Origin: Bdellovibrionia bacterium | GTDB taxonomy: Bacteria; Bdellovibrionota; Bdellovibrionia; Bdellovibrionales; JAGQZY01 | Assembly: GCA_030424715.1 (NCBI GenBank) | Contig: JAUHWH010000002.1 | Span: 1-64,000 of the forward strand | Length of the DNA stretch: 64,000 nt | Reading direction: 5' to 3' | Shown here: piece after piece, positions 1 to 64,000 of the stretch | Layout of the letters: the number at the start of each line of letters is the position of its first letter | Position numbering within the stretch: the stretch's first letter is position 1 | Notes under the pieces: model-generated | The model's input: the letters and a program-made list of their open reading frames with translations, nothing else | What the model was told of the DNA's origin: nothing | The model's database searches: none | Position numbers and translations under genes: made by a program

Positions 1-268
1 ATTCTTCTTTATCACAGAGCTTTTCCATAGGGCCGTAGATTTAGCAGCTCACCGGGTCAATTGCAACGCTCAGAGGCGCTTTAAACCCTTGGTTTTTCCT
101 ATCATTTAACAGCCAGAACGATCACGACGGCTCTGCTTGTCTCTTCTTTGAGCACTTAGAACTTCTCCTCTGCCCGGGTGATACCAGGGCGCCCTACGCC
201 ACTTGCCCTTGGTCTAGTTTCGTGGCAGTTCAAAGCCTGAACCCTTCAACTTTTGTAGACTCAATCCC
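1..268. other. Leading intergenic region, no gene assigned
   Basis: I see no convincing open reading frame here. The stretch contains several short GC-rich complementary segments (for example around positions 170-205) and could be part of a structured RNA gene or the end of one truncated by the window edge. I looked for hallmarks of tmRNA, RNase P RNA and SRP RNA on both strands and found none. No clear promoter or ribosome binding site for the following gene stands out. Confidence 0.3.
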
Positions 269-1999
269 ATGGAATTAACCCGAAAAATTAGTCACTTAAA
301 CCGGAAAATAAAGCTGAACCAACAGCTCCTCAGCTCTCTCCAACAAAAGCGTTTGATGTTCGGGCTCGTCACTTTTTTGTTATTAGTGGCGTCGCAAATC
401 GCGAAGGGTTTCTTTTTAGAACTGGGGGCGGTGTTATTATTTTTACCAGGCTTTGTGGTGTTTTTAATCAAGTCTCGACGAGTGGCTTCGTTTATCGTCG
501 ACCTCAAGGCCTTAAAAGATCTCTACCAACATCACCAGGATTTTCGGAGCGGGCGACTTTTTAAAGAGATACCACCTGAGAAAATGGTCAACCCTGACCT
601 AGCTCGGGATTTGGATCTGGGATTGTTTTTTGGCAATTTAGATCATAGTTTTTCGAGACAAGGCGAAACAAAACTCAACCAATGGATCTGCCAAATGTTC
701 GAGGTCGACAGTCGAGACAATCGACTCTCGCAAATCAAGGAGCTGATTCGATTCCCGCGCTTGATCCGTAAAATTCAAGTTCAGCCCACCGCAGAGAAAA
801 TCGACTTCGCTCGAGTGGAAGCAGAAGTCCGGCGTTCGTTCTTTGAAGAGCCCATGCCCTGGAAATGGCTACTCCCCATCGCATGGGTGTGCCTGGTGGC
901 AGGTCTCTTTCTCGGTGCACCATCGATATTTTGGAAGGCCAGTCTTCTGGTCTACATAGCGACCAGTCTTTACTTTATGGGACGAACTCAACATATATTC
1001 TCTCGGTTGCAAGATCTGCACACCGACTTCTCCCAGCTTTCTAGTCGGATTCACACTCTTGAGACCCTTGCCAACAGACTCACATTTTGCCCGAGTCTAA
1101 AAAAACAGCAAGCCAGTACCGATGTCAAAAAACTCAATCGCCTGATCTCTTTGATGAGTATCAAAACCAACCCCATTTTGTTTTACATTCTTAATATTAT
1201 TATTCCCTGGGATTTTATGATTGCAGAACTCAGTGAAAAAGCCCGTGGGCAGTTTTACAGCCATTTTAAACATTGGAGCTTGGAGATTGTTCGACTTGAG
1301 GCCTTAAGCTGCTTAGCCAACTTGAAGATCTACCACCCCACCACTTGGCCTGAAGCTGGCACCAACGAGTTTGTCTTCGTCAAAGGACTATCTCACCCCC
1401 TGCTCGACCAAAACAAGGTGGTGACCAATGATTTTTCGCCGGACAGCAGTGAAATCATTATTATCACTGGGTCGAACATGAGTGGTAAGTCAACTTTTCT
1501 GCGCGCCTTGGGTCTCAACTTTTGCTTGGCCAATATTGGTGCCCCGGTTTTTGCCAAAAGTTTCTGTTTCAAACCAACTTCCATCGTAACCTGCATTCGC
1601 GTCAGCGATTCTTTGCGGGATGGACAAAGCTATTTTTACGCCGAAGTTCAACGACTCAAGACCATTCTTGAAAAGGCTCGGTCTAAAGAGATTTTGTTTT
1701 TAATCGACGAGCCTCTTCGGGGAACCAATAACAAAGAACGACTCATCGGCAATCAGAGCTATTTGCAAAAAATTCTACAAGCCAAGGCCCACGGGTTTAT
1801 CTCGACCCATGATCTTGAGCTGACTCAACTCGGCGACAACAATCCCGCAATTGCTAATTTCCATTTCAGCGAACAGTGGGAGGACGAAAACCTTCTTTTC
1901 GACTACAAGATCAAACAAGGGCCTTCTCGAAGCACCAACGCCCTAAAAATCCTAGCCCGCGAAGGGCTTTATTCCAAAAGTGGTGAAGCTTCGACTTAG
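269..1999 (+). CDS. Membrane-anchored MutS-family ATPase
   Basis: The 576-residue protein ends in a MutS-type ATPase domain: Walker A GSNMSGKS at about 401-408, Walker B LFLIDEP at about 476-482 followed by LRGTNN, and an H-loop STHD at about 512-515. It lacks the mismatch-recognition domain of MutS and has hydrophobic segments at about 31-67 and 200-237, so it is probably an inner-membrane protein, like the MutS-related proteins known from Bacteroidetes and other groups. Such proteins have no settled function and are not established in mismatch repair. The gene converges on lysA, and the two stop regions overlap by 4 bp. No strong ribosome binding site precedes the ATG, so the start is tentative. 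Confidence 0.8.
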   Translation: MELTRKISHLNRKIKLNQQLLSSLQQKRLMFGLVTFLLLVASQIAKGFFLELGAVLLFLPGFVVFLIKSRRVASFIVDLKALKDLYQHHQDFRSGRLFKEIPPEKMVNPDLARDLDLGLFFGNLDHSFSRQGETKLNQWICQMFEVDSRDNRLSQIKELIRFPRLIRKIQVQPTAEKIDFARVEAEVRRSFFEEPMPWKWLLPIAWVCLVAGLFLGAPSIFWKASLLVYIATSLYFMGRTQHIFSRLQDLHTDFSQLSSRIHTLETLANRLTFCPSLKKQQASTDVKKLNRLISLMSIKTNPILFYILNIIIPWDFMIAELSEKARGQFYSHFKHWSLEIVRLEALSCLANLKIYHPTTWPEAGTNEFVFVKGLSHPLLDQNKVVTNDFSPDSSEIIIITGSNMSGKSTFLRALGLNFCLANIGAPVFAKSFCFKPTSIVTCIRVSDSLRDGQSYFYAEVQRLKTILEKARSKEILFLIDEPLRGTNNKERLIGNQSYLQKILQAKAHGFISTHDLELTQLGDNNPAIANFHFSEQWEDENLLFDYKIKQGPSRSTNALKILAREGLYSKSGEAST

Positions 2000-3195
2000 T
2001 CGAGAATAATCTCTTGGGGAAGCGCGTGATGGTTGTAATTGTTAGCCATTGAGAAACCGTAGGCACCGGCATCACAGATCGCCAAAAAATCACCTTGTTT
2101 GAGTTCCTGCATCGGACGATTCTTGCCTAAGAAATCTGTCGACTCGCAAATCGGACCGACCAAGTCGTAAATCTTTTGGGGGGCTGCCTCCGACTTCAAA
2201 AGTGGTAGAATGCGGTGGTTGGCTTGGTAGAGAGCCGGACGCATTAAGTGGTGCATGCCTGTGTTCACAATGGCAAAAGTCTTATAAGGCGTTCGTTTGA
2301 TATACTCCACCTGACACAGAAGAACCCCGGCTCGCCCCACCAAGACACGACCGGGCTCGATCATCACTTCGCCGTCGTAATCTTTCAAAGACTTTTCAAC
2401 CATCGCGCCGTAGTCTTTGATAAGAGAAAAATCTTTTTCATAGTCTAAAGAGTCGTAATGAATTCCAACACCACCACCAATATCGAGACTCTCCGTTGGA
2501 AAGCCCAAAACTTCTAACTCGTGATCAATAGACCTTAGTTTGTGAATGGCTTCTTCCATGGCGTCGAGATCGAGTAACTGAGAGCCAATGTGCATGGTCA
2601 AACCGCGCAACTTCAGACTCTCTGGAAACTCTTTTAGAATTCTGACTAGCTCTGGGATAAAACTGCGATCCATACCAAACTTGTTTTCGCTCATGCCGGT
2701 GGTAATGTAGGGGTGGGTCACAGGGTTGACTTCCGGATTCATCCGTAAGGCCACTAGCATGGACTGACCCTTGGCTTTCGCCAATTCACCAATACGGCGT
2801 AACTCCTGGGGAGACTCGACATTGATCTGCTTAATACCGGCATCAATGGCGGCGTTGATCTCTTGCACTGACTTAGCCACTCCAGAGAAAATCACGTCTT
2901 TTGCAATAAAGCCGTTTTTTAAAGCTAAGGTCATTTCGCCGGCAGAGACAACGTCAACACAGGAGCCCATTGACTTAAAATGCTGCAACACCTGGGGATT
3001 ACCATTGGCTTTTAAAGCGTAATGGACTTTTAAATTTTGTAAACCACCGAGGGCTTCACAAAGCTTTTCATAGCGAGACCGAATATCATTGAGATCGTAG
3101 ACATAGCAAGGATGCCCCTCATTGCCCTCCATGATCTCTTGCAGATCACCAGAAGCTCCAAGAAACAACCGGCCCTCTTGGTAACTCAGGCTCAT
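1996..3195 (-). CDS. lysA: Diaminopimelate decarboxylase
   Basis: This PLP-dependent fold-III enzyme decarboxylates meso-diaminopimelate to L-lysine, the last step of lysine synthesis. The 399 residues match the family length. Visible motifs are the PLP-lysine segment HYALKANGNP near residue 60, the phosphate-binding glycine-rich GGGVGIHYDS near 240, and the CESTDFLG segment near 350 that supplies an active-site cysteine and glutamate. Its ATG overlaps the stop codon of the upstream aspartate kinase gene by 4 bp (ATGA), so the two are translationally coupled and make the start secure. Confidence 0.95.
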   Translation of the reverse strand: MSLSYQEGRLFLGASGDLQEIMEGNEGHPCYVYDLNDIRSRYEKLCEALGGLQNLKVHYALKANGNPQVLQHFKSMGSCVDVVSAGEMTLALKNGFIAKDVIFSGVAKSVQEINAAIDAGIKQINVESPQELRRIGELAKAKGQSMLVALRMNPEVNPVTHPYITTGMSENKFGMDRSFIPELVRILKEFPESLKLRGLTMHIGSQLLDLDAMEEAIHKLRSIDHELEVLGFPTESLDIGGGVGIHYDSLDYEKDFSLIKDYGAMVEKSLKDYDGEVMIEPGRVLVGRAGVLLCQVEYIKRTPYKTFAIVNTGMHHLMRPALYQANHRILPLLKSEAAPQKIYDLVGPICESTDFLGKNRPMQELKQGDFLAICDAGAYGFSMANNYNHHALPQEIILD

Positions 3196-4406
3196 GAATG
3201 AAGCCCTTCAAGTTTAAACTCGGCATGTAAAACATTGGCCGCTTTCTCCAGATTGGCTTTTTCAATGACCGCAGAAATTTTGATGTCTGATGTTGTTACA
3301 AGGCGGATGGGTGTGTCGGCTTTAGCCATGGCCGCAAAAAATCGCGCGGCCACTCCAAATTGATTTTGCATACCCACACCAACCACTGAGACTTTGGCCA
3401 TATCATTGATGAGTTCAATATTGGTCGCTGCTCCCACTGTACTTTTAATAATAGCCTGGGCTTGCTCGGTGTCATCGGAGTGAACCGAGAACGCTAAGCG
3501 TTGACCTTCGGGGTTTTGACTCTGGGTGATAATATCGACAACCACCCCTTGCTCTGCCAATTGCGAAAACAGGCTCGCCAAGAACTCGGAGGTGTCTGGT
3601 GTCGGGTACAGTTTAAAGACCGATGTGTTGGGATCGTGGGTGACCGCCGTGACGACTGGTTTTTCCATGTTGTCTCCTAGGGGAACCACCCAGGTTCCCT
3701 CTTTTTTCTCAAAAGTGGATCGTAAGTGAATTTTTACATTAAACTTTGAAGCCAGCTCCACTGAACGGGCGTGAAGGACTTTAGAGCCCAGCGAAGCCAT
3801 TTCCATCATCTCGTCAAAGTACACATATTTCAGAGGCTGGGCATTGGGGACCAAGCGAGGGTCCGCAGTGAAAATCGCCGGAACATCCGTGTAGATCTCA
3901 CAAACTTCGTTACCCAAAGCCGCCGCTATCGCCACCGCCGTGGTGTCAGAGCCGCCGCGGCCCAGGGTCGTAATATTCTCTTGCGGATCAATCCCTTGAA
4001 AACCGGCCACAACGGGCACGATGCCTTCATTGACCAGGTCTTGCATTTGGGTGGTGCGGATGGACTGAATGGTGGCCTTGCTAGGTAAAGAGTCAGTCAT
4101 TATACCGAGCTGAAAGGCCAACAGGGGGCGAGCTTTCACACCCCGCTTGTGGAGAGCCATTGCTAGCAACGATATCGAGACTTGTTCGCCAGAGGCCAAC
4201 AGCATGTCGTAGGCCGGCGAGCGATCGTGAGGAGCCACTTGGTGAGCCAAGGAGATCAAGCGATTTGTCTCTCCAGACATGGCAGAGGCCACCAGAATGG
4301 GACTTTCACCTTTGGTTTGAATATCTTCTCGAACACGGTCGGCCACAGCCTCGATGCGCTCAAGTGAGCCCAGAGAGGTTCCACCAAATTTCTTCACAAC
4401 AATCAT
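3192..4406 (-). CDS. lysC: Aspartate kinase
   Basis: Aspartokinase phosphorylates L-aspartate, the first step to lysine, threonine, methionine and diaminopimelate. The N-terminal VVKKFGGTSLG is the ATP-binding amino-acid-kinase signature, followed by ASGEQVS near 80 and the LGRGGSDTTA catalytic segment near 150. The C-terminal 140 residues form two ACT domains, the expected lysine/threonine feedback site. Two in-frame starts are possible (4418 and 4406); I chose 4406 because it places the KFGGTS motif at the usual distance from the N terminus. Neither has a strong ribosome binding site. It forms a lysC-lysA operon, so this organism makes lysine and diaminopimelate from one transcript. Confidence 0.93.
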   Translation of the reverse strand: MIVVKKFGGTSLGSLERIEAVADRVREDIQTKGESPILVASAMSGETNRLISLAHQVAPHDRSPAYDMLLASGEQVSISLLAMALHKRGVKARPLLAFQLGIMTDSLPSKATIQSIRTTQMQDLVNEGIVPVVAGFQGIDPQENITTLGRGGSDTTAVAIAAALGNEVCEIYTDVPAIFTADPRLVPNAQPLKYVYFDEMMEMASLGSKVLHARSVELASKFNVKIHLRSTFEKKEGTWVVPLGDNMEKPVVTAVTHDPNTSVFKLYPTPDTSEFLASLFSQLAEQGVVVDIITQSQNPEGQRLAFSVHSDDTEQAQAIIKSTVGAATNIELINDMAKVSVVGVGMQNQFGVAARFFAAMAKADTPIRLVTTSDIKISAVIEKANLEKAANVLHAEFKLEGLHS

Positions 4407-4539
4407 GACTAGGGACATTAGCCACTGGAAAACAAAATGTCTAGCAGTTGAACTTTGCTCAGGTGTTTTTTATAGTCATCGGACTCTCCCCCACCCTGAG
4501 GATTCCTGGTGGGGCCCCTACACGGATTGGAGTTCGATC

Positions 4540-7158
4540 ATGCGAACCTTGCTATTACCTTTTTTCATCCTCCTGCTCAGTCATTGCAACTCTTCAGCAC
4601 CAGAGTCCCAGAGTGACTTGGCTCATCTGAAAGAGAACCCCACCATTTTACAACCCAATGACTTCGCTATGAACTCGAAGTCCGTGCTCATCAAAGATGC
4701 AAAGATCATGACCGCCACCAATCTCGTCTACGAAAAAGCGAACATGCTGATGGTGAATGGGAAGATTCAAAACATATCAGAACAAGATATCCCCGTGCCT
4801 GAAGGCACCACCACCATCGATGCCCAGGGCATGGTCGCCACCCCAGGAGTGATTGATGTTCACTCCCACATGGGGGTCTACCCCTCTCCGGGGGTTGATG
4901 CTCATAGTGACGGTAACGAGATGGGCGCGCCAGTCACCGCACAGGTTTGGGCCGAGCATGGGTTTTGGCCGCAAGACCCTGACCTGTGGCGTGCACTTGC
5001 AGGAGGAGTGACAACCATTCAAGTTTTACCGGGCTCTGCCAACTTGGTGGGTGGACGCTCCTTTGTCGCCAAGTTGATCCCAAAACTCAGTGCTCGAGAG
5101 ATGCGCTTTCCTGGAGCCCTGCAAGGCTTAAAGATGGCTTGCGGAGAAAACCCAAAGCGAGTTCACAAAGACCGCGGCGTCTACACTCGAATGGGCAACG
5201 TAGCGGGCTACCGCAAAGCTTACCAAGAAGCTCTGGAGTACGGCAGAGAGTGGCAAAAGTATGAAAAAGATAAAAAACAAAATAAGATCCCAAAGCGTAA
5301 CTTTATTTCTGAAACCTTGCTGAAGGTGCTAAAAGGCGAAATCCTCGTCCATTTTCATTGCTATCGGGCCGATGACATCAGCGCAATCCTCGATGTGGCC
5401 AAAGAGTTTGGCTTTAAAATTCGAACCATCCACCATGGGCTAGAGTCTTACAAGGTCGCGGAGCGCCTTAAAAAAGAAGACGTGGCCACCGCTACCTGGG
5501 CGGACTGGTGGGGCTTTAAGGCCGAAGCCTACGACGGTATCCCCTACAATGCAGCCCTTTTGCAAGAGGTCGGAGCACGAGCCATCATTCACTCTGACTC
5601 AGCCATCGATGTGCGCTTTCTCAACGTTGAAGCCGGCAAAGCGCTGGCCTCAGCAAAAAAATTAGGCCTCAACTTCAGCGAAGACCAAGCTCTGGCTTGG
5701 ATCACCAAAAATGCAGCGTGGGCGCTTGGGCTCGATGACAAAATTGGAACTCTTGAAGTCGGCAAGATGGCCGATGTTGTGTTGTGGGATGGCAACCCCC
5801 TTTCGGTCTACGCCAAAGCTCAATACGTTTTTATTAATGGAGAAAAAGTTTTTGACCGTCCTGATAAAAAACGCATGGTCAGCGATTTTGAAGTGGGCCT
5901 CACTGACATGGCTTTTTTTGACGGCCGAGAGTTTGCCAAGCCCACCGTTCCTCAAAAAATCAATTGGACTTCACAAGCATTGGAGTTTCCAAAACCCGTG
6001 AGTGACTCCTTTGTGGTTAAAGATGTTCGCGCTTTTGTAAAAGGATTGTGGCAAGACAATGTCGCCGTGGTTGTTCGAGACGGTGTGATTACGGATGTTA
6101 CAGACAAATCCCCACCACAGAGTTTACCTGTCATCGACGGCAAAGGGCAGCTTTTGACCCCTGGCCTTATTGAATCTGAATCCATGCTCGGTCTTTTTGA
6201 CATCTCCCTCGATTCGCGAGCGCAGGATTTGCGGAACTCATCGAACACACCAACACCCGATTATAAAGCCGTGGATTCCCTCAACCTTCGTAACACGCGA
6301 ATCGCCAACAAAAGACAAGAGGGCATTCTTACCTCTCTGTCTCGAGTGTTTGGGGACTATGCCGGAAGCATCGGTGTGGCGTTTGATCTACAAGAAGATG
6401 GCGTTATCAACGAAGCTGTTGCTTTGTACGGCCGAGCAACGAAAGGCGGCCGGGACTCAAAAAGTCGAAGTGCGACTTGGTCTGAGATTCGACAGTTTAT
6501 CGACGATGCCAAACTCTACAAGAAAAACCCAGGGCTCTTTGAACGCGGCCAAGCGCGAGACACCATGGTGCGATCGCGCCACCTCAGAGCCATGCAACCG
6601 GTTTTAGAGGGTAAGGTGCCATGGGTGTTGCGTGCTCACAGAGCCGATGACATCTCAAAAGTCATCGACTTAAAAGCCAAGACGCCCAGCCTCGACCTTG
6701 TGATCTCAGGGGGCACCGAAGCCTGGCTGGTCAGTGATTTACTAATGAAGCATGACATCCCCGTGATGCTTGCCCCCAGCTCTCAAACCCCAGAGTCCTT
6801 TGATAAAACGCGAGCGCGCTTTGACCAAGCAGCCTACCTACACAGTGAGGGTGTAAAAATCATTATCACCGACGGTAATGACAATGGTGCCGGTCGCACC
6901 CGGCAAGAGGCCGGACTGGCCGTGAAATACGGACTGCCCCCCGAAGCGGCCCTATCGGCCATCACGGAGACCCCTGCTGAAGTTTTTAAGTTGAATCGTG
7001 GTGTTCTGAAACGAGGAGCTCCAGCCAACCTGGTGCTTTGGAATGGTGACCCTCTGGAGCCCACAAGCTGGGCCACCCGTCTCTGGATTCAGGGCCAAGA
7101 AAAATCACTGTTCAACCGCCACCGGGCTTTGGCAGATAAGTATTTGAAAAAGCAGTAG
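4540..7158 (+). CDS. Lipoprotein with tandem amidohydrolase modules
   Basis: The protein of about 872 residues starts with a lipoprotein signal (MRTLLLPFFILLLSHC). The ATG at 4540 is preceded by GGAG seven bases upstream, so the longer upstream extension is not used. The first module has the metal-dependent amidohydrolase signature: DVHSHMG, then HFHCYRADD, HHGLE and HSDSAID, which supply the His and Asp metal ligands. The second module starts again with the LLTPGLIESES segment, where the HxH pair is replaced by ESES, but keeps other family segments such as LRAHRADDI and ITDGNDN. It is therefore probably catalytically dead or altered. The substrate is unknown; imidazolonepropionase- or dipeptidase-like hydrolysis in the periplasm is plausible. 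Confidence 0.85.
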   Translation: MRTLLLPFFILLLSHCNSSAPESQSDLAHLKENPTILQPNDFAMNSKSVLIKDAKIMTATNLVYEKANMLMVNGKIQNISEQDIPVPEGTTTIDAQGMVATPGVIDVHSHMGVYPSPGVDAHSDGNEMGAPVTAQVWAEHGFWPQDPDLWRALAGGVTTIQVLPGSANLVGGRSFVAKLIPKLSAREMRFPGALQGLKMACGENPKRVHKDRGVYTRMGNVAGYRKAYQEALEYGREWQKYEKDKKQNKIPKRNFISETLLKVLKGEILVHFHCYRADDISAILDVAKEFGFKIRTIHHGLESYKVAERLKKEDVATATWADWWGFKAEAYDGIPYNAALLQEVGARAIIHSDSAIDVRFLNVEAGKALASAKKLGLNFSEDQALAWITKNAAWALGLDDKIGTLEVGKMADVVLWDGNPLSVYAKAQYVFINGEKVFDRPDKKRMVSDFEVGLTDMAFFDGREFAKPTVPQKINWTSQALEFPKPVSDSFVVKDVRAFVKGLWQDNVAVVVRDGVITDVTDKSPPQSLPVIDGKGQLLTPGLIESESMLGLFDISLDSRAQDLRNSSNTPTPDYKAVDSLNLRNTRIANKRQEGILTSLSRVFGDYAGSIGVAFDLQEDGVINEAVALYGRATKGGRDSKSRSATWSEIRQFIDDAKLYKKNPGLFERGQARDTMVRSRHLRAMQPVLEGKVPWVLRAHRADDISKVIDLKAKTPSLDLVISGGTEAWLVSDLLMKHDIPVMLAPSSQTPESFDKTRARFDQAAYLHSEGVKIIITDGNDNGAGRTRQEAGLAVKYGLPPEAALSAITETPAEVFKLNRGVLKRGAPANLVLWNGDPLEPTSWATRLWIQGQEKSLFNRHRALADKYLKKQ

Positions 7159-7277
7159 ATTACAGCTGTATAACAAGGCACGGCGAAACTGAGTTTTATA
7201 GAAGCGCCGTTGACATCGCAGTAGTGGTGCTCTAGTTTGCACTTCTTCAGACATCACGTGAGTGATATTTTCCCTGT

Positions 7278-7359
<82 letters not shown>

Positions 7360-7640
7360 CGGTAACTAGATTTAGAGACTTTTTAAACCCCAATAACCCT
7401 AAACACTTAAAAACAGGTCAGAGACCTTGTAATCTCTTGCTTAATATTTCACGAAATGTCCCGATATTTCGTTGTTTTGCTTCCAAAATACTTCCACTTA
7501 TCTTCCAGCCAGAAGGCCCTATTTTCAAGCCTTTCAGGCCACCCCCAATTGAATTATAGAACTGTAGGAGCTTTTGCTCCCCCGCATATACCCTATCCCT
7601 AAAACCCCAAATACCATTTTTTAAACAAGGAGGAATCCCT

Positions 7641-7817
7641 ATGATTTTATCCAAAAAGATACTTGTATACTTGCTCTTCGGCGCTGGAATGTTCCACGCT
7701 GCCACCAATTTACCCGCCTATATTAATCTCGTAAGAAAGGCCCAATTCCAATTGATTCAAGATTCTAAAGCGACAACATGGGGTAAGCCCTGGACTCCCT
7801 CTAAGGCTAAAAAGTAA
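7641..7817 (+). CDS. Small secreted peptide, 58 residues
   Basis: A short ORF begins at ATG 7641 behind a perfect Shine-Dalgarno (AAGGAGG, 8 bases upstream). It encodes a Lys-Lys N terminus, a hydrophobic core (ILVYLLFGAGMFHA) that could be a signal peptide or membrane anchor, and a basic C-terminal tail ending in WTPSKAKK. I do not recognise it. It is the only plus-strand gene in the ICE left end and points towards the end of the minus-strand copper operon. The remaining 280 bases between attL and this ORF show no other gene. Confidence 0.55.
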   Translation: MILSKKILVYLLFGAGMFHAATNLPAYINLVRKAQFQLIQDSKATTWGKPWTPSKAKK

Positions 7818-7849
7818 TGACCAGGGCTGTATCCAACACTATGGAACTA

Positions 7850-8584
7850 TTAGTTTAAAAGCATCCAAATCCCCATGAACATCATCATAAGATTTTCAGT
7901 CAGAGATATAAATCCCAAAGGAACGTTACTATCCCCTCCAACACAGGCACACTTTAACTCGCGTTTGTCGATATAGACGGCTTTAATTACTGATATCGCA
8001 CCAACCGTCCCGATAAAAATTGCTGCTGGACATACAATTAGAAGCCCCACTTTTGCAATCATACCAACACCAGCAATTGCCTCTACAAAAGGATAAATAT
8101 AAGAATAGCGAACAACCCTCATACCAAGTAAATCATAGGTAATAAACTGATTACTAAAGGATTCTAGGTCTCTTAATTTTTGAATCGCAAGTACACTCAT
8201 ACTAATAGCCACGAAATACCTTAAAGTCTCCCAAGGCTGTATCTCAGAAAAAATGAGCCAGCTAAAAGCCACAGCAAGCCCAAAAGTTACAGAGAAGATT
8301 GCTATTATAGGAGCGTAACTCTTCTCATTTGAACCCTGGGGATTTTCTTTTCCAAAATACTCTAAGAGATCATCATAGCCACCAACCCTTTTGCCATCGA
8401 TAAAGGTTTGCGGAGTTGTTTTCACGTTATGTTTAGCTTTAAATTGGTCAGTCTCTTCTCTAGATTTTAATTTGTGATCTTCGACTGAGTACCCTTGTCT
8501 TTTCAAAAGATCCAAAGACTTTAGCCCATAAGGGCAAATATGCTCATCGGTAACCATTCTGTACAATTGCGCGTTCTTACTCAT
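7850..8584 (-). CDS. Glutaredoxin-MauE/DoxX-like membrane fusion protein
   Basis: The first 80 residues are a glutaredoxin fold with a monothiol-type active site CPYG, the cis-proline segment TPQTFI and the GGYDDL motif. From about residue 93 there are four or five membrane helices resembling MauE/DoxX-type thiol-redox proteins, including a cytosolic or periplasmic ELKCACVGG cysteine pair. It probably transfers reducing or oxidising equivalents across the membrane. It is the last gene of the copper operon and its start overlaps the permease stop by 4 bp. A near-identical paralogue lies just outside the ICE at 46023-46757 and differs at about 18 of 244 residues. Confidence 0.8.
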   Translation of the reverse strand: MSKNAQLYRMVTDEHICPYGLKSLDLLKRQGYSVEDHKLKSREETDQFKAKHNVKTTPQTFIDGKRVGGYDDLLEYFGKENPQGSNEKSYAPIIAIFSVTFGLAVAFSWLIFSEIQPWETLRYFVAISMSVLAIQKLRDLESFSNQFITYDLLGMRVVRYSYIYPFVEAIAGVGMIAKVGLLIVCPAAIFIGTVGAISVIKAVYIDKRELKCACVGGDSNVPLGFISLTENLMMMFMGIWMLLN

Positions 8585-9897
8585 AATTTTTCCTTTTGTT
8601 TCTCAGGGTTAGTATAGGTTAAAAAGAGCTTTTCACCCGCGAAGATGATAATAAAGCCAATAATAGAGGCCCAAATAACTTTCATATCACTTTGTATTTT
8701 TACCCAAATTAGAGCGCTAAGAGCTAGCAAATCTAAAATAATAGCCGTGATTAGTATGGAAGGCGAAGCATTTACGTCTTTCCTAAGATGTTTTAGAACC
8801 CCCCAGTGAATAACTATGTCCATAACGATATAGAAAATGGCACCTAGAGAGGCAATGCTTGAAAGGTCAAATAGAACAGTGAGGATCATCGCCAATACAA
8901 TCGTATACACAAGTGTGTGCTTCTGAATATCCCCAGGCATTCCAAAGTGGCTATGGGGAACAATCCCCATATTAGTGAGCATCGCAAGCATCCTCGACAC
9001 CGCAAATGCTGAAGCAATGACACCAGAAACAGTGGCGGCAATAGCAAAGGCTACCGTAATCCAAACACCCCAATCGCCAAATGCAGGCCGAGCCGCTTCT
9101 GCGAGCACGAAATTTTTGGCTTTGACAATCTCACCAATTGATAAATTTCCTGCAACAGCAAAACAGGTAAGTAGGTAGACAACCAAACAAATCCCCAAAG
9201 AAATAACAATAGCTCTTCCAACATTTTTTTCTGCATCCTTTAGGTCCCCACCGCTATTTGTAATAGTGGTAAATCCTTTGAAGGCTAAAATCCCAAGTGC
9301 AATGGCGCCCATAAAACTAAGAGGTCCAGTATCTTGTGGTGAAACAGACAATCCGTCAAAACTTAAACCAGAAACCCAAAGTCCACCAATTGCTAAAAGC
9401 CCAAGTCCACCAACTTTTACAAATGCCATTACATAGGAAAATTTTTGAATAAATTTGTTGCTCATCAAATTTACGAAAAACGCGAATACCAGTAGTCCGA
9501 CACCCAAAGCCGGAACTAATAACGTCTTCTTACCAGGAATATCAATTGCCTGCAAAGTATAGGTGGCAAATGTACGTGCCACCAAACTTTCGTTGATTAC
9601 CATTGAAAAATACATCAATAGCGCTGAAGCACCAGTTATAGTGTTTGGACCGTAGGCTTTTTTTAGAATCATTGCGATTCCACCAGAAGAGGGATATTTA
9701 TTGCAAACTTTAATATAGCTGTAAGAGCTAAATGCAGCCACAATACCTGCTAACAGAAAAGCCAAAGGGAACCAAGTTCCCGCAAGCTCTGCTACCTGCC
9801 CTGTTAAAGCAAAAATCCCGGCTCCGATCATAACCCCGGTACCCATTGCAACGGCGCCGCCTAGAGTAAGGGCATCTTTTTTACTATTTGAACTCAT
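8581..9897 (-). CDS. APC-family amino acid/polyamine permease
   Basis: The 438-residue protein has about 12 hydrophobic helices and the N-terminal APC signature GVMIGAGIFALTG at about 20-33, which forms the substrate backbone-binding break in helix 1. It lies in a copper-resistance operon, between the cytochrome b562-like gene and the glutaredoxin-MauE gene, with a 4-bp overlap to the latter. Its substrate cannot be read from the sequence. Uptake of an amino acid that chelates copper or feeds thiol synthesis would fit but is inference. Confidence 0.8.
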   Translation of the reverse strand: MSSNSKKDALTLGGAVAMGTGVMIGAGIFALTGQVAELAGTWFPLAFLLAGIVAAFSSYSYIKVCNKYPSSGGIAMILKKAYGPNTITGASALLMYFSMVINESLVARTFATYTLQAIDIPGKKTLLVPALGVGLLVFAFFVNLMSNKFIQKFSYVMAFVKVGGLGLLAIGGLWVSGLSFDGLSVSPQDTGPLSFMGAIALGILAFKGFTTITNSGGDLKDAEKNVGRAIVISLGICLVVYLLTCFAVAGNLSIGEIVKAKNFVLAEAARPAFGDWGVWITVAFAIAATVSGVIASAFAVSRMLAMLTNMGIVPHSHFGMPGDIQKHTLVYTIVLAMILTVLFDLSSIASLGAIFYIVMDIVIHWGVLKHLRKDVNASPSILITAIILDLLALSALIWVKIQSDMKVIWASIIGFIIIFAGEKLFLTYTNPEKQKEKL

Positions 9898-9914
9898 GTT
9901 TCTCCTCTATACGA

Positions 9915-10319
9915 CTAATGATCATCCTTGAACTTTTCGTGCCCCTTTTTCCTAAGGTCATTCATTTCTCCTAAGATTTTAGTAACCTCCGTGAGGTCTT
10001 GTGTATTCATAGCCATAGCCACTTCAATTGAAACTTCAAGCTCGAGACCAAGTTTATTAAGTTCGGCCATCCACTTTGAATATTCAATCTTCAAAGAATC
10101 TGTATCTGCCGTCGATGGATAATATAAACTGGCATCTGCAATGGCCATTTGCAGATCCTCAGAAGCATCCAATTCAACAGTTGTCAGCTCACCACTTTGC
10201 AAACCTATGGCAATAGTTTTAAAATTAGCCCCCATCTCTTTCATAGCATCTAAAAATGGTCCATGAGCTGCCGCACTTTGTGTAATTAAAAATACACAAG
10301 TAATCATTAAAGTCTTCAT
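9915..10319 (-). CDS. Periplasmic cytochrome b562-like four-helix protein
   Basis: It is a 134-residue protein with a cleavable signal peptide (ITQSAAAHG cleavage region). The mature part is predicted as amphipathic helices, and the C-terminal RKKGHEKFKDD resembles the haem-ligand helix end of cytochrome b562 (which has a Cys-His-Gln-Lys segment there). No CxxCH is present. It may bind haem or copper in the periplasm. It sits in the copper operon 17 bp upstream of the permease gene. The family assignment is by pattern only. Confidence 0.5.
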   Translation of the reverse strand: MKTLMITCVFLITQSAAAHGPFLDAMKEMGANFKTIAIGLQSGELTTVELDASEDLQMAIADASLYYPSTADTDSLKIEYSKWMAELNKLGLELEVSIEVAMAMNTQDLTEVTKILGEMNDLRKKGHEKFKDDH

Positions 10320-10320
10320 T

Positions 10321-11043
10321 CTAGTTTCTCCTTTTTATGAGTTTAAAATCTCTTTTTCTAAAACTAAATCTAATAAGAATTAGACCAGAAACACTAACTG
10401 CAAGCCCTAAAATAGCAGCAAGCACTAAAAGCCAATTGTTGAAGTCGGTTCGATTGCGATAATCCATTATGTGAAGCATCCAAAGAAAATCGTAGACCCG
10501 CCAAAGAATACCTCGTTTTGCAGTCAGCTGGCCTGTGTTAGGCGACACATAGAACGTCGTCTGTTCTAAGTTGTTAAAATTAACCTGCCACACGGGGTAT
10601 TTTCCTCGATATTCAGAGACTTTCTTTGAAATCAACTCAGCATTGACCTTTGAAGCATCACCTTTAAAGTGCCCTTCAGCAATTTCAATAGCACTGTCTC
10701 TTGTGAGAGGTGAAATAAGCTCCCCAGACACGGCATCAACTAGATGTTTTGTGCTATCCGCCATTCGGACGATATAAGCTGGCTTGTCCAACACACTTTT
10801 TATTTCTAGGCCAACAACGCTATTCTCAGAATCAAGTTTAGAGATCACATCAGCCACGGGAAAGAAGTTAAGGTCACTAGAGAGCACTTGTTGAGGCTTT
10901 TCCTTAAACAAATGCTCACTCTTAATGACTTCAATGGGAACGGCACTCATGTATAGCCCACTGAAAGTCCAAAAAAACAATTGAACTCCCACGACAAGGG
11001 CCAGCCACTTGTGCCATTTCCTAGCAAGCAAAGATAACTTCAT
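10321..11043 (-). CDS. PepSY-domain membrane protein
   Basis: The N terminus RKWHKWLALVVGVQLFFWTFSGLYMS is the first helix typical of PepSY-associated membrane proteins, followed by periplasmic PepSY-like repeats (residues about 60-170) and a second membrane segment at about 205-227. Proteins of this family are often linked with iron or copper reductases and metal uptake. The start overlaps the multicopper oxidase stop (TAATG), so it is probably its partner, perhaps passing electrons or assisting copper loading. Confidence 0.75.
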   Translation of the reverse strand: MKLSLLARKWHKWLALVVGVQLFFWTFSGLYMSAVPIEVIKSEHLFKEKPQQVLSSDLNFFPVADVISKLDSENSVVGLEIKSVLDKPAYIVRMADSTKHLVDAVSGELISPLTRDSAIEIAEGHFKGDASKVNAELISKKVSEYRGKYPVWQVNFNNLEQTTFYVSPNTGQLTAKRGILWRVYDFLWMLHIMDYRNRTDFNNWLLVLAAILGLAVSVSGLILIRFSFRKRDFKLIKRRN

Positions 11044-12488
11044 TATTTTTCAACCACAAAGTTTCGCATCATTGAGTTATCCTCATGCTCTAATAAGTGA
11101 CAATGAAATAGGAACTTCCCCGGATGGTCATTAAACTTTTTTATAATCCTTACTTTATCACCAGGAAGAACCGCGACGGTATCTTTCCATCCACCATCGT
11201 AGACGAGTCCGTCACTATAAGGACCATTGATTCTTTCTAAAACTTGAAACTGTGAACCATGGACGTGCATTGGGTGAATCATTCCAGCGTTCGTTAGGTC
11301 GAACTCCCAAATTTCAGTTGCGCCAAGCTTAACTGTCTCTTTCGGTCTAGTTTCGTCCATTTCGTATGGAAGACCATCAATTGTCCATCCAATGCCTTGC
11401 TTAGGAATTAAACTAAAAACCTTGGGATCGTTTTCATTCACCGCCTCAGAAGGAGGGATACTCTCTAGTGATGACAACTTATTTGGGAAGCTAAACTGTT
11501 TCTTACCTTCAGAGCCAACATTAAATTGATAGATAGCAAAGGGTTGGGAGTTTCCATTATCGACTATTGGAATCGAAAGCAGTTCTACATCATCATCAAT
11601 TTGTTTGGATGAAAAATCGACTAAAACATCAAGCCTTTCTCCAGGAGCAAATAAAATGCTCTCAAGCTCAACTCGCTTTTCTAACAATCCACCGTCCGTA
11701 CCAATGAGATGAATAGGAGACCCATCACTCCATTGCAATCTGTATGTAAGGGCATTCCCACCATTTAGGAGCCTCAATCGATAAGCTTCTTTTTTGACTT
11801 TGTGGGTCATTGGAAAACTTCCGTTAACAACAAGTCTATTTCCTATTTTACCCATCATGATGTCATGACCAGATTGGATATAAATTAACTGATTATTTTT
11901 TCCAAAATGTCGATCTTGAAATACAATAAAAAGTTCGTTTTCATCACTGGGAAGATTAAGAGCGTCTTCCTCTTCATCACGGACTACAAAAAGTCCTGCC
12001 AACCCATGATAGACTTGATAGCCAGTTCTCCCATGGGGGTGAGGGTGATACCAATATAGGCCTGCACGATTCTCTATTTCAAAAGAATACTTGTGAGTCT
12101 GACCATTTTCAATGGCATAACTTGGATGACCATCTTGATCTTCTGGTAAATGAAGTCCGTGCCAGTGAACTATCGAGTCTTCCCCCGTTTGATTTTTAAA
12201 ATTGATATTAAGCTTATCGCCTGCCCTAGCTTCAATTGTTGGGCCGAGATAGCCTGGACTTGATCTTAGTAAGCTATTTTTACCACTAACAACAGACCCG
12301 TCAAAGCAGAGCATATCCGTTGGATCACCAGACAGCATTTGGACACTCATCTTAGTTGCATTGAGATCAATTTCTCCAGTTACACCAGTTAGTAGCGGTA
12401 CTAATTTTTCTTTAGCCCCAACAACAGGAGAGTAACTTATTGCGGCCGTAGCGATTGATGCAGTTTTAATAAAATTTCTTCTATCCAT
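11043..12488 (-). CDS. Multicopper oxidase, CueO/CopA type, Tat-exported
   Basis: The 481-residue protein starts with a twin-arginine signal (MDRRNFIKTA, cleavage near VVGA). All four copper-binding blocks are visible: HWHGLH at 108-113, YWYHPHPHGRT at 145-155, HPMHVHG near 418, and HCHLLEHEDNSMM ending the protein (H462-C463-H464, H468, axial M473). It should oxidise Cu(I) to the less toxic Cu(II) in the periplasm. The long Met-rich insert of E. coli CueO is not seen. It lies between the cupredoxin and PepSY genes of the copper operon. Confidence 0.92.
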   Translation of the reverse strand: MDRRNFIKTASIATAAISYSPVVGAKEKLVPLLTGVTGEIDLNATKMSVQMLSGDPTDMLCFDGSVVSGKNSLLRSSPGYLGPTIEARAGDKLNINFKNQTGEDSIVHWHGLHLPEDQDGHPSYAIENGQTHKYSFEIENRAGLYWYHPHPHGRTGYQVYHGLAGLFVVRDEEEDALNLPSDENELFIVFQDRHFGKNNQLIYIQSGHDIMMGKIGNRLVVNGSFPMTHKVKKEAYRLRLLNGGNALTYRLQWSDGSPIHLIGTDGGLLEKRVELESILFAPGERLDVLVDFSSKQIDDDVELLSIPIVDNGNSQPFAIYQFNVGSEGKKQFSFPNKLSSLESIPPSEAVNENDPKVFSLIPKQGIGWTIDGLPYEMDETRPKETVKLGATEIWEFDLTNAGMIHPMHVHGSQFQVLERINGPYSDGLVYDGGWKDTVAVLPGDKVRIIKKFNDHPGKFLFHCHLLEHEDNSMMRNFVVEK

Positions 12489-12493
12489 TTCAA

Positions 12494-12883
12494 TTATCCT
12501 TTTTTAACGGGCTTGGCAGAAATATGGAGGACTCCTGCTTTCATACCCATTCCACAAAGCAATTTAACCTCTTTAGCTTCACTATATTCGCCAACTTCAA
12601 AACGAACTTGTTTATTTAGGGGAAGTTTGACTAGCTTTCCTGTTTTTGGGTGCTTTAGAGAGGTCATACAAGTTTTATCTGTGGTTCGCGTGATATTAAG
12701 AACTATGGATTCATTGGATTTAAAATTTAATGGCGATTCTGCCTTAAAACCCTTCTTGCCAATTTCAACTTTTACAACTTTCTCTACCTTACTACTATGA
12801 CTATGTTCACTCCCACCTGAGTGATCTGCCAATGATGTTTGACTCATACTCAATGCAAGCACCATCAAAATTATAATTTTCAT
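12494..12883 (-). CDS. Periplasmic cupredoxin-like copper-binding protein
   Basis: The protein has 129 residues with a signal peptide ending near SLADHSGG and a His-rich start (HSGGSEHSHSS). The remainder fits a small cupredoxin-like beta sandwich with DKTCMTSLKHP and a C-terminal LLCGMGMKAG, where Cys, Met and His could bind copper. It probably acts as a periplasmic copper carrier feeding the CusA pump downstream of it on the transcript or the neighbouring oxidase. Confidence 0.7.
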   Translation of the reverse strand: MKIIILMVLALSMSQTSLADHSGGSEHSHSSKVEKVVKVEIGKKGFKAESPLNFKSNESIVLNITRTTDKTCMTSLKHPKTGKLVKLPLNKQVRFEVGEYSEAKEVKLLCGMGMKAGVLHISAKPVKKG

Positions 12884-12895
12884 ATTCTCCTCCTT

Positions 12896-15800
12896 TTAAT
12901 TTTCTATTTGTTTTATTGATTTATTAAATTCATATTCTTTCCATATAGCAAAAACGGCCGGATAGACTAGAAGCTCCAACATAAAAGAAGTGAATATCCC
13001 TCCCACCATCGGAGCCGCCATTCGCTTCATTAAATCCGCTCCTGTACTTGATGCACTAGCAAGCATAATTGGCATTAAAGCCATAAATGTTGTTAAAACT
13101 GTCATCATTTTTGGCCTTATTCGCTTTACAGCACCTTCGTGTATTGAATCTGCAATGTCTTGAAACTTATTAATTCCAGAATCTTTTTTCTTTTTCTGGT
13201 AAGCCATATCAAGGTAAAGAAGCATATAAATGGACATTTCCGCATCCACTCCAAGTAACGCTATAAGACCAACCCACACGGCAATACTTACGTTATAACC
13301 GAGAATAAATAGTAGCCAAACAGCTCCAGCTGCTGAAAACGGAATAGACAAGAGAATGATCGTGGTTTTGACACCAGACTGAGTATTGAGAAAAATTAGA
13401 AAAAAGATAATTAGAAAAGTGATTGGAAGTACCACCACCATTTTTTCTTTTACTCTTGTCATGCTCTCGAACTGACCACTCCAAGTCAGCGAGTACCCAG
13501 GAGGTAGCTTTAACTCACTGGCGACTTTTTTCTTAGCCGCTTCCACATAACCACCGATATCGGTAGTATCAACATCAACGTAAACATAGGAGGTTAATAG
13601 CCCGTTATCATTTCTAATGACACCTGGTCCGTTAGATACCTCTATTCTAGCAACATCACTAAGTGGGAGCTGATAGCCTTTGGGAGAATAAAGTAGGATT
13701 TTTTCGATATCTTTCCTGTCCTGTCTGAAAGCTCTGGCGTACCTGACATTGACAGAGTACCTTTCTCGACCCTCAACGGTTGTTGTTAGGTTCCGCCCAC
13801 CCATTGCCGTCGCCACGGCATCATGGGCTTGTTTAATATTTAGGCCATGTCTTGCTAAGGCTTCTCGATCAAAAACAAAGTCAAAAAAGAAACCTCCTGT
13901 AACACGTTCAGCGAAAACACTTCGAGTATTCGGAGAATCACTAAGTATGGTTTCAATATGTACACCAATACTTTCAAGCTCCTTTAAATTTCCCCCTGAT
14001 ACTTTGATTCCAATAGGAGTCCTAATCCCGGTCGTAAGCATATCAATTCGACCTTTAATGGGAAGTGTCCACGCATTTGTAAGACCTGGAATCTTCATTT
14101 TCTTATTCATTTCGGCAATTAGCTTTTCCCATGTCATTCCAGCTCGCCACTGACTTTGCTCCTTCAATACAATGACTGTCTCCATCATCGTAAGAGGTGC
14201 AGGATCTGTGGCCGTATTGGCTCGACCTGCTTTTCCATGAACTGTCTTCACTTCAGGAAAAGATTTTAATATCTGCCCCTGCTTCTGGAGAAGCTTTTGG
14301 GCCTCTGTTACGGAAAGGCCAGGCATTGTCGTCGGCATGTATAATATTGTCCCCTCATTGAGAGGGGGCATAAACTCTGATCCAAGCTTCAAGTACGCAG
14401 GAATAGTTAGAAGCACAAATACAAAAGCGCTACACAATACCTTTACTCTGTTTCGGACCATAAAATCGACAACTGGCCCGTAAACTCGAAACAAAAATCG
14501 ACTGATTGGGTGCTCTTCTTCTCTTCGATAATTTTTGCTAAATATTACGTTTACAATTCTTGAATAAAGCCCTTTACCTTTTGGATTCTTGACTTGATTG
14601 ACTAGGATAATGAGAGCCGGCACCAGAGTTAAAGATAGAACTGCCGCTACCACCATTGCCAGTGTTTTTGTATAAGCCAGTGGCTTAAATAAACGCCCCT
14701 CCTGAGCCTCTAAGACAAAAATGGGAAGAAATGAAACCGCAATAACAAGAAGTGAGTAAAAACTCGCAGGCCCCACCTCCTGTATTGCTCCCACAATCAC
14801 ATCTGTCATCGATTTCTTTTTATCGGAGTGAGTCCATTCCTCCAATTTTTTATGACAATTTTCAACAACAACTATTGAGGCATCGACCATAGCACCAATG
14901 GCAATAGCAATCCCTCCAAGGGACATGATGTTTGCTGAAACCCCCATAAAGTACATAAGAATAAAACTAATGATCACTGCCGAGGGAAGAGCAATGATGG
15001 GAACAATAGCACTTGGGAAGTGGAGTAAGAAAATTAAAATTATGAGTCCTACGACTAGCATTTCTAAAAACAACTCATGGGTCAGGGTATCAATAGACCG
15101 ACTTATCAACTCACTCCGGTCATAAGTCTCGACAATTTCTACTCCCTCTGGGAGTGAACTTTTTAGAGAGTTAATTTTTGCTTTCACTCTTTGGATGACA
15201 TCATAGGCATTCTCTCCAAAACGCATAATGACAATGCCGCCGACCACATCCCCAAGCCCATCAAGGTCCCCAACTCCGCGCCTTATCTCTGGCCCCTCGA
15301 CCACTCTTCCAATGTTTTTTACATAAATGGGAACACCATTGCTTCTAGAGCCAATGACAATGTTTTCTATGTCTTTTCTATTTTTTGCGTAGCCTTTCAA
15401 ACGCACCATATATTCAATGCCTGAAAACTCGACGACTCTAGCTCCAGTTTCACTATTCCCCTCTTTTATGGCCTTCGAAACCTTTGACAAAGGAATGTTG
15501 AATGTTCGAAGGGCATTGGGATCGACTAACACTTGATATTGCTTTTCAAAACCTCCAAAGGTTGCAACCTCAGACACTCCCGGAACAGCCTGTATCTGAT
15601 ACCTTAAAAACCAATCCTGAAATGATCGAAGGTCGGCAAGACTATTTTTACCTGAAGTGTCTTTGAGGGCATATTGGTAGACCCACCCCACTCCAGTGGC
15701 ATCGGGGCCAAGCTCAGTTTTGACCCCGTCAGGGAGCTGAGGAACAATTTTTGACATGTACTCCAGAACACGAGACCTTGCCCAATATATATCGGTGCCG

Positions 15801-16096
15801 TCTTCAAAAATGACATATACATAGGAAGCTCCAAAAGTTGAAACTCCACGAATATCTTTTACTTTTGGGACCCCCAGAAGACTTGTGATTATCGGATAAG
15901 TGACCTGATCCTCAATTATATCAGGACTCACATTCCATTTTGAATAGACAATAACCTGAGTGTCTGAAAGATCAGGTATTGCATCAATGGCGATATTTTT
16001 GATTGCAACGTACCCAGCAAAAACCAATACCACAGTTAAAAAAAGAGTTATAAATTTGTTTCTTGCTGAAACGCTAATTAACTTTTCTAACATCAT
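12896..16096 (-). CDS. cusA: CusA-like heavy-metal RND efflux pump
   Basis: This is a 1066-residue HME-RND inner-membrane pump with 12 helices and two large periplasmic loops, driven by the proton gradient. Family segments include AIDAIPDLSDTQVIVYSKW in loop 1, GVSTFGASYVYVIFEDG, the HGKAGRANTATDPAP block and GVDAEMSIYMLLYLD in the C-terminal membrane half. The copper/silver assignment rests on its operon (multicopper oxidase, cupredoxin, a CusB with a heavy-metal-binding domain) rather than on methionine ligands, which I could not place with certainty. Two adjacent ATGs are possible at the start. Confidence 0.9.
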   Translation of the reverse strand: MMLEKLISVSARNKFITLFLTVVLVFAGYVAIKNIAIDAIPDLSDTQVIVYSKWNVSPDIIEDQVTYPIITSLLGVPKVKDIRGVSTFGASYVYVIFEDGTDIYWARSRVLEYMSKIVPQLPDGVKTELGPDATGVGWVYQYALKDTSGKNSLADLRSFQDWFLRYQIQAVPGVSEVATFGGFEKQYQVLVDPNALRTFNIPLSKVSKAIKEGNSETGARVVEFSGIEYMVRLKGYAKNRKDIENIVIGSRSNGVPIYVKNIGRVVEGPEIRRGVGDLDGLGDVVGGIVIMRFGENAYDVIQRVKAKINSLKSSLPEGVEIVETYDRSELISRSIDTLTHELFLEMLVVGLIILIFLLHFPSAIVPIIALPSAVIISFILMYFMGVSANIMSLGGIAIAIGAMVDASIVVVENCHKKLEEWTHSDKKKSMTDVIVGAIQEVGPASFYSLLVIAVSFLPIFVLEAQEGRLFKPLAYTKTLAMVVAAVLSLTLVPALIILVNQVKNPKGKGLYSRIVNVIFSKNYRREEEHPISRFLFRVYGPVVDFMVRNRVKVLCSAFVFVLLTIPAYLKLGSEFMPPLNEGTILYMPTTMPGLSVTEAQKLLQKQGQILKSFPEVKTVHGKAGRANTATDPAPLTMMETVIVLKEQSQWRAGMTWEKLIAEMNKKMKIPGLTNAWTLPIKGRIDMLTTGIRTPIGIKVSGGNLKELESIGVHIETILSDSPNTRSVFAERVTGGFFFDFVFDREALARHGLNIKQAHDAVATAMGGRNLTTTVEGRERYSVNVRYARAFRQDRKDIEKILLYSPKGYQLPLSDVARIEVSNGPGVIRNDNGLLTSYVYVDVDTTDIGGYVEAAKKKVASELKLPPGYSLTWSGQFESMTRVKEKMVVVLPITFLIIFFLIFLNTQSGVKTTIILLSIPFSAAGAVWLLFILGYNVSIAVWVGLIALLGVDAEMSIYMLLYLDMAYQKKKKDSGINKFQDIADSIHEGAVKRIRPKMMTVLTTFMALMPIMLASASSTGADLMKRMAAPMVGGIFTSFMLELLVYPAVFAIWKEYEFNKSIKQIEN

Positions 16097-16102
16097 TAAG
16101 TC

Positions 16103-17230
16103 CTAGTGGTTATGTCCCGTGCTGCTGCCAGCATTTCTAATGACTGATTTGAGGCGAGATTCTGAATCCATCATAAAGTTTGCAGAAGTTACAACCACCT
16201 CACCTTCTTTTAGACCTTTGATCACGGCGATATATTTATCTGTTTCAAATATTTTTGTTATTTTTCTTGGCTCAAATCGCCCCTCATCCTTTTTTACAAA
16301 AACAAAAAGATCTTCGCCAGTATCCAGTATAGCCTCCAACGGGACTGCGATATGCTTACCTAGAGGAACTGAAATAGTGACTGTCACGAAGGCTTCAGGC
16401 CTTATGGATAAATTAGTTTTATTAATTTTTATTCTGACTTTCCCTGTGCGGGTTTTGGGGTCAATGAGTTGATCAACTGATACAACCTCACCCATCAGTG
16501 GCTTATCAGTAATAAAACTCGCTTTGATTTGAACTTTTTGCCCTGGCTTGATTTTAGAAAGGTTTGATTCAAAAACATCGGCATAAATCAAATTGTCATT
16601 ATTCCCACTTACAATTAACCCTTCAGAAACACTTCCCTTAGAGGCAATGACTTTGATCTGCTCCTCTCCTAGCCCGAGAACCTGCAATCGCGTTTTTGCA
16701 GACCGCACCATCTCATTTGTACTTCTCCGTATTTCTTTTAATGGCGAATTTTTAACTTTTCTTTGCTGCCTTATAGCTTCTAAATACTCGCTCTGAGCTG
16801 TGTAAAGATCAGGGTCAAATGCAATTCTGCCAGGTGCTTTGATCGTTTCAAATATATCAATTTTTTGCACCTTTTCTGTCTTCACACCGATAACCTGTTG
16901 CTTATCAAGACTCAATGATATCCCCACTCGATCTTTGGGCATTTCCATAACCTGATTCGATGTTTCAGAACCATTTCTATCAGTCGCCTCTTCATGTTCG
17001 TTGTGATCATGCCCCTTGTGCTCTTCTTCATCTTCAGCCAGAACCATATCCATTCCACAGATTGAGCATTGTTGCCCTGGTTTATCGGAAGTGATTTGAG
17101 GATGCATAGGACAAATATATTTCTTTTTCTCAGAATTTGTCGTTTGAGAGGCTTCTCCAGAGTGATTGCTATGATCCGTGCAGCCGATAAAAATCAGCAA
17201 GAATGAAAGTGTTATCATCAAAATCTTCAT
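16103..17230 (-). CDS. cusB: CusB-like periplasmic adaptor lipoprotein
   Basis: The membrane-fusion subunit is 375 residues long with lipobox FIGC (Cys17). Residues about 38-64 form a heavy-metal-binding domain (YICPMHP...CSICGMDMV), the feature of copper/silver adaptors, followed by a His/Asp/Glu-rich linker (HKGHDHNEHEE). The lipoyl, hairpin and beta-barrel regions follow. It links CusA with CusC to form the tripartite channel. It overlaps cusC by 4 bp and is 6 bp from cusA. Confidence 0.9.
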   Translation of the reverse strand: MKILMITLSFLLIFIGCTDHSNHSGEASQTTNSEKKKYICPMHPQITSDKPGQQCSICGMDMVLAEDEEEHKGHDHNEHEEATDRNGSETSNQVMEMPKDRVGISLSLDKQQVIGVKTEKVQKIDIFETIKAPGRIAFDPDLYTAQSEYLEAIRQQRKVKNSPLKEIRRSTNEMVRSAKTRLQVLGLGEEQIKVIASKGSVSEGLIVSGNNDNLIYADVFESNLSKIKPGQKVQIKASFITDKPLMGEVVSVDQLIDPKTRTGKVRIKINKTNLSIRPEAFVTVTISVPLGKHIAVPLEAILDTGEDLFVFVKKDEGRFEPRKITKIFETDKYIAVIKGLKEGEVVVTSANFMMDSESRLKSVIRNAGSSTGHNH

Positions 17231-18486
17231 TTTACCGCCTTTTCCATACCTGGAATATTTGAAATTGATTCACCCAAGAGTGTCTCCGCCGAGGCAACAT
17301 CTCTAGCAAAGTGGCTGAGCGCTTTATAGTATGCCAATTTGACTGAATACAATGATCTCTCAGCATCGAGGAGATCTAAAAAACTGACTTTCCCAGCCTT
17401 GTACGCTGAGCGTGAGGTTCTGTAGGCTCCTTCGGCTTGTGGCATCAAAGTTGTTGTGTAGACAACCAATGCCTTGTTGGTTTTTTTAATGCGAATTTTA
17501 AGAGATTTAATATTTTCTTTAAGCTTCAAACTTAAATTTTCATGTCTGTACTTTTCCGCATTCGCAATTGCTGAGGCTCTCGATGATTCTGCACTATTAC
17601 TCCAAAACCACAGCGGTATTGTTGCGTTAATCGAAAAAATATTGGAGTCCTCAGGCAGCCCGGAAATTCTTTGCTGGTACTGAATATTGAAATCAGGGGC
17701 AAACTCCCATTTTGCTAAACTACGCTTTATCTTCATAGCTTCGTATTTATTTTTTTGTGCAAGAAGAGCCGGAGAGCTTTGGGAAATTTTATTATCTAAC
17801 TCATCGTTTTTGTCTGGAATTTTGGTAATATTAACTTTTGGAGAATCGAGCTCAAGTTCAGACAAACTAATGTTTTTAGAATTCGATTTGCCTAATAGAG
17901 TTGCCAACTTCGCTTGTAAAACACTCTCCTCTTGTTCAAAGTTCAAAAGGTTTAATTCCAACTGAGTAATTTCAAAGTGAGCTTTCATAGAATCACTTTG
18001 AGTTGATTTCCGAGCAGCATATTTTTTCTCTGCGACTCTTGCAAAATCTTTAACAAGCTGAAGATTGATTTTAGTCAGTTGAATCGTCTTCTGAACAGCG
18101 TAAAGGCTGTAATAGACCTCAATGATATCTTTCCGAGTTTCAAGCTTAGCCCTGCTCAATGTGTTTTTTGACGATTGATAAAGTTTTTTCTGAGATTTGC
18201 CAGCAAGGTAATATTTCGTTGGAAACTTAATTTTTTGCTGAACAGTGAGATACTCGGTTTCAAGGCCACGATCCAATCGAGAAATCCCTACCGAAGGATC
18301 ACTGAGATTGTATTGAATTGTGATCTTCTTTTTTTCAGCTCGTGCATCTTCAGAATAAGCCATAATCTCAAAATTATGAGAAAGAGCCTCATCAATCATT
18401 TTTTCAAGTCCCATTGAGGATTGCGCAGAACTTACCTCTACAAAACCCAGTGCAACTGAAAAAAACAGATATGCTAAATGTCGCAT
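17227..18486 (-). CDS. cusC: CusC-like outer-membrane efflux channel (TolC family)
   Basis: The protein has about 419 residues, with a signal peptide (MRHLAYLFFSVALGFVEVSSAQ) and two repeats of long helical hairpin typical of TolC/OEP proteins. I chose ATG 18486 because AAGGAC lies just upstream and the signal peptide starts there; an upstream in-frame start at 18525 adds only a hydrophobic extension. It is the second gene of the copper operon and exports metal through the outer membrane with CusA and CusB. Confidence 0.88.
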   Translation of the reverse strand: MRHLAYLFFSVALGFVEVSSAQSSMGLEKMIDEALSHNFEIMAYSEDARAEKKKITIQYNLSDPSVGISRLDRGLETEYLTVQQKIKFPTKYYLAGKSQKKLYQSSKNTLSRAKLETRKDIIEVYYSLYAVQKTIQLTKINLQLVKDFARVAEKKYAARKSTQSDSMKAHFEITQLELNLLNFEQEESVLQAKLATLLGKSNSKNISLSELELDSPKVNITKIPDKNDELDNKISQSSPALLAQKNKYEAMKIKRSLAKWEFAPDFNIQYQQRISGLPEDSNIFSINATIPLWFWSNSAESSRASAIANAEKYRHENLSLKLKENIKSLKIRIKKTNKALVVYTTTLMPQAEGAYRTSRSAYKAGKVSFLDLLDAERSLYSVKLAYYKALSHFARDVASAETLLGESISNIPGMEKAVK

Positions 18487-18562
18487 AACAGTCCTTAATT
18501 TTAAAAAAATTATAAAAAAATTCACCGAACAACAAGATATGAGCAGATATGCTCAGTCGGTT

Positions 18563-18979
18563 TTAAATGAGGTAAGAAGACTTTTGAATATAAACGGGTA
18601 CACCAGCGAAAAAACTGATACCAGGGGGATCATGGGTTGAAATGTTATAGGCTAACTCACGATCAATAAAATTAATGGTCTCAATCAATTTAGCTGCAAA
18701 ATAATTTGAATCTTGTATAGATTTCTCAATTTCCCAAACTTTTGAATCACTGAAAAGTTCATCAGCATTACAAATGTCACCACAGTCGTCTGAATTGGAT
18801 TGGTTCTCTTCTTCTGATTGAGAGTGACAGCTTTCGTGAGATTCTTGAGAACCCTTTTGACTTGTCGTCTCAGCGAACTCGGGCAGGCTACATTTGACTT
18901 TACAAACGGCACTAAGAGCCTGAACACTCACAAGTATTGATAGAATAACTATGGAAACCAATAGCCTTAACATACTCAT
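18563..18979 (-). CDS. Cys/His-rich exported leader protein of copper operon
   Basis: This 138-residue protein has a signal peptide (LLVSIVILSILVSVQALSAVC) and a mature N-terminal part rich in Cys, His, Glu and Ser (HESCHSQSEEENQSNSDDCGDIC). I know no family for it. It opens the copper efflux operon 76 bp before cusC. The czc operon of the same ICE opens in the same way with a different Cys-rich exported protein (32098-32454). A periplasmic metal sponge or sensor is a reasonable guess. Confidence 0.65.
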   Translation of the reverse strand: MSMLRLLVSIVILSILVSVQALSAVCKVKCSLPEFAETTSQKGSQESHESCHSQSEEENQSNSDDCGDICNADELFSDSKVWEIEKSIQDSNYFAAKLIETINFIDRELAYNISTHDPPGISFFAGVPVYIQKSSYLI

Positions 18980-19151
18980 ATGTTATCACAGATCAGAAAA
19001 CCCAGTCAAAAGGCTGGTAGACTAAGGGGTAAACTGTATTATTTCAACTACCTACATCTTGTACTGATCAAATATATGGCAACAGAATAAAGCCTCTAAA
19101 ATGGGGAGCGTCCTGGATGCCAGTCAACAAATAATACTGGAGCTACAAGAC

Positions 19152-19802
19152 CTACATTCCTCCTCCAGGATTTAGGCTGTGCCTTCTAAACCAAGATCTC
19201 GCTGCCATTTTTCTTATATTGTTAACCTTAAATCTAAGTGTGCATTTGCCCAACCTCTGCCCACAAAGGCATGGACATGGTTTTTTGTTAGCTTCTCTTT
19301 TTTTCATACTCAATAGATGCAAAAGGGATAATACTTGTTTTTTTGTTTTAAGATTAAAAAGTGATTGGTAATCATCAACTATGCCAGGCTCCCCATGATC
19401 CAATTCTCCACTAATAAAACCATCTCCTCGCTGTATTTGTCGGGTAATTGTATAAAGAAAAGGTGTTAGGCAATTCTTAGCAAAACCCAACAGCGTAGGG
19501 TTTATATTCAACTGTTTTAAAACCCTTATCGGTGAACCCAGACAAAGAGAGCCATCGTAATTAGTGTGATGTTTACCATCTCTTGGTATCTCTTCTTTTA
19601 ACTCCCAAACTTTTGGTAATTCACGAGGAAAATTCAAGGGAATGAATATTTCCACGTAATAGAAATGCTTTATCTCTACACCGTCCGGTGCTTGGCAATG
19701 AAAATCAAAGTGACCTCTGTATGTAACACAACCATTTTTGAACGGACCAGGAGACATTCCAGCATTCTCATCAAGAAAGTCTGAATCATTGATTTTAGGC
19801 AA
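19152..19802 (-). CDS. CBASS E2-like conjugating protein (short type II)
   Basis: The protein has about 216 residues. The central region resembles a ubiquitin-conjugating E2 fold, with the catalytic segment HHTNYDGSLCLGSP, where the Cys is the likely active site. The C terminus adds a Cys-rich segment (CPCLCGQRLGKC) that may bind zinc. In type II CBASS, E2-type proteins conjugate or prime the CD-NTase. No E1 or JAB gene is nearby, so this is the short E2-only form. I prefer a TTG start at 19802, one base after the CD-NTase stop with AAAAAGGG before it. A longer TTG start at 19844 would overlap that gene by 41 bp. Confidence 0.75.
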   Translation of the reverse strand: MPKINDSDFLDENAGMSPGPFKNGCVTYRGHFDFHCQAPDGVEIKHFYYVEIFIPLNFPRELPKVWELKEEIPRDGKHHTNYDGSLCLGSPIRVLKQLNINPTLLGFAKNCLTPFLYTITRQIQRGDGFISGELDHGEPGIVDDYQSLFNLKTKKQVLSLLHLLSMKKREANKKPCPCLCGQRLGKCTLRFKVNNIRKMAARSWFRRHSLNPGGGM

Positions 19803-19803
19803 C

Positions 19804-20991
19804 TTATCCCTTTTTATCTGACCATGGAGGTGCAGGCTTATCAATTACTTGAACATTCTGTACTGATGAAACAACAGGTAGATTGAGGCTTTTAGAAAGA
19901 TCATTTTCATCTAGTTGAACTACAAATTTCCTACCCGTATGGGTAGCAATATCACCAGCATTGGATGAGGAAAATAAATAATTAAAATCTCGCTGAGCCT
20001 GGTCAAGCCACCTCCAAAACCACTCCTCAAGTTTTAACTTTTGCCCCTCAATTGTAGGCCACTTATCTGAAAAATCCTCTTCAGGGTTCACAGGATTAGC
20101 TATTCTGGGAGAACTTGAGCTAATAAACTTTCCCATATTCACTAAAACATTAGACAGGGCTGACTCTAAATCAGACTCTCCAGAATAAGCTTTTGCCGCT
20201 AGCGTGGTGATGATTATAGATATCGGCTTAGATTCATCGTTGCCCTGAAACATTTGGTCTCGGTGTCGCTTTAGTAACTGGACTGCCTTCTGTAATGGAG
20301 CCCTTTTCTTGAAAAGTGGGATTTTGTCTACTCTAGCTTTCTCTAAGACATCTACTCTGATTCCAGTATCCAAACGCGATTCAAACCATTTGGCATATCC
20401 TTCTGGATTACTAACTTGCCAGTCATCACAAATTCTACTGTACGATCCATGCCGATTATCAGTTATATTTGAGGTTAAACTAGAAATCTCAGAGGACAAT
20501 ACATTCTGCACCCCACCCTTTTCTAAAGAATCAAATATTTTTACTCTTCGATTTTCGTCAGCAGGAATGCTTGGAACTATATCCATATGAAATTTTAGAT
20601 CGTCTTGATATTCTAGCCTCCAACAGCGTGGTTTTTCTTTTACACTTTCTTTAATACCTCTTGCGTCTTTGTAACTTTCCAACTCAACCTTAATCAAATC
20701 TTTAACTTGTTTTTGGGAGTGTGATAGTTTCGTGACTCTCTCCCGAAGCTTACAGCTGAGATCTAAATCATATTCCTCATTCCCATTCAAAGGACGGATT
20801 GCCGTTCCCAAACGAAAAGAACCCTGAGGGAATATATGTGGGTTTAAATCTTTGATAGTTGAATCTTGACGGCTAAACCAAGTTCCCAAATCATCATAAC
20901 GAGATTTTGCTTTATCGTAAGCAGACTCTGGAAGCTCAAGCTTATCGAGCAACTCATCTAATATAATATTTTTTTGATTTTTATTAAGCAT
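19804..20991 (-). CDS. CBASS CD-NTase (cGAS/DncV-like nucleotidyltransferase)
   Basis: The 395-residue enzyme has the nucleotidyltransferase signature: PQGSFRLGT (GS at about 57-58), then YDLDL with catalytic Asp75 and Asp77, and the third acidic residue in HMDIVP (Asp137). It should make a cyclic di- or trinucleotide when phage infection is sensed. The patatin effector next to it suggests a DncV-like clade and a cyclic dinucleotide such as cGAMP, but the product cannot be read from sequence. Its start overlaps the effector stop by 8 bp. Confidence 0.9.
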   Translation of the reverse strand: MLNKNQKNIILDELLDKLELPESAYDKAKSRYDDLGTWFSRQDSTIKDLNPHIFPQGSFRLGTAIRPLNGNEEYDLDLSCKLRERVTKLSHSQKQVKDLIKVELESYKDARGIKESVKEKPRCWRLEYQDDLKFHMDIVPSIPADENRRVKIFDSLEKGGVQNVLSSEISSLTSNITDNRHGSYSRICDDWQVSNPEGYAKWFESRLDTGIRVDVLEKARVDKIPLFKKRAPLQKAVQLLKRHRDQMFQGNDESKPISIIITTLAAKAYSGESDLESALSNVLVNMGKFISSSSPRIANPVNPEEDFSDKWPTIEGQKLKLEEWFWRWLDQAQRDFNYLFSSSNAGDIATHTGRKFVVQLDENDLSKSLNLPVVSSVQNVQVIDKPAPPWSDKKG

Positions 20992-21922
20992 TTATCCCTC
21001 CAGTGGAAAGAAAGTTTTTTATTAAATCACTTTTGTGTGTAAAATCCCTGTCAGCCCTCGAGATTAACGTGGGGACTTGGGTGCTATCATCCAATGTAAG
21101 CTCCATATCTGAATCAAAATTAACTCTAAGTAATTGATTTTCGGAAAGCATGAGCTTCATATAGTTTTGAATAGACTGGGCCTGTACTGACATTAAAAAG
21201 TTAATAAACTTTTTACCTTCCCAGCCATTTACAAATCCCCAGTTTTTTGATTCAACATCTGCATCATACGTCGATCTTGAGAGCCCTGTACCCAAAGATA
21301 GAACCTTCAATTGGCAAATTTCCTTATTCAATCTATATTGAGCATCTATTACCGCCGCAAGTGATGGGTTGTTTGCCCACAGACCTCCATCTGCCAATGA
21401 GTAAGCTCCCACCTTTGTTGGATCAAAATATGTTGGTGCGCTACACGAAGCAAGAACTGCATCTCTTACCCTGACATCACTATCTCTAGTGAAAGAACTT
21501 GAATAATTTGATTTAAATACATGAACACCGCCATGAACAATATCAGTAGCAGGCAGGATCAATGGAGAAGCTATTTCTCCGAGCCGTAAATCTTTAAAAA
21601 CATTTTCTAAAACGCCAGACAAATATCTTTTTTCATAAAGACTATGAAGTCCAGGCTTAACTTTCTTTGGATACCAAGAACCTTTCGGAGAAAAAATTTT
21701 TTCTCCATGCTCCTTATACATTCCCATAATAAGTTTGGGAGGTTTGCCGCAGGCTAAACCCGCTGCTATTATTGCCCCCGTACTTGTTCCGGCGTACATA
21801 TCAAAATATGTTGCTGGTTCGATCCCCAATCTTTCACTAATACACGATAATATGTGGGCTGGATAAACTCCGCGAATACCGCCACCATCGATACTTAAAA
21901 TTTTAAACTGATGGTCTTCCAT
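20984..21922 (-). CDS. capV: CBASS effector, patatin-like phospholipase CapV
   Basis: The 312-residue patatin phospholipase has an oxyanion-hole GGGIRG at 13-18, a nucleophile elbow GTSTG with Ser47, and the catalytic dyad Asp178 in ADGGLWANNPS. In CBASS, binding of the cyclic nucleotide activates membrane phospholipid degradation and the infected cell dies. It is the first gene of a three-gene operon and is transcribed away from the XRE regulator at 22187. The roughly 260-bp divergent gap holds palindromes that may control both. Confidence 0.9.
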   Translation of the reverse strand: MEDHQFKILSIDGGGIRGVYPAHILSCISERLGIEPATYFDMYAGTSTGAIIAAGLACGKPPKLIMGMYKEHGEKIFSPKGSWYPKKVKPGLHSLYEKRYLSGVLENVFKDLRLGEIASPLILPATDIVHGGVHVFKSNYSSSFTRDSDVRVRDAVLASCSAPTYFDPTKVGAYSLADGGLWANNPSLAAVIDAQYRLNKEICQLKVLSLGTGLSRSTYDADVESKNWGFVNGWEGKKFINFLMSVQAQSIQNYMKLMLSENQLLRVNFDSDMELTLDDSTQVPTLISRADRDFTHKSDLIKNFLSTGGINA

Positions 21923-22117
21923 CTACTACCTTTCAGACTCATAGCTTTTCTAGCCATCACAAAATAGTGACTGATTTTATACGTCAAAGCTCTTGAGTGG
22001 TTATGAATTTTAGTGGCTATACCTGTAGAAGATCTTGTGATGAGCAGCTTGCCTATTGGATCTATTATACCAAAGATATTGCCCCATGTCAACACTTATG
22101 GTAATATTTTATATAAC

Positions 22118-22147
22118 AAAGGGTATATACTATCCTTTATATAGTAT
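22118..22147. promoter_or_regulatory. Nested inverted repeats, probable XRE operator
   Basis: Two overlapping inverted repeats lie about 40 bp before the XRE gene. One is a perfect 7-bp pair ATACTAT/ATAGTAT at 22127-22147 with a 7-base spacer. The other is AAAGG...CCTTT at 22118-22138. The stretch is very AT-rich and probably overlaps a promoter. It may be the autoregulatory site of the regulator that follows and could also influence capV on the other strand. Confidence 0.5.
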
Positions 22148-22186
22148 AAATTAGCGCCTAAACATATAAAATCATGGGAGGTTTTC

Positions 22187-22531
22187 ATGAATGCCCACAA
22201 ACCGAATCTGGGTCAGAAAATAAAGGAAATACGAGAGTCCAGAGGCCTTTCCCAGCAACAATTGGCAGATTTAGCAAATGTTACTCAGTCAACTATCTCA
22301 CAGATTGAGAGAAACGAAAAAGACCCTTCATTGTCCACTGTAACAAAAGTATCAGCTGCATTAAATGTTCATATCGCAATTTTATTTATGGATGATAATG
22401 TTCACGTCTTTGATATGGATAAGCTGAAGGAAAAATATAATCAGGTCGACAAACTGACTCCACATATGTATGCCGCACTCGGCAAGGTAATAAGATATGC
22501 TGAGGATATTGGTTTCATCCGAGGTCACTAA
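22187..22531 (+). CDS. XRE-family transcriptional regulator
   Basis: The protein has 114 residues, and an N-terminal HTH_3 domain (IKEIRESRGLSQQQLADLANVTQSTISQIERNEKDPS) occupies residues about 11-65. The C-terminal 50 residues are helical and probably dimerise. The ATG at 22187 follows GGGAGG with a short spacer. It is divergent from the CBASS operon, like many HTH genes beside defence systems, and could control CBASS or the ICE transfer genes. Confidence 0.85.
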   Translation: MNAHKPNLGQKIKEIRESRGLSQQQLADLANVTQSTISQIERNEKDPSLSTVTKVSAALNVHIAILFMDDNVHVFDMDKLKEKYNQVDKLTPHMYAALGKVIRYAEDIGFIRGH

Positions 22532-22610
22532 TTTAAGTCAATCCCGCTAAAATTTTTAAATGAGGCCACCAGAAGTGACCCCTACTGCTATCTTCAAACT
22601 ACATTTTCTT

Positions 22611-23726
22611 TTAAATTTCAACTGAACCTAAAATATTTTCTATTTTAGCTCGCATAGAGCAGTAATTCTCACTTCCATTGATCTCGCACTCCTCACCTGC
22701 AATGTTATGCAGAAGATTCAAACAAGAATCACTCAGATCTAATAATCGTCCTTCCGACTCATAGACTTCTAATATGCAAGTTCTAGCTGCATCGGGCTTA
22801 CCTGGATCATGTCCCCCACCGGCTCGATCTTCATCATCTTTAGAGTTTCTTCCGCCGGGATCATGCCCTCCACCCGCTTGCACTTCAAATGAAGAACTCC
22901 ATACTTTGGCCATTAATCGTGGTTCAGAGAAAGTAATCATATTGCCGGGATCATTGCCCCCACCCGCAGCGAGAACGTCTCTGCTTGTTAACATTCTATC
23001 TATAAGATCATCGACCTGGATCGGTGCAATATTGGTCATTCTCATTATTGCAGGACCACCAGGGTCATTTCCAGCCATCGCTTGTGGTGCAGGCAGTGAA
23101 AACAAGAGTACAGCAAAAAGCATCCCAAGGATCATGTCGTAAAACTTGAGTCTTCTAAATTTCAATCCATTGACCTTACCGTTTCTAGAGTTTTCATTTG
23201 AAAATTGCTTTGCCTTATATTTAATTGCTGTAAACATATCCTTTAGTTCCTGAGTTTGCTCTTGTGTGAAAAATGAATCAATAGAAAAATATGAACGAGT
23301 GGCCCAATAGTCTTTTTGACCTGTGAACTCTTTCATAAGCTCAAAGACCTTTGCGTCCTTTTTTGCCTCAAGGTCAGCATCATATTTGTAATCAGAATAA
23401 TTGATATAATTGTCGGGGTAATTTGAATAATATCTCCCTTCATTATTGATGTGAACTAAACCACACTCAACATATCTCTTAAGAACAGAGTGAGCCTTTT
23501 TGGGTGACGGCTCGGGGAATCTTCTTTTGATTTCTCCAAGCGTTAAAGCCTCGACTCTTGTTGCATAGAACAGCATGAGTGAATATTCGTCGGCATGAAT
23601 TTCTTCGATTTGTTCAGGCGACAGCCTGATGCTCGGAAGGTCTTTTAAAACCTTTTTTTCTTTCGCGAAGTCTGCCCTTGAGCCAAAGCTGCTTCCAGCT
23701 TCCTTTACTACTCCTTGAGTTTCCAT
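22611..23726 (-). CDS. Single-pass membrane protein with four AGGGxDPG-type repeats
   Basis: This 371-residue protein has an N-terminal part (residues about 35-175) that resembles the winged-helix/DUF4423 portion of the TIGR02147 family common in Fibrobacter and Bdellovibrio relatives. One membrane segment (about 198-216) ends in a signal-peptidase-like PAPQAMA. Beyond it are four copies of a short motif: AGNDPGG at 218, AGGGNDPG at 254, AGGGHDPG at 284 and AGGGHDPG at 302. A C-terminal region with four cysteines (317, 335, 347, 356) follows. The layout is like an anti-sigma or one-component membrane sensor, or a precursor of repeated extracellular peptides. It lies 23 bp after an XRE regulator gene on the same strand. 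Confidence 0.7.
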   Translation of the reverse strand: METQGVVKEAGSSFGSRADFAKEKKVLKDLPSIRLSPEQIEEIHADEYSLMLFYATRVEALTLGEIKRRFPEPSPKKAHSVLKRYVECGLVHINNEGRYYSNYPDNYINYSDYKYDADLEAKKDAKVFELMKEFTGQKDYWATRSYFSIDSFFTQEQTQELKDMFTAIKYKAKQFSNENSRNGKVNGLKFRRLKFYDMILGMLFAVLLFSLPAPQAMAGNDPGGPAIMRMTNIAPIQVDDLIDRMLTSRDVLAAGGGNDPGNMITFSEPRLMAKVWSSSFEVQAGGGHDPGGRNSKDDEDRAGGGHDPGKPDAARTCILEVYESEGRLLDLSDSCLNLLHNIAGEECEINGSENYCSMRAKIENILGSVEI

Positions 23727-23749
23727 TATCTCCCCCTTTAATTGGTCTA

Positions 23750-24196
23750 TTACTTTCTTATCCTAATCCTATCTGCATACTGACTGCGCGGCCTTTGATC
23801 GGATGATGACAAACTAGAAAGAGAGGCAACAAGTTCCTGCAAATGTTCTTTTTTTACTTTACTGACATCTTTGGCTGCAAAATAAACCTGAGCCTCCAAT
23901 GTTTTCATTAACCGTTGATAATCATCAAAAGGTATTTCCCTTAGTGCTTCAATCACCTTTACTTCCTCAGAATAGACAAAGGAAGGATCATTCGATGAAA
24001 ATACATTAAGGTTTACGCCCAAGCTTTGAGAAATTCGTATCAGTTCACTAGCAGTTGCTTCACGCTTACCATTTTCTATTTTTGAAATAGTTGAGCGTGG
24101 AAGCTCAGCCATTACATCAAGCTCTGCTTGAGTTATGGATTTAGCCATCCTTAATGTTTTTAGCTTTTTTGCGATTCCCAAAGCATTTTTCTTCAT
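23750..24196 (-). CDS. XRE-family transcriptional regulator
   Basis: The protein has 148 residues. An HTH_3 domain occupies about 12-66 (KTLRMAKSITQAELDVMAELPRSTISKIENGK shows the helix-turn-helix), followed by a helical region and a basic C-terminal tail (RPRSQYADRIRIRK). It is divergent from the 24312 gene that leads into the conjugation operon and is followed after 23 bp by the repeat-bearing membrane protein. It is a good candidate for the master repressor of ICE transfer, by position only. Confidence 0.85.
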   Translation of the reverse strand: MKKNALGIAKKLKTLRMAKSITQAELDVMAELPRSTISKIENGKREATASELIRISQSLGVNLNVFSSNDPSFVYSEEVKVIEALREIPFDDYQRLMKTLEAQVYFAAKDVSKVKKEHLQELVASLSSLSSSDQRPRSQYADRIRIRK

Positions 24197-24242
24197 AAAA
24201 AGCTTTAAACCAATTCAGCGAATTAAAAGCAAGTAAAAAATG

Positions 24243-24270
24243 TTGACTTATTAAGCACAGATCCCATAAA
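24243..24270 (+). promoter_or_regulatory. Putative sigma-70 promoter of conjugation region
   Basis: TTGACT at 24243-24248 and CATAAA at 24265-24270 are separated by 16 bases. They lie in the divergent gap between the XRE gene and the first plus-strand gene of the transfer region. The -35 box is good and the -10 box weak, as would suit a regulated promoter. Confidence 0.4.
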
Positions 24271-24311
24271 ACCCTTTTCTATTGAAACTCAGCGACCTTA
24301 GGGGGGATAAA

Positions 24312-24527
24312 ATGAGTGATAATAAATTCGCTAATTTAGCTAATTATGGAAAGTGTAAAGAAAGTTTATCCGGATTCCGGACCAATCGTGCTCAGAAGCT
24401 AAAAAACGCTATTTCACTACTTGTTCAGGAACTCAATATAAAGAACGGAAGTTTTAAAGTTTACGTTCATGATGGAAGACCTGGAATGAGAATTGAAATT
24501 CAAAATAAAGTTATAACCGATATTTAA
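24312..24527 (+). CDS. Small protein of unknown function at start of transfer region
   Basis: It is a basic 71-residue protein (MSDNKFANLANYGKC...), with ATG 24312 preceded by a G-rich ribosome binding site (TAGGGGGGATAAA). No signal peptide or membrane helix is visible. The C-terminal KVYVHDGRPGMRIEIQNKV looks like beta strands. It is the first gene downstream of the XRE divergent promoter, so it may be a regulator or an early-expressed transfer protein. I do not recognise a family. Confidence 0.55.
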   Translation: MSDNKFANLANYGKCKESLSGFRTNRAQKLKNAISLLVQELNIKNGSFKVYVHDGRPGMRIEIQNKVITDI

Positions 24528-24609
24528 AAACTTTTAGACCTACCCAGAAAGCACTGGGCGGTATCTTAAATTGAAAAGTGACCGACCACTGCAATGGAGT
24601 CCTTTTCGT

Positions 24610-24635
24610 GAAGATGGAACCAAACACCGATCTTC
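24610..24635 (+). promoter_or_regulatory. Inverted repeat directly before ribosome binding site
   Basis: GAAGAT and ATCTTC form a 6-bp inverted repeat with a 14-base loop, ending one base before the AAAAGGAG ribosome binding site of the sigma-like gene at 24651. As an RNA hairpin it could affect translation; as DNA it could be a dimer binding site. A second small hairpin, CCCAG/CTGGG, lies near 24544-24559. Confidence 0.35.
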
Positions 24636-24650
24636 AAAAGGAGAACCCAA

Positions 24651-25163
24651 ATGGGAGCTCTAGCAACCAACAACCAACCTTGGCTGGATGACAAGGGAAG
24701 AATACTTAATGATAAAAAATTAAAGGAACTCTCAAAAGATTGGACCCAACAAACTTGGGAATCTTATCTTTCATATATAGATATTCCTAGAAAAGAGTCT
24801 CTGATTGAAGAATTTCAATTTGATTCTGTGGCTGAAAAAACTCATATATTTGAGAATTTGCCTGAAACAAAAAGAGATGAAGATCTTCACTCTGCAATTA
24901 AAAAGCTCACAAAAAAACAGCAAAAAATAATTTTTTTAATTTTTTTTGAGGGTCTTACTGTCCGAGATATTGCGCTTAGAATGAATATAAGCCACCAATC
25001 CGTGCATGATCTAAAAGTCCGCGCACTTAATTCGCTAAAGTCGCAAATTGAGGGGGCTGACACTCTCCGTATTATGAAGGGTAAAAATTCAAAACCTTTC
25101 ATGAAACAAGGAGAATCGTATGAGCAGCAATATCATCAAAGTTATCCATCCTGGGCTTCCTAG
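24651..25163 (+). CDS. Sigma-70 region 4-like DNA-binding protein
   Basis: The protein has 170 residues, and about 85-140 match a sigma region 4 helix-turn-helix (LTKKQQKIIFLIFFEGLTVRDIALRMNISHQSVHDLKVRALNSLK). No region 2 can be seen, so it is more likely an activator or a split sigma-like factor than a full sigma. A strong AAAAGGAG precedes the ATG. The gene overlaps the next sigma-like gene by 44 bp. Together they stand just upstream of virB2 and are good candidates for activators of transfer. Confidence 0.7.
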   Translation: MGALATNNQPWLDDKGRILNDKKLKELSKDWTQQTWESYLSYIDIPRKESLIEEFQFDSVAEKTHIFENLPETKRDEDLHSAIKKLTKKQQKIIFLIFFEGLTVRDIALRMNISHQSVHDLKVRALNSLKSQIEGADTLRIMKGKNSKPFMKQGESYEQQYHQSYPSWAS

Positions 25164-25362
25164 ACTATCAGAAGCTCTCCCCAAACTTGAAGCCAATGAA
25201 CGTATCGCTATCTACCTTCGTTTTTGGGAACATCTGAGTATTCAGGAAATTGCTCAATTTATGAAATTGTCTTGGGACTCGGTCGATCAAATGATTAATG
25301 CGGCTCTAGAGTTCCTGCGATGTGAAATTGAAAAACCATTGGAATTAAAACTTACAGCGTAA
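25120..25362 (+). CDS. Small sigma region 4-like protein
   Basis: The protein is 80 residues and almost entirely one helix-turn-helix of the sigma-70 region 4 type (ALPKLEANERIAIYLRFWEHLSIQEIAQFMKLSWDSVDQMINAAL). AAGGAG lies 8 bases before the ATG. It overlaps the end of the previous gene in another frame, which suggests translational coupling. It probably works with that protein in controlling the conjugation operon. Confidence 0.65.
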   Translation: MSSNIIKVIHPGLPRLSEALPKLEANERIAIYLRFWEHLSIQEIAQFMKLSWDSVDQMINAALEFLRCEIEKPLELKLTA

Positions 25363-25373
25363 AGGAGCTGATT

Positions 25374-25772
25374 ATGGAAAACCAAACCTCAAGTGATTTT
25401 TTTAAATTTGGGATTTTTACGGGGCACTTCAATTCTGAGGGGAACGTGCAAAAAGAAAAATCTGTTGGAATGGCGTTTATGAGAAAAGGAAATGACTCTT
25501 ACAGCATGAAGCTTTGGACATTCCCTAGAGAGAAATACTATTTGGTGCCAGCTAAAGAAGATCCCAAAAAGATTCTCATTATGACAAGAGAGGCAAAGAA
25601 GGTTCAAACAAATGACAGGAAATACAACTGGAGTGTTGTGGGAACTGGTCAAGTTTATGATGAAAAAGGCTTCGCTCAACTTGAATTTGATCTAATCCAA
25701 CAACCCATTTTCATGAATATAGAACCAGCACCGGAAAGAAGTAAACAGCCGAGCAATCTAAGTGTTGCCTAA
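25374..25772 (+). CDS. Hypothetical protein upstream of virB2
   Basis: It is a soluble 132-residue protein with no signal peptide and repeated beta-strand character (FKFGIFTGHF, SVGMAFMRKGNDSYSMKLWTF, YYLVPAKE). In shape it resembles the small DUF736-like proteins found in conjugative elements, but I cannot confirm this. AAAGGAG precedes the ATG. It sits in the transfer operon between the sigma-like genes and virB2. Confidence 0.55.
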   Translation: MENQTSSDFFKFGIFTGHFNSEGNVQKEKSVGMAFMRKGNDSYSMKLWTFPREKYYLVPAKEDPKKILIMTREAKKVQTNDRKYNWSVVGTGQVYDEKGFAQLEFDLIQQPIFMNIEPAPERSKQPSNLSVA

Positions 25773-25785
25773 AAGAGAGGAACTT

Positions 25786-26073
25786 ATGAAAAGTAAAAGA
25801 AACACACTATTTGCCATTTTATTTATTGTGGGCATTGCGCTCATCCCCGATCTTGCTATGGCAGGCCTTGAATCCAGTCTTATTGGACTAAAAAGTAAAC
25901 TTACTGGAGTCATTCTACCTGTTCTGTCGGTCATCGGTATCGCAATGGCCGCGATTTCTTTTTTTACTGGCAACCAAAACGCAAAGCAACACATCGCCTA
26001 TGCGGTGATGGGTTGTATTTTTGGCTTTGGTAGTCAGGCCATCGTCGATTTCATTTCACAAACCGTCAACTAG
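25786..26073 (+). CDS. virB2: VirB2/TrbC-like pilin precursor
   Basis: The 95-residue protein has a signal peptide ending in PDLAMA, then a short linker and two hydrophobic helices (residues about 42-61 and 69-90), the usual plan of conjugative pilins. The ATG at 25786 follows AGAGAGG. It opens the run virB2-B3-B4-B5-B6-B8. Confidence 0.8.
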   Translation: MKSKRNTLFAILFIVGIALIPDLAMAGLESSLIGLKSKLTGVILPVLSVIGIAMAAISFFTGNQNAKQHIAYAVMGCIFGFGSQAIVDFISQTVN

Positions 26074-26082
26074 GATTCATCA

Positions 26083-26415
26083 ATGGAAGAAAAGGGACTA
26101 ATCACATCATCAGTACCAAGAAGTCTAGACAGCAAAAATAAGCTGTTCGGATTTGAATTACCAGACCTCCTATTTATCTTTATGAATTTAGCCATAACGA
26201 ATCTAGTTTTCGGCTCTTCATCTTATCGGTATTCCTTGGTTTGGGGATCAACTGCAATCATTGCAGTGTCCCTTTTCTTCCTGAAGCGTGGAAAACCGGA
26301 CAACTATATTCAACACCTTGGTGAGTACATTTCTCAGGGCTCATTAAAATTAGCTGGAAAACCAGACTTGAAACACAGACCTTTTAACAAGGAGAGCAAC
26401 AATGGGCGTATTTAA
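26083..26415 (+). CDS. virB3: VirB3-like T4SS inner-membrane protein
   Basis: The protein has 110 residues with an N-terminal segment ending in PRSLDSKNKLFGFELPD and two membrane helices (about 35-53 and 58-76). That is the length and topology of VirB3/TrbD. It overlaps the VirB4 ATPase gene by 14 bp, as is common, since VirB3 and VirB4 work together and are sometimes fused. Confidence 0.75.
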   Translation: MEEKGLITSSVPRSLDSKNKLFGFELPDLLFIFMNLAITNLVFGSSSYRYSLVWGSTAIIAVSLFFLKRGKPDNYIQHLGEYISQGSLKLAGKPDLKHRPFNKESNNGRI

Positions 26416-28900
26416 GGAAAAAGAGGCATCACTTTGCGAAGAACTCCCCTATTGGGATTTCTTCTCTACACCTCAGCCCCACGCTGTGCTTTCTGACTCA
26501 TCAATCGTTATGGGTTTTCAGTCTGAACTTCTAGATATTGAATGTATGGACGATTCCGAAGTCAATAACCTCACAATGGCTATCAGAAATTGTCTTAACT
26601 CAGTTTCTGAGGGCAGTTATATTCAATTTTACTTGGATGTAGACTCCAATTTTAATAACGTTGCTCAAAAGCATATTGACCTTAGAAAAGATAATCTTCA
26701 CCCACTCATTGCCAATATTGCAAAGTCCAGAGACTCTGTAATTAATCGAGATATCGAAGAACGAAATCTCTATAATCCAAAACTTAAGATTTATCTTCGC
26801 AGAGTGGTTGAAACTCCAAAATCGACTTCAATTTTAAAAAAGGCTGAAGAGTTCACGAAGGTAAATTCTGAACATTATGACGATTTATATGAAAGCGTTT
26901 CTCAAGACTTGGACATTCTTCGTTCTGCATTTGAAAGTCTTGGTCTTCACACTCATGACCTGACAAAAGAAACAATTTTGGAAGATATTTACAAATTCTT
27001 TAATCCAAAAAGATCAAAAGATATTGGTGCGCCAACTATTCAATCTGTAAAGAATGAAAACTTGGAAGAAAAAATCCTTTCATCTGAGGAATGGCTTGCT
27101 AATTCTTCACCAAGGGAACAACTGACCTTTGGTGATCTTGTTCTTAGCTTAAGACAGTTTACACTCGATCTATACCATCACCGAGTAATTAGCTTAAAAA
27201 CGCTCCCAGAAAATACATTTGCAGGCCAACTGAGCCACTTTTTAAGAATGCCTTTTCACTATTCGATTCTTCTTTCAATATATGTTCCTTACCAGTCCAA
27301 TGAAATGGCGAAACTACAACAAAAAAGAAAAATGGCCCACTCACTGGCCGCAAACGACTCTGGGAAAGCCAGCGATTTAGAAAGTGAATCAAAACTTAGT
27401 GCCACTGAGGAATTGATTCGAGAACTCTTAAATACAGGGCAAAAAATCTATTCGGTTCAGATGAACGTCCTTTTGAAAGAGGAAGCCTCAAAAGAGGGGG
27501 AGAAAAAACTCAATCGCCAGGTACGTGATGTTCTTTCTAGGTTTCGCTCTCTTCAAGGTGCTGAAGCACTAGAAGAAACTGTAGGGTCATGGAAGGTCAT
27601 CAAAGGGAACTTCCCAATGTCGCCTATTAAACAAGAACGCTCAAAGAAAATGAAAACAAATAACTTGGCAGATTTCATTCCCCTTTATGGACCTCGAAAA
27701 GGAGATGAGAACCCTGTGATTTTGTTTCGCAACAGAATGAATGGGCTCATTAGCTACGATCCTTTTGATTCAAAGCTAAATAATTACAACTGCCTTGTTA
27801 CAGGATCATCTGGATCAGGAAAAAGTTTTTTAAATAACTGTATCTTACTCCAGGAAATGGCAAGAGGATTGAGAGTTTTCGTAATTGATATTGGTGGTTC
27901 TTATAAAAAACTGACCGAAGCTCTGGAAGGCCAGTACATTGAAATGGACCTTTCAGAAAAATATAAAATTAACCCTTTTCATATTAACGACATCGAGGCT
28001 GGACCTAGCAATCAAAAGATTAAGACTTTGCTTTCAATGATTGAATGTATGGTCACAGATGAGGGAATGGAAAAACTTGATAAATATACAAAAATCGAGG
28101 TTGAGAAAGAAATTATTGCTCTTTATGAACAAAAGAAGACTGAAGGAAAAATTCCTATTCTTTCGGATTTAGAATCAAAGCTTAAAAAAAGTTCTGAGCC
28201 CTCTTTAAAGAAAATTGCAAAAATGCTCTACATTTGGACCGGAAACCGCCCCTACGGAAAACTCTTGGATGGACAGGGTGAACTTAGAACAAACGCCGAA
28301 ATTTGTTCTTTCGATCTAAAGGGCCTCTCTCAATACCCGGATCTCCAAAGTGTAATGATTCTGACCTTAACTGATTTCATCCTCTCACAAGTTGAGGGGG
28401 ATAGATCAGTTAAGAAGCGAATCATCTTAGACGAAGCCTGGGAACTTTTAAAATCCCAAGCTGCTGCAACCTTTATGGAATACTCGGCTCGAACCCTAAG
28501 AAAAACAGGTTCAGGAATCACCTTTATCACCCAAGGTGTAGAGGAAATTGCTAACTCCCCTATTGGGTCAGCAATCCTCAATAACACGGCGACAAAAATT
28601 CTTATGTTACAGCGTGGTGACATAGATATTCTGCGAAAAACACTTAAGCTCAATTCTCAAGAACTTGAATTAATACAGTCTCTAAAACAAATGAAGGGAC
28701 ATTACTCCGAGGGATTTCTCATTGAGGGGCTTGAAAGCCAAGTCATTCAGGTTCATCCGTCCCCACTAGAGTATTGGCTTGCAACCAGTGATGCTAATGA
28801 CAACAACTACCTCTATGGACTCATCGAAGATGGGATGAACTTTAATGAAGCGGTTGGACAAGCGGCCGAAAAATACCCCCACGGCATTAACCAAACTTAG
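26402..28900 (+). CDS. virB4: VirB4/TrbE-type T4SS ATPase
   Basis: The 832-residue protein has Walker A GSSGSGKS at about 468-475 followed by VFVIDIGGSYKKL, and Walker B RIILDEAWELL near 673. The HTQGVEE-type segment (FITQGVEEI) follows. It is the conserved ATPase energising pilus assembly and substrate transfer at the inner membrane. AAGGAG precedes its start and it is translationally linked with virB3. Confidence 0.93.
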   Translation: MGVFKEKEASLCEELPYWDFFSTPQPHAVLSDSSIVMGFQSELLDIECMDDSEVNNLTMAIRNCLNSVSEGSYIQFYLDVDSNFNNVAQKHIDLRKDNLHPLIANIAKSRDSVINRDIEERNLYNPKLKIYLRRVVETPKSTSILKKAEEFTKVNSEHYDDLYESVSQDLDILRSAFESLGLHTHDLTKETILEDIYKFFNPKRSKDIGAPTIQSVKNENLEEKILSSEEWLANSSPREQLTFGDLVLSLRQFTLDLYHHRVISLKTLPENTFAGQLSHFLRMPFHYSILLSIYVPYQSNEMAKLQQKRKMAHSLAANDSGKASDLESESKLSATEELIRELLNTGQKIYSVQMNVLLKEEASKEGEKKLNRQVRDVLSRFRSLQGAEALEETVGSWKVIKGNFPMSPIKQERSKKMKTNNLADFIPLYGPRKGDENPVILFRNRMNGLISYDPFDSKLNNYNCLVTGSSGSGKSFLNNCILLQEMARGLRVFVIDIGGSYKKLTEALEGQYIEMDLSEKYKINPFHINDIEAGPSNQKIKTLLSMIECMVTDEGMEKLDKYTKIEVEKEIIALYEQKKTEGKIPILSDLESKLKKSSEPSLKKIAKMLYIWTGNRPYGKLLDGQGELRTNAEICSFDLKGLSQYPDLQSVMILTLTDFILSQVEGDRSVKKRIILDEAWELLKSQAAATFMEYSARTLRKTGSGITFITQGVEEIANSPIGSAILNNTATKILMLQRGDIDILRKTLKLNSQELELIQSLKQMKGHYSEGFLIEGLESQVIQVHPSPLEYWLATSDANDNNYLYGLIEDGMNFNEAVGQAAEKYPHGINQT

Positions 28901-28908
28901 GAGGCACC

Positions 28909-29613
28909 TTGAAACGTTTTAAGTATTTCTTCATCGTTTTTTTAATGACGATGACAACAACATATTCAAGACCTGCCAAAGCTGATCTCTGGGGTGGCGA
29001 CGTTGCAGTTTTGGTTCAAATTCTAGCCAACGCTCTTCAGCAGCTTGCTCAATTACAAAAGATTCTCTCTACGGGGAGCGATACTTTGGGGATTATGAAA
29101 GATATAAATTCTGGTCTCAAACAAGGTCTTTCCATTATAAGCATCATCAACCCAAAGTTTGATCCCGGATTGTATGGAAACCTTGATACTGCCGACAAAG
29201 TATTGAGGGCCATTGAGGACTTATATGGAGCCATTCCCCAAACAGCAGAAGCGAGGCTTCAACAGGCTCACGATCAGTCCGTTGCCGAAAGTATCGCAAT
29301 GAACGGAACCCTTTTTAATTTTGCGGATCAAGCAGATGAAGAGAGTAAGAGAATTGTTGCTCACGCCAAAGTGGCCAACCAAAAGGGAGCTGCGAAACTA
29401 ACAGCCCAATCAATTGCAGTTTTGATAAATGTAAGTACCCAGGTCTTAAGAACCAACTCGATGATGCTTAAAATGATGGGTCAAAATGTTGCAATGGAAA
29501 ATAGGAAATCAAAATTAGAATCTGCCCAGTTTAAAACGCAGTACGAGAGTTTATCAAATGCGATTGGAGAACTCCCTCAAGAACCTAAACTTCAACCACT
29601 AACAGGGAACTAG
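28909..29613 (+). CDS. VirB5/TrbJ-like T4SS periplasmic protein
   Basis: The protein has 234 residues with a signal peptide (FFIVFLMTMTTTYSRPAKADL) and long helices containing LVQILANALQQLAQLQKIL, a pattern of TrbJ/VirB5 minor pilus subunits. The start is a TTG at 28909, supported by AGGAGG at 28899-28904. It lies between virB4 and virB6, as expected. Confidence 0.75.
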   Translation: MKRFKYFFIVFLMTMTTTYSRPAKADLWGGDVAVLVQILANALQQLAQLQKILSTGSDTLGIMKDINSGLKQGLSIISIINPKFDPGLYGNLDTADKVLRAIEDLYGAIPQTAEARLQQAHDQSVAESIAMNGTLFNFADQADEESKRIVAHAKVANQKGAAKLTAQSIAVLINVSTQVLRTNSMMLKMMGQNVAMENRKSKLESAQFKTQYESLSNAIGELPQEPKLQPLTGN

Positions 29614-29615
29614 AT

Positions 29616-30533
29616 ATGCCAGAATTTGACGTACTCGGCCCCTTGGCAAAAGGCTTACACCAAGAGTTTGTGACGATCTACTATCTTTTGCTTCCCGTGT
29701 TTTTTGCATTAGCAATTGTCACACAGTGGTTCAAGGCTGGGCGAGGGACTGCTGACTTTTTAGATATTTTAAGACGTGCGATTATATCTACGCTCCTTTT
29801 GGTAGCTCTTCCAGATATAACCAACGCAATACTATTCATTGTTGAAGGAATTTGTGAACGGATCGACACCGTAAACTCGCTAGATAACATTGTGAAGATG
29901 GCTCAAGAGAAGTCAAAAGAGTATTCTCTTTCAACTTCAAGTATTCTATTGCAGTTCAACACCCTTTTAATCGCCATCTTGTCGTTTTTGAGCTACCTCA
30001 TAGTTTATGTCGCTCGCTACATAATGATCGCTATGTATTACTTTTACTGGATATTTTTTATGATATCCGCTCCCCTGCTGCTGTTGTTCAATATGTTTTC
30101 CTCAACCAGTCAGATTACGGCCAATCTATTTAAAGGAATGATTGAAGTGGCTAGCTGGAAAATCGTTTGGGCCATACTGGGAGCCATGCTCTCCGCACTG
30201 TCATTCGGAGATATTTATCAAGTGGAGGGAAATTACATCACGTTAATTGTAATGAACTTTGTCATAGCCATAGCAATGCTTTTAACTCCACTACTCGTGA
30301 AATCTCTAGTCGGAGCAGGAGCACAGTCAACCTCTAGTACATTAGGGTCAATGGCATTTGGAGCAATGGTGGCAGCCCCTGCCAAAGTTGCTGCGGTGGC
30401 CACCACAAGTAGAAGTACAATTCAAACCAGTCACCAATTTATAAAAGCAAAAGCGACTAGCGCAAGACAAGCCTTTGCTAAAAAACCAATAAGGAGTGCA
30501 AATGATTACATCAATTACCCTCAAAAGAAATGA
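29616..30533 (+). CDS. virB6: VirB6/TrbL-like T4SS membrane protein
   Basis: The 305-residue protein has at least five hydrophobic helices (about 20-36, 50-70, 100-150, 175-195, 205-235) and a basic, Ala/Thr-rich cytoplasmic tail. This is typical of the polytopic VirB6/TrbL core protein. It begins 2 bp after the VirB5-like stop and overlaps the VirB8-like gene by 32 bp. Confidence 0.8.
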   Translation: MPEFDVLGPLAKGLHQEFVTIYYLLLPVFFALAIVTQWFKAGRGTADFLDILRRAIISTLLLVALPDITNAILFIVEGICERIDTVNSLDNIVKMAQEKSKEYSLSTSSILLQFNTLLIAILSFLSYLIVYVARYIMIAMYYFYWIFFMISAPLLLLFNMFSSTSQITANLFKGMIEVASWKIVWAILGAMLSALSFGDIYQVEGNYITLIVMNFVIAIAMLLTPLLVKSLVGAGAQSTSSTLGSMAFGAMVAAPAKVAAVATTSRSTIQTSHQFIKAKATSARQAFAKKPIRSANDYINYPQKK

Positions 30534-31089
30534 AATACCAAAAAAGCTCGCTGAGCTAATTCATTCCAATCAATTTTTAAAACTCTTTGGGTTCGGCTCA
30601 CTCATCGTTCTGGTTTTGTCATTCATCGCAATCATTATGATGGCCAACAAAGCACCGGAAATTATTGTCTTGGATATACAAGGTAATAAAATTGAAACTC
30701 AGGGCGTACCAAGTGTTAAAAATTTTATTGAAAAAGCAATCCGCGAGTACATTAAGTATCGTTATGATTGGACCCATGAAGACGTAAAAAAGAAACTTGA
30801 AAGCGCTGAAGTTTTCATCACCAAAAGTAATCGCAATGGATTCAACGACTCCATTCAAAAAGTCATCAATTTCAGCACCAGCAAAAAGGCTAGCCAACTC
30901 GCCTACCCCAGGAAAATTGAAATTGATCTCAAAAAGCAGGTCGCCAAAGTTGAGGGGGATCGAATCACCTCAATTTTAGGTGCGAGAGCCGCAGGAAGCC
31001 TCAAAATAGAGCTTCATTTCAAGAGTGGCCCTCACACCCCCAGAAACCCTTGGGGCGTTTATATCGCTAAAGAGATTGAGCTACTTTAA
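30502..31089 (+). CDS. VirB8/TraE-like T4SS protein
   Basis: The protein has about 195 residues, with one N-terminal membrane helix (about 28-50) and a periplasmic alpha/beta domain ending PWGVYIAKEIELL. Size and plan match TraE/VirB8. AAGGAG lies 5-7 bases before ATG 30502, so I chose this over a GTG six bases earlier. After this gene the transfer operon is broken by 8.5 kb of cargo and resumes at 39572. Confidence 0.7.
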   Translation: MITSITLKRNEIPKKLAELIHSNQFLKLFGFGSLIVLVLSFIAIIMMANKAPEIIVLDIQGNKIETQGVPSVKNFIEKAIREYIKYRYDWTHEDVKKKLESAEVFITKSNRNGFNDSIQKVINFSTSKKASQLAYPRKIEIDLKKQVAKVEGDRITSILGARAAGSLKIELHFKSGPHTPRNPWGVYIAKEIELL

Positions 31090-31131
31090 CCCTATGTTAA
31101 ATTACTGTATTTGCTTACTCTTTAACCACTC

Positions 31132-31172
31132 TTAATCTAGGATTAATTCCTTGCTCTTAATCTCAGATTAAG
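31132..31172 (+). promoter_or_regulatory. Two palindromic operators before the mqsRA-like pair
   Basis: TTAATC-N3-GATTAA occurs twice, at 31132-31146 and 31157-31171. The second extends to a 17-base palindrome, CTTAATCTCAGATTAAG (31156-31172). The centres are 25 bp apart, and the second site ends 7 bases before the GGAGG ribosome binding site region. E. coli MqsA also binds a palindrome with a three-base spacer, though of different sequence, so these are probably antitoxin autoregulation sites. Confidence 0.75.
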
Positions 31173-31189
31173 TTATATTGGAGGTAGTT

Positions 31190-31579
31190 ATGACACCAAA
31201 GTACGACCTCAAACAGATGCGATCTCTCGTTCATGCTGGAGATTTAGGCAAGATCTGGTTTTCAGCGCCCAGTCGCTCCGTCTACGAGGTTATTCGAGTT
31301 TTCAAAGAAACCGATAACCCCAAGAACTACGAGGAAGCCATTGATTTTATACTCCGAGGCCTGTTGGCTTTGACAGAAGAAGACTTCGTTAAAGTGTCCC
31401 CCCAGTGGGATAATGAGTTTGCTGATGTTTATGGATTGGAATTTGAAAACTTACCTTGGTTTGTGAAATTTATTTTAAAGGGCGAAGAACTGGAAGAAAT
31501 ATCCTTTCACCCACCAAAGGAAGAAATGAAAACTGTGAGTGGTAACGTTATTCCACCCGAGGAGAAGAAAGATGGCTAA
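31190..31579 (+). CDS. MqsR-like toxin (mRNA interferase family)
   Basis: The protein has 129 residues. The order YDLKQMRSLVHAGDLGKIWFS, then ALTEEDFVKV, then DVYGLEF...WFVKFIL...ISFHPP follows the MqsR family plan, which ends in a conserved DVY-x-Y-K-SFH segment. MqsR cleaves mRNA at GCU sites and belongs to the RelE-like fold. The ATG at 31190 follows GGAGG. The gene overlaps the antitoxin gene by 8 bp. It could stabilise the ICE in its host. Confidence 0.75.
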   Translation: MTPKYDLKQMRSLVHAGDLGKIWFSAPSRSVYEVIRVFKETDNPKNYEEAIDFILRGLLALTEEDFVKVSPQWDNEFADVYGLEFENLPWFVKFILKGEELEEISFHPPKEEMKTVSGNVIPPEEKKDG

Positions 31580-32000
31580 AAACAGAAGATGTGGAAATTG
31601 TGGCTCTACCAATTTAATTTCTTCTAAAGAAAATACCCTTTCTTTACCCTGGAAAGACTACCCTTCTGTTTTGATTACTGAAGAAAACAGTCTTATGACT
31701 TGCAAAGATTGTCATGAAGCTGTGTTTTCAGCATCACAAGGGAAAATGATTGATGAACTCGTGATGAAATCGATCAACTCCCAGATTAATCTTTTTATTA
31801 AAATGATTATTCAGAGAGAAAAATGTGAACAGAAGGAAATCGCTGAACACATAGGGGTCAGTCCTGAGTATTTATCCGAAATTAAAAGCGGAAGGAAAAC
31901 ACCAAAGTTTCAGACTTTTAATTTTCTTAAGACACTGGCATTGGACGAAAATTCATTTAAGATCTCCTCCCCTAACTACAAAGACTGGAAAACGGCTTAA
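31572..32000 (+). CDS. MqsA-like antitoxin with zinc finger and HTH
   Basis: The protein has 142 residues. The N-terminal half has two CxxC pairs (CGNC near 7 and CKDC near 44) forming a zinc-binding domain that would bind the toxin. The C-terminal half is an XRE-type helix-turn-helix (KEIAEHIGVSPEYLSEIKSGRKTP). This is the domain order of MqsA. The ATG (31572) lies inside the toxin stop region (ATGGCTAA), with GAGGAGAAAG upstream. It should repress the operon through the palindromes at 31132-31172. Confidence 0.8.
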   Translation: MAKNRRCGNCGSTNLISSKENTLSLPWKDYPSVLITEENSLMTCKDCHEAVFSASQGKMIDELVMKSINSQINLFIKMIIQREKCEQKEIAEHIGVSPEYLSEIKSGRKTPKFQTFNFLKTLALDENSFKISSPNYKDWKTA

Positions 32001-32097
32001 AGGCACCTTCTTGTCTTAAATTGAAGCAAAATCGTCATCATTTCCGAAGAGATAGGCATATTGAATCCTGAAATTGACCTAATCTCTAATCCCATTT

Positions 32098-32454
32098 ATG
32101 ATAAAAACGATGTTAAAGTCGTTTGTATCCTTAGTTTTGCTTCTTAGCTTTAGCACCAATCTGATCATGGAGTGGGACGGTGTCGCATCTAGTGGAGAGG
32201 CTTCATTCTCAAACTTTGAACAGTGTTTGGATACAATTTCTGGGCCCTGTGAATGCCCAGACGGTGAAGATTGTTCTGGAGACGGATGTCAAGACTGTCA
32301 CTGCTGCCACAATCACGTGAGATATTTAACTCAATCACCGCTATTGGCAATGAACAAATCAGCTGAAGAAACGGACTTATCTAGTTTAAGAGACACTTTC
32401 TATTCTCAACCTTTTTTAGAATCAAATCGGAGACCTCCCAAAAAAAGTCTTTAA
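32098..32454 (+). CDS. Cys-rich exported leader protein of czc operon
   Basis: The protein has 118 residues with an N-terminal hydrophobic signal and a dense cysteine cluster (CECPDGEDCSGDGCQDCHCCHNH) near 59-81, well suited to bind zinc, cadmium or copper. No family is recognised. It is placed 42 bp before the czcC-like gene, just as another Cys/His-rich exported protein stands before cusC. It is likely a periplasmic metal-binding accessory. Confidence 0.65.
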   Translation: MIKTMLKSFVSLVLLLSFSTNLIMEWDGVASSGEASFSNFEQCLDTISGPCECPDGEDCSGDGCQDCHCCHNHVRYLTQSPLLAMNKSAEETDLSSLRDTFYSQPFLESNRRPPKKSL

Positions 32455-32496
32455 TCCTTTTTTAAATTAAGACTTTATTTATTTTGGAGGTATAGG

Positions 32497-33768
32497 GTGA
32501 ATTCCTTATTTGTCCCCGTCTGCTTCTCGTGGATAAGCAGCTTGGCTTTTACATTGATATGCGCACTGGCACCTTTTTCGAGTGCTCAGGCAGAATTTTG
32601 CGAAATTACCAGCGAAAATGAGATTCTTAAAAAAATAAAAGAATCTCACCCTGAATTGAGGATTAAGGGCTCTCAGCTTCAAGTACTAGAAGCTGGAATT
32701 GATCAAGCCTCACAGGTCCCCAACCCTCAGGTCAATTTCACAACGAACCACGGGGATAGAAATGGTTTTGGAAGCTCGGAAACCACCGGAAGCTTACAGT
32801 ATGTTTTTGAAATGGGACGCAAGCAATCTTCAAGAATAGGAGTTGCGGAAAGCCAACAGAAGCTAGGCGAGATCAAACTTAATAACAATTCTGATCAGAT
32901 ACTAATCGATGCGACTCTTAAAATTGCAAGGCACTCACAAGTTTCTACCATGCTTTCACTTTATAAAGAGTCCCTTGATGTGTTTAAACAGGTGCGTACA
33001 TCTTTAAGGAAAAATAAGCAATTATCCCCAGAACAACAAGTTCAAGAAGATATTGTCGATATGGAAGTCAGTAAACATCGAATCAGAATCTCGAAATTGC
33101 ATTCTGAATTTGCTTACCTAAACCGACTTCTTCAGTTTTATTCTGGGCAAGATTGTAAAATTTCTATCAAGGATGATGGCTTGAACTTCCCAAAGCCTAA
33201 ATCCATTAATGTTGATGCAGCAAAAACCCCAGCATTTAGAGAGCTCGAGTGGGAGTCAAAATTAACTGGTCAGAAATTATCTCTGGCAAAATCTGACTCA
33301 TACCCTGACATTAAAATTGGCCCCAGTATGCAACTAGAAAGAGGAATGGGCCAAGATGTTGATCGTTTCGGAGTTTCACTAACAATGGAACTCCCCATTC
33401 TGAACAGAAACCAAGGTGGTCGAGCTTTAGCAATGAGAAGGCAATCTCTTGCAGAGGCTCGTGTAAAATTTAATCGGACCGAAAACGATATCGAGATTCA
33501 GGCTCTTCTTGAAACCTATAAAACCGCTTTTGAAACACTAAACCTTGTTCCTAGAAAAGCAGAACTTCTCAAAAAGCATCACCGGATCGAAAAGTTCTTT
33601 TTAAGGGGATTAATTTCTATATCAACAATGGTCGATGGCCATGATGAACTACTGAATTTAATGGAAGAGCGAGACAAACACGAACTCTTGGCATTAGAAA
33701 CATTTTTAAAGATAAATCAGGCAAGAAATGAACTTGATTCAGCCTTAATGGTTTGGGGGCAAAAATGA
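32497..33768 (+). CDS. czcC: CzcC-like outer-membrane efflux channel
   Basis: This TolC-family protein has 423 residues and a signal peptide ending in PFSSAQA, followed by two OEP repeats; the segment SYPDIKIGPSMQLERGMGQD is typical of the second. The start is a GTG at 32497 with GGAGG six bases upstream. Its stop overlaps the start of the small adaptor gene by 4 bp (ATGA). Confidence 0.85.
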   Translation: MNSLFVPVCFSWISSLAFTLICALAPFSSAQAEFCEITSENEILKKIKESHPELRIKGSQLQVLEAGIDQASQVPNPQVNFTTNHGDRNGFGSSETTGSLQYVFEMGRKQSSRIGVAESQQKLGEIKLNNNSDQILIDATLKIARHSQVSTMLSLYKESLDVFKQVRTSLRKNKQLSPEQQVQEDIVDMEVSKHRIRISKLHSEFAYLNRLLQFYSGQDCKISIKDDGLNFPKPKSINVDAAKTPAFRELEWESKLTGQKLSLAKSDSYPDIKIGPSMQLERGMGQDVDRFGVSLTMELPILNRNQGGRALAMRRQSLAEARVKFNRTENDIEIQALLETYKTAFETLNLVPRKAELLKKHHRIEKFFLRGLISISTMVDGHDELLNLMEERDKHELLALETFLKINQARNELDSALMVWGQK

Positions 33769-34187
33769 CATTACGAATCTTATATTTTTCCTTAATTGCA
33801 TTGCTCATTATTAATGTTTCCTATGCAGGATCTTCAGGAGAACACCACTCCGAAGGTGACGAACACAATAAAAATAGGTTTGGACAAGAAAAGGCTATAA
33901 CTGATGTAGATGAACAAAACGGATTCAAGCTTTCTCCTGAATCTATCAAAACGATGGGGATTGAAACCAGAGTAATAGATGTGAAAGGCCCACAGATTCC
34001 CAAATCTTCATTTGTCTCTGTAAAAAACAAAAAAGGCTTCTATATCTTGAGAGATGGATATTTCAGTTTCGTAGAACTTAATTCTATTAGGGATCTTATG
34101 CCGAATGACAGAGTTGTCACAAAAGGAATGGGAATTATAGCAATAACTGATGTCTTCTCAACCGATGAAGCTGAATACTCTCACTAA
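33765..34187 (+). CDS. Minimal CzcB-like adaptor, lacking hairpin and lipoyl domains
   Basis: The protein has only 140 residues, against about 350-520 for usual CzcB. After a signal peptide and a His/Glu-rich stretch (GEHHSEGDEHNKN) comes FKLSPESIKTMGIETRVI, the conserved start of CzcB's mature part. It continues directly into IPKSSFVSVKNKKGFYILRDG and NDRVVTKGMGIIAITDV, which belong to the barrel and membrane-proximal C-terminal region. The lipoyl and alpha-hairpin middle is absent. The reading frame is clean, and the gene is coupled to czcC and czcA (11 bp gap). It may be a naturally minimal adaptor or a functional in-frame deletion. Confidence 0.65.
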   Translation: MTLRILYFSLIALLIINVSYAGSSGEHHSEGDEHNKNRFGQEKAITDVDEQNGFKLSPESIKTMGIETRVIDVKGPQIPKSSFVSVKNKKGFYILRDGYFSFVELNSIRDLMPNDRVVTKGMGIIAITDVFSTDEAEYSH

Positions 34188-34198
34188 GGTCGTAGTTT

Positions 34199-37100
34199 AT
34201 GAATAAGATCATTGAATTTTCGGTAAACAATAGATTATTTGTTTTTTTGATAGCCTTAGTTGCTATTGGTGTGGGGTATAACTCTTTTACTACCCTTCCT
34301 ATAGATGCTGTTCCAGATATAACGAATACCCAGGTTCAAATAAACACAACGGTTCCGGGGCTTGTCCCTGAAGAAATAGAGAGGATGGTCACTTTTCCGG
34401 TGGAATATTCCATGAATGGAATACCCGGTGTTGAAAATATACGGTCTGTTTCAAAATACGGAATTTCTCAAGTGACTGTTGTCTTTGAGGATGGTTATGA
34501 CATTTATCTCGCGAGGCAACTCATAGGTGAAAAACTTTTAACGATTGACCTTCCAATTGGCTTGACACCTCAGATGGGACCAATCAGCACCGGACTCGGC
34601 GAGGTCTTTCACTATTCTCTTGAATTTAAAACTGTTGAAAATGATCCACAAAAGAGACTCGAACAGCTTATGGAACTCAGAGCCCTCCAGGATTGGTTAA
34701 TTAAACCAAGGCTACTTACCGTAAAAGGAATCAATGAGGTCAACACAATCGGAGGGTTTGAGAAACAATTTTTTATACAGCCTGATATCAAAAAAATGAC
34801 GAAATATGGAATTCATTTTGATGACATTGAAAATGCATTGAAAAGGTCAAATAAAAATGTTGGCGGAGGATATGTTCAACAGACTGGAGAACAGATTCTC
34901 ATCCGAGGAATTGGCCTTCTAAAATCAAAAGACGAAATTGGCAACGTTATTGTAAAGCGCCTTCCAACTTTCAAAGTTGTAAAGATAATGGATATTGCAT
35001 CAGTAGAATTCGATAAAGAGATCCGAAATGGCGCTGCCACCGTAGACGGAAAAGAATCCGTAATCGGAACAACTTTTATGTTAATTGGAGAGAACAGTCG
35101 GTCTGTAGCTCTTGGAGTTGATAAAAAGCTAAATGAGATCAGAAAAGACCTGCCCAAAGAGATTGAGTTAAAAACTCTTTATGATCGCTCATTCATGGTC
35201 AATTCTACTCTCTCAACGGTAGAACACAATCTCATCATGGGAGCTTTGTTAGTTATTGTTGTGCTTCTTTTGCTAGTTGGTAATCTTAGAGCTGCTATTA
35301 TAACCGCCCTAACAATTCCTTTTTCACTTTTGCTAACTTTTATATTGATGAAAATAAACGGTGTCTCTGGAAACTTAATGAGCCTAGGAGCACTTGATTT
35401 TGGAATTATAATTGATGGGGCCGTAATAGTTATTGAAAATTGTGTGAGGAGCATCAGGAATGCGAGAGAAAGTATGGGTCGCCCTCTATCACGAATTGAA
35501 ATCAAAAAAGTTGTTATAAAAGCCACATCAGAAATTAGACAGGCTGCTGGTTTTGGCGAGCTAATCGTTATTGTGACCTTTGTCCCCTTGTTTGCCTTGA
35601 CAGGAGTTGAGGGGAAAATGTTCGGACCTATGGCAATGACATTTGTAATGGCACTTGGTTCTGCTTTATTGCTCTCATTTACTGTAATCCCCGCATTAGC
35701 GGCTACCTTTTTAAGCGGAGATCCAAAACACAACACCCCCTATGTTTTGAAATTGGCTGAATCAACCTTTGAACCAATCCTCAGAAAAGCTCTCATGTTT
35801 AAACGAACTGTCTTTGCGGTTGGCGCATCGTCTATAGTGTTAGGGATTGTTTTATTTAGCCTAATGGGATCTGAATTTATTCCACAACTCGATGAAGGGG
35901 ATTTCTCACTGCAATTTATTCGTCCAGCAAATATCAGCGTTGAGAACTCGGTCGAATTACAAAAAGCATCTGAAAAAATCATCGGTGAATTTTCCCAGAT
36001 TGATAAAGTGTTTTCTAAGATGGGGGCTTCTGAAATTGCCACCGACCCAATGGGCGTCAATATTTCAGATACATATGTTATGGTTAAACCCAGGGATCAA
36101 TGGTCCGATAATGATAAAATAAAAACCAAATCGGACTTAATTCACCAGATCAAGACTAAATTAGAGTTTCATATTCCGGCCCAAGTTATTTTAGTTTCAC
36201 AGCCCGTACAACTACGGTTTAACGAACTACTTGAAGGGACGAGAGCTGACGTTTCAGCCAAAATCTATGGTGATGATATGGATAAGCTCATGAACCTTTC
36301 AAAAAAAATGGCCGAGATTGTTAGAAAAATTCCTGGCTCAGGCGAAGCAGAGTCGGAGTCAAAGGGCCATGCTCCTATGTTGCAATACACACCCAAAAAG
36401 GAAGAGTTGGCGAAGCTAGGAGTCACGGAAGAGCCAGTTCTTGATGCCATTCAAACAGCACTCGGTGGCAGAAAAATGGGGTATATTTACGATGGCGTTA
36501 AACGGTTTCCAATTGTCACTCGACTTTCTAGTGAAGAAAGAAAAGACATTGATTTACTTCGAACTCTTCCTGTAGGAATTTCAGATAGTTTTACTGTTCC
36601 AATTGAACAAGTAGCCAATATTAGTTTCGTAGAAACATACTCGGAAATCAGTCGTGAAAACTCACAAAGAAGAATTGCGCTGCTGATAAATCCCGAAACT
36701 CGCGATATCGAGGGGTTCGTTAATAGGGCCAAAGCTGATGTAGACGATAATCTTGAACTTCCCGAAGGTTATTATATTGAATGGGGTGGAAGTTTTAAAA
36801 ATTTAATCACTGCTAAAAGAAAACTTAGCTATTTAGTACCACTCGCATTGCTTATTATTTTGTCAATGCTATTTGCTGCATTCAAGAATATCTACCAGGT
36901 CTTGCTAATATTCACCTGCGCCCCAATGGCTCTCGTTGGTGGTGTTATTGCATTGAGCCTCAAGGGAATGCCTTTTAGTATTTCGGCTGGGGTTGGTTTT
37001 ATTGCCTTGAGCGGGATTAGTATTCTTAATGGAGTTGTACTGATCAGTTATTTCAATAGTCTCTACAAGGAAAACATTAAGCCTGACGAATTAGCCAAAG

Positions 37101-37330
37101 AAGGAGTAAAAGTTCGACTACGACCAGTTCTAATGACAGCTCTTACCGATATATTTGGTTTTTTACCAATGATGTTTTCAACTGGACTTGGAGCTGAGGT
37201 TCAAAAACCACTTGCCACGGTCGTTGTGGGAGGAATGATTTCCTGTACGATTTTGACATTGATCGTTCTACCAACACTTTATGCACTATTTATTGAAAAG
37301 ATGAAGCCGGCTAAAATTGATTATGTTTGA
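34199..37330 (+). CDS. czcA: CzcA-like heavy-metal RND efflux pump
   Basis: The pump is a 1043-residue HME-RND protein with 12 helices. It has TLPIDAVPDITNTQVQINT, the membrane segment LGALDFGIIIDGAVIVIENCVRS with the DFG-IDGAVV-type acidic residues of the proton relay typical of Zn/Co/Cd (HME1) pumps, and DEGDFSLQFIRP. It shares its operon with CzcC- and CDF-type exporters, which also favours Zn/Co/Cd over Cu/Ag. The adaptor that should join it to the channel is unusually short. Confidence 0.9.
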   Translation: MNKIIEFSVNNRLFVFLIALVAIGVGYNSFTTLPIDAVPDITNTQVQINTTVPGLVPEEIERMVTFPVEYSMNGIPGVENIRSVSKYGISQVTVVFEDGYDIYLARQLIGEKLLTIDLPIGLTPQMGPISTGLGEVFHYSLEFKTVENDPQKRLEQLMELRALQDWLIKPRLLTVKGINEVNTIGGFEKQFFIQPDIKKMTKYGIHFDDIENALKRSNKNVGGGYVQQTGEQILIRGIGLLKSKDEIGNVIVKRLPTFKVVKIMDIASVEFDKEIRNGAATVDGKESVIGTTFMLIGENSRSVALGVDKKLNEIRKDLPKEIELKTLYDRSFMVNSTLSTVEHNLIMGALLVIVVLLLLVGNLRAAIITALTIPFSLLLTFILMKINGVSGNLMSLGALDFGIIIDGAVIVIENCVRSIRNARESMGRPLSRIEIKKVVIKATSEIRQAAGFGELIVIVTFVPLFALTGVEGKMFGPMAMTFVMALGSALLLSFTVIPALAATFLSGDPKHNTPYVLKLAESTFEPILRKALMFKRTVFAVGASSIVLGIVLFSLMGSEFIPQLDEGDFSLQFIRPANISVENSVELQKASEKIIGEFSQIDKVFSKMGASEIATDPMGVNISDTYVMVKPRDQWSDNDKIKTKSDLIHQIKTKLEFHIPAQVILVSQPVQLRFNELLEGTRADVSAKIYGDDMDKLMNLSKKMAEIVRKIPGSGEAESESKGHAPMLQYTPKKEELAKLGVTEEPVLDAIQTALGGRKMGYIYDGVKRFPIVTRLSSEERKDIDLLRTLPVGISDSFTVPIEQVANISFVETYSEISRENSQRRIALLINPETRDIEGFVNRAKADVDDNLELPEGYYIEWGGSFKNLITAKRKLSYLVPLALLIILSMLFAAFKNIYQVLLIFTCAPMALVGGVIALSLKGMPFSISAGVGFIALSGISILNGVVLISYFNSLYKENIKPDELAKEGVKVRLRPVLMTALTDIFGFLPMMFSTGLGAEVQKPLATVVVGGMISCTILTLIVLPTLYALFIEKMKPAKIDYV

Positions 37331-37382
37331 TTGTGTCTTCTCAATAAGATAATAGGTAATTTGTAATGATTAAGGATAAAAA

Positions 37383-38204
37383 TTGAAAAAAACAGTTGTG
37401 AAAATTCCAAAAATGGATTGTGCCTCGGAAGAAAGATTGGTCCGACTCGCTTTGGATGATTTAAAGGATGTGAGTCACCTTGAATTTAATCTTCAAGATA
37501 GAGTGTTATCGGTATTTCACAAAAATGATGCTGATCAAATCATAGAGAAGCTTAAACCTTTGAATTTTGGATCTACAATAGTTTCCTCGACAATATTAGA
37601 TGATAGTGCAGAGAAAAAGGCCTTGCTTGATAAGAAGAAATTATCTGAAGACCAAAAAAGTGAATCAAAGGTACTATGGATTCTCCTTGCTATAAATGGA
37701 TCAATGTTTTTTGGTGAAATCACCTATGGTTTCATAGCACAGAGTACGGGACTTATTGCAGATGCAATGGATATGTTCGCAGATGCAGCAGTCTATGGCG
37801 TGAGTTTATATGCAGTAGGTAAGCCGTCTATCTTACAAAAGAAGGCTGCCCGTTTTTCTGGCTACACTCAATTATTTCTGGCATTTTTTGTTTTGGTAGA
37901 AGTGATTAGGCGCTTTTTTTACGGAAGTGATCCCCAAGTTGCTTCAATGATGATCGTTTCTATATTGGCTCTAATTGCCAATGTAGTCTGCCTTGTCTTA
38001 ATCACTAGACAGCGATCTGAAGGGGCACACATGAAAGCCAGTGCAATATTCTCAGCCAATGATGTTATAGCAAACAGTGGAGTCATTTTGGCCGCAATTC
38101 TTGTTTATTGGACAGGCTCCAATATTCCTGACCTTATAGTCGGTTTTATTATTGCTATAGTTGTCACTCGCGGTGCACTTTCAATATTAAAACTGTCAAG
38201 GTAG
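37383..38204 (+). CDS. CDF-like cation transporter with N-terminal HMA-like domain
   Basis: The protein has 273 residues. The first 70 resemble a heavy-metal-associated domain, with KIPKMDCASEERLVRLAL holding a single Cys where classic HMA domains have CxxC. From about 95 a cation-diffusion-facilitator membrane part follows, with GLIADAMDMFADAAVY (the DxxxD metal site of helix 2) and FSANDVIANSGVI (helix 5). It lacks the usual C-terminal CDF domain. The start is a TTG with AAGGA upstream. It probably exports a divalent metal to the periplasm. Confidence 0.75.
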   Translation: MKKTVVKIPKMDCASEERLVRLALDDLKDVSHLEFNLQDRVLSVFHKNDADQIIEKLKPLNFGSTIVSSTILDDSAEKKALLDKKKLSEDQKSESKVLWILLAINGSMFFGEITYGFIAQSTGLIADAMDMFADAAVYGVSLYAVGKPSILQKKAARFSGYTQLFLAFFVLVEVIRRFFYGSDPQVASMMIVSILALIANVVCLVLITRQRSEGAHMKASAIFSANDVIANSGVILAAILVYWTGSNIPDLIVGFIIAIVVTRGALSILKLSR

Positions 38205-38267
38205 TATAGTTCGAAGTTAGCAATGAGATTTTTCAGCGTAACGGAAAATCGGAGGTAGAAACAAAAA

Positions 38268-39152
38268 ATGGGCCACGATCACGGACAGATTACAAATAAG
38301 AAAGCGCTGTTATGGGCTATTGTAATAAATATTATCCTAACAATAGCTCAGATTGTTGGAGGTATTCTTTCAGGGAGTTTATCGTTACTTGCAGATGCTC
38401 TTCACAATTTTAGTGACGCTGGAGCCCTGGTCATTGCGTTTATTGCAGAAAAAATCTCAGGATACCCGGCTAATGACGAAATGACCTATGGATACGGAAG
38501 AGCCCAAATATTGGGAGCCTTGATAAATAGTGTTACATTGGTAATTGTTGGGATCTATCTATTGTTCGAGGCCTATGAGCGCTACTCAGACCCAAAAGAA
38601 ATTGACGGATGGATGGTGATTGGAATTGCTACTATGGCATTAGTGATTGATGCGCTTACTGCACTGCTAACCCACGCAGGCTCTAAAGAAAGCATGAATA
38701 TGAAGGCCGCTTTCATTCACAACGTGTCCGACGCTCTTGCCTCTATTGTGGTAATTATTTCAGGAATTCTAATTCTCCTCTATGAAACTTACTGGGTGGA
38801 CCTAATAGCAACTGTTCTAATTTCTGCTTACATCCTCTACCAGTCGGTAGGCTTGATTAAGAACAGTATAAAGACACTTATGCAGGCTGTTCCTGATGAT
38901 CTCAGTAGATCTAAGATTGCAGAAAAGCTGCGGAGTATCGATGGTGTGCATGATGTACACCATATTCATATTTGGCAAATTTATGAAAAATTTCGCTCCT
39001 TAGAGGCCCACATCGTCGTTAAAGAACCTAATTTCAAGAAAGTTGAGAATTTGAAAAACATAATTCGTAATGTTCTTAAAAAGGAATTTAAAATAAATCA
39101 CTCTACCCTAGAAATTGAATCACTTGAATTCGATTGTAATACAAATAAATAA
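38268..39152 (+). CDS. czcD: CzcD-like CDF divalent-cation exporter
   Basis: The 294-residue exporter has six helices and both metal motifs, SLLADALHNFSDAGAL in helix 2 and AFIHNVSDALASI in helix 5 (HxxxD, as in zinc-selective members). A C-terminal cytosolic dimer domain contains HDVHHIHIWQI. It moves Zn, Co or Cd from cytoplasm to periplasm in exchange for protons, which feeds the CzcA pump. GGAGG precedes the ATG by about 12 bases. Confidence 0.9.
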   Translation: MGHDHGQITNKKALLWAIVINIILTIAQIVGGILSGSLSLLADALHNFSDAGALVIAFIAEKISGYPANDEMTYGYGRAQILGALINSVTLVIVGIYLLFEAYERYSDPKEIDGWMVIGIATMALVIDALTALLTHAGSKESMNMKAAFIHNVSDALASIVVIISGILILLYETYWVDLIATVLISAYILYQSVGLIKNSIKTLMQAVPDDLSRSKIAEKLRSIDGVHDVHHIHIWQIYEKFRSLEAHIVVKEPNFKKVENLKNIIRNVLKKEFKINHSTLEIESLEFDCNTNK

Positions 39153-39171
39153 ATCTTCTGGCGGATTATGT

Positions 39172-39510
39172 ATGAATAGTGAATTAAAAGAAATGATAAC
39201 AAATGAATTTTTGAATGCAAAGAAACATCTAAAAAACAAAGACCATCAAAAGGCTTTCTCTGGATTTGAGAGAGTCCATGTCCTTGGACAAAGAAATGTC
39301 TATTGGCATACAGTCGCCCATGTCTATATGCTAAAAATTGGAATAGAAACTCGTGACTTTTCAGAGATCATTGGTCAGGTGATTCGCATCCCCTTAGGTA
39401 TCCTTGGTTCACTGATTGGTAGTGTCCCTACAGGAAATACAGGGGGATCAAACATTGGGCTTTTTAAAAAAATGAAAATCCCTAAAGATCTAGAAAGATA
39501 CTTAGATTAG
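39172..39510 (+). CDS. DUF3703 family protein
   Basis: The protein has about 112 residues. It carries the family pattern: AFSGFERVHVLGQRNVYWHTVAHVYML, then GIETRDFSEIIGQVIRIPLG, then SVPTGNTGG and a KIPKDL tail. DUF3703 genes are commonly found beside czc/CDF metal-resistance genes and may bind metal through the conserved histidines, but no function is known. I chose ATG 39172, which begins the conserved helix; the upstream extension overlaps czcD. Confidence 0.75.
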   Translation: MNSELKEMITNEFLNAKKHLKNKDHQKAFSGFERVHVLGQRNVYWHTVAHVYMLKIGIETRDFSEIIGQVIRIPLGILGSLIGSVPTGNTGGSNIGLFKKMKIPKDLERYLD

Positions 39511-39571
39511 TCTTTAAACTCGATTTCAGACCTCAAACTAAAATAATTAAAACATAGCAAAAGGAGACCAT

Positions 39572-40282
39572 ATGCGATTTTTCGTAGCTGTATCTCTTTG
39601 CCTTAGCTTGTTCGCAACTTTCGAGAGCAAGGCAGGAGTGCGCCATATTTCAACTAAAAAAGACCAAATCATCACTGTTAGAACTGCTTTGGGAATTGCC
39701 ACTATTGTGCAAGTTCCAGACCGTCCAACGAGTGTTGTTATTGGAGACCAGGCATCTTTCAAGGTCGAATACCTAGACAAAGCCATAACTATTAAGCCTC
39801 TAGTAGCTGGTGCTCGCACCAACCTTTACGTCTACACCGACTGGCAGAGGTATAATATTAAGTTAATACCCACCTCTAAGAAGATCGCTGATTATGTTGT
39901 CTATATAAAGCCCAGAATCTTAAAAAAGAAACCAAATAAAATCAACTGGAGTAAGTTTAGAAACCATCTTAAGAATGAGAAGATCAAACTATCAGTCTCA
40001 AAAATTGGTAACTCACAAAATGGCCTCTATTTAATAGATTTCAACCTTACTTCAAAAAAGAAAGAAAAGTTTAAGCCCGAATGGATATGGCTTACACAAA
40101 GTGGAAAGACCATACCCATTCATAGACTTTTTATCGATGAATTGAAACTTCGACCTGGAAAGAAGGTTTCAGGACTTATCCTGGCCAAACGAAATGATCT
40201 GAACCGATCCTCCCCTATCCGAGTCGAACTAAGAAGAAAGAAAATATCGTACTTAACAATCAAGGAGCCTAGAAAATGGTAG
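39572..40282 (+). CDS. VirB9/TraK-like T4SS core protein
   Basis: The protein has 236 residues and a signal peptide ending in FESKAG. Beta-rich segments follow, with an N-terminal GIATIVQVPDRPTSVVIGDQASFKVEYL pattern of VirB9/TrbG/TraK secretins and TNLYVYTDWQRYNIKLIP. AAAAGGAG precedes the ATG. It resumes the transfer operon after the metal cargo and forms the outer-membrane core complex with VirB10. Confidence 0.75.
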   Translation: MRFFVAVSLCLSLFATFESKAGVRHISTKKDQIITVRTALGIATIVQVPDRPTSVVIGDQASFKVEYLDKAITIKPLVAGARTNLYVYTDWQRYNIKLIPTSKKIADYVVYIKPRILKKKPNKINWSKFRNHLKNEKIKLSVSKIGNSQNGLYLIDFNLTSKKKEKFKPEWIWLTQSGKTIPIHRLFIDELKLRPGKKVSGLILAKRNDLNRSSPIRVELRRKKISYLTIKEPRKW

Positions 40283-41208
40283 GTAAAGTAAAAGATATCT
40301 TCCTCAAGGAACCTTTACCCTTTACGGATAAAAGGGATTTAAATTGGAGTGTCATTAAAAAATCAGGGATCATCTCATTAGTCGGATTAGTTTTTGCTCT
40401 CCTACTAATGCCAGAACCAAAAGCCCAATCAACAGACTTTAGCGAAGAACGACCTCAAACCATTACAGAAAAAGAGTCAGAAATTGATAAAATTAATAAT
40501 GATACCTACAACTTGATCTCAGGAGGTAATAATTTTGGCTCCAAAAGCAAGCTAAGTGGTCTTTATAAAAAAGAGTCCTCCCCTAGCAACCACAAACACG
40601 CCAGTTCTATGGTCATCGCAAGAAACGACCTGAACTCTGGCAACACCCTTCCAATGAGCAGCAAAATTCAGTTTTCTTTGCCTACAGCTTTAAAAGTGGA
40701 AGGCAGTCAAATGCCAGTAATGGCTATTGTGACCAATGACGTTTATTACAAAGAGAGTTTAGCGATTCCCAAAAATTCTTCTTTGTTTGGTCATGCCAGT
40801 TTTGGTGAAAATGAAAGGGTTACTATTAACTGGAAACTCGTACAATTTGCCGATGGTAGTGAAAAGAAAATTCAAGCAGCAACAGTTGGATTGGATGGGA
40901 GAATGGGAGTTCCAGGAAACCTGAAGGGCAACAGTACGGCAAATGTAGCAGGCCAGACAATCTCTAATGTGATAGCCGCATACGCTCAAGGATCCATGCA
41001 AACAGGCCCTCTAGGAGCCAATCGTGGAGGCCATGAAAACGGAGTGAGAAACGCTGTTTCCGTCACGGCCAAAGATCGCAGTGAAGCATGGGCCGAGGAT
41101 CTTCAAAAACAAGTGAGATGGATTGAAGTAGACGCTGGAACGAGTGCTTATGCTCTTGTAACGCAACCTTTTATATTTCGAGACCCTGGAGCGACCTATG
41201 GGCAATGA
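40276..41208 (+). CDS. virB10: VirB10/TrbI-like T4SS core protein
   Basis: The 310-residue protein has one N-terminal membrane helix (about 33-48), a low-complexity linker, and a C-terminal VirB10 barrel (PVMAIVTNDVYYKESLAIPKNSSLFGHASFGENERVTINW). It spans inner to outer membrane in the core complex. It overlaps virB9 by 7 bp and virD4 by 11 bp. Confidence 0.85.
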   Translation: MVGKVKDIFLKEPLPFTDKRDLNWSVIKKSGIISLVGLVFALLLMPEPKAQSTDFSEERPQTITEKESEIDKINNDTYNLISGGNNFGSKSKLSGLYKKESSPSNHKHASSMVIARNDLNSGNTLPMSSKIQFSLPTALKVEGSQMPVMAIVTNDVYYKESLAIPKNSSLFGHASFGENERVTINWKLVQFADGSEKKIQAATVGLDGRMGVPGNLKGNSTANVAGQTISNVIAAYAQGSMQTGPLGANRGGHENGVRNAVSVTAKDRSEAWAEDLQKQVRWIEVDAGTSAYALVTQPFIFRDPGATYGQ

Positions 41209-42775
41209 TCCAGATAGTGATTTTAACTTGATGTTGGCTCTTGTATTGGTTTTTCTATCAGCTTTCATTTACTCGAAGACACCTCAAATTTTAGCATTTT
41301 TGAGAGAGCCTGCGGTACGCACAGCGACCATTGCTTTTTTCGGAGTCATTCTGTTTATTGGCTCATATTTTCTTTTTAAGAAATTGGAAATTAAATCTAT
41401 TGCCAGTGGAATAAAGAATCAGCTCTTTAGAAAATCTGAGGGTTCGGTTTTTTGTGGATTTGAGAAAGGATCAAAAAAGCCCGTCTATATTACTCAGGCC
41501 CAAAGAACAATGCACACGCAGATAGTTGGCACCACTAATGCCGGAAAGACTGAATCTGTTATTTTGCCTTGGGCTATTCAGGACATTAAAAATGGAAATG
41601 GACTTATCATAATTGATGGAAAATCAGACCGAGGTCTACTGAACAAGCTCTGGGCCTATACTTGCAAATATGATCGTGAAGATGACTTTCAGCTCTTTTC
41701 TTTAGGGCATATTGAAGAGTCTTCCCAGTACAACCCCTTATTAGGGGATAACCCAGAAGAAGTTATTGAGCGAGTTTTCAGCACTTTTGAGTTCGAGAAT
41801 TCATATTACAAAAATGTACAGTTCGAGGTTTTCGCAAACTTAGTTAGGATATTCTTTTCATCAGACACTCCAATCACCTTTAAAAGACTTTATCGCAGCC
41901 TTACAGAAGTCAGTTTTTTGAGAGAATTGGTAGAAAAACAGAAGAGCCAAGAATTGACCGCTTGGGCAAGCGACTTCATCAAGATGCCAGCAAAAGAACG
42001 AGATCAAAGAGTTAGTGGATTAAAAGCTTCAATTAGCCATTTTTCAAACGGAAATACATCACACCTTTTTGATTCAGTTAAGCCAGCCATCGATATAGGT
42101 TCAGCAATGAGAGCTAATAAAATCATTTATTTTCAGCTCCCCGTGCTCCTCAGTCCTTTTCTAGGAACGGCTACAGGTATTATGATCCTACAGAATATTC
42201 AAAATGCTGTAGCGAACCGACATAGAGGACTTGAGAGAAGGCCTAAGTTCTTTTCGGTATTTTTAGATGACTTCACCGAGTATTTATACCCTGGATTCGT
42301 GACAATATTAAACAAGTCTAGGAGTGCGAATGTTGGAATTGTATTCGCCCATCAAGCTTTAGGAGATATCAAGAGCTTAGGAGATTCGATCGCCAATTCG
42401 ATTCTGACAAACTCGAATTTAAAGATATTTATGCGCGGGAATGATCCTGAATCCGCTGAATATTTCTCTAGTGTGATCGGAACTCAAAAAACTCACAAAA
42501 TAACCGAGAGAAAAAAGAAGACAACTTTTCGGGAAACTTATACTGGGGATCAGTCAGCCAGAGAAGTTGAAGCGTTTATAGTTCATCCAAACAAATTTAA
42601 AAAGGGATTAGGAACTGGCGATGCCATTATGGTCGCTCCTGTCTTTTCGGAAACACAAACTGTTGAATTGAAGTTTCAAATGTTCCCAGACATTGAGACC
42701 GAAAAAACTATTATCTCAAATAAATATAACAAATCAGACCCTCATAACGAGGGATTGGAGGAAATATGCAGTTAA
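41198..42775 (+). CDS. virD4: VirD4/TraG-type coupling ATPase
   Basis: The 525-residue protein has two N-terminal helices (about 7-22 and 44-60), Walker A GTTNAGKTES at about 111-120 followed by a VILPWAIQDI segment, LIIIDGKSDRG near 142, and Walker B FLDDFTEYL near 355. The TraG/TraD recognition segment IVFAHQALGDIKSLGDS follows. It brings the relaxase-DNA complex to the secretion channel. It lies directly upstream of the lipoprotein and candidate relaxase genes. Confidence 0.9.
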   Translation: MGNDPDSDFNLMLALVLVFLSAFIYSKTPQILAFLREPAVRTATIAFFGVILFIGSYFLFKKLEIKSIASGIKNQLFRKSEGSVFCGFEKGSKKPVYITQAQRTMHTQIVGTTNAGKTESVILPWAIQDIKNGNGLIIIDGKSDRGLLNKLWAYTCKYDREDDFQLFSLGHIEESSQYNPLLGDNPEEVIERVFSTFEFENSYYKNVQFEVFANLVRIFFSSDTPITFKRLYRSLTEVSFLRELVEKQKSQELTAWASDFIKMPAKERDQRVSGLKASISHFSNGNTSHLFDSVKPAIDIGSAMRANKIIYFQLPVLLSPFLGTATGIMILQNIQNAVANRHRGLERRPKFFSVFLDDFTEYLYPGFVTILNKSRSANVGIVFAHQALGDIKSLGDSIANSILTNSNLKIFMRGNDPESAEYFSSVIGTQKTHKITERKKKTTFRETYTGDQSAREVEAFIVHPNKFKKGLGTGDAIMVAPVFSETQTVELKFQMFPDIETEKTIISNKYNKSDPHNEGLEEICS

Positions 42776-43200
42776 AAAAGCATTTCATACTAACGATCCT
42801 GCCCTTGGCCCTTATTACAAGTGGCTGTTCTAGTCTTGGTAAATCAATGGGACTTGGCGCAGGTGTCGGGGCTGGGACAGGTGCTGTCCTAGGAGGTATT
42901 GCCGATCCTGGAAAAAACGGTAAATATAGAACGCGAAATGTCGTCATTGGTGCGACCCTTGGAGGTCTTGCAGGAATGGCAGCCGGATCAGCCATACATG
43001 GAGTGAAAGAAGAAGAGCGCCAAAAAGGATATATCGCCGGAAAGCACTCTAAAAATCCTGTGGCACAAGGTCTCCCTCCAAATCTCAAAGACCCAACTGT
43101 AGAAACAAGATGGGTTGAAGGTCGGGCTGTTGGAAACAAATATATCGAGGGTCACTTTGAATATATTATTGCCGAGCCTACTCGTTGGGATATTCAATAA
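42766..43200 (+). CDS. Glycine-zipper lipoprotein
   Basis: The protein has 144 residues with a lipoprotein signal (ILPLALITSGC) and a glycine-rich membrane segment (GLGAGVGAGTGAVLGGIADPG, then GATLGGLAGMAAGSAI). It might stand for a VirB7-like or TraV-like outer-membrane component, but resemblance is only by size and lipidation. It overlaps virD4 by 10 bp, and its stop overlaps the next start (TAATG). Confidence 0.7.
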   Translation: MQLKKHFILTILPLALITSGCSSLGKSMGLGAGVGAGTGAVLGGIADPGKNGKYRTRNVVIGATLGGLAGMAAGSAIHGVKEEERQKGYIAGKHSKNPVAQGLPPNLKDPTVETRWVEGRAVGNKYIEGHFEYIIAEPTRWDIQ

Positions 43201-43826
43201 TGCGCCATTACGTTACCCCCATAGAGGAAATCCAACTTGCTCAAAAATGTGGTTTTCTATCTAAAAGAATTTGGAGGAAATACATTAACAAAAGGAAGGA
43301 TAGCGCCAGGAAAGAGCGTTGGAATGGATTTCTAAAGAAGAACATCTTTAAACCCTATGGATTTAATCGAGGGGCCGAAATTCTCATTCTTAATAGTAAC
43401 TCGAAAATAGTGAAATCTGTAATTGGGGGCCAAATTATGCAGGCTCCTCCCTCTTACATTTTGAAACACGACGAAATCGTTGTCGATATCGTTTTAGACT
43501 GGGCCAGGAAGATTGGAACTGAAAGCTACTACTTTGAAAATGAGTTGAGATCTGCCCCAAAGGTGTTTGGATTGAATAGATATGACAAATTACCAGATGC
43601 TATTCTTGAGGTCGACAATGCTCGATATGCTGTAGAAGTGGAGATTAGTAAAAAGTATTCTGAAAGATACAGAAAAGCTCTCAATGCCTACGCTATGAAC
43701 AAAGGCTATAAGGAGATTCATTATTTTACGAATTCGCTGCAAATTAAAAACTCGCTTCTTACTGCATCGGAAGAAGTCGAATATCCTCAAACCAGACAAC
43801 CAATCATTTTTCACATGCTTTCATAA
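43200..43826 (+). CDS. Putative PD-(D/E)XK relaxase, MOBC/Replic_Relax-like
   Basis: The protein has 208 residues. A helical, basic N-terminal part could be a winged helix. The C-terminal half has KLPDAILEVDNARYAVEVEIS, with Pro132-Asp133, Glu146, Glu148 and Lys151-152, followed by YRKALNAYAMNKGYKEIHYFT. This pattern matches the nuclease part of the replication-relaxation family (PF13814), to which MOBC relaxases such as CloDF13 MobC are related. No HUH-type relaxase is present in the ICE. The gene follows virD4 and its lipoprotein and is directly upstream of the oriT candidate, exactly where a relaxase is expected. Function is inferred. Confidence 0.5.
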   Translation: MRHYVTPIEEIQLAQKCGFLSKRIWRKYINKRKDSARKERWNGFLKKNIFKPYGFNRGAEILILNSNSKIVKSVIGGQIMQAPPSYILKHDEIVVDIVLDWARKIGTESYYFENELRSAPKVFGLNRYDKLPDAILEVDNARYAVEVEISKKYSERYRKALNAYAMNKGYKEIHYFTNSLQIKNSLLTASEEVEYPQTRQPIIFHMLS

Positions 43827-43835
43827 ACCGGCGGC

Positions 43836-43997
43836 TAACCGGCCCCTGCGCCGTTTAATAAATCTGCCAAGGTTTAAAGTTAAAACCTAATAATTAAATT
43901 AAATCGACATCTTGCACCCACCGCCTCTTTTCCTCACTTCTTAACCGGCTGTCGACCACTCCCTCTCCACGATGTTACGAGAAAGTGGTCGACAGCC
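43836..43997. other. Candidate origin of transfer (oriT)
   Basis: In the 224-bp noncoding gap between the putative relaxase and the relaxosome-like gene lies a perfect 14-bp inverted repeat, GGCTGTCGACCACT (43947-43960) and its complement (43984-43997), with a 23-base spacer. A second imperfect hairpin (AAACCGGCG/CGCCGTTT, about 43825-43857) and a direct repeat TAACCGGC (near 43836 and 43943) accompany it. Large inverted repeats next to a nic region are typical of oriT. The nic site itself cannot be read from the sequence. Confidence 0.55.
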
Positions 43998-44050
43998 TGA
44001 AAGTGACTCAAACTCGGCGGCGGCAGCAAGATAAAAAGGAGTTTAAATCT

Positions 44051-44425
44051 ATGGAATTAAATAATGTAAATAAGGAAGAAGAAAAGAATAAAAAGAAAGA
44101 ACGAAGAACAAAGGGACAATACAGAGTGGTTATTTCTAAGGACGCAAATGAATCTTTAGAAGGAATTGTGAATCTTGTAAACTCTGATTTTAATTGTGGT
44201 GAAATAACGAAATCAAATGTTGCAGAGTGGGTACTTTCAAATCTAAAGGGTTCGTTACCAAAGAACGATATTAAAAAGATCCAAGAAAACTATATTGATG
44301 AGAAGAAGCTCTTACAAGACCTTATCAAAGGCTCTGCAAGCGATGGTGGCGATCTTCCTCCTGAAATATTGAAGGCAGTAAAAGAGCATTTCGGCTTTTC
44401 CACAAAGCACAAAAAAGTATCTTAA
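44051..44425 (+). CDS. Relaxosome-accessory-like small basic protein
   Basis: The protein has 124 residues with a highly charged N terminus (NKEEEKNKKKERRTKGQYRVVISKD), then a predicted strand and helices (ANESLEGIVNLVNSDFNCGEITKSNVAEWVLSNL) that suggest a ribbon-helix-helix fold as in MobC/TraM-type accessory proteins. I chose ATG 44051 because AAAAGGAG lies 9 bases upstream; an earlier start at 43985 would lie inside the oriT repeat. A terminator follows at 44467. It probably binds the adjacent oriT. Confidence 0.6.
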   Translation: MELNNVNKEEEKNKKKERRTKGQYRVVISKDANESLEGIVNLVNSDFNCGEITKSNVAEWVLSNLKGSLPKNDIKKIQENYIDEKKLLQDLIKGSASDGGDLPPEILKAVKEHFGFSTKHKKVS

Positions 44426-44466
44426 AAACTCGAAAATCGAGTTTATAAATCGTTCCAACCAGTTAT

Positions 44467-44493
44467 GGCCGCCAATTTGGGCGGCCTTTTTCT
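44467..44493 (+). terminator. Rho-independent terminator
   Basis: GGCCGCC and GGGCGGCC form a GC-rich stem with a small AATT loop, followed by TTTTTCTTT. It ends the transfer operon before the excisionase-integrase genes. Confidence 0.85.
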
Positions 44494-44524
44494 TTGATTC
44501 CCCATTTTTTAGGAGGTATTATTT

Positions 44525-44749
44525 ATGTCTGAAACTAATGTTTCTGGATCGAAAGATCCACGGTTCTTTGAAAATAAAATAGAAAATGAGTGGCTTTCTA
44601 CAGAGGAAGCAGCAACATTTTTATCAATCTCTCCCAACGCTTTAAGAATAATGGTCTACCGTGATCAGATTAAAGCCTACAAGTTTGGCAGAAGATTGAG
44701 ATTTAAGTTAAGAGATTGCCAAGGTCTTTTCGACATGAAAGGAGCTTGA
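44525..44749 (+). CDS. xis: Excisionase-family HTH protein
   Basis: The protein has 74 residues. WLSTEEAATFLSISPNALRIMVYRDQIKAYKFGRRLRFKLRDC is a MerR-like winged helix of the HTH_17/excisionase family. It directly precedes the integrase gene (1 bp gap), has AGGAGG about 9 bases upstream, and should bias recombination to excision. Confidence 0.85.
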   Translation: MSETNVSGSKDPRFFENKIENEWLSTEEAATFLSISPNALRIMVYRDQIKAYKFGRRLRFKLRDCQGLFDMKGA

Positions 44750-44750
44750 T

Positions 44751-45851
44751 ATGGCAATCAATTTAAAAGAAATTAATGGAAAGAAATTCTATGAGGTCTA
44801 CGTTGGCGGATTCGACGCTCGTGGAGTGAGAGTTCAACGAAAAAGACGTAAAATCGAAAGTCTTACAAAGGCTAAGAAAGTCGAGTTTGAACTTAAACGA
44901 GAGTTGGCGAAACTCAAAGAAGAACGAGTTCCATTTCGTTTCGGTGAATGGTTCGATCATTGTATGAAACAAATGAGGATCGATAAAAGAGCCTCAACAG
45001 TTCTCAATTACGAATCCCAAATCAACAAATGGGTCATTCCACATTGGAATGATATCGAAATTAGAGACATTACTCGTTCAGATGTTCATGAATTGATTTT
45101 CGTAAAATGTGCTGCAATTAAAACTGAAAACAACCGCAAAACAGTTCTGAAGCTTATCAGAAGAATTTTTGCGCTTGCTGTAGAAGAAGGTGAACTTGAT
45201 AGAAACCCATGTGCAGGAATCCAGGTTAAGGCTCCCGAGGTAGAACAAAGTGTTCTTACAGCTAGTGAGGTAAAAACCTTCCTGTACCAAGCTGCCATTA
45301 CAAAACACCGATTTTATCCAGTTTGGTCTATGGCCTTAATGACTGGAATGAGATCTGGTGAGTTGTACGCACTCAGGTGGTCCGATATTGATTTAGATAG
45401 CAGGATCATTCGAGTGGCAAGGCAGTGGACTTCTAAAGCTGGCTACGGTCCTACCAAGACTATGAGAACTAGGAATGTACCGATCTCCGACCCGCTTTTG
45501 ACTTTCCTTAAAAAGTTGAAACTAGAAAGGGGGCACGAAGAGCGAGTGCTTCCAAAACTCAGGGATTGGTCCAATGGGGAACAAGCTCGAATAACACGCG
45601 AGTTCTGCCAGACTATAGGCGTCACTGAGGTTAAGTTTCATGATCTTAGAGCAACTTTTATCACCAATTTGTTGGCCCGTGGCGAGGCTCTAGCAACCGT
45701 CATGTCCATAGTTGGTCATTATCAACTAAAGACCACTAACGGCTATTTAAGAAAGGCTGGAGTGGACGTTATGGGTGGTACAGACAAGCTGGGATACGCT
45801 CCACCAGAGATCAATGAAGCTCAAGTTTTACAACTGAAAAGACAGGACTGA
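44751..45851 (+). CDS. int: Tyrosine-recombinase ICE integrase
   Basis: The integrase has 366 residues. An N-terminal arm/SAM-like domain is followed by a catalytic domain with Arg201 (TGMRSGELYALRW), Lys236 (PTKTMRTRNVPI), His297 and Arg300 (HDLRATF), His323 (VGHYQLKTT) and the nucleophile Tyr332 (NGYL). All six catalytic residues are present, so it should be active. Its stop is 69 bp from attR, the usual place for an integrase that uses a tRNA 3' end. Confidence 0.95.
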   Translation: MAINLKEINGKKFYEVYVGGFDARGVRVQRKRRKIESLTKAKKVEFELKRELAKLKEERVPFRFGEWFDHCMKQMRIDKRASTVLNYESQINKWVIPHWNDIEIRDITRSDVHELIFVKCAAIKTENNRKTVLKLIRRIFALAVEEGELDRNPCAGIQVKAPEVEQSVLTASEVKTFLYQAAITKHRFYPVWSMALMTGMRSGELYALRWSDIDLDSRIIRVARQWTSKAGYGPTKTMRTRNVPISDPLLTFLKKLKLERGHEERVLPKLRDWSNGEQARITREFCQTIGVTEVKFHDLRATFITNLLARGEALATVMSIVGHYQLKTTNGYLRKAGVDVMGGTDKLGYAPPEINEAQVLQLKRQD

Positions 45852-45904
45852 TTCCTATCTTCCAGTATCTTCAAAACCATTCTATTTTCTAGTTATTCCA
45901 GATA

Positions 45905-45929
45905 GTTGCGGGAGTTTTTTCCCCGCAAC
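45905..45929. repeat. Inverted repeat overlapping attR
   Basis: GTTGCGGG (45905-45912) and CCCGCAAC (45922-45929) are perfect 8-bp complements with a 9-base T-rich spacer. The right arm is the tRNA-derived att core and the left arm is contributed by the ICE. Together they look like paired core-type integrase binding sites. The U-run lies in the loop rather than behind the stem, so this is a poor terminator. Confidence 0.6.
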
Positions 45930-45935
45930 CAATTT
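45921..45935 (+). repeat. attR, right copy of 15-bp direct repeat
   Basis: CCCCGCAACCAATTT is identical to 7344-7358. It marks the right boundary of the ICE, 70 bp after the integrase stop. Confidence 0.9.
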
Positions 45936-46022
45936 TCGATTCAAGAGAATGGTAGGACAGAAAAAATCAAGTTAGCCTAACTACTTAAAAACACTGGAAA
46001 GAGCTTTGGAACTACGGAACTA

Positions 46023-46757
46023 TTAGTTTAAAAGCATCGAAATCCCCATGAAAACCATCATAAGATTTTCAGTCAGGGATATAAACCCCAAGGGGACGTT
46101 ACTATCACCTCCAACACAGGCACATTTTAACTCGCGTTTATCGATATAGACGGCTTTTATTACTGATATCGCACCAACCGTTCCGATAAAAATTGCTGCT
46201 GGACATACAATTAGAAGACCAACTTTAGCGATCATTCCAACACCTGCAATTGCTTCTACAAACGGGTAAACATAAGAATAGCGAACAACTCTCATACCAA
46301 GTAAATCATAGGTGATAAACTGATTACTAAAGGATTCCAGGTCTCTTAATTTTTGAATCGCAAGTACACTCATACTGATAGCCACGAAATACCTTAAAGT
46401 CTCCCAAGGCTGTATCTCAGAAAAAAATAACCAGCTAAAAGCCACGGCAAGCCCAAATGTTACAGAGAAAATTGCCATTACAGGAGTGTAGTTTTTCTCA
46501 TCTGATCCCTGGGGATTTTCCTTCCCAAAAAATTCTAAGAGATCATCATAGCCACCAACCCTTTTACCATCAATAAAGGTCTGTGGGGTTGTTTTCACGT
46601 CGTGTTCAGTTTTAAATTGGTCAGTCTCGTCTCTGGTTTTCAATTTGTGATCGTCAACTGAGTAACCTTTTCTTTTCAAAAGATCAAAAGACTTTAATCC
46701 ATAAGGACAAATATGCTCATCGGTAACCATTCTGTACAATTGCGCATTCTTACTCAT
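46023..46757 (-). CDS. Second glutaredoxin-MauE-like protein, outside the ICE
   Basis: The protein has 244 residues, the same length as the 7850-8584 product and different at about 18 positions. It keeps the CPYG active site, the TPQTFI segment and all membrane helices. Homology to the left copy extends beyond the gene on both sides: a similar leader after the stop (GGAACTATTAGTTTAAAAGCATC) and the tail of the permease gene before the start. It is alone here, without the copper operon, and its promoter is unclear. It appears to be the surviving end of an earlier related element in the same tRNA. Confidence 0.8.
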   Translation of the reverse strand: MSKNAQLYRMVTDEHICPYGLKSFDLLKRKGYSVDDHKLKTRDETDQFKTEHDVKTTPQTFIDGKRVGGYDDLLEFFGKENPQGSDEKNYTPVMAIFSVTFGLAVAFSWLFFSEIQPWETLRYFVAISMSVLAIQKLRDLESFSNQFITYDLLGMRVVRYSYVYPFVEAIAGVGMIAKVGLLIVCPAAIFIGTVGAISVIKAVYIDKRELKCACVGGDSNVPLGFISLTENLMMVFMGISMLLN

Positions 46758-46779
46758 AATGTTTCCTTTTGCTTCTCAG
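46754..46779 (-). pseudogene. Stump of APC permease gene (last codons)
   Basis: Immediately upstream of the second glutaredoxin-MauE gene the minus strand reads E-K-Q-K-E-T-L-stop, matching the E-K-Q-K-E-K-L-stop that ends the intact permease at 8581-9897, with the same 4-bp overlap to the next start. Similarity stops at about 46779. It therefore marks the deletion joint of a former operon. Confidence 0.75.
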
Positions 46780-46849
46780 ATAGATAGCTCCGGTGGCATC
46801 CAACTAACGGGATATCCTCACCCAACTGCATAGCGCTACGCGCGCCACT

Positions 46850-47410
46850 TCAATGAACGTTTCTTTTATTACCATGAAATTTCATGTTGTCCTGAAGTGC
46901 CACAATCACCTGATCGGCCCTCAACAAGTCTTGTGAACTGTTTTCACTTTTTTTATGCATCCGAACATACCCGATGGCCGTGTAACGCTCATTTGTGTCT
47001 ACTGAGATGAGTTGCGGGTTATAACTCCAGCTAAAACCTGAGGTGTAGTAAGGATATCGATATTGACCAATGGTGGACCAACCATTCACGTAGGGGTAGT
47101 CAAAAGAGCTAGCCGCATAATTAGCATCGAAATCTAGTACTTTCTTGTCAGTTCGTTTTACGAACTCAAAATACTTATAGCCTTGGTTTTTTGCCAACTC
47201 GGCAGCTCGGTAAGTCATATAAGTTTCTGCCTGAGCGCGGGTTGTATGTTCATTCCCCTTAAAGGTGACTCGGTAAAGGCCATCGGATACCTTTTTATTT
47301 TTAAAGCCGAATTTATGCCCCTCTCTCATTGCACTTTTGTAGGGTGTGGAAGACTGACACCCTATAAACAACATTGAAACGATAGAAAGTACTATAGACA
47401 TTCTCTTCAT
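46850..47410 (-). CDS. Hypothetical lipoprotein
   Basis: The protein has about 186 residues with lipobox MLFIGC. I chose ATG 47410 because AAGGAGAG lies just upstream and the signal peptide begins there. The mature part has RVTFKGNEHTTRAQAETYMTYRAAELAKNQGYKYFEF, a pattern of small periplasmic lipoproteins (CC0125/CC1285-like) with unknown role. It is the first clearly chromosomal gene right of the ICE scar. Confidence 0.7.
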   Translation of the reverse strand: MKRMSIVLSIVSMLFIGCQSSTPYKSAMREGHKFGFKNKKVSDGLYRVTFKGNEHTTRAQAETYMTYRAAELAKNQGYKYFEFVKRTDKKVLDFDANYAASSFDYPYVNGWSTIGQYRYPYYTSGFSWSYNPQLISVDTNERYTAIGYVRMHKKSENSSQDLLRADQVIVALQDNMKFHGNKRNVH

Positions 47411-47712
47411 AATTTTTCTCTCCTTGTAAATGCATCCTATTTTACCCGCTCTCAAGCGGTGATGTTTTGTTTCAATATTAATTTGTGTTGTTAAAAACTT
47501 CACATCTACGAGCTAGGCAGCCTTTTTTTGAAAAGGTAATGTAGAAATGCTGAGCAGCCTCTCCACTCTTTAGATGCGAGATACAAAACGAGCCGAAAAC
47601 ACTGCGACTGAAGAAATTGGGGGACCACCCAGCGCCGAGACATTACAGACCTGAGCGCCCTCCCCTAAAGACTCAAGCACGGGTTCACAAATTGTGGAGT
47701 GGCTGATCACAA
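47411..47712. other. Intergenic stretch of about 300 bp, no gene seen
   Basis: This lies between the lipoprotein gene (47410) and the end of the glutathionyl-hydroquinone reductase gene. It contains the ribosome binding site and presumably the promoter of the former. I see no ORF with a start signal and no clear terminator. Confidence 0.4.
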
Positions 47713-48657
47713 TCAGAGCGATGTTGTTGAGGGATGCGGCCCCACAGGAACGATTCTGTTGGGGTTTAGAAAATCGTGTGAATAATAATAATGTCGCTTG
47801 ATATGATCTGGAAAAGTGGTTTCTTTGACCGCTGGCAAAGCCATCATGCGCTCAAGATATTGCGAAAGGTTTTTGAACTCAGAAATCTTTCGTTCATTGC
47901 ACTTGAAATGAATATAATAGACCAAATCAAAACGGATTAAAGTGGTGACTAACCGAATATCCGCTTCTGTCAGTTGACCTCCAACTAAGTAGTTCCCCTC
48001 ATTACCCAGGCGTTCGTCAATACCATTGAGAGCAGAAAAGAGTTCCTGAAAGGCTTTTTCATAGGCTTTTTGGTTGGTTGCAAAACCTGTTTTATACACG
48101 CCATTGTTGATAGGCTCATAAGTCTGTTCATTGACCTGGTCAATTTCTGAGCGCAAAGACTCTGGATACAAGTCGATTGAGTTTTTAGACAGATTATTAA
48201 AATTACAATTCAAAATCCTAATAATCTCTGAGGATTCGTTATTCACAATGGACTCTGACCTTTTGTCCCACAAAACGGGTACAGTCACTTTTGTTGTGAC
48301 CTTCGGATCATGCCTTTGATAAATCTCATAGAGATAGTTCTGGCTATAGAGAGCGTCTCCGGTTGCTCCGTCGAAATCCGTTCGAAATTCCCAACTATTT
48401 TCTAGCATATCTGGGTGAACCACTGAAACCGAGATTTGGTCTTCTAAACCTTTAAGGTGACGAGTGATCAATGTGCGGTGGGCCCAAGGGCATGCGTAGC
48501 TCACATACAAATGATAGCGGTTGGGATCGGGGGTGTATTTTGAAGCCCCCTCTGAAATCGAGTCTCGAAATGTGCTTTTTTCTCGATCAAACTCGCCCTC
48601 ATCGTTGCTGGTGACGACTTTATCGTTGTACCATTCTCCTTGCTTTAAATGTCCCAT
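47713..48657 (-). CDS. Glutathionyl-hydroquinone reductase (ECM4/YqjG type)
   Basis: The protein has 314 residues. SYACPWAHRTLITR contains the catalytic Cys56 of xi-class (omega-like) glutathione transferases, which reduce glutathionyl-hydroquinones. VPVLWDKRSESIVNNESSEIIRIL is the glutathione-binding part, and a C-terminal helical domain completes the family length. It probably protects against quinones. It stands alone between two intergenic gaps. Confidence 0.88.
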   Translation of the reverse strand: MGHLKQGEWYNDKVVTSNDEGEFDREKSTFRDSISEGASKYTPDPNRYHLYVSYACPWAHRTLITRHLKGLEDQISVSVVHPDMLENSWEFRTDFDGATGDALYSQNYLYEIYQRHDPKVTTKVTVPVLWDKRSESIVNNESSEIIRILNCNFNNLSKNSIDLYPESLRSEIDQVNEQTYEPINNGVYKTGFATNQKAYEKAFQELFSALNGIDERLGNEGNYLVGGQLTEADIRLVTTLIRFDLVYYIHFKCNERKISEFKNLSQYLERMMALPAVKETTFPDHIKRHYYYSHDFLNPNRIVPVGPHPSTTSL

Positions 48658-48891
48658 TTGACCTCCGAGTCTTGAGTTTAACGGATTCTTTGCAGGGAAT
48701 GTTCAAAAATTTCGTTCGATTTGTGTAAAAAAATAAACTGTAAATAAAGCCTACGCGAAGCTATAGTTGGTAATTTTCGAGAGCCAGGAGGCTCCCTAAA
48801 ATATTCGTCGATTGCATTCTTGATTCGCATTTTCTATTGTTCCCTGCAATCACACATCTGAAGCGAAGGCGTTGGAATCCTTCAATAGATA

Positions 48892-50046
48892 CTATTCAGA
48901 AGGGCATCCAGCGATATGGTAGGGGATCCGGTGCCTGCGTGCATAGTTTGCGTAGTGCTCGCACATATCGTGGAACATGAAGCTGTTGGAAGCCCCAAAC
49001 TCAAGACTGTTTGCTGTGTCGCGCCTGTGGCGTTGGTAGCGATCTTTCAATAAATCGCGATCCAATCCTGCCGTGGCCCGAAGCTGACCCTTGCCATTGC
49101 GGCCCGTGCGAACACCCCGTCGTTGAGCATTGGCTTGCTGGGCCCGTGAGCGAGCAATCCCACCACCTGATCCTGAGGTCGACATAAACTTTTCGCCAAG
49201 GGCTTTTGCCAGTGCCTGCAGTTTTGAAAAGGCTCCCGATACTGCGCCCGTAGATGAACTGCCCGCAGGCACTCCACCTCCGCTGGGGGCTCCAAAGCCG
49301 GCAGTGCCACTAGCAGCCCCTGCACCCGGAAAGGCGGACGGATCACCGCTGTCGCCTCCGTTCGCACCGCTATCCATCTGCCGATTGGCAGCCACCGCAG
49401 AGGCTCCCGTACTGGGGAGAGTGTTACTTAAGTTTGATGGCGACACCTGACCCGCCACTGCCATGGGTTTCACTTTTTCAAAAGGTGACGGCTCGTCATC
49501 GGCGTAAACCATGCCCCCCACAGTCTTCACTCCACCATCGACACCGATTCTTGGTAAGGCGGTTCCGGCACTGGCGCCAGAGCTACTGTTGCCACCATAA
49601 GAGGAGGTGTTCCACTGATTGTCTTTTTCACCGGACCCACCAGAGTCCCCGTCTCCATTTGGGTTTTCATTCACCGACAATTGATCAGGGGTGTTCGCTG
49701 CGGCTGATTGCTGTGCCGAGGCGATACTGACCGGCGCCCCACCGGCTTCAACCAAAGGGCGACGCCTCATGGGCCTTAGACTCGCCGACGGAGGCTCATT
49801 CAACCGAATCACACGTCGCTGAATGGGCATAGGGATGACCTCGGCTTCATCAGAAATCACCATTCCTAGACGGCCTCGAACATTCTCTTTCGCGCCTCCA
49901 CCGAGACCAGGCCCTTGCTCTGCCAAACAGCCGGCTGGTTGAAAAAAGTCATCGCAACGGAGGGCAATGCTTGTGTCCACCGGCTCTGGGTCCTGGGCGT
50001 GGGAAGGGTGAATTAGAAAAACGGACAAAGCGATAAGAAGGGTCAT
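48892..50046 (-). CDS. Secreted Gly/Ser/Ala-rich protein with conserved C-terminal box
   Basis: The protein has 384 residues with a signal peptide ending in HPSHAQ. The middle (about 110-300) is low complexity, rich in Gly, Ser, Ala and Asn, and likely disordered or wall/surface associated. The C terminus (about 325-384) is more structured and basic, with DRYQRHRRDTANSLEFGASNSFMFHDMCEHYANYARRHRIPYH and two Cys. No family recognised. It follows the 50055-50870 gene after 8 bp, so the two probably work together outside the cytoplasm. Confidence 0.7.
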   Translation of the reverse strand: MTLLIALSVFLIHPSHAQDPEPVDTSIALRCDDFFQPAGCLAEQGPGLGGGAKENVRGRLGMVISDEAEVIPMPIQRRVIRLNEPPSASLRPMRRRPLVEAGGAPVSIASAQQSAAANTPDQLSVNENPNGDGDSGGSGEKDNQWNTSSYGGNSSSGASAGTALPRIGVDGGVKTVGGMVYADDEPSPFEKVKPMAVAGQVSPSNLSNTLPSTGASAVAANRQMDSGANGGDSGDPSAFPGAGAASGTAGFGAPSGGGVPAGSSSTGAVSGAFSKLQALAKALGEKFMSTSGSGGGIARSRAQQANAQRRGVRTGRNGKGQLRATAGLDRDLLKDRYQRHRRDTANSLEFGASNSFMFHDMCEHYANYARRHRIPYHIAGCPSE

Positions 50047-50054
50047 AGGTTTTA

Positions 50055-50870
50055 CTAGCCCCTTGGCTCGTCAGCCGCGGGCTGCCGTTCGGGAGGATTC
50101 AGTTCTTGTATCAAGTTATCGATCCGGATCAACTCGTGGTGAAGCTCGATCTCTTTCTGGCGTGACGTTCTGTAGAGTGTGACAGCTCGGTCTAGGCGCG
50201 CGGCTGATCCGGTGAGAGGGTCAGACATTAGAGAGCGAAAGTACTGGATCTCATTTTCAAAACTACTTTTGCTGCAATTACTAACAAGGTCTCCTCTGTT
50301 ACCAGAAAAAAAATCATCATATGTTTCTAAACAAGTGGGCGCGTTAATTTGCCGAAGTGCTTCTAGACAATTTTCGTTGTATTCACGAACAGGATTCACC
50401 TGCTCCATTATGTGCTTTTTGATGCTCTTAGCGGTCGACACTACACTAGCCGATCCGGCGCCCTTGTGATTTCTAACGCTAACATCCAAAAAATGTGTGC
50501 TATCTGTTGCACCCGATTTTAGTTTGCCAACCTGCTTATCACTGATTTCACAGCTTTTCACCACTTGCTCAATTCCGCAGTTCGACTTTACAAGGCTATG
50601 CAATTTCTCCCCAAGATCCAAACACTCCCCACTTTGCCGCTGTCGTTGGCGAGCCAGCGCTTCATTGAACTGCTGTTCATCTGGAATCGTCCATCCAGCA
50701 ACCAGGTCTTTTTGACCTCGCTCAACAATGCGAACATCCCTATCAGCGGCAGCGGCGGCCTGTTGCCCGATTTCCGTAAAATAAGGATAAATCGCCACGG
50801 ACTCAAATTCACCGAACGCTACAGCGCTACACAGTGTATTGAACAATGTCACTAAGATGATAAATCTCAC
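50055..50870 (-). CDS. Secreted hypothetical protein
   Basis: The protein has 271 residues with a signal peptide (MRFIILVTLFNTLCSAVAFG) and a GTG start behind GGGGGAG. The mature protein is helical with six or so cysteines (for example GECLDLGEKLHSLVKSNCG and NAPTCLETYD), probably disulphide bonded, and a coiled-coil-like C-terminal stretch. I do not recognise it. It is the first gene of a two-gene operon with the Gly/Ser-rich protein. Confidence 0.65.
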   Translation of the reverse strand: MRFIILVTLFNTLCSAVAFGEFESVAIYPYFTEIGQQAAAAADRDVRIVERGQKDLVAGWTIPDEQQFNEALARQRQRQSGECLDLGEKLHSLVKSNCGIEQVVKSCEISDKQVGKLKSGATDSTHFLDVSVRNHKGAGSASVVSTAKSIKKHIMEQVNPVREYNENCLEALRQINAPTCLETYDDFFSGNRGDLVSNCSKSSFENEIQYFRSLMSDPLTGSAARLDRAVTLYRTSRQKEIELHHELIRIDNLIQELNPPERQPAADEPRG

Positions 50871-51143
50871 CCTTCGACTCCCCCGTCACCTCTATCTATA
50901 CTATACCGATTACGGCAAATTCGGAATTCATATCCATGGACTGCTCCACTTTGAGACACCCGCCTTAAACAGCGAAGGCCCCTTTTTGCTCTGAACTGTA
51001 AAATATATAGACACTCTGAAAAAATGAACAAGCCCTCTATACACCAGCGGCTCCCCTGGCATATGAATAGCCCGTGTTTTTGCAGAGTTATATGGTTGGT
51101 ACGACTCTTGAACTACATAGCAGATACAACCAAGGGGTCTCTT

Positions 51144-51725
51144 ATGTTCAAATCTGGATTTCTAGCACTCATAGTTTTTTTATCCGGCGTGCAGCCTTCT
51201 TTTGCCGCAAGTAAGTTACGAATCGTTTGTTATCGAACCGCTGACTTCAAACGCCCCGATCTAAAAATAAAGTCCGTTGCCATTATTGAACAGATAGATA
51301 CTAGCCAATACGATGGTGAGTTGTTTTTGAGAAAACACTATCGAAAGCCTATAGCCATCCATCGCGTCCCGTTTCAGGCAAAAGTCTATCGCACAGAAAT
51401 GATGCCCGACCATATAAATGCAGACAACGCTAAAGAGTACTCACAGTCTCTCCTCGACAACCCCGATAAAAAAGCAGTGGAACATCGAACTCTCGGTTCG
51501 CGCGTCGGCAGAGAGTACGTCTTTGAGCGCACAGACAGAAACGGTGATTTGATCGCTACCTTGGACTACGTGTTTTTGATGCCGAAAGTCTTAACCGATG
51601 TTCATTACAGCACCGAGTACGACCAAGGCCCATTTACCTGCTTTGAGCCCTTCACCGTACCCGTTGAGGCCACACCCCAAGCCACGCAATCAACCGTCGA
51701 AGAAGCCGAAGAGATCGAGCTGTAA
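51144..51725 (+). CDS. Secreted hypothetical protein
   Basis: The protein has about 193 residues with a signal peptide (MFKSGFLALIVFLSGVQPSFAA). ATG 51144 is supported by AAGGGG just upstream; the earlier in-frame start only adds a non-signal extension. The mature part is beta-rich with two Cys (KLRIVCYRT and GPFTCFEPF) that may pair. No family recognised. It stands alone on the plus strand. Confidence 0.65.
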   Translation: MFKSGFLALIVFLSGVQPSFAASKLRIVCYRTADFKRPDLKIKSVAIIEQIDTSQYDGELFLRKHYRKPIAIHRVPFQAKVYRTEMMPDHINADNAKEYSQSLLDNPDKKAVEHRTLGSRVGREYVFERTDRNGDLIATLDYVFLMPKVLTDVHYSTEYDQGPFTCFEPFTVPVEATPQATQSTVEEAEEIEL

Positions 51726-51830
51726 GATTAGGTCCTCGAAAAACTATGCGGTGATCTGAACCCTGAGAACCAATAGGCTATGTGCGAGTGATTCTGAGAG
51801 AATATGAGTGTTCTGGAAGAGAGTTTAAAA

Positions 51831-52745
51831 TCATAATGTCGCCTTTACGTCTTCAACAATTCGCTCCCCCAATTTGGTTAGCTGAATGCTGCTCAACGCA
51901 TTTACCCCAACTATTAGACTTGAATTTGTTTGTTCAAATCGCTGTTCAGTATAAATTCGCTCTTTTGCACTATTAAAGCGATAACTTTCTATTAGCTTTT
52001 TGTACATTTCATTCATATAAACCAGAGCGACAACAGCATGAAATGAAGCTATCGCAGGTCTTTCTGTTTTTCTCACACCTGAGTATATCTTTTTAGAGAA
52101 CGATTCTTCGGAGATAGGGACCATACCGAGTTGCTGAGCAAACAGCACTTGGTGGCCGACCTCATGTACAAATGCAATCGCCAAATCAATCACAGGAAAC
52201 GGCCCCTTATACATGCCGGTGAAAATAGATCCCAGTAAGTTATAATCACTGAAACCCGCTTCGGTACGAGAATCTCCAACACTACCTTTTAGAGGAACGA
52301 TCTCATAGAGAGCAGACTTTAACATATCACTGATCCAACCCCCGTTGTATTCTATTAAAGACAGCGCAGAACGAAACTCATCCAAAGACGAAGAACCTTC
52401 TTTTAGCATTTCGCAATAGATTGAGTGGGCATTTTTTTTTGGGTCTAGTAATCCTAAATCTGCAGCATTGGTATAAAGCTCCTCCTGAAGTCGAAGATAT
52501 TCGGGATCAACCACAATGAGGCGATCAGACTTTTGTGCTTGTATTGCATGGACGAGCCGCACCACCTCTTCATCGAAAAATTTACCTGAGCTGAATATCG
52601 GGTGGAAGCTGGGAGCCCATTCGCCAAAACGGGCTTCGAGAGCCTGCTTTCTGAGCGCTTTAAAGGTGGATAGTATTACATCGACTTTTTTTACAGATTG
52701 CGGCCCGGTAATCCAACCGGTCAATGTCTTTTCCCGAATAGGCAA
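51831..52745 (-). CDS. HExxH-motif protein resembling RiPP-associated HExxH enzymes
   Basis: This soluble 304-residue protein has a zinc/iron-type motif HEVGH at 194-198 in DLAIAFVHEVGHQVLFAQQLG. About 40 residues later comes KTERPAIASFHAVVALVYMNEMY, with Arg229 and His236. HExxH followed at this distance by an R-P...H block is the pattern of the peptide-modification HEXXH domain (TIGR04267; some members are alpha-ketoglutarate-dependent peptide hydroxylases). No signal peptide is seen, so it works in the cytoplasm. It is the last gene of a cluster with a histidine kinase, two solute-binding lipoproteins and a small exported protein 7 bp upstream. A plain metallopeptidase is the alternative. 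Confidence 0.55.
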   Translation of the reverse strand: MPIREKTLTGWITGPQSVKKVDVILSTFKALRKQALEARFGEWAPSFHPIFSSGKFFDEEVVRLVHAIQAQKSDRLIVVDPEYLRLQEELYTNAADLGLLDPKKNAHSIYCEMLKEGSSSLDEFRSALSLIEYNGGWISDMLKSALYEIVPLKGSVGDSRTEAGFSDYNLLGSIFTGMYKGPFPVIDLAIAFVHEVGHQVLFAQQLGMVPISEESFSKKIYSGVRKTERPAIASFHAVVALVYMNEMYKKLIESYRFNSAKERIYTEQRFEQTNSSLIVGVNALSSIQLTKLGERIVEDVKATL

Positions 52746-52752
52746 ATGTTTG

Positions 52753-53070
52753 CTACCTTCTTTTTTTTGGAGGCTTTGTAAATGTCATATTTTCCATAAG
52801 GAGACTATCGCAGTATTCAATCGGACTGTCAGAGACTTGTGAAATCAACTCCGAAAGTAATCGAAAATCATATATCTCTTGAGCGCTCATTTCTTCCAGG
52901 TCTGATAATTTAATTAAACTCGCGCACACGTCTCTCTCAGCAGAGATCCAGCGCTGAATCGCACTATCCACACTATCAGAGGGATTCTCAGAATCTACTT
53001 TCCCAAAAACTGAACCTATACCGCCAAAGGTTGCCGCAATCCCAGAAACTATAAGCATTAAATGTCTCAT
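52753..53070 (-). CDS. Small exported protein, possible substrate of the HExxH protein
   Basis: The protein has 105 residues, starting at ATG 53070 behind GGTGAGGTGG. The N terminus (MRHLMLIVSGIAATFGGIGSVFG) looks like a signal peptide or small membrane anchor. The remainder is helical and acidic with two Cys and a basic end (KPPKKRR). No family is known. It ends 7 bp before the HExxH gene, and a hairpin precedes its ribosome binding site. It could be a peptide precursor, a chaperone or an unrelated lipoprotein-like subunit. Confidence 0.6.
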   Translation of the reverse strand: MRHLMLIVSGIAATFGGIGSVFGKVDSENPSDSVDSAIQRWISAERDVCASLIKLSDLEEMSAQEIYDFRLLSELISQVSDSPIEYCDSLLMENMTFTKPPKKRR

Positions 53071-53080
53071 TACCACCTCA

Positions 53081-53101
53081 CCGCTAATTTTGAGTTAGCG
53101 G
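53081..53101 (-). promoter_or_regulatory. Perfect inverted repeat before small exported-protein gene
   Basis: CCGCTAA and TTAGCGG form a 7-bp perfect stem with a 7-base loop, 11 bases before the ATG at 53070 and next to its ribosome binding site. No U-run follows, so it is more likely an operator or an RNA element uncoupling the two distal genes from the transporter genes than a terminator. Confidence 0.45.
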
Positions 53102-53173
53102 ATAACAGACCCGGAGTCAAATAAGCGAGTAAATTCAATTCTAATTACCGAAATCAATGAAAATAATATATAC

Positions 53174-54700
53174 TTAGCGCAAAAGAACCTTAGTAAAATC
53201 AATAGTATAGGCGAGCCCCCTGGTCGGCTTATAATGGAGCCTATTGCTCAGTGCTACCACCTTGTAGCCCTGAGCGATGGGAATCTGGATATAGCCTTTC
53301 TTCATCATATTTAGGATGCGCCTAACACCAGTAGCCACTTTGTTAGCCCCATCATAGGCTTTAACTTCTTCAAATAGACCCTTGATTTGACTAATGTCAG
53401 CCGGGAGGTGTGCTTTTCTGTGGGGCGACTCAAGGTTTATGCCAAGAGGTAGCAGTGGATCTGAATAATCCAAGCCCATTGCATAGACAAAGATTCCGAC
53501 GTTTTCGGGGCCCAACCCGTGCTCCATTGTGGGAGAAAAGTTTACTTTCACCCCAATTTTCAGCAGTTGCTTTCTCACAGTTTCAACATAGTCTGGATTT
53601 CTCAAGCCCTTTGGGCCATGAAACCAACCCTCTAATTCAACATCGCCAAACGAAGCTTCAATGATCTTTTTCGCTGCCACAGGATCAAATTCAAACTTCT
53701 CCACAGTGCTCCCCAAAGAACGGGAGGTTATAAGTTGATGAGAGGGTCGAAATTTTTTATAATCCCGGCAAATCTCGATTCTTTCTATTGCAAGAGAAAT
53801 CGCTTTACGAAATTCGACTTTTTTAGCAAACTCATTTTTGAAATTGAAGTCCAAATTGAGTATCGACGTGGGTAGCGACGACACGAGTATAGTATATCTA
53901 TCGTTATCGAAGAACGAGCGAGCAGAAGTGAACGCAGCAATATCAGGCTTATTGTCAAGAGGATCACCGGTTTCAATGAATTTAATACGAACGGGACACG
54001 GGTTATCTGGGTTGCACTGCGATTTATCTACCTTCTCAATATCCACAATAACTCTTTTTTCATCAAAACGAACCACTCTGTAGGGCCCTAATCCAACTGG
54101 AAATCTCCTATAAGAAAACAAGTCATTCTTGAAAGACTTTCTCGGACTAATCGGAGGTACAGAGTTAGCTAAGGAGTATAAAAACTGAGGATTGCTTTTC
54201 TTGAGTTTTATATAAAAATTCCCAATCTTGTCGTATGTGATTCCACTCACAATTCCCGGAAAAAACTTCTGCCCAACCTGCAGCTTGTCGACACCAACAA
54301 TGTTCCCAAAGATCGGTCTTCGAACAATTTTCTTTTCCGTAAGAAAAAGCTTTGCGATCGCAAACTCGATATCTTCGGGCTGAATTTTTTCACCATCATG
54401 GTATCGTAATGTGGGGTCATACTTAAAGTGATAGGATGAAGTCGAAGCGTTCCAGTTGTAGTCACTAAATAGTCCTGGGAGCAGGCTCATATCTTCATCA
54501 TAGCTAAGCAAAAAACCAAAAACTGCTGACGAAAATGCAAGCTGAGAATCTATTGAGGCTTCGGGAAGCCAAGGTAACACCCCAAGATTACTCGTTTGGA
54601 CTACGATAGATCGTGAATAATGCTCTACTCGATTACTGCGGTGGCAATTCACCAAGAATAGAGAGCCACACAAAAACAGAACCGACCACTGCATTTTCAT
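53174..54700 (-). CDS. Family-5 solute-binding lipoprotein (peptide type)
   Basis: The protein has 508 residues with lipobox FLVNC. Family features of OppA/DppA-like binding proteins are visible: LPGLFSDYNW, RYHDGEKIQPEDIEFAI near 110, and a late VRKQLLKIGVKVNF segment. It begins within the stop of the paralogous gene upstream (ATGA overlap). No ABC permease or ATPase gene is nearby, so it may act as an extracytoplasmic sensor subunit or share a remote transporter. Confidence 0.8.
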   Translation of the reverse strand: MKMQWSVLFLCGSLFLVNCHRSNRVEHYSRSIVVQTSNLGVLPWLPEASIDSQLAFSSAVFGFLLSYDEDMSLLPGLFSDYNWNASTSSYHFKYDPTLRYHDGEKIQPEDIEFAIAKLFLTEKKIVRRPIFGNIVGVDKLQVGQKFFPGIVSGITYDKIGNFYIKLKKSNPQFLYSLANSVPPISPRKSFKNDLFSYRRFPVGLGPYRVVRFDEKRVIVDIEKVDKSQCNPDNPCPVRIKFIETGDPLDNKPDIAAFTSARSFFDNDRYTILVSSLPTSILNLDFNFKNEFAKKVEFRKAISLAIERIEICRDYKKFRPSHQLITSRSLGSTVEKFEFDPVAAKKIIEASFGDVELEGWFHGPKGLRNPDYVETVRKQLLKIGVKVNFSPTMEHGLGPENVGIFVYAMGLDYSDPLLPLGINLESPHRKAHLPADISQIKGLFEEVKAYDGANKVATGVRRILNMMKKGYIQIPIAQGYKVVALSNRLHYKPTRGLAYTIDFTKVLLR

Positions 54701-56253
54701 CGAAATTCTTCTTGTTCTATTTTTGAGAAATCAACCAACCCAAGCGGGTCCCCAATCCGCAAAGACCTGATTCTATTTTTTACATAAACAACGGGGAACG
54801 TCTTAAAAATCGGAACCTGGACAAAATTTTCAGCATGTAATCTAGCAAGCTGCCCCACAATAGTCTTCTTTTCGTCTGCGCTAGTGGCGCCCAGCGCAAC
54901 TTCGTACAAAGATTTCATCTTATTATCCAAGAAATCGTTATTCACCAATCCATCATTGGAACCAGAATACAAAAAGAAGGGGTATAATACGTCATGAAAA
55001 GGCAATATTTTCCCAACTGAAGTCATCACTACATCTGAATGAGTGCCACGCTTTACATCCACAAAGTCACTCGGCGAGAACTCGACATAAACGCCAACAT
55101 CGGACAATTGTTTTTCAACTAATTTGAAAATTTTAGGCTTCTTAGATTGCGAAGAACCAAAGTAGAGAGCCTTCAGCTTTCTCCTCTCATCGCTTACATC
55201 TTTAAAATGACGAGATACAATTTCCTTTGAGGCACGCTTGTCGAATCGTCTTCTGGGTTCATCTATTTTTATTTTTTTGTTTAAAATCAAACCATAGATA
55301 GACTCTCTATCATTAGCATCACCAACTATTTCTTCTCGATCAATGGCCAGACTTATGACTTCTCTAAAATTCGAATTTTTCCCCAACTCATTTTCAAAGT
55401 TGAAACTAATCAGTCTGATCGCATCGGGAACCAAACCAACCACTCTTCGACGACGAGAGCCCTCTTCAAAGATTGAAGAATCATAAGTTATATCTGGGTC
55501 AATTTTTTTTATATCTCCAGAGTTATAAAACCTAACTCGAAGCGGCGACTTTTTGAAATCTTCTCGATTTTTAAAAGAATCTTTCAACTCCAACATCGCC
55601 ATTACCTTTTCCTTGTCATAGCTAGAAACTTTATAAGGACCACTCCCTACCGGTATCCCCTTAAATGAAAAGAGATCCGGGCCAAAACTGTCTTGCGGAG
55701 CTATCGGATAAAAATAGTGCGCTAAATTATGAAGAAAATATGGATCAAACTTTTTAAGGTAAAATGTGATTTGACTATCCTTAATTTTAATACAATCGCA
55801 CATTCCGCTCTGAAACGGTGTCCCTTTTTTGATTTTCTCAACCCCTTTTAAGTTGAGCTGAAATGGAAACGGTGGATAGTCCTCGGGCGTTAGAAATACT
55901 TTTAAGTACAAAAATTCTACATCCTGTGGCTTTACAGGATTTTTAGCTCCGAACTTATATTCCCCATCAAATTGTACGGTATAGCTTTTAGCCGCGGGGT
56001 CAGAAGTCCAAGAAGAGAAAAGACCAGGAACTAACTCAGAGTCTTCGTTTAGATATACACCCTGGGTAAACACATTTCTATAAAACACACCTTTGGCGTA
56101 GATGGACGAACGTATGTCCCATGGCTTGTTACCAATATCCCCCGCAAAATATACAATTTCTCTATCGGAACTCTTCTTTGCTGAATTGCCCAAGAAACAG
56201 CCTCCAATAAACACAGCTATCAACAGTAAAAACAATTTCCTCATATGTAACAC
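54697..56253 (-). CDS. Family-5 solute-binding lipoprotein (peptide type), paralogue
   Basis: The protein has 518 residues with lipobox VFIGGC. It has the same plan as the downstream paralogue (VPGLFSSWTSD, KNPVKPQDVEFLYLKVFL, LVEKQLSDVGVYVEFSPSD). The translation may start at GTG 56253, immediately after the kinase stop, or at ATG 56244, which gives a normal lipoprotein signal. It probably binds a peptide and presents it to the kinase or a transporter. Confidence 0.8.
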   Translation of the reverse strand: MLHMRKLFLLLIAVFIGGCFLGNSAKKSSDREIVYFAGDIGNKPWDIRSSIYAKGVFYRNVFTQGVYLNEDSELVPGLFSSWTSDPAAKSYTVQFDGEYKFGAKNPVKPQDVEFLYLKVFLTPEDYPPFPFQLNLKGVEKIKKGTPFQSGMCDCIKIKDSQITFYLKKFDPYFLHNLAHYFYPIAPQDSFGPDLFSFKGIPVGSGPYKVSSYDKEKVMAMLELKDSFKNREDFKKSPLRVRFYNSGDIKKIDPDITYDSSIFEEGSRRRRVVGLVPDAIRLISFNFENELGKNSNFREVISLAIDREEIVGDANDRESIYGLILNKKIKIDEPRRRFDKRASKEIVSRHFKDVSDERRKLKALYFGSSQSKKPKIFKLVEKQLSDVGVYVEFSPSDFVDVKRGTHSDVVMTSVGKILPFHDVLYPFFLYSGSNDGLVNNDFLDNKMKSLYEVALGATSADEKKTIVGQLARLHAENFVQVPIFKTFPVVYVKNRIRSLRIGDPLGLVDFSKIEQEEFR

Positions 56254-57642
56254 TCACTTCCCTCGACGCAATTTTAAAATTACAGCATTTAGCTCTTGGC
56301 TACTACTGGGGCGAAGAGATATTGACCCACCATGCATTTCAAAAACTTCCGCTGCTTGAGTCAGTCCAGTCCCCATACCGTCGTCTTTACCAGATGTGAA
56401 ACCGTATTCGAAGACTTTTCTTTTTAACTCTTCTGGTATTCCTGGCCCATTGTCTTCTATAATCAATTCAACGACTTCTGAATCACCTGCGATATTAACA
56501 TGGATGACCGGCATTCTGGATGTCACGGCTTCAACCCCATTATTGATAATATTTGAGATCGCTCTAGCCAGCCTGCTTCTGTCAATTTCCAAGTCAATAT
56601 TCTCCTCCCCTGGGTGAAAATTGATTTCGATAGTAGGACCATACTCAGCCCGTTTTTCTTGAATTAGATTCTCAACGAACTCATTAAAATCGGTTTTTTC
56701 TCTCATTAGTTCGAAGGAGTTCAATTCTAGTTTACCAATCTTGAGGTCCGAAACAATACTTTGGATTCTTGCTGCAGACTTCTTAATCAAGAGGGTGGCC
56801 GCCTCTCGATTAACATCGATTCTCTCGACCGCTGCCTGAAGTGCCCCCAGAGGTGACTGAATGTCATGGTTGACCTGTCTTCCCAGGCGAACCAAGGCAT
56901 CTTGAACTTCAGCCTTTTTAATCTTCTCGTTTTGGGAATTTACTGTAGTCAGTAAACGGCTAATTTCAGTTATAAACCTATCGGTCTCCTGAAAGTGTCG
57001 CCCTTGACTGTAATTCTTGACCTGAAAGTCACCCATAGGATTTGCTATTTGTTCATCAAGGTCTTTGTAAAGATTCTCGACTGGCTCTGAAAAGAAGGAC
57101 GCGGTATCTTTCAATATTTTTTTCAGAAAGACAAAAATAATAATACTGAGAAATAGAGAGCTGAACGCGGCATATAGATAGAACAGATGGTTGATTCGGT
57201 AAGAATAGTAAAAGTTCCAGGAGGCCTGACTTTGATCATGTATTTTCATCGAACCTCGAACAGTTGTGGCCAGAGGGCTAAAAAAAATCCCTTCCTGCAG
57301 AAGATTTTCTCCATATTCAGGCGAGGGAGAAATGCCAATCCAATCATTTTGTCCTTCAGCCAAAAGGCCACAACTATGGACGGCCCCAGAACTAGCAAAG
57401 GCAGCTAGGTATTTAGTAATAAAAAAAAGGTCCCCTATTTTAATAGCATTTACGATGAACTCCGAGTCGATTTCGATTTTTTGCCCAATACTACGATGCT
57501 TTTGATTGATCTGCAGTGAAAACAGTCCCAGACTGGTTATCAAAAAAAGAAAGACGCTGATGATAAGGGAGACCCGGAAAGTTCTTTTAATAATTTCACT
57601 GTTGATTGAATTACTTGTTTGCAAGTTCACCTCAAAAACCAA
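56254..57642 (-). CDS. Sensor histidine kinase, orphan
   Basis: The kinase has 462 residues. Two membrane helices (about 22-45 and 152-175) frame a periplasmic sensor of about 105 residues. The kinase core has the H-box VNHDIQSPLGAL (His259), the N-box SNIINNGVEA near 363-372, G1 EDNGPGIP near 396-403 and G2 GMGTGLTQA near 422-430. All catalytic parts are intact. No response regulator gene is in the cluster. It heads an operon with two peptide-binding lipoproteins, which suggests ligand relay to its sensor domain. Confidence 0.9.
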   Translation of the reverse strand: MVFEVNLQTSNSINSEIIKRTFRVSLIISVFLFLITSLGLFSLQINQKHRSIGQKIEIDSEFIVNAIKIGDLFFITKYLAAFASSGAVHSCGLLAEGQNDWIGISPSPEYGENLLQEGIFFSPLATTVRGSMKIHDQSQASWNFYYSYRINHLFYLYAAFSSLFLSIIIFVFLKKILKDTASFFSEPVENLYKDLDEQIANPMGDFQVKNYSQGRHFQETDRFITEISRLLTTVNSQNEKIKKAEVQDALVRLGRQVNHDIQSPLGALQAAVERIDVNREAATLLIKKSAARIQSIVSDLKIGKLELNSFELMREKTDFNEFVENLIQEKRAEYGPTIEINFHPGEENIDLEIDRSRLARAISNIINNGVEAVTSRMPVIHVNIAGDSEVVELIIEDNGPGIPEELKRKVFEYGFTSGKDDGMGTGLTQAAEVFEMHGGSISLRPSSSQELNAVILKLRRGK

Positions 57643-58270
57643 ACCGAACGACGAGCTTAGCCACCGCAGACGCCTGGAGATTTTTTTCCCGTTGGAAGAT
57701 CGGAGGCGTAAACCAAAACTCTCATTTTTTTTAACCGTCTATCTCAAGTCATTCAACAAATTGCCATTTCTCAAAAAACTAGCTAAATTTACGAAATCGT
57801 TACTCCACTTATCACCCATTCAGTAGAATTTCTCTAGGTCGATTGTAAATTCAATAGGACTGTCCAAGGGATGATCGAAGAAATACATGGCATCAGTTTA
57901 GCGCCCAAGGGATGATCGAAGAAATACATGGCATCAGTTTAGCGCCCAAGGTATGACCTCACAGGGAACGAACTCTGCTCCAATCAATCATAAAAAAGCC
58001 TATCAAATCAATTGAACTTCGAAAGTCCTCTTTTTTGAACTTTCCAGAGTACAATGCACTGAATACGCCCTCAAATTTCTGAGGGCCCGGTAGCTCCACG
58101 GAGACACCCTGCTAGACGCTGGATTTACTAGGGCGAAGGCACTTGACTCGGAGGTAAAATAGATTGTCGGAAGAGACCAAAGTGTCTAAAAAACCTTCAG
58201 CTTTTTAGTAAATAGTACCTGGTTGGAGGCACTAATACTGTTCAAACCCGTGGCATGGTACAGGTGTTCC
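57643..58270. other. Long intergenic region and helicase leader (about 630 bp)
   Basis: This divergent gap lies between the kinase gene and the DEAD-box helicase gene. It holds a 41-bp tandem repeat (57864-57951), a small stem CCCTCA/TGAGGG at 58068-58085 and a further stem CTAAAAA/TTTTTAG at 58186-58208. The stretch 58080-58200 is GC-richer and could be a structured 5' leader, as is known for cold-regulated DEAD-box helicase mRNAs. No ORF with start signals was found. Confidence 0.4.
57864..57951. repeat. 41-bp tandem repeat, two copies plus a partial third
   Basis: The unit begins CCAAGGGATGATCGAAGAAA and runs 41 bases. Copy 1 is 57864-57904 and copy 2 is 57905-57945, apparently identical, followed by a partial CCAAGG at 57946-57951. 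It lies in a noncoding gap. Confidence 0.9.
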
Positions 58271-59764
58271 ATGAAATCATTTGATGAATTAGACCTCAGT
58301 GCCCCGATCGCCAAAGCCATTCAAGAAATGGGCTTTGAAACCCCCAGTGCCATACAAGAGAAGGCCTTACCGCTTCTCCTCGGCGAGCCCACAGACTTTA
58401 TAGGCCAAGCGGCCACCGGGACCGGCAAAACCGCCGCCTTTGGCATCCCTCTACTCGAAAGAATTGACCCCAAGGTCAAAGCCGTCCAGGGACTCATCCT
58501 TTGCCCGACTCGAGAACTGGCAAAGCAGGTCGCCTCTCAGATCGATCTTTTGGGTAAGTTCTTAAAAATTAGCGCCCTACCCATCTACGGTGGCACCGGC
58601 TACGGCGATCAAATCCATGGCCTTAAAAGCGGATGCCAGATCGTGGTCGGGACCCCTGGGCGAGTCATCGATCATATTAAAAAGGGATCGTTGAACCTAT
58701 CGAAGATTCAGACGCTGATCTTAGATGAAGCCGACGAGATGATCTCCATGGGCTTTAAAGAGGATCTCGAGATCATTTTAGAGTCTTCTCCGCGCGAAAC
58801 CAGCCAGATCTGGCTTTTCTCAGCCACCTTGAGCCGTGAGGTCCGTCGCGTGGCCGACACCTATTTGCAGAATGCAAAACAAGTGTCTGTGAACAATAAA
58901 GCGATGCTTTCAGACTCGGTAGAGCAAGTGTATTTTTCTGTTCGAGAGTCCGATAAGCCCGAAGTTCTCTGCAAAATCATTGATTCCAATCCCGACATTT
59001 ACGGGATTATCTTTTGTCAGACAAAGTCGTTGGTGACCGACCTAACAAAATATCTGATCGAGCGTGGCTATAAAGTCGATTCTTTGCACGGTGACAAAAA
59101 CCAGAACGAGCGCGAGCGCACCATGCAGTCGTTTAGAGATCGAAGGCTCAACCTTTTGGTCTGTACGGATGTCGCTTCTCGAGGGCTCGATGTGAAAGAC
59201 CTGACCCATGTCATCAACTATTCTGTCCCGCGAGAGCTGGATATCTACGTGCATCGCATCGGTCGGACCGCTCGTGGCGGGAGCTCTGGCGTCGCCATGA
59301 GCTTTGTGACACCGAAAGGGCGCGGGGTCATTGCCCGCATCGAAAAAATGACAAAAAGTCGCTTAAAAGCAGGATCTATCCCCTCACGCAAAGAGCTGGC
59401 CTCTCAAAAAGTCGCTCGCATCCTTGTGAAATTTCAAGAACAAAAATACTACTCTCGTGCCGTTCAACATCTAGGAGAAGATTGGGAAGAGGCCATTGGT
59501 GACATGCCCATGGAAGAAGTCATTGGACGATTGATCACCATGCTGGCTCCTGAAGCCTTCACTGACCAGAAGCTGCCACCGATGCAGTCCTCGTTGACCG
59601 GTGGGAGTGGAGGCTCTCGAGAGCGATCGTTCTCCGGTGGCGGCCGAAGAGATGGAGGGAAAGGCAAAGACCGTGGCGGTGCTGGACGCTACAAAAGAAG
59701 TCGAAGCCCCAACAAAGCAAACGGGAGTGGTGAAGCCCGTCCCAAAAAATACAAAAGATCTTAG
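58271..59764 (+). CDS. DEAD-box ATP-dependent RNA helicase
   Basis: The protein has about 497 residues. All helicase motifs are present: Q motif (PSAIQEKALP), ATGTGKT, PTRELAK, GTPGRVIDH, DEAD in LDEADEMI, SAT, IIFCQTKS, TDVASRGLDV and HRIGRTARGG. The C terminus is a Gly/Arg-rich basic tail (RDGGKGKDRGGAGRYKRSRS) for unspecific RNA binding. It belongs to the DeaD/CshA/RhlE group and likely helps ribosome assembly or mRNA decay. I chose ATG 58271 (AGGTG upstream), since the 16-residue extension before it does not fit the family. Confidence 0.92.
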   Translation: MKSFDELDLSAPIAKAIQEMGFETPSAIQEKALPLLLGEPTDFIGQAATGTGKTAAFGIPLLERIDPKVKAVQGLILCPTRELAKQVASQIDLLGKFLKISALPIYGGTGYGDQIHGLKSGCQIVVGTPGRVIDHIKKGSLNLSKIQTLILDEADEMISMGFKEDLEIILESSPRETSQIWLFSATLSREVRRVADTYLQNAKQVSVNNKAMLSDSVEQVYFSVRESDKPEVLCKIIDSNPDIYGIIFCQTKSLVTDLTKYLIERGYKVDSLHGDKNQNERERTMQSFRDRRLNLLVCTDVASRGLDVKDLTHVINYSVPRELDIYVHRIGRTARGGSSGVAMSFVTPKGRGVIARIEKMTKSRLKAGSIPSRKELASQKVARILVKFQEQKYYSRAVQHLGEDWEEAIGDMPMEEVIGRLITMLAPEAFTDQKLPPMQSSLTGGSGGSRERSFSGGGRRDGGKGKDRGGAGRYKRSRSPNKANGSGEARPKKYKRS

Positions 59765-59784
59765 AAACCTATGAGCCCTGAAGT

Positions 59785-60345
59785 ATGACAGACTCCGTTA
59801 CTGATGTGAAAAAGAACGTTCTTTCGTTTACCGGGAAAATCCACCTGATACGCAGTAATGCTGAGTTGGACACAGCTCTAGAAAACCTAGGTTCTGCAAA
59901 AATTTTGGGCTTCGATACAGAAACCAAGCCAGCCTATAAAAAAGGTCAGATCTTCAAGGTGGCACTCCTGCAATTGGCCACTGAAAATGATGCTTTCCTG
60001 ATTCGCCTCCATGAAATCTCCCAGTTTCAAAAGTTGACAGTGCTTTTTGAGAACAGTGATATTATTAAGACTGGCGTTGCCATTCACGACGACATTAAAG
60101 CTTTACAGAAACTTTTCAAATTTAAAGCACAGAGTTTTGTTGAACTCCAAACGCTAGCCAAAGAAAAAGGCCTTACGAAGTTCGGCCTCAAAGGAATGGC
60201 CGAAGAACTCCTACAAGGCACTGTAAACAAAGGCTCAAAAATGACCAACTGGGAACGCCTGACGTTAACAAAGGATCAGCTACGATACGCGGCCACCGAC
60301 GCTTGGATTGGGCTTAAGCTGTATGAGAAAATTCAGGAATTATAG
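59785..60345 (+). CDS. RNase D-like 3'-5' exonuclease, DEDDy type
   Basis: The protein has 186 residues, just the exonuclease domain without HRDC. Exo I is in GFDTETKP, Exo II in GVAIHDDIKAL, and Exo III in YAATDAWIGLKLY, with the Tyr of the DEDDy class. Family members process RNA or DNA 3' ends. It begins 20 bp after the helicase stop and may be co-transcribed, forming an RNA-processing pair. Confidence 0.88.
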   Translation: MTDSVTDVKKNVLSFTGKIHLIRSNAELDTALENLGSAKILGFDTETKPAYKKGQIFKVALLQLATENDAFLIRLHEISQFQKLTVLFENSDIIKTGVAIHDDIKALQKLFKFKAQSFVELQTLAKEKGLTKFGLKGMAEELLQGTVNKGSKMTNWERLTLTKDQLRYAATDAWIGLKLYEKIQEL

Positions 60346-60588
60346 ACTACCTTTCCGTTCTCGCTTCGTCCTGTGCCGAATCTCTCCATGGACAATATGT
60401 TCGATCCCGCTAATGCCCACATTTTATTTAACTTACTGCCACACCGTGTTTCCGACACAAATTTCTTTAATCTCAATACAGGTTGCGGGACTATTGGAGC
60501 TCTTCGACAATGGTCCAGATCTTCACTTCCTAATTAGCTCTTATATATTCATTTTGTTTTCTCTAGCCACATTATATAAAATTTTAGC

Positions 60589-62646
60589 ATGAAAAAAATT
60601 ATTTTTATTTGTGTAGGACTATTATTAGTAAACTGTATTTCAAACGAAAAAGGTCGGTCCCCCGGGAGCCTCAACGATCATGACTTTTCAAAAGTTGATA
60701 TCGATAAACTGGAGAAGATTTACAGGTTCGCACTAGATCACCAAAGTGGAAACAAATTTAAGATTCTTAACTACCCAACTAGCAGTGCCGAGGATGTTAC
60801 CAATGGTACTGAAGCTATACAGCAATTTGAAAAGCTAGAGGCTATTCAAAAAACTAAAGATGATTTCCGAAACGCCTTGTGGAGCCAGCTCCCTCATACA
60901 CTTAATCAAGAAGAGCTGACTACCCTTGCTGGAGATTATGTTCGACCTCAAATCTTGTCGCGATTGAATGAAGCTGAGAAAAAGACATTAATTAAGTTTT
61001 GTTTTGGGCCGAAAGGAGCTGGAGACTATCTAGAAATAGGTTCTTTCGCTACTTTCGAATGCAATAACTACAACTTTCTGATAACAGAAGAAGATATCGC
61101 GCGATCTTTAGAATCGATACCTAATAAACCTTCAGGAGTCTACTATGATGGCGGTAACGGTTGGCATATATACGAAGACAAGGATCTAGAATACAACATC
61201 CAGGTTCTTACCTTGGCTATTGCACTGGAAAAAGAAAGATTTGTTTCAATCTTCGATTCTCTGGATAAATCAATTAGAGAAAAGTTTCGACACAATAGCC
61301 ATGGAATGAGTGAAGAAGATAAAATTGAGCCATTTGACCTTTTGTCTTCATACTCGACATGGCACATAATTGGTCAATCATCGGGCCAGTCAGACTTTGG
61401 TGATTTAAATAAAATATATATCGGAAAGCTTGTTCAAAAGTCTATGTCTAGGCTGTTTCAAATGTTTGACCGAGATCCTGAGTCAGACAAGCTTCCTACT
61501 ATGAGTATAATGAAAAAAGAAGGCCGAGCATTATTTTGGTGTGCAAACGGACGCTTCAAGCCGAGGCACCACACTTCCACCGAGAAACCTAACTATAGCT
61601 TCTTTCGATCTTATGGGAATGATATCCTTGAGGGAATGGTGCCTTCTTTTAAGCTCGCAGAATTAATAGAGAAAAAGCAGATGGGATTTACCTTTTTTTG
61701 CAACACGATGGAGTACAAGACCAGCGTGAGAGTTGAAAAGGCTGAGGCTATCAACCCCCCTCAACCCATAGATTATTCAAACCAAGAACAGATCAATGTT
61801 CTGATAACCGTCGCCCTAGTCTCAGAGATGAATTCTTCTGCACTCACCCTAGGCAAAACCTATCTGAGAACTATGGGAGGCTGGAGTCTTGTGGAAGATT
61901 TCAAAGAAATAGATACTAAAAGTGAGTTCACTCGCCTTCTTCCTGACACAGACATGTATATACCTGTGTCTCACGCCATGGATGTCAACGCATTTCATGT
62001 TGGCACCGTAAAGGGATATTCTTTAAAACTTAGAAAAAGTGTCACCGATAAAAGTGGAAGGACTAAAGTACTTAATGCAACACTACTGCTTCCTAAGTCA
62101 GATAACGGAATTGGCTCATCCCTCATAATGAACCCCGATTCTCTCTCTGATCTGTTACTTCAAAGAAGTAAACAAAACAAACAGCCTTTGTTTCTTATGA
62201 ACACTTCTTGTGGCTCTGAAAAAACCCTATTTACATGGATGACAACTTATAGAAATGTTTTAAGAAAAAAGATGAAATTAGGATTGATTTCAAATGTGTT
62301 AGAAGACCATGGAGCGCCTCATATTATTGGATCTAAAAGGTACTTTGATACAGGTTCTACCGGAGCAATTTTGTCGCACCTGAGTTACCCATCAGGCGCG
62401 ATTGAACAATTAGCAAAAGGAAACTCCGTCGCTGAAGTTGTCGAATTTTTAAAACAGGGTCAGAAGAAAAGTTTCGTCGGAGGAATAATGTCTTTCTTTG
62501 GTGACAATGATTCCCAGTCTGACCAATCAAATTCACCTGAGAATTTCGAGCCTGATTATGTGATGGATCATCCTGAACTACTAGAAATTGGCGGGTATAG
62601 AATAAACGTGAACCGACGAGGATTTCCGGCGGAACGTGAATACTAA
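60589..62646 (+). CDS. Large orphan lipoprotein
   Basis: The protein has 685 residues with a lipoprotein signal (IFICVGLLLVNC). I see no known domain. The mature protein is of mixed structure with charged surfaces and a few Cys (for example LNTSCGS and FWCANGR). It is AT-richer than the helicase gene before it, which hints at separate acquisition. No ribosome binding site is obvious. The 243-bp gap before it shows no gene. Confidence 0.7.
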   Translation: MKKIIFICVGLLLVNCISNEKGRSPGSLNDHDFSKVDIDKLEKIYRFALDHQSGNKFKILNYPTSSAEDVTNGTEAIQQFEKLEAIQKTKDDFRNALWSQLPHTLNQEELTTLAGDYVRPQILSRLNEAEKKTLIKFCFGPKGAGDYLEIGSFATFECNNYNFLITEEDIARSLESIPNKPSGVYYDGGNGWHIYEDKDLEYNIQVLTLAIALEKERFVSIFDSLDKSIREKFRHNSHGMSEEDKIEPFDLLSSYSTWHIIGQSSGQSDFGDLNKIYIGKLVQKSMSRLFQMFDRDPESDKLPTMSIMKKEGRALFWCANGRFKPRHHTSTEKPNYSFFRSYGNDILEGMVPSFKLAELIEKKQMGFTFFCNTMEYKTSVRVEKAEAINPPQPIDYSNQEQINVLITVALVSEMNSSALTLGKTYLRTMGGWSLVEDFKEIDTKSEFTRLLPDTDMYIPVSHAMDVNAFHVGTVKGYSLKLRKSVTDKSGRTKVLNATLLLPKSDNGIGSSLIMNPDSLSDLLLQRSKQNKQPLFLMNTSCGSEKTLFTWMTTYRNVLRKKMKLGLISNVLEDHGAPHIIGSKRYFDTGSTGAILSHLSYPSGAIEQLAKGNSVAEVVEFLKQGQKKSFVGGIMSFFGDNDSQSDQSNSPENFEPDYVMDHPELLEIGGYRINVNRRGFPAEREY

Positions 62647-62688
62647 ACGACAAAATTAGACAACTATTTTACTCAGTTGCAAGTGAGG

Positions 62689-63033
62689 CTATTTACCACA
62701 CGACGTGTCTGGCTCTGAGTACTTATCTATAAAGTCAAAAAGGTCGCCACAGCCTCTTTTCATTTTTTTGATGGCCTCTTTGTTGATACAATAACATGAT
62801 CTGGGTCCGTCGATTTCTCCTTTTACTAGTCCTGCTTCTTTTAAAACTTTCAGATGCTGGCTGACCGTGGACTGAGCCAAAGGCAGATCTTCGACCAACT
62901 CACCACAAATGCAACTTTGTTTTTTGGCCAGGACTTTTAAAATCGCAATTCGCCCCGGATGGGATAGCGCCTTGAACACTGCAGCAACTTCAATATCTTT
63001 TTTTGGAAACTCATTAATACTTGCAAAAGCCAT
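62689..63033 (-). CDS. arsR: ArsR-family metalloregulator
   Basis: The protein has about 114 residues. FKALSHPGRIAILKVLAKKQSCICGELVEDLPLAQSTVSQHLKVLKEAGLV is the ArsR winged helix, with the Cys-x-Cys pair of SCICGE that binds As(III) or another thiophilic metal. Extra cysteines near the C terminus may add to the site. I chose ATG 63033 because the sequence before it is unlike the family and would run into the divergent promoter. It is divergent from acr3 and should repress it. Confidence 0.88.
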   Translation of the reverse strand: MAFASINEFPKKDIEVAAVFKALSHPGRIAILKVLAKKQSCICGELVEDLPLAQSTVSQHLKVLKEAGLVKGEIDGPRSCYCINKEAIKKMKRGCGDLFDFIDKYSEPDTSCGK

Positions 63034-63045
63034 AAGTGAAATATA

Positions 63046-63063
63046 TATCGCAAATATACGATA
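63046..63063. promoter_or_regulatory. Inverted repeat, probable ArsR operator
   Basis: TATCG (63046-63050) and CGATA (63059-63063) with an 8-base AT-rich spacer lie in the 58-bp gap between the arsR and acr3 starts. Such imperfect 18-bp palindromes are normal ArsR sites. Confidence 0.5.
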
Positions 63064-63091
63064 AGCAATTGAAAATTTGGGGAGAGAATGG

Positions 63092-64000
63092 ATGAGCACT
63101 GAATCTGAAAAAATGGGCTTTTTTGAGCGCTATCTAACGATTTGGGTGGCAGCATGCATTGTTGGAGGCATTCTGGTCGGTCATCTAACCGGAGACTCAA
63201 TTGCCGTGTTGAGCGACCTGAATATCGCCACTGTCAATCTTCCGGTCGCGGTTCTTGTATGGCTGATGATTTACCCCATGATGGTGCAAATTGATTTTAG
63301 CTCTATTAAAGACGTTGGTAAGAATCCAAAAGGTTTGGCACTGACGCTGGCGATCAACTGGGCCATTAAACCCTTTACCATGGCTTTTTTTGCCTGGCTG
63401 TTTTTCGACAATATATTTTCACCGTTTTTGGAGGCAGACATTGCGCAACAGTACATTGCCGGGGCCATCTTGCTAGGAGCTGCGCCGTGCACCGCCATGG
63501 TGTTTGTCTGGTCCTATTTGACGGACGGAGATCCCGAGTACACTCTGGTCCAGGTGTCCATCAACGACCTTATTCTGCTGGTGGCTTTTATTCCGATTGT
63601 GAAGCTTCTCCTTGGTGTAACCGACATTGCCATACCCTACGACGCCCTCATCACCTCAGTCGTGGTGTTTGTGGTTATCCCTCTTGTCGCCGGTTTTCTT
63701 TCCAATAAAATCTTGATCCGTAGTTTTGGAGAAACTTGGTTTAAAGAAAAATTCTTGCCGATTCTAAAACCCGTATCGATCGCGGCTCTACTAACTACGT
63801 TAGTGCTTCTCTTTGCTTTTCAAGGCAGCCGAATCTTGGCCTCCCCGAGAGACATCGTCCTGATCGCTGTTCCGCTTGCAATACAAACCTATTTTATATT
63901 TTTCTTAGCCTGGTTTATCGGAAGAAATATGAAGCTCCCCCATTGCATTTTGTCCCCCGGGTCAATGATTGGGGCGAGTAACTTTTTTGAGCTGGCTGTG
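63092..64000 (+). CDS. acr3: ACR3-type arsenite efflux permease (partial, runs off window)
   Basis: The ATG at 63092 has GGGGAGAG upstream. The 303 codons inside the window are open to the end and encode eight or more helices. ACR3 features are MIYPMMVQIDFSSIKDV, AINWAIKPFTMAFFAWLFF, the AGAILLGAAPCTAMVFVWSYL segment with its essential Cys, and INDLILLVAFIPIVKLLLG. It exports arsenite with the proton or sodium gradient. About 50 C-terminal residues are missing by comparison with the family's usual length. Confidence 0.92.
   Translation, partial: MSTESEKMGFFERYLTIWVAACIVGGILVGHLTGDSIAVLSDLNIATVNLPVAVLVWLMIYPMMVQIDFSSIKDVGKNPKGLALTLAINWAIKPFTMAFFAWLFFDNIFSPFLEADIAQQYIAGAILLGAAPCTAMVFVWSYLTDGDPEYTLVQVSINDLILLVAFIPIVKLLLGVTDIAIPYDALITSVVVFVVIPLVAGFLSNKILIRSFGETWFKEKFLPILKPVSIAALLTTLVLLFAFQGSRILASPRDIVLIAVPLAIQTYFIFFLAWFIGRNMKLPHCILSPGSMIGASNFFELAV

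Follow-up and report, generated by a model that had tools for sequence, protein, structure and literature searches.

Organization of the gene cluster

In the window (the whole stretch of 64,000 nucleotides that was analysed), ORF analysis confirmed five intact open reading frames between positions 51831 and 57642, all on the minus strand, as the first-pass annotation had described (Table 1). They encode a membrane histidine kinase, two peptide-type (family-5) binding proteins, a small exported protein and a protein with an HExxH motif. Three of the four gene junctions are at most 8 bp long or overlapping, with a 4-bp overlap shared by the ORFs of the binding proteins SBP-B and SBP-A, while SBP-A and the small gene are ~ 97 bp apart. 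ORF and Pfam analysis of the window found no gene for a permease, ATPase or response regulator adjoining the cluster, in agreement with the earlier description of binding lipoproteins devoid of permease and ATPase. The intergenic region between the kinase and the helicase contains 2.3 copies of a 41-bp tandem repeat at 57864-57956.

The cluster had also been regarded as AT-richer than its neighbours, which was taken as a hint of transfer. However, its G+C content of 0.38-0.43 is ordinary for the region and the same as that of most of the window, the GC-rich exceptions being the helicase and the genes at 49-51 kb; AT-richness is thus ruled out as a sign of transfer. Horizontal transfer itself is nevertheless backed by the tree and by the linkage to integrative conjugative elements (ICEs) described below. 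The genes flanking the window cluster were not recognisable in a same-genus genome examined for synteny.

Table 1. Features of the gene cluster in the window, in order of transcription, with the upstream region last
Feature	Position	Strand	Characteristics
Membrane sensor histidine kinase	56254..57642	-	462 aa, TTG start, first gene of window copy; PF02518 E 6e-17
SBP_bac_5 lipoprotein B (SBP-B, P0004)	54697..56253	-	518 aa, lipobox IGGC; PF00496 E 4e-26
SBP_bac_5 lipoprotein A (SBP-A, P0003)	53174..54700	-	508 aa, unusual lipobox LVNC; PF00496 E 4e-24
Small exported protein, candidate pro-peptide	52753..53076	-	105 aa from ATG 53070; N-terminal hydrophobic signal
aKG-HExxH-type peptide beta-hydroxylase homologue (P0001)	51831..52745	-	304 aa; TIGR04267 41.7 bits
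Divergent intergenic region upstream of kinase, common to DEAD-box helicase	57643..58222	-	41-bp tandem repeat, no sigma-54 site

The HExxH protein belongs to a peptide hydroxylase family

The profile search proposed in the first-pass annotation places the score of the HExxH protein above the curated TIGR04267 cut-off of 40 bits; the present name of this family is "aKG-HExxH-type peptide beta-hydroxylase" and 21 of the 21 HExxH members of the system match it at E ≤ 1e-3. The protein carries HEVGH at residues 194-198, YS at 221-222, RP at 229-230 and H236, and in an alignment of 21 relatives H194, E195, H198, R229, P230 and H236 are invariant, the R-P...H block downstream of the HExxH being conserved as in ChlH. 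In a profile search of the PDB, ChlH (8s5f) was matched with an E-value of 9e-17, compared to 0.3 for the nearest protease. Foldseek with the predicted fold returned matches only to ChlB-HExxH (8s5f, E 9e-11) and SjiH (22ob, 1e-6), with no protease fold at E < 0.7, and no Pfam family, peptidases included, matched the protein. Signature, score and fold agree with the motif resemblance originally noticed. By sequence and predicted fold the HExxH protein is a member of the aKG peptide-hydroxylase family and not of a metallopeptidase family, and the ordinary metallopeptidase identity, which the first-pass annotation had named as speaking against its reading, is ruled out. For every characterised member of the aKG-HExxH family, the substrate is a ribosomal precursor peptide (PMC12636437, PMC13060819). 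Family f12 commonly has a long TIGR04267-like protein of 400-500 aa; it was left out of consideration, as both of the two copies inspected lie among housekeeping genes without a binding protein or kinase.

Binding proteins and histidine kinase

Both binding proteins match PF00496 and are 30% identical to each other. SBP-B is related to the binding proteins found with this gene set at other loci (E 1e-24 to 1e-34), and the solved chain nearest to SBP-A is 4oet, a peptide-binding protein. Their assignment as two lipoproteins is clear for SBP-B, but SBP-A has an atypical -1 residue in its lipobox. Beside the binding protein genes, no Opp/Dpp permease and ATPase genes were found in the window (ORF/Pfam analysis) or at the relatives' loci (ORF listing), which speaks against a nutrient importer encoded at these loci. 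Given that no permease gene adjoins them, the binding proteins are probably co-receptors.

The kinase displays, in order, an N-terminal transmembrane segment, a periplasmic alpha/beta (PAS/Cache-like) domain, a second transmembrane segment, HisKA (QVNHDIQSP) and HATPase; the last corresponds to its PF02518 (HATPase_c) match. H259/D260 and the N and G boxes are invariant in an alignment across 9 loci, and in the predicted model, which is of low confidence, the cytosolic part is HK853-like. The description of an orphan kinase holds for the window copy, whereas most relatives have a response regulator: a sigma-54 response regulator is also present in 22 loci of the gene set.

Small exported proteins

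The small protein begins at ATG 53070, directly preceded by GAGGTGG, which gives the 105 residues reported earlier, and ends in MTFTKPPKKRR. Profile searches gave it no family match, and no sequence homologue was detected among the small exported proteins of relatives. Such proteins are found at the syntenic place in relatives and a small exported ORF lies beside the HExxH gene at most loci; more generally, the usual neighbour of the small gene is the HExxH or binding protein gene. None of these small proteins matched a recognised precursor-peptide family or a toxin-like family. A single shared homologous small protein is unsupported, as they fall into several unalignable subfamilies, the two largest of which gave a probability of 1.4% with hhalign. 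In most closer pairs conservation is higher over the last 25 residues than in the middle, while the f8/f10 group exhibits a conserved mature domain of ~ 75 residues and not a short variable tail. The idea that all the small proteins share a C-terminal [ST]F core motif was rejected: the motif occurs in ~ 7 of 13 subfamilies against a background of 5%, but it was recognised post hoc and is absent in f8/f10, and is kept as a hint only. Furthermore, in the regulator-less loci L102 and L104 no sigma-54 site and no small exported protein can be clearly recognised, and several regulator-less loci are of this kind.

The gene set across Bdellovibrionota

The SBP_bac_5, HExxH and histidine kinase genes occur together at 33 loci with complete flanks, with 2 exceptions, in nine or more Bdellovibrionota families, usually with a small exported protein. 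The dispersal of these genes in relatives, which had been named as the outcome unfavourable to a common system, was hence not observed. The distances of the HExxH protein, binding protein, kinase and regulator correlate (Mantel r 0.77-0.90, 0 of 5000 permutations), indicating that the parts travel together. A class-level search added nothing beyond the order-level loci; the sole tblastn matches on plasmids were two distant rhizobial HExxH proteins and a scan of viral contigs found no copy, and a plasmid- or virus-borne system was rejected on these grounds. No description of the gene set was found in the literature. It is a previously undescribed set, found across Bdellovibrionota and often inside self-transferring DNA elements.

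Among the regulator- or small-gene-led operons, 18 of 21 have a -24/-12 sigma-54 site (TGGCAC-N5-TTGC) matching at least 8 of 10 positions beside the first gene, and 7 of those 18 are perfect (10/10), for a background of 5% and 0.4% respectively; rpoN is present in 8 of the 8 genomes tested. These sites at operon heads suggest, from sequence, that in the regulator-type loci the operon is probably activated by the system that it encodes. The module stands first in transfer operons of ICEs. VirB4 or VirD4 conjugation genes were found within 20 kb of 16 of the 41 loci, compared to 1.2 expected; the P value of this linkage overstates independence given that some of the conjugation-linked loci are close relatives. 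The copy in the window represents an outlying subtype, with two binding proteins, no response regulator and no sigma-54 site (one was sought upstream of the kinase and rejected), lying outside the neighbouring ICE. Autoregulation and transfer control are thus extrapolated to it from its relatives.

Proposed mechanism and alternatives

We lean slightly towards an autoinducing-peptide system that controls transfer on many ICEs. A small Sec-exported protein, whose gene position and signal-like N-terminus are observed, would act as a pro-peptide; before export the cytoplasmic Fe/aKG HExxH enzyme would hydroxylate it, probably near the C-terminus. Outside the cell, the family-5 binding protein(s) would bind the peptide, either whole or as a C-terminal fragment, and once loaded would be detected by the adjacent kinase through its periplasmic domain. 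In the complete subtype the kinase would phosphorylate the NtrC-type regulator, which would drive the operon from the sigma-54 promoter known from sequence, resulting in positive feedback, and on ICEs the system may also drive the transfer genes to which it is linked. The window kinase, in the regulator-less, two-SBP subtype, probably signals to a regulator elsewhere, for instance the NtrC-type regulator belonging to a second copy, which lies at ~ 410 kb on this contig. The flow of modification, capture and sensing first put forward is hence partly supported, by co-inheritance of the parts and by the sigma-54 sites of relatives, while the substrate, the modification and the ligands of binding protein and kinase stay at the level of proposal.

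A different and rather unlikely arrangement is that the binding proteins and kinase sense environmental or prey peptides, from food or prey lysis, and switch on a separate secreted product (toxin, bacteriocin or adhesin) made by the HExxH enzyme and the small protein. SBP_bac_5 proteins bind diverse peptides, Bdellovibrionota is a phylum known for predatory bacteria, to which the host bacteria are related, and a regulator that probably drives an operon containing the small gene fits induced effector production as well as autoinduction. Against this, every part co-varies with the others and they move together as a unit, the module heads ICE transfer operons, a position in which detection of other cells is the more usual logic, and the small proteins lack a toxin-like match and have no recognised immunity gene as neighbour.

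Less probable still is that the enzyme modifies the binding protein, the kinase or another protein and that the small protein is an accessory or inhibitor of the sensor. Some small exported proteins that neighbour a sensor kinase do serve as accessories that inhibit it, as CpxP does for CpxA. The f8/f10 mature domain and the loci without a recognisable small protein (L102, L104) would suit such a role; the characterised substrates of the enzyme family, the usual place of the small gene and the conservation of its last 25 residues do not. An ordinary zinc protease maturing the small protein appears very improbable. The HExxH motif is present, and PflC of the same family cleaves the backbone of peptides under some conditions (PMC12636437), but sequence and fold match aKG hydroxylases and no protease, the R-P...H block is conserved as in ChlH, and the HExxH protein has no signal peptide and so sits in the cytoplasm, where it would not meet an exported protein in its mature form.

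Relation to known systems

The present system shares its enzyme family, HExxH and R-P...H residues, fold and nearby small ORF with the RiPP clusters that contain aKG-HExxH hydroxylases (ChlB/ChlH, BpmH, PflC/PosC, PesO). However, those are biosynthetic (rSAM, MNIO, transporter, GNAT), whereas here a binding protein, sensor kinase and sigma-54 regulator are found, no rSAM or MNIO was recognised, and the candidate precursor has a signal of the Sec type. Gram-positive RRNPP conjugation pheromones (ICEBs1 RapI-PhrI, enterococcal sex-pheromone plasmids) likewise have a small exported pro-peptide, an OppA-type binding protein, linkage to conjugative elements and, as proposed here, a short C-terminal signal. 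In RRNPP systems Opp takes the peptide into the cell, and a TPR receptor in the cytoplasm detects it (PMC8055654, PMC10569065). Here, in Gram-negative hosts, the operon has no permease, an oxidising enzyme is added, and an adjacent membrane kinase is found instead of a TPR peptide receptor. The agr system, composed of precursor, modifying enzyme (AgrB), kinase and regulator, would resemble the proposed one in the overall logic of a modified peptide, two-component readout and autoregulated operon, but has no homologous precursor or modifying parts; a hydroxylase stands in place of AgrB, with a binding protein as co-receptor and a sigma-54 regulator. LuxP-LuxQ likewise pairs a periplasmic binding protein with a sensor kinase having a PAS/Cache-like periplasmic domain, but here the binding protein is of the peptide-type family 5 and a ribosomal peptide candidate is encoded in the operon.

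More tentatively, and at somewhat less than even confidence, this could be the first ribosomal, oxidatively modified peptide-pheromone system in Gram-negatives: a self-activating operon of precursor, aKG-HExxH hydroxylase, OppA-type co-receptor, kinase and sigma-54 regulator that times conjugation on Bdellovibrionota ICEs by sensing neighbours, with chromosomal offshoots including the window copy. If true, it would join RiPP-type peptide oxidation to Gram-negative cell-cell signalling, two fields not found joined in the literature. The aKG-HExxH family would gain a signalling role beyond natural-product biosynthesis, and there would be a sequence-based means of studying what activates the conjugative elements of Bdellovibrionota.

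Organisation of the cluster

The cluster comprises five ORFs, all on the minus strand, in the order histidine kinase, SBP-B, SBP-A, small protein and HExxH protein, where SBP-A and SBP-B are family-5 (peptide-type) binding lipoproteins. Three of the four junctions overlap or lie within 8 bp, and SBP-A is followed by the small gene after ~ 97 bp. Both lipoproteins match PF00496 (SBP-B, E 4e-26; SBP-A, E 4e-24) and the kinase matches HATPase_c (E 6e-17); family profile searches returned no match for the small protein. The first-pass annotation had read AT-richness as a hint of transfer, an argument that fails because the cluster G+C (0.38-0.43) is the same as in most of the window, the helicase and the 49-51 kb genes being the exceptions. 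An intergenic 41-bp tandem repeat (2.3 copies, 98%) lies upstream of the kinase gene.

Coordinates of features in the window and, where a locus (L-number) is named, in relatives or elsewhere in the window genome
Feature	Position	Remark
Gene cluster	51831-57642	
HExxH protein	51831-52745	304 aa
Small protein	52753-53076	
SBP-A	53174-54700	
SBP-B	54697-56253	
Kinase	56254-57642	
Tandem repeat	57864-57956	
Integrative conjugative element (ICE)	7838-46779	a copy of a 244-aa membrane gene at each end (91% over 769 bp)
ICE tyrosine-type integrase	44751-45851	
ICE transfer genes	24.6-31 kb and 39.5-43 kb	
ICE Xre regulator and repeat protein	22611-24196	
ICE nucleotidyltransferase operon	19152-21922	
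Third locus, window genome	L011 489-5890	
Longer TIGR04267-like protein	L108 8497-9732; L109 8842-10086	
HExxH homologue with 70-aa ORF	L098 8752-9864	
Divergent subtype	L017 6389-12814	also L105, L107
SnoaL-like small genes adjoining regulator-type operons	L013 3386-3856; L048 5054-5497; L093 4900-5379; L046 74-571	

The HExxH protein as a predicted peptide beta-hydroxylase

The proposed likeness to TIGR04267 enzymes was borne out by the profile search, in which the HExxH protein scored 41.7 bits, just above the curated cut-off of 40. This family is currently named aKG-HExxH-type peptide beta-hydroxylase by NCBI and is matched by 21/21 system members; S166, H194, E195, H198, R229, P230 and H236 are invariant in an alignment of 21 relatives. 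When the PDB was searched with a profile of the family, ChlH (8s5f, E 9e-17) and an rSAM-HExxH protein (22nu, E 1e-5) were retrieved, the best protease being myroilysin (E 0.3), and both HExxH and the R-P...H block are retained in the alignment to ChlH. The AlphaFold model (mean pLDDT 84.9) matches the HExxH domain of ChlB (8s5f, E 9e-11) and SjiH (22ob, E 1e-6), with no other match below E 0.7 in the structure search. Since profile, alignment, fold and TIGR04267 matches agree, membership of the aKG-HExxH peptide beta-hydroxylase family is well supported, activity and substrate being predicted. Hydroxylation by characterised members targets His, Asp, Phe, Gln or Pro of ribosomal peptides, and PflC/PosC can in addition cleave the backbone oxidatively (PMC12636437, PMC13060819).

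Conservation and spread of the gene set

HExxH relatives occur in 22/141 genomes of the order and 113/369 of the phylum, many of the latter matches forming a separate 400-500 aa family. This longer TIGR04267-like protein is present in many searched genomes of host family f12 and lies in a conserved housekeeping neighbourhood at both inspected loci, an unusual setting for a presumed RiPP enzyme.

The genes stay together in relatives: SBP_bac_5, HExxH protein and kinase co-occur at 33 loci in at least nine families, a count from neighbourhood reading that leaves out loci degenerate or cut by contig ends. A small exported protein is found at ~ 28 loci, an NtrC-type regulator (receiver and sigma-54 activator domain) at 22, and ORF listings show SBP permease genes at none of the system loci. 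Two phylum loci (L059 and L098) have the HExxH protein without system partners. At L098, which lacks SBP and kinase, the HExxH gene follows a 70-aa ORF in which a LVDEVFGESRVNGVIIDI segment recurs and which resembles a multi-core RiPP precursor. In a divergent subtype the HExxH and kinase genes are separated by transporter-like gene(s) (MFS in L017) that might serve to export the peptide.

In a second copy on the window contig, regulator, HExxH protein, small protein, SBP, GNAT-like gene and kinase follow one another; a third locus in the same genome retains SBP and kinase intact, with a truncated HExxH remnant close by on the opposite strand. A same-genus genome (G001) is without the system, and the distribution is therefore patchy. 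Outside Bdellovibrionota, where search coverage is thin, one alphaproteobacterial MAG encodes an HExxH relative without SBP or kinase, and two rhizobial plasmids encode distant HExxH proteins.

For HExxH protein, SBP, kinase and regulator, pairwise distances are correlated (Mantel r 0.77-0.90, 0/5000 permutations as high); shared host ancestry contributes to this, and close relatives do not count as independent. On the HExxH tree the host families are intermixed (19 changes vs a minimum of 9), and identity across families reaches 61% (L013 in f1 and L093 in f12) and 74% (L012 in f4 and L090 in f12); the window protein has at most 30% identity to any other member. Judged by these comparisons, the parts move as one unit, also between families.

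The small proteins (60-170 aa, with a short hydrophobic, signal-like N-terminus) have no family matches, and homology between several subfamilies is not detectable. Within closer pairs, conservation is often, not always, highest in the last 25 residues (L014/L092, 23/25 vs 65/113 in the middle; L051/L056, 18/25 vs 17/47). Many end in a Ser-Phe block (HSFA, HSFIR, ASFIAGH, HSFSM, KSFTVSK), with which the window ending MTFTKPPKKRR was grouped; this block was noticed post hoc and is absent from the f8/f10 group.

Sigma-54 sites and linkage to conjugation

Regulator-type loci were searched for -24/-12 sites (consensus TGGCAC-N5-TTGC, scored out of 10). Of 21 operons headed by regulator or small gene, 18 have a site scoring at least 8 beside the first gene, as a rule 18-61 bp upstream (for a few of them the called start lies slightly upstream of the site), and seven sites are perfect (L012, L013, L014, L090, L091, L092, L093); among random windows from these loci, 5% attain 8 or better and 0.4% attain 10. 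All eight genomes tested have rpoN. The window copy has neither sigma-54 site nor regulator gene. Sigma-54-like sites also lie ~ 150-210 bp upstream of leader genes beside transfer genes (L012, L090, L092, L053). At several loci, SnoaL-like neighbours bear similar sites of their own.

Positions of VirB4 (PF19044) and VirD4/TraG (PF12696) were determined in 37 system-holding genomes. Of 41 system loci, 16 have either one within 20 kb, with 1.2 expected at random (Poisson-binomial 2e-15, inflated by close relatives and deflated by short contigs). Immediately downstream of the operon in L055, L056 and L058 come a sigma-like gene, TrbC/VirB2, VirB3-like, VirB4 and VirB5. The transfer genes of the window ICE (~ 7.8-46.8 kb) are related and follow the same order (VirB4 60%, VirB5 66% identical), and an Xre regulator and a 371-aa GGG[NH]DPG-repeat protein occupy the position of the HExxH system in its sister ICEs. 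It looks as if one regulatory module was exchanged for another upstream of the transfer genes; the pair might be a peptide or regulatory module of another kind. The HExxH cluster lies outside this ICE, yet 10 kb from its VirD4. The ICE carries metal efflux cargo. It also holds genes for a DncV-like nucleotidyltransferase (PF21654), a patatin phospholipase and a third protein without Pfam match, likely a CBASS defence operon.

Proposed mechanism

In the open-licence literature searched, the gene set is undescribed. Its overall logic is like that of agr, its receptor architecture like that of LuxP-LuxQ, and a tie between conjugation and an exported pro-peptide with OppA-type proteins is known from Rap-Phr systems (PMC8055654, PMC10569065), but none of them has the complete part list.

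We infer that the HExxH enzyme would hydroxylate the small protein in the cytoplasm, and that the product would be exported, probably processed, and presented by the SBP to the periplasmic part of the kinase, which a low-confidence model shows as an alpha/beta PAS/Cache-like segment between two TM helices. The main rival readings give the small protein another role: either the system senses foreign peptides and the small protein is an induced effector, or it is an accessory of the sensor. Under the self-produced peptide reading, the regulator would switch on its own operon and, on ICEs, the transfer genes as well; the window copy would work alike, relying on two SBPs and on a regulator whose gene lies elsewhere.
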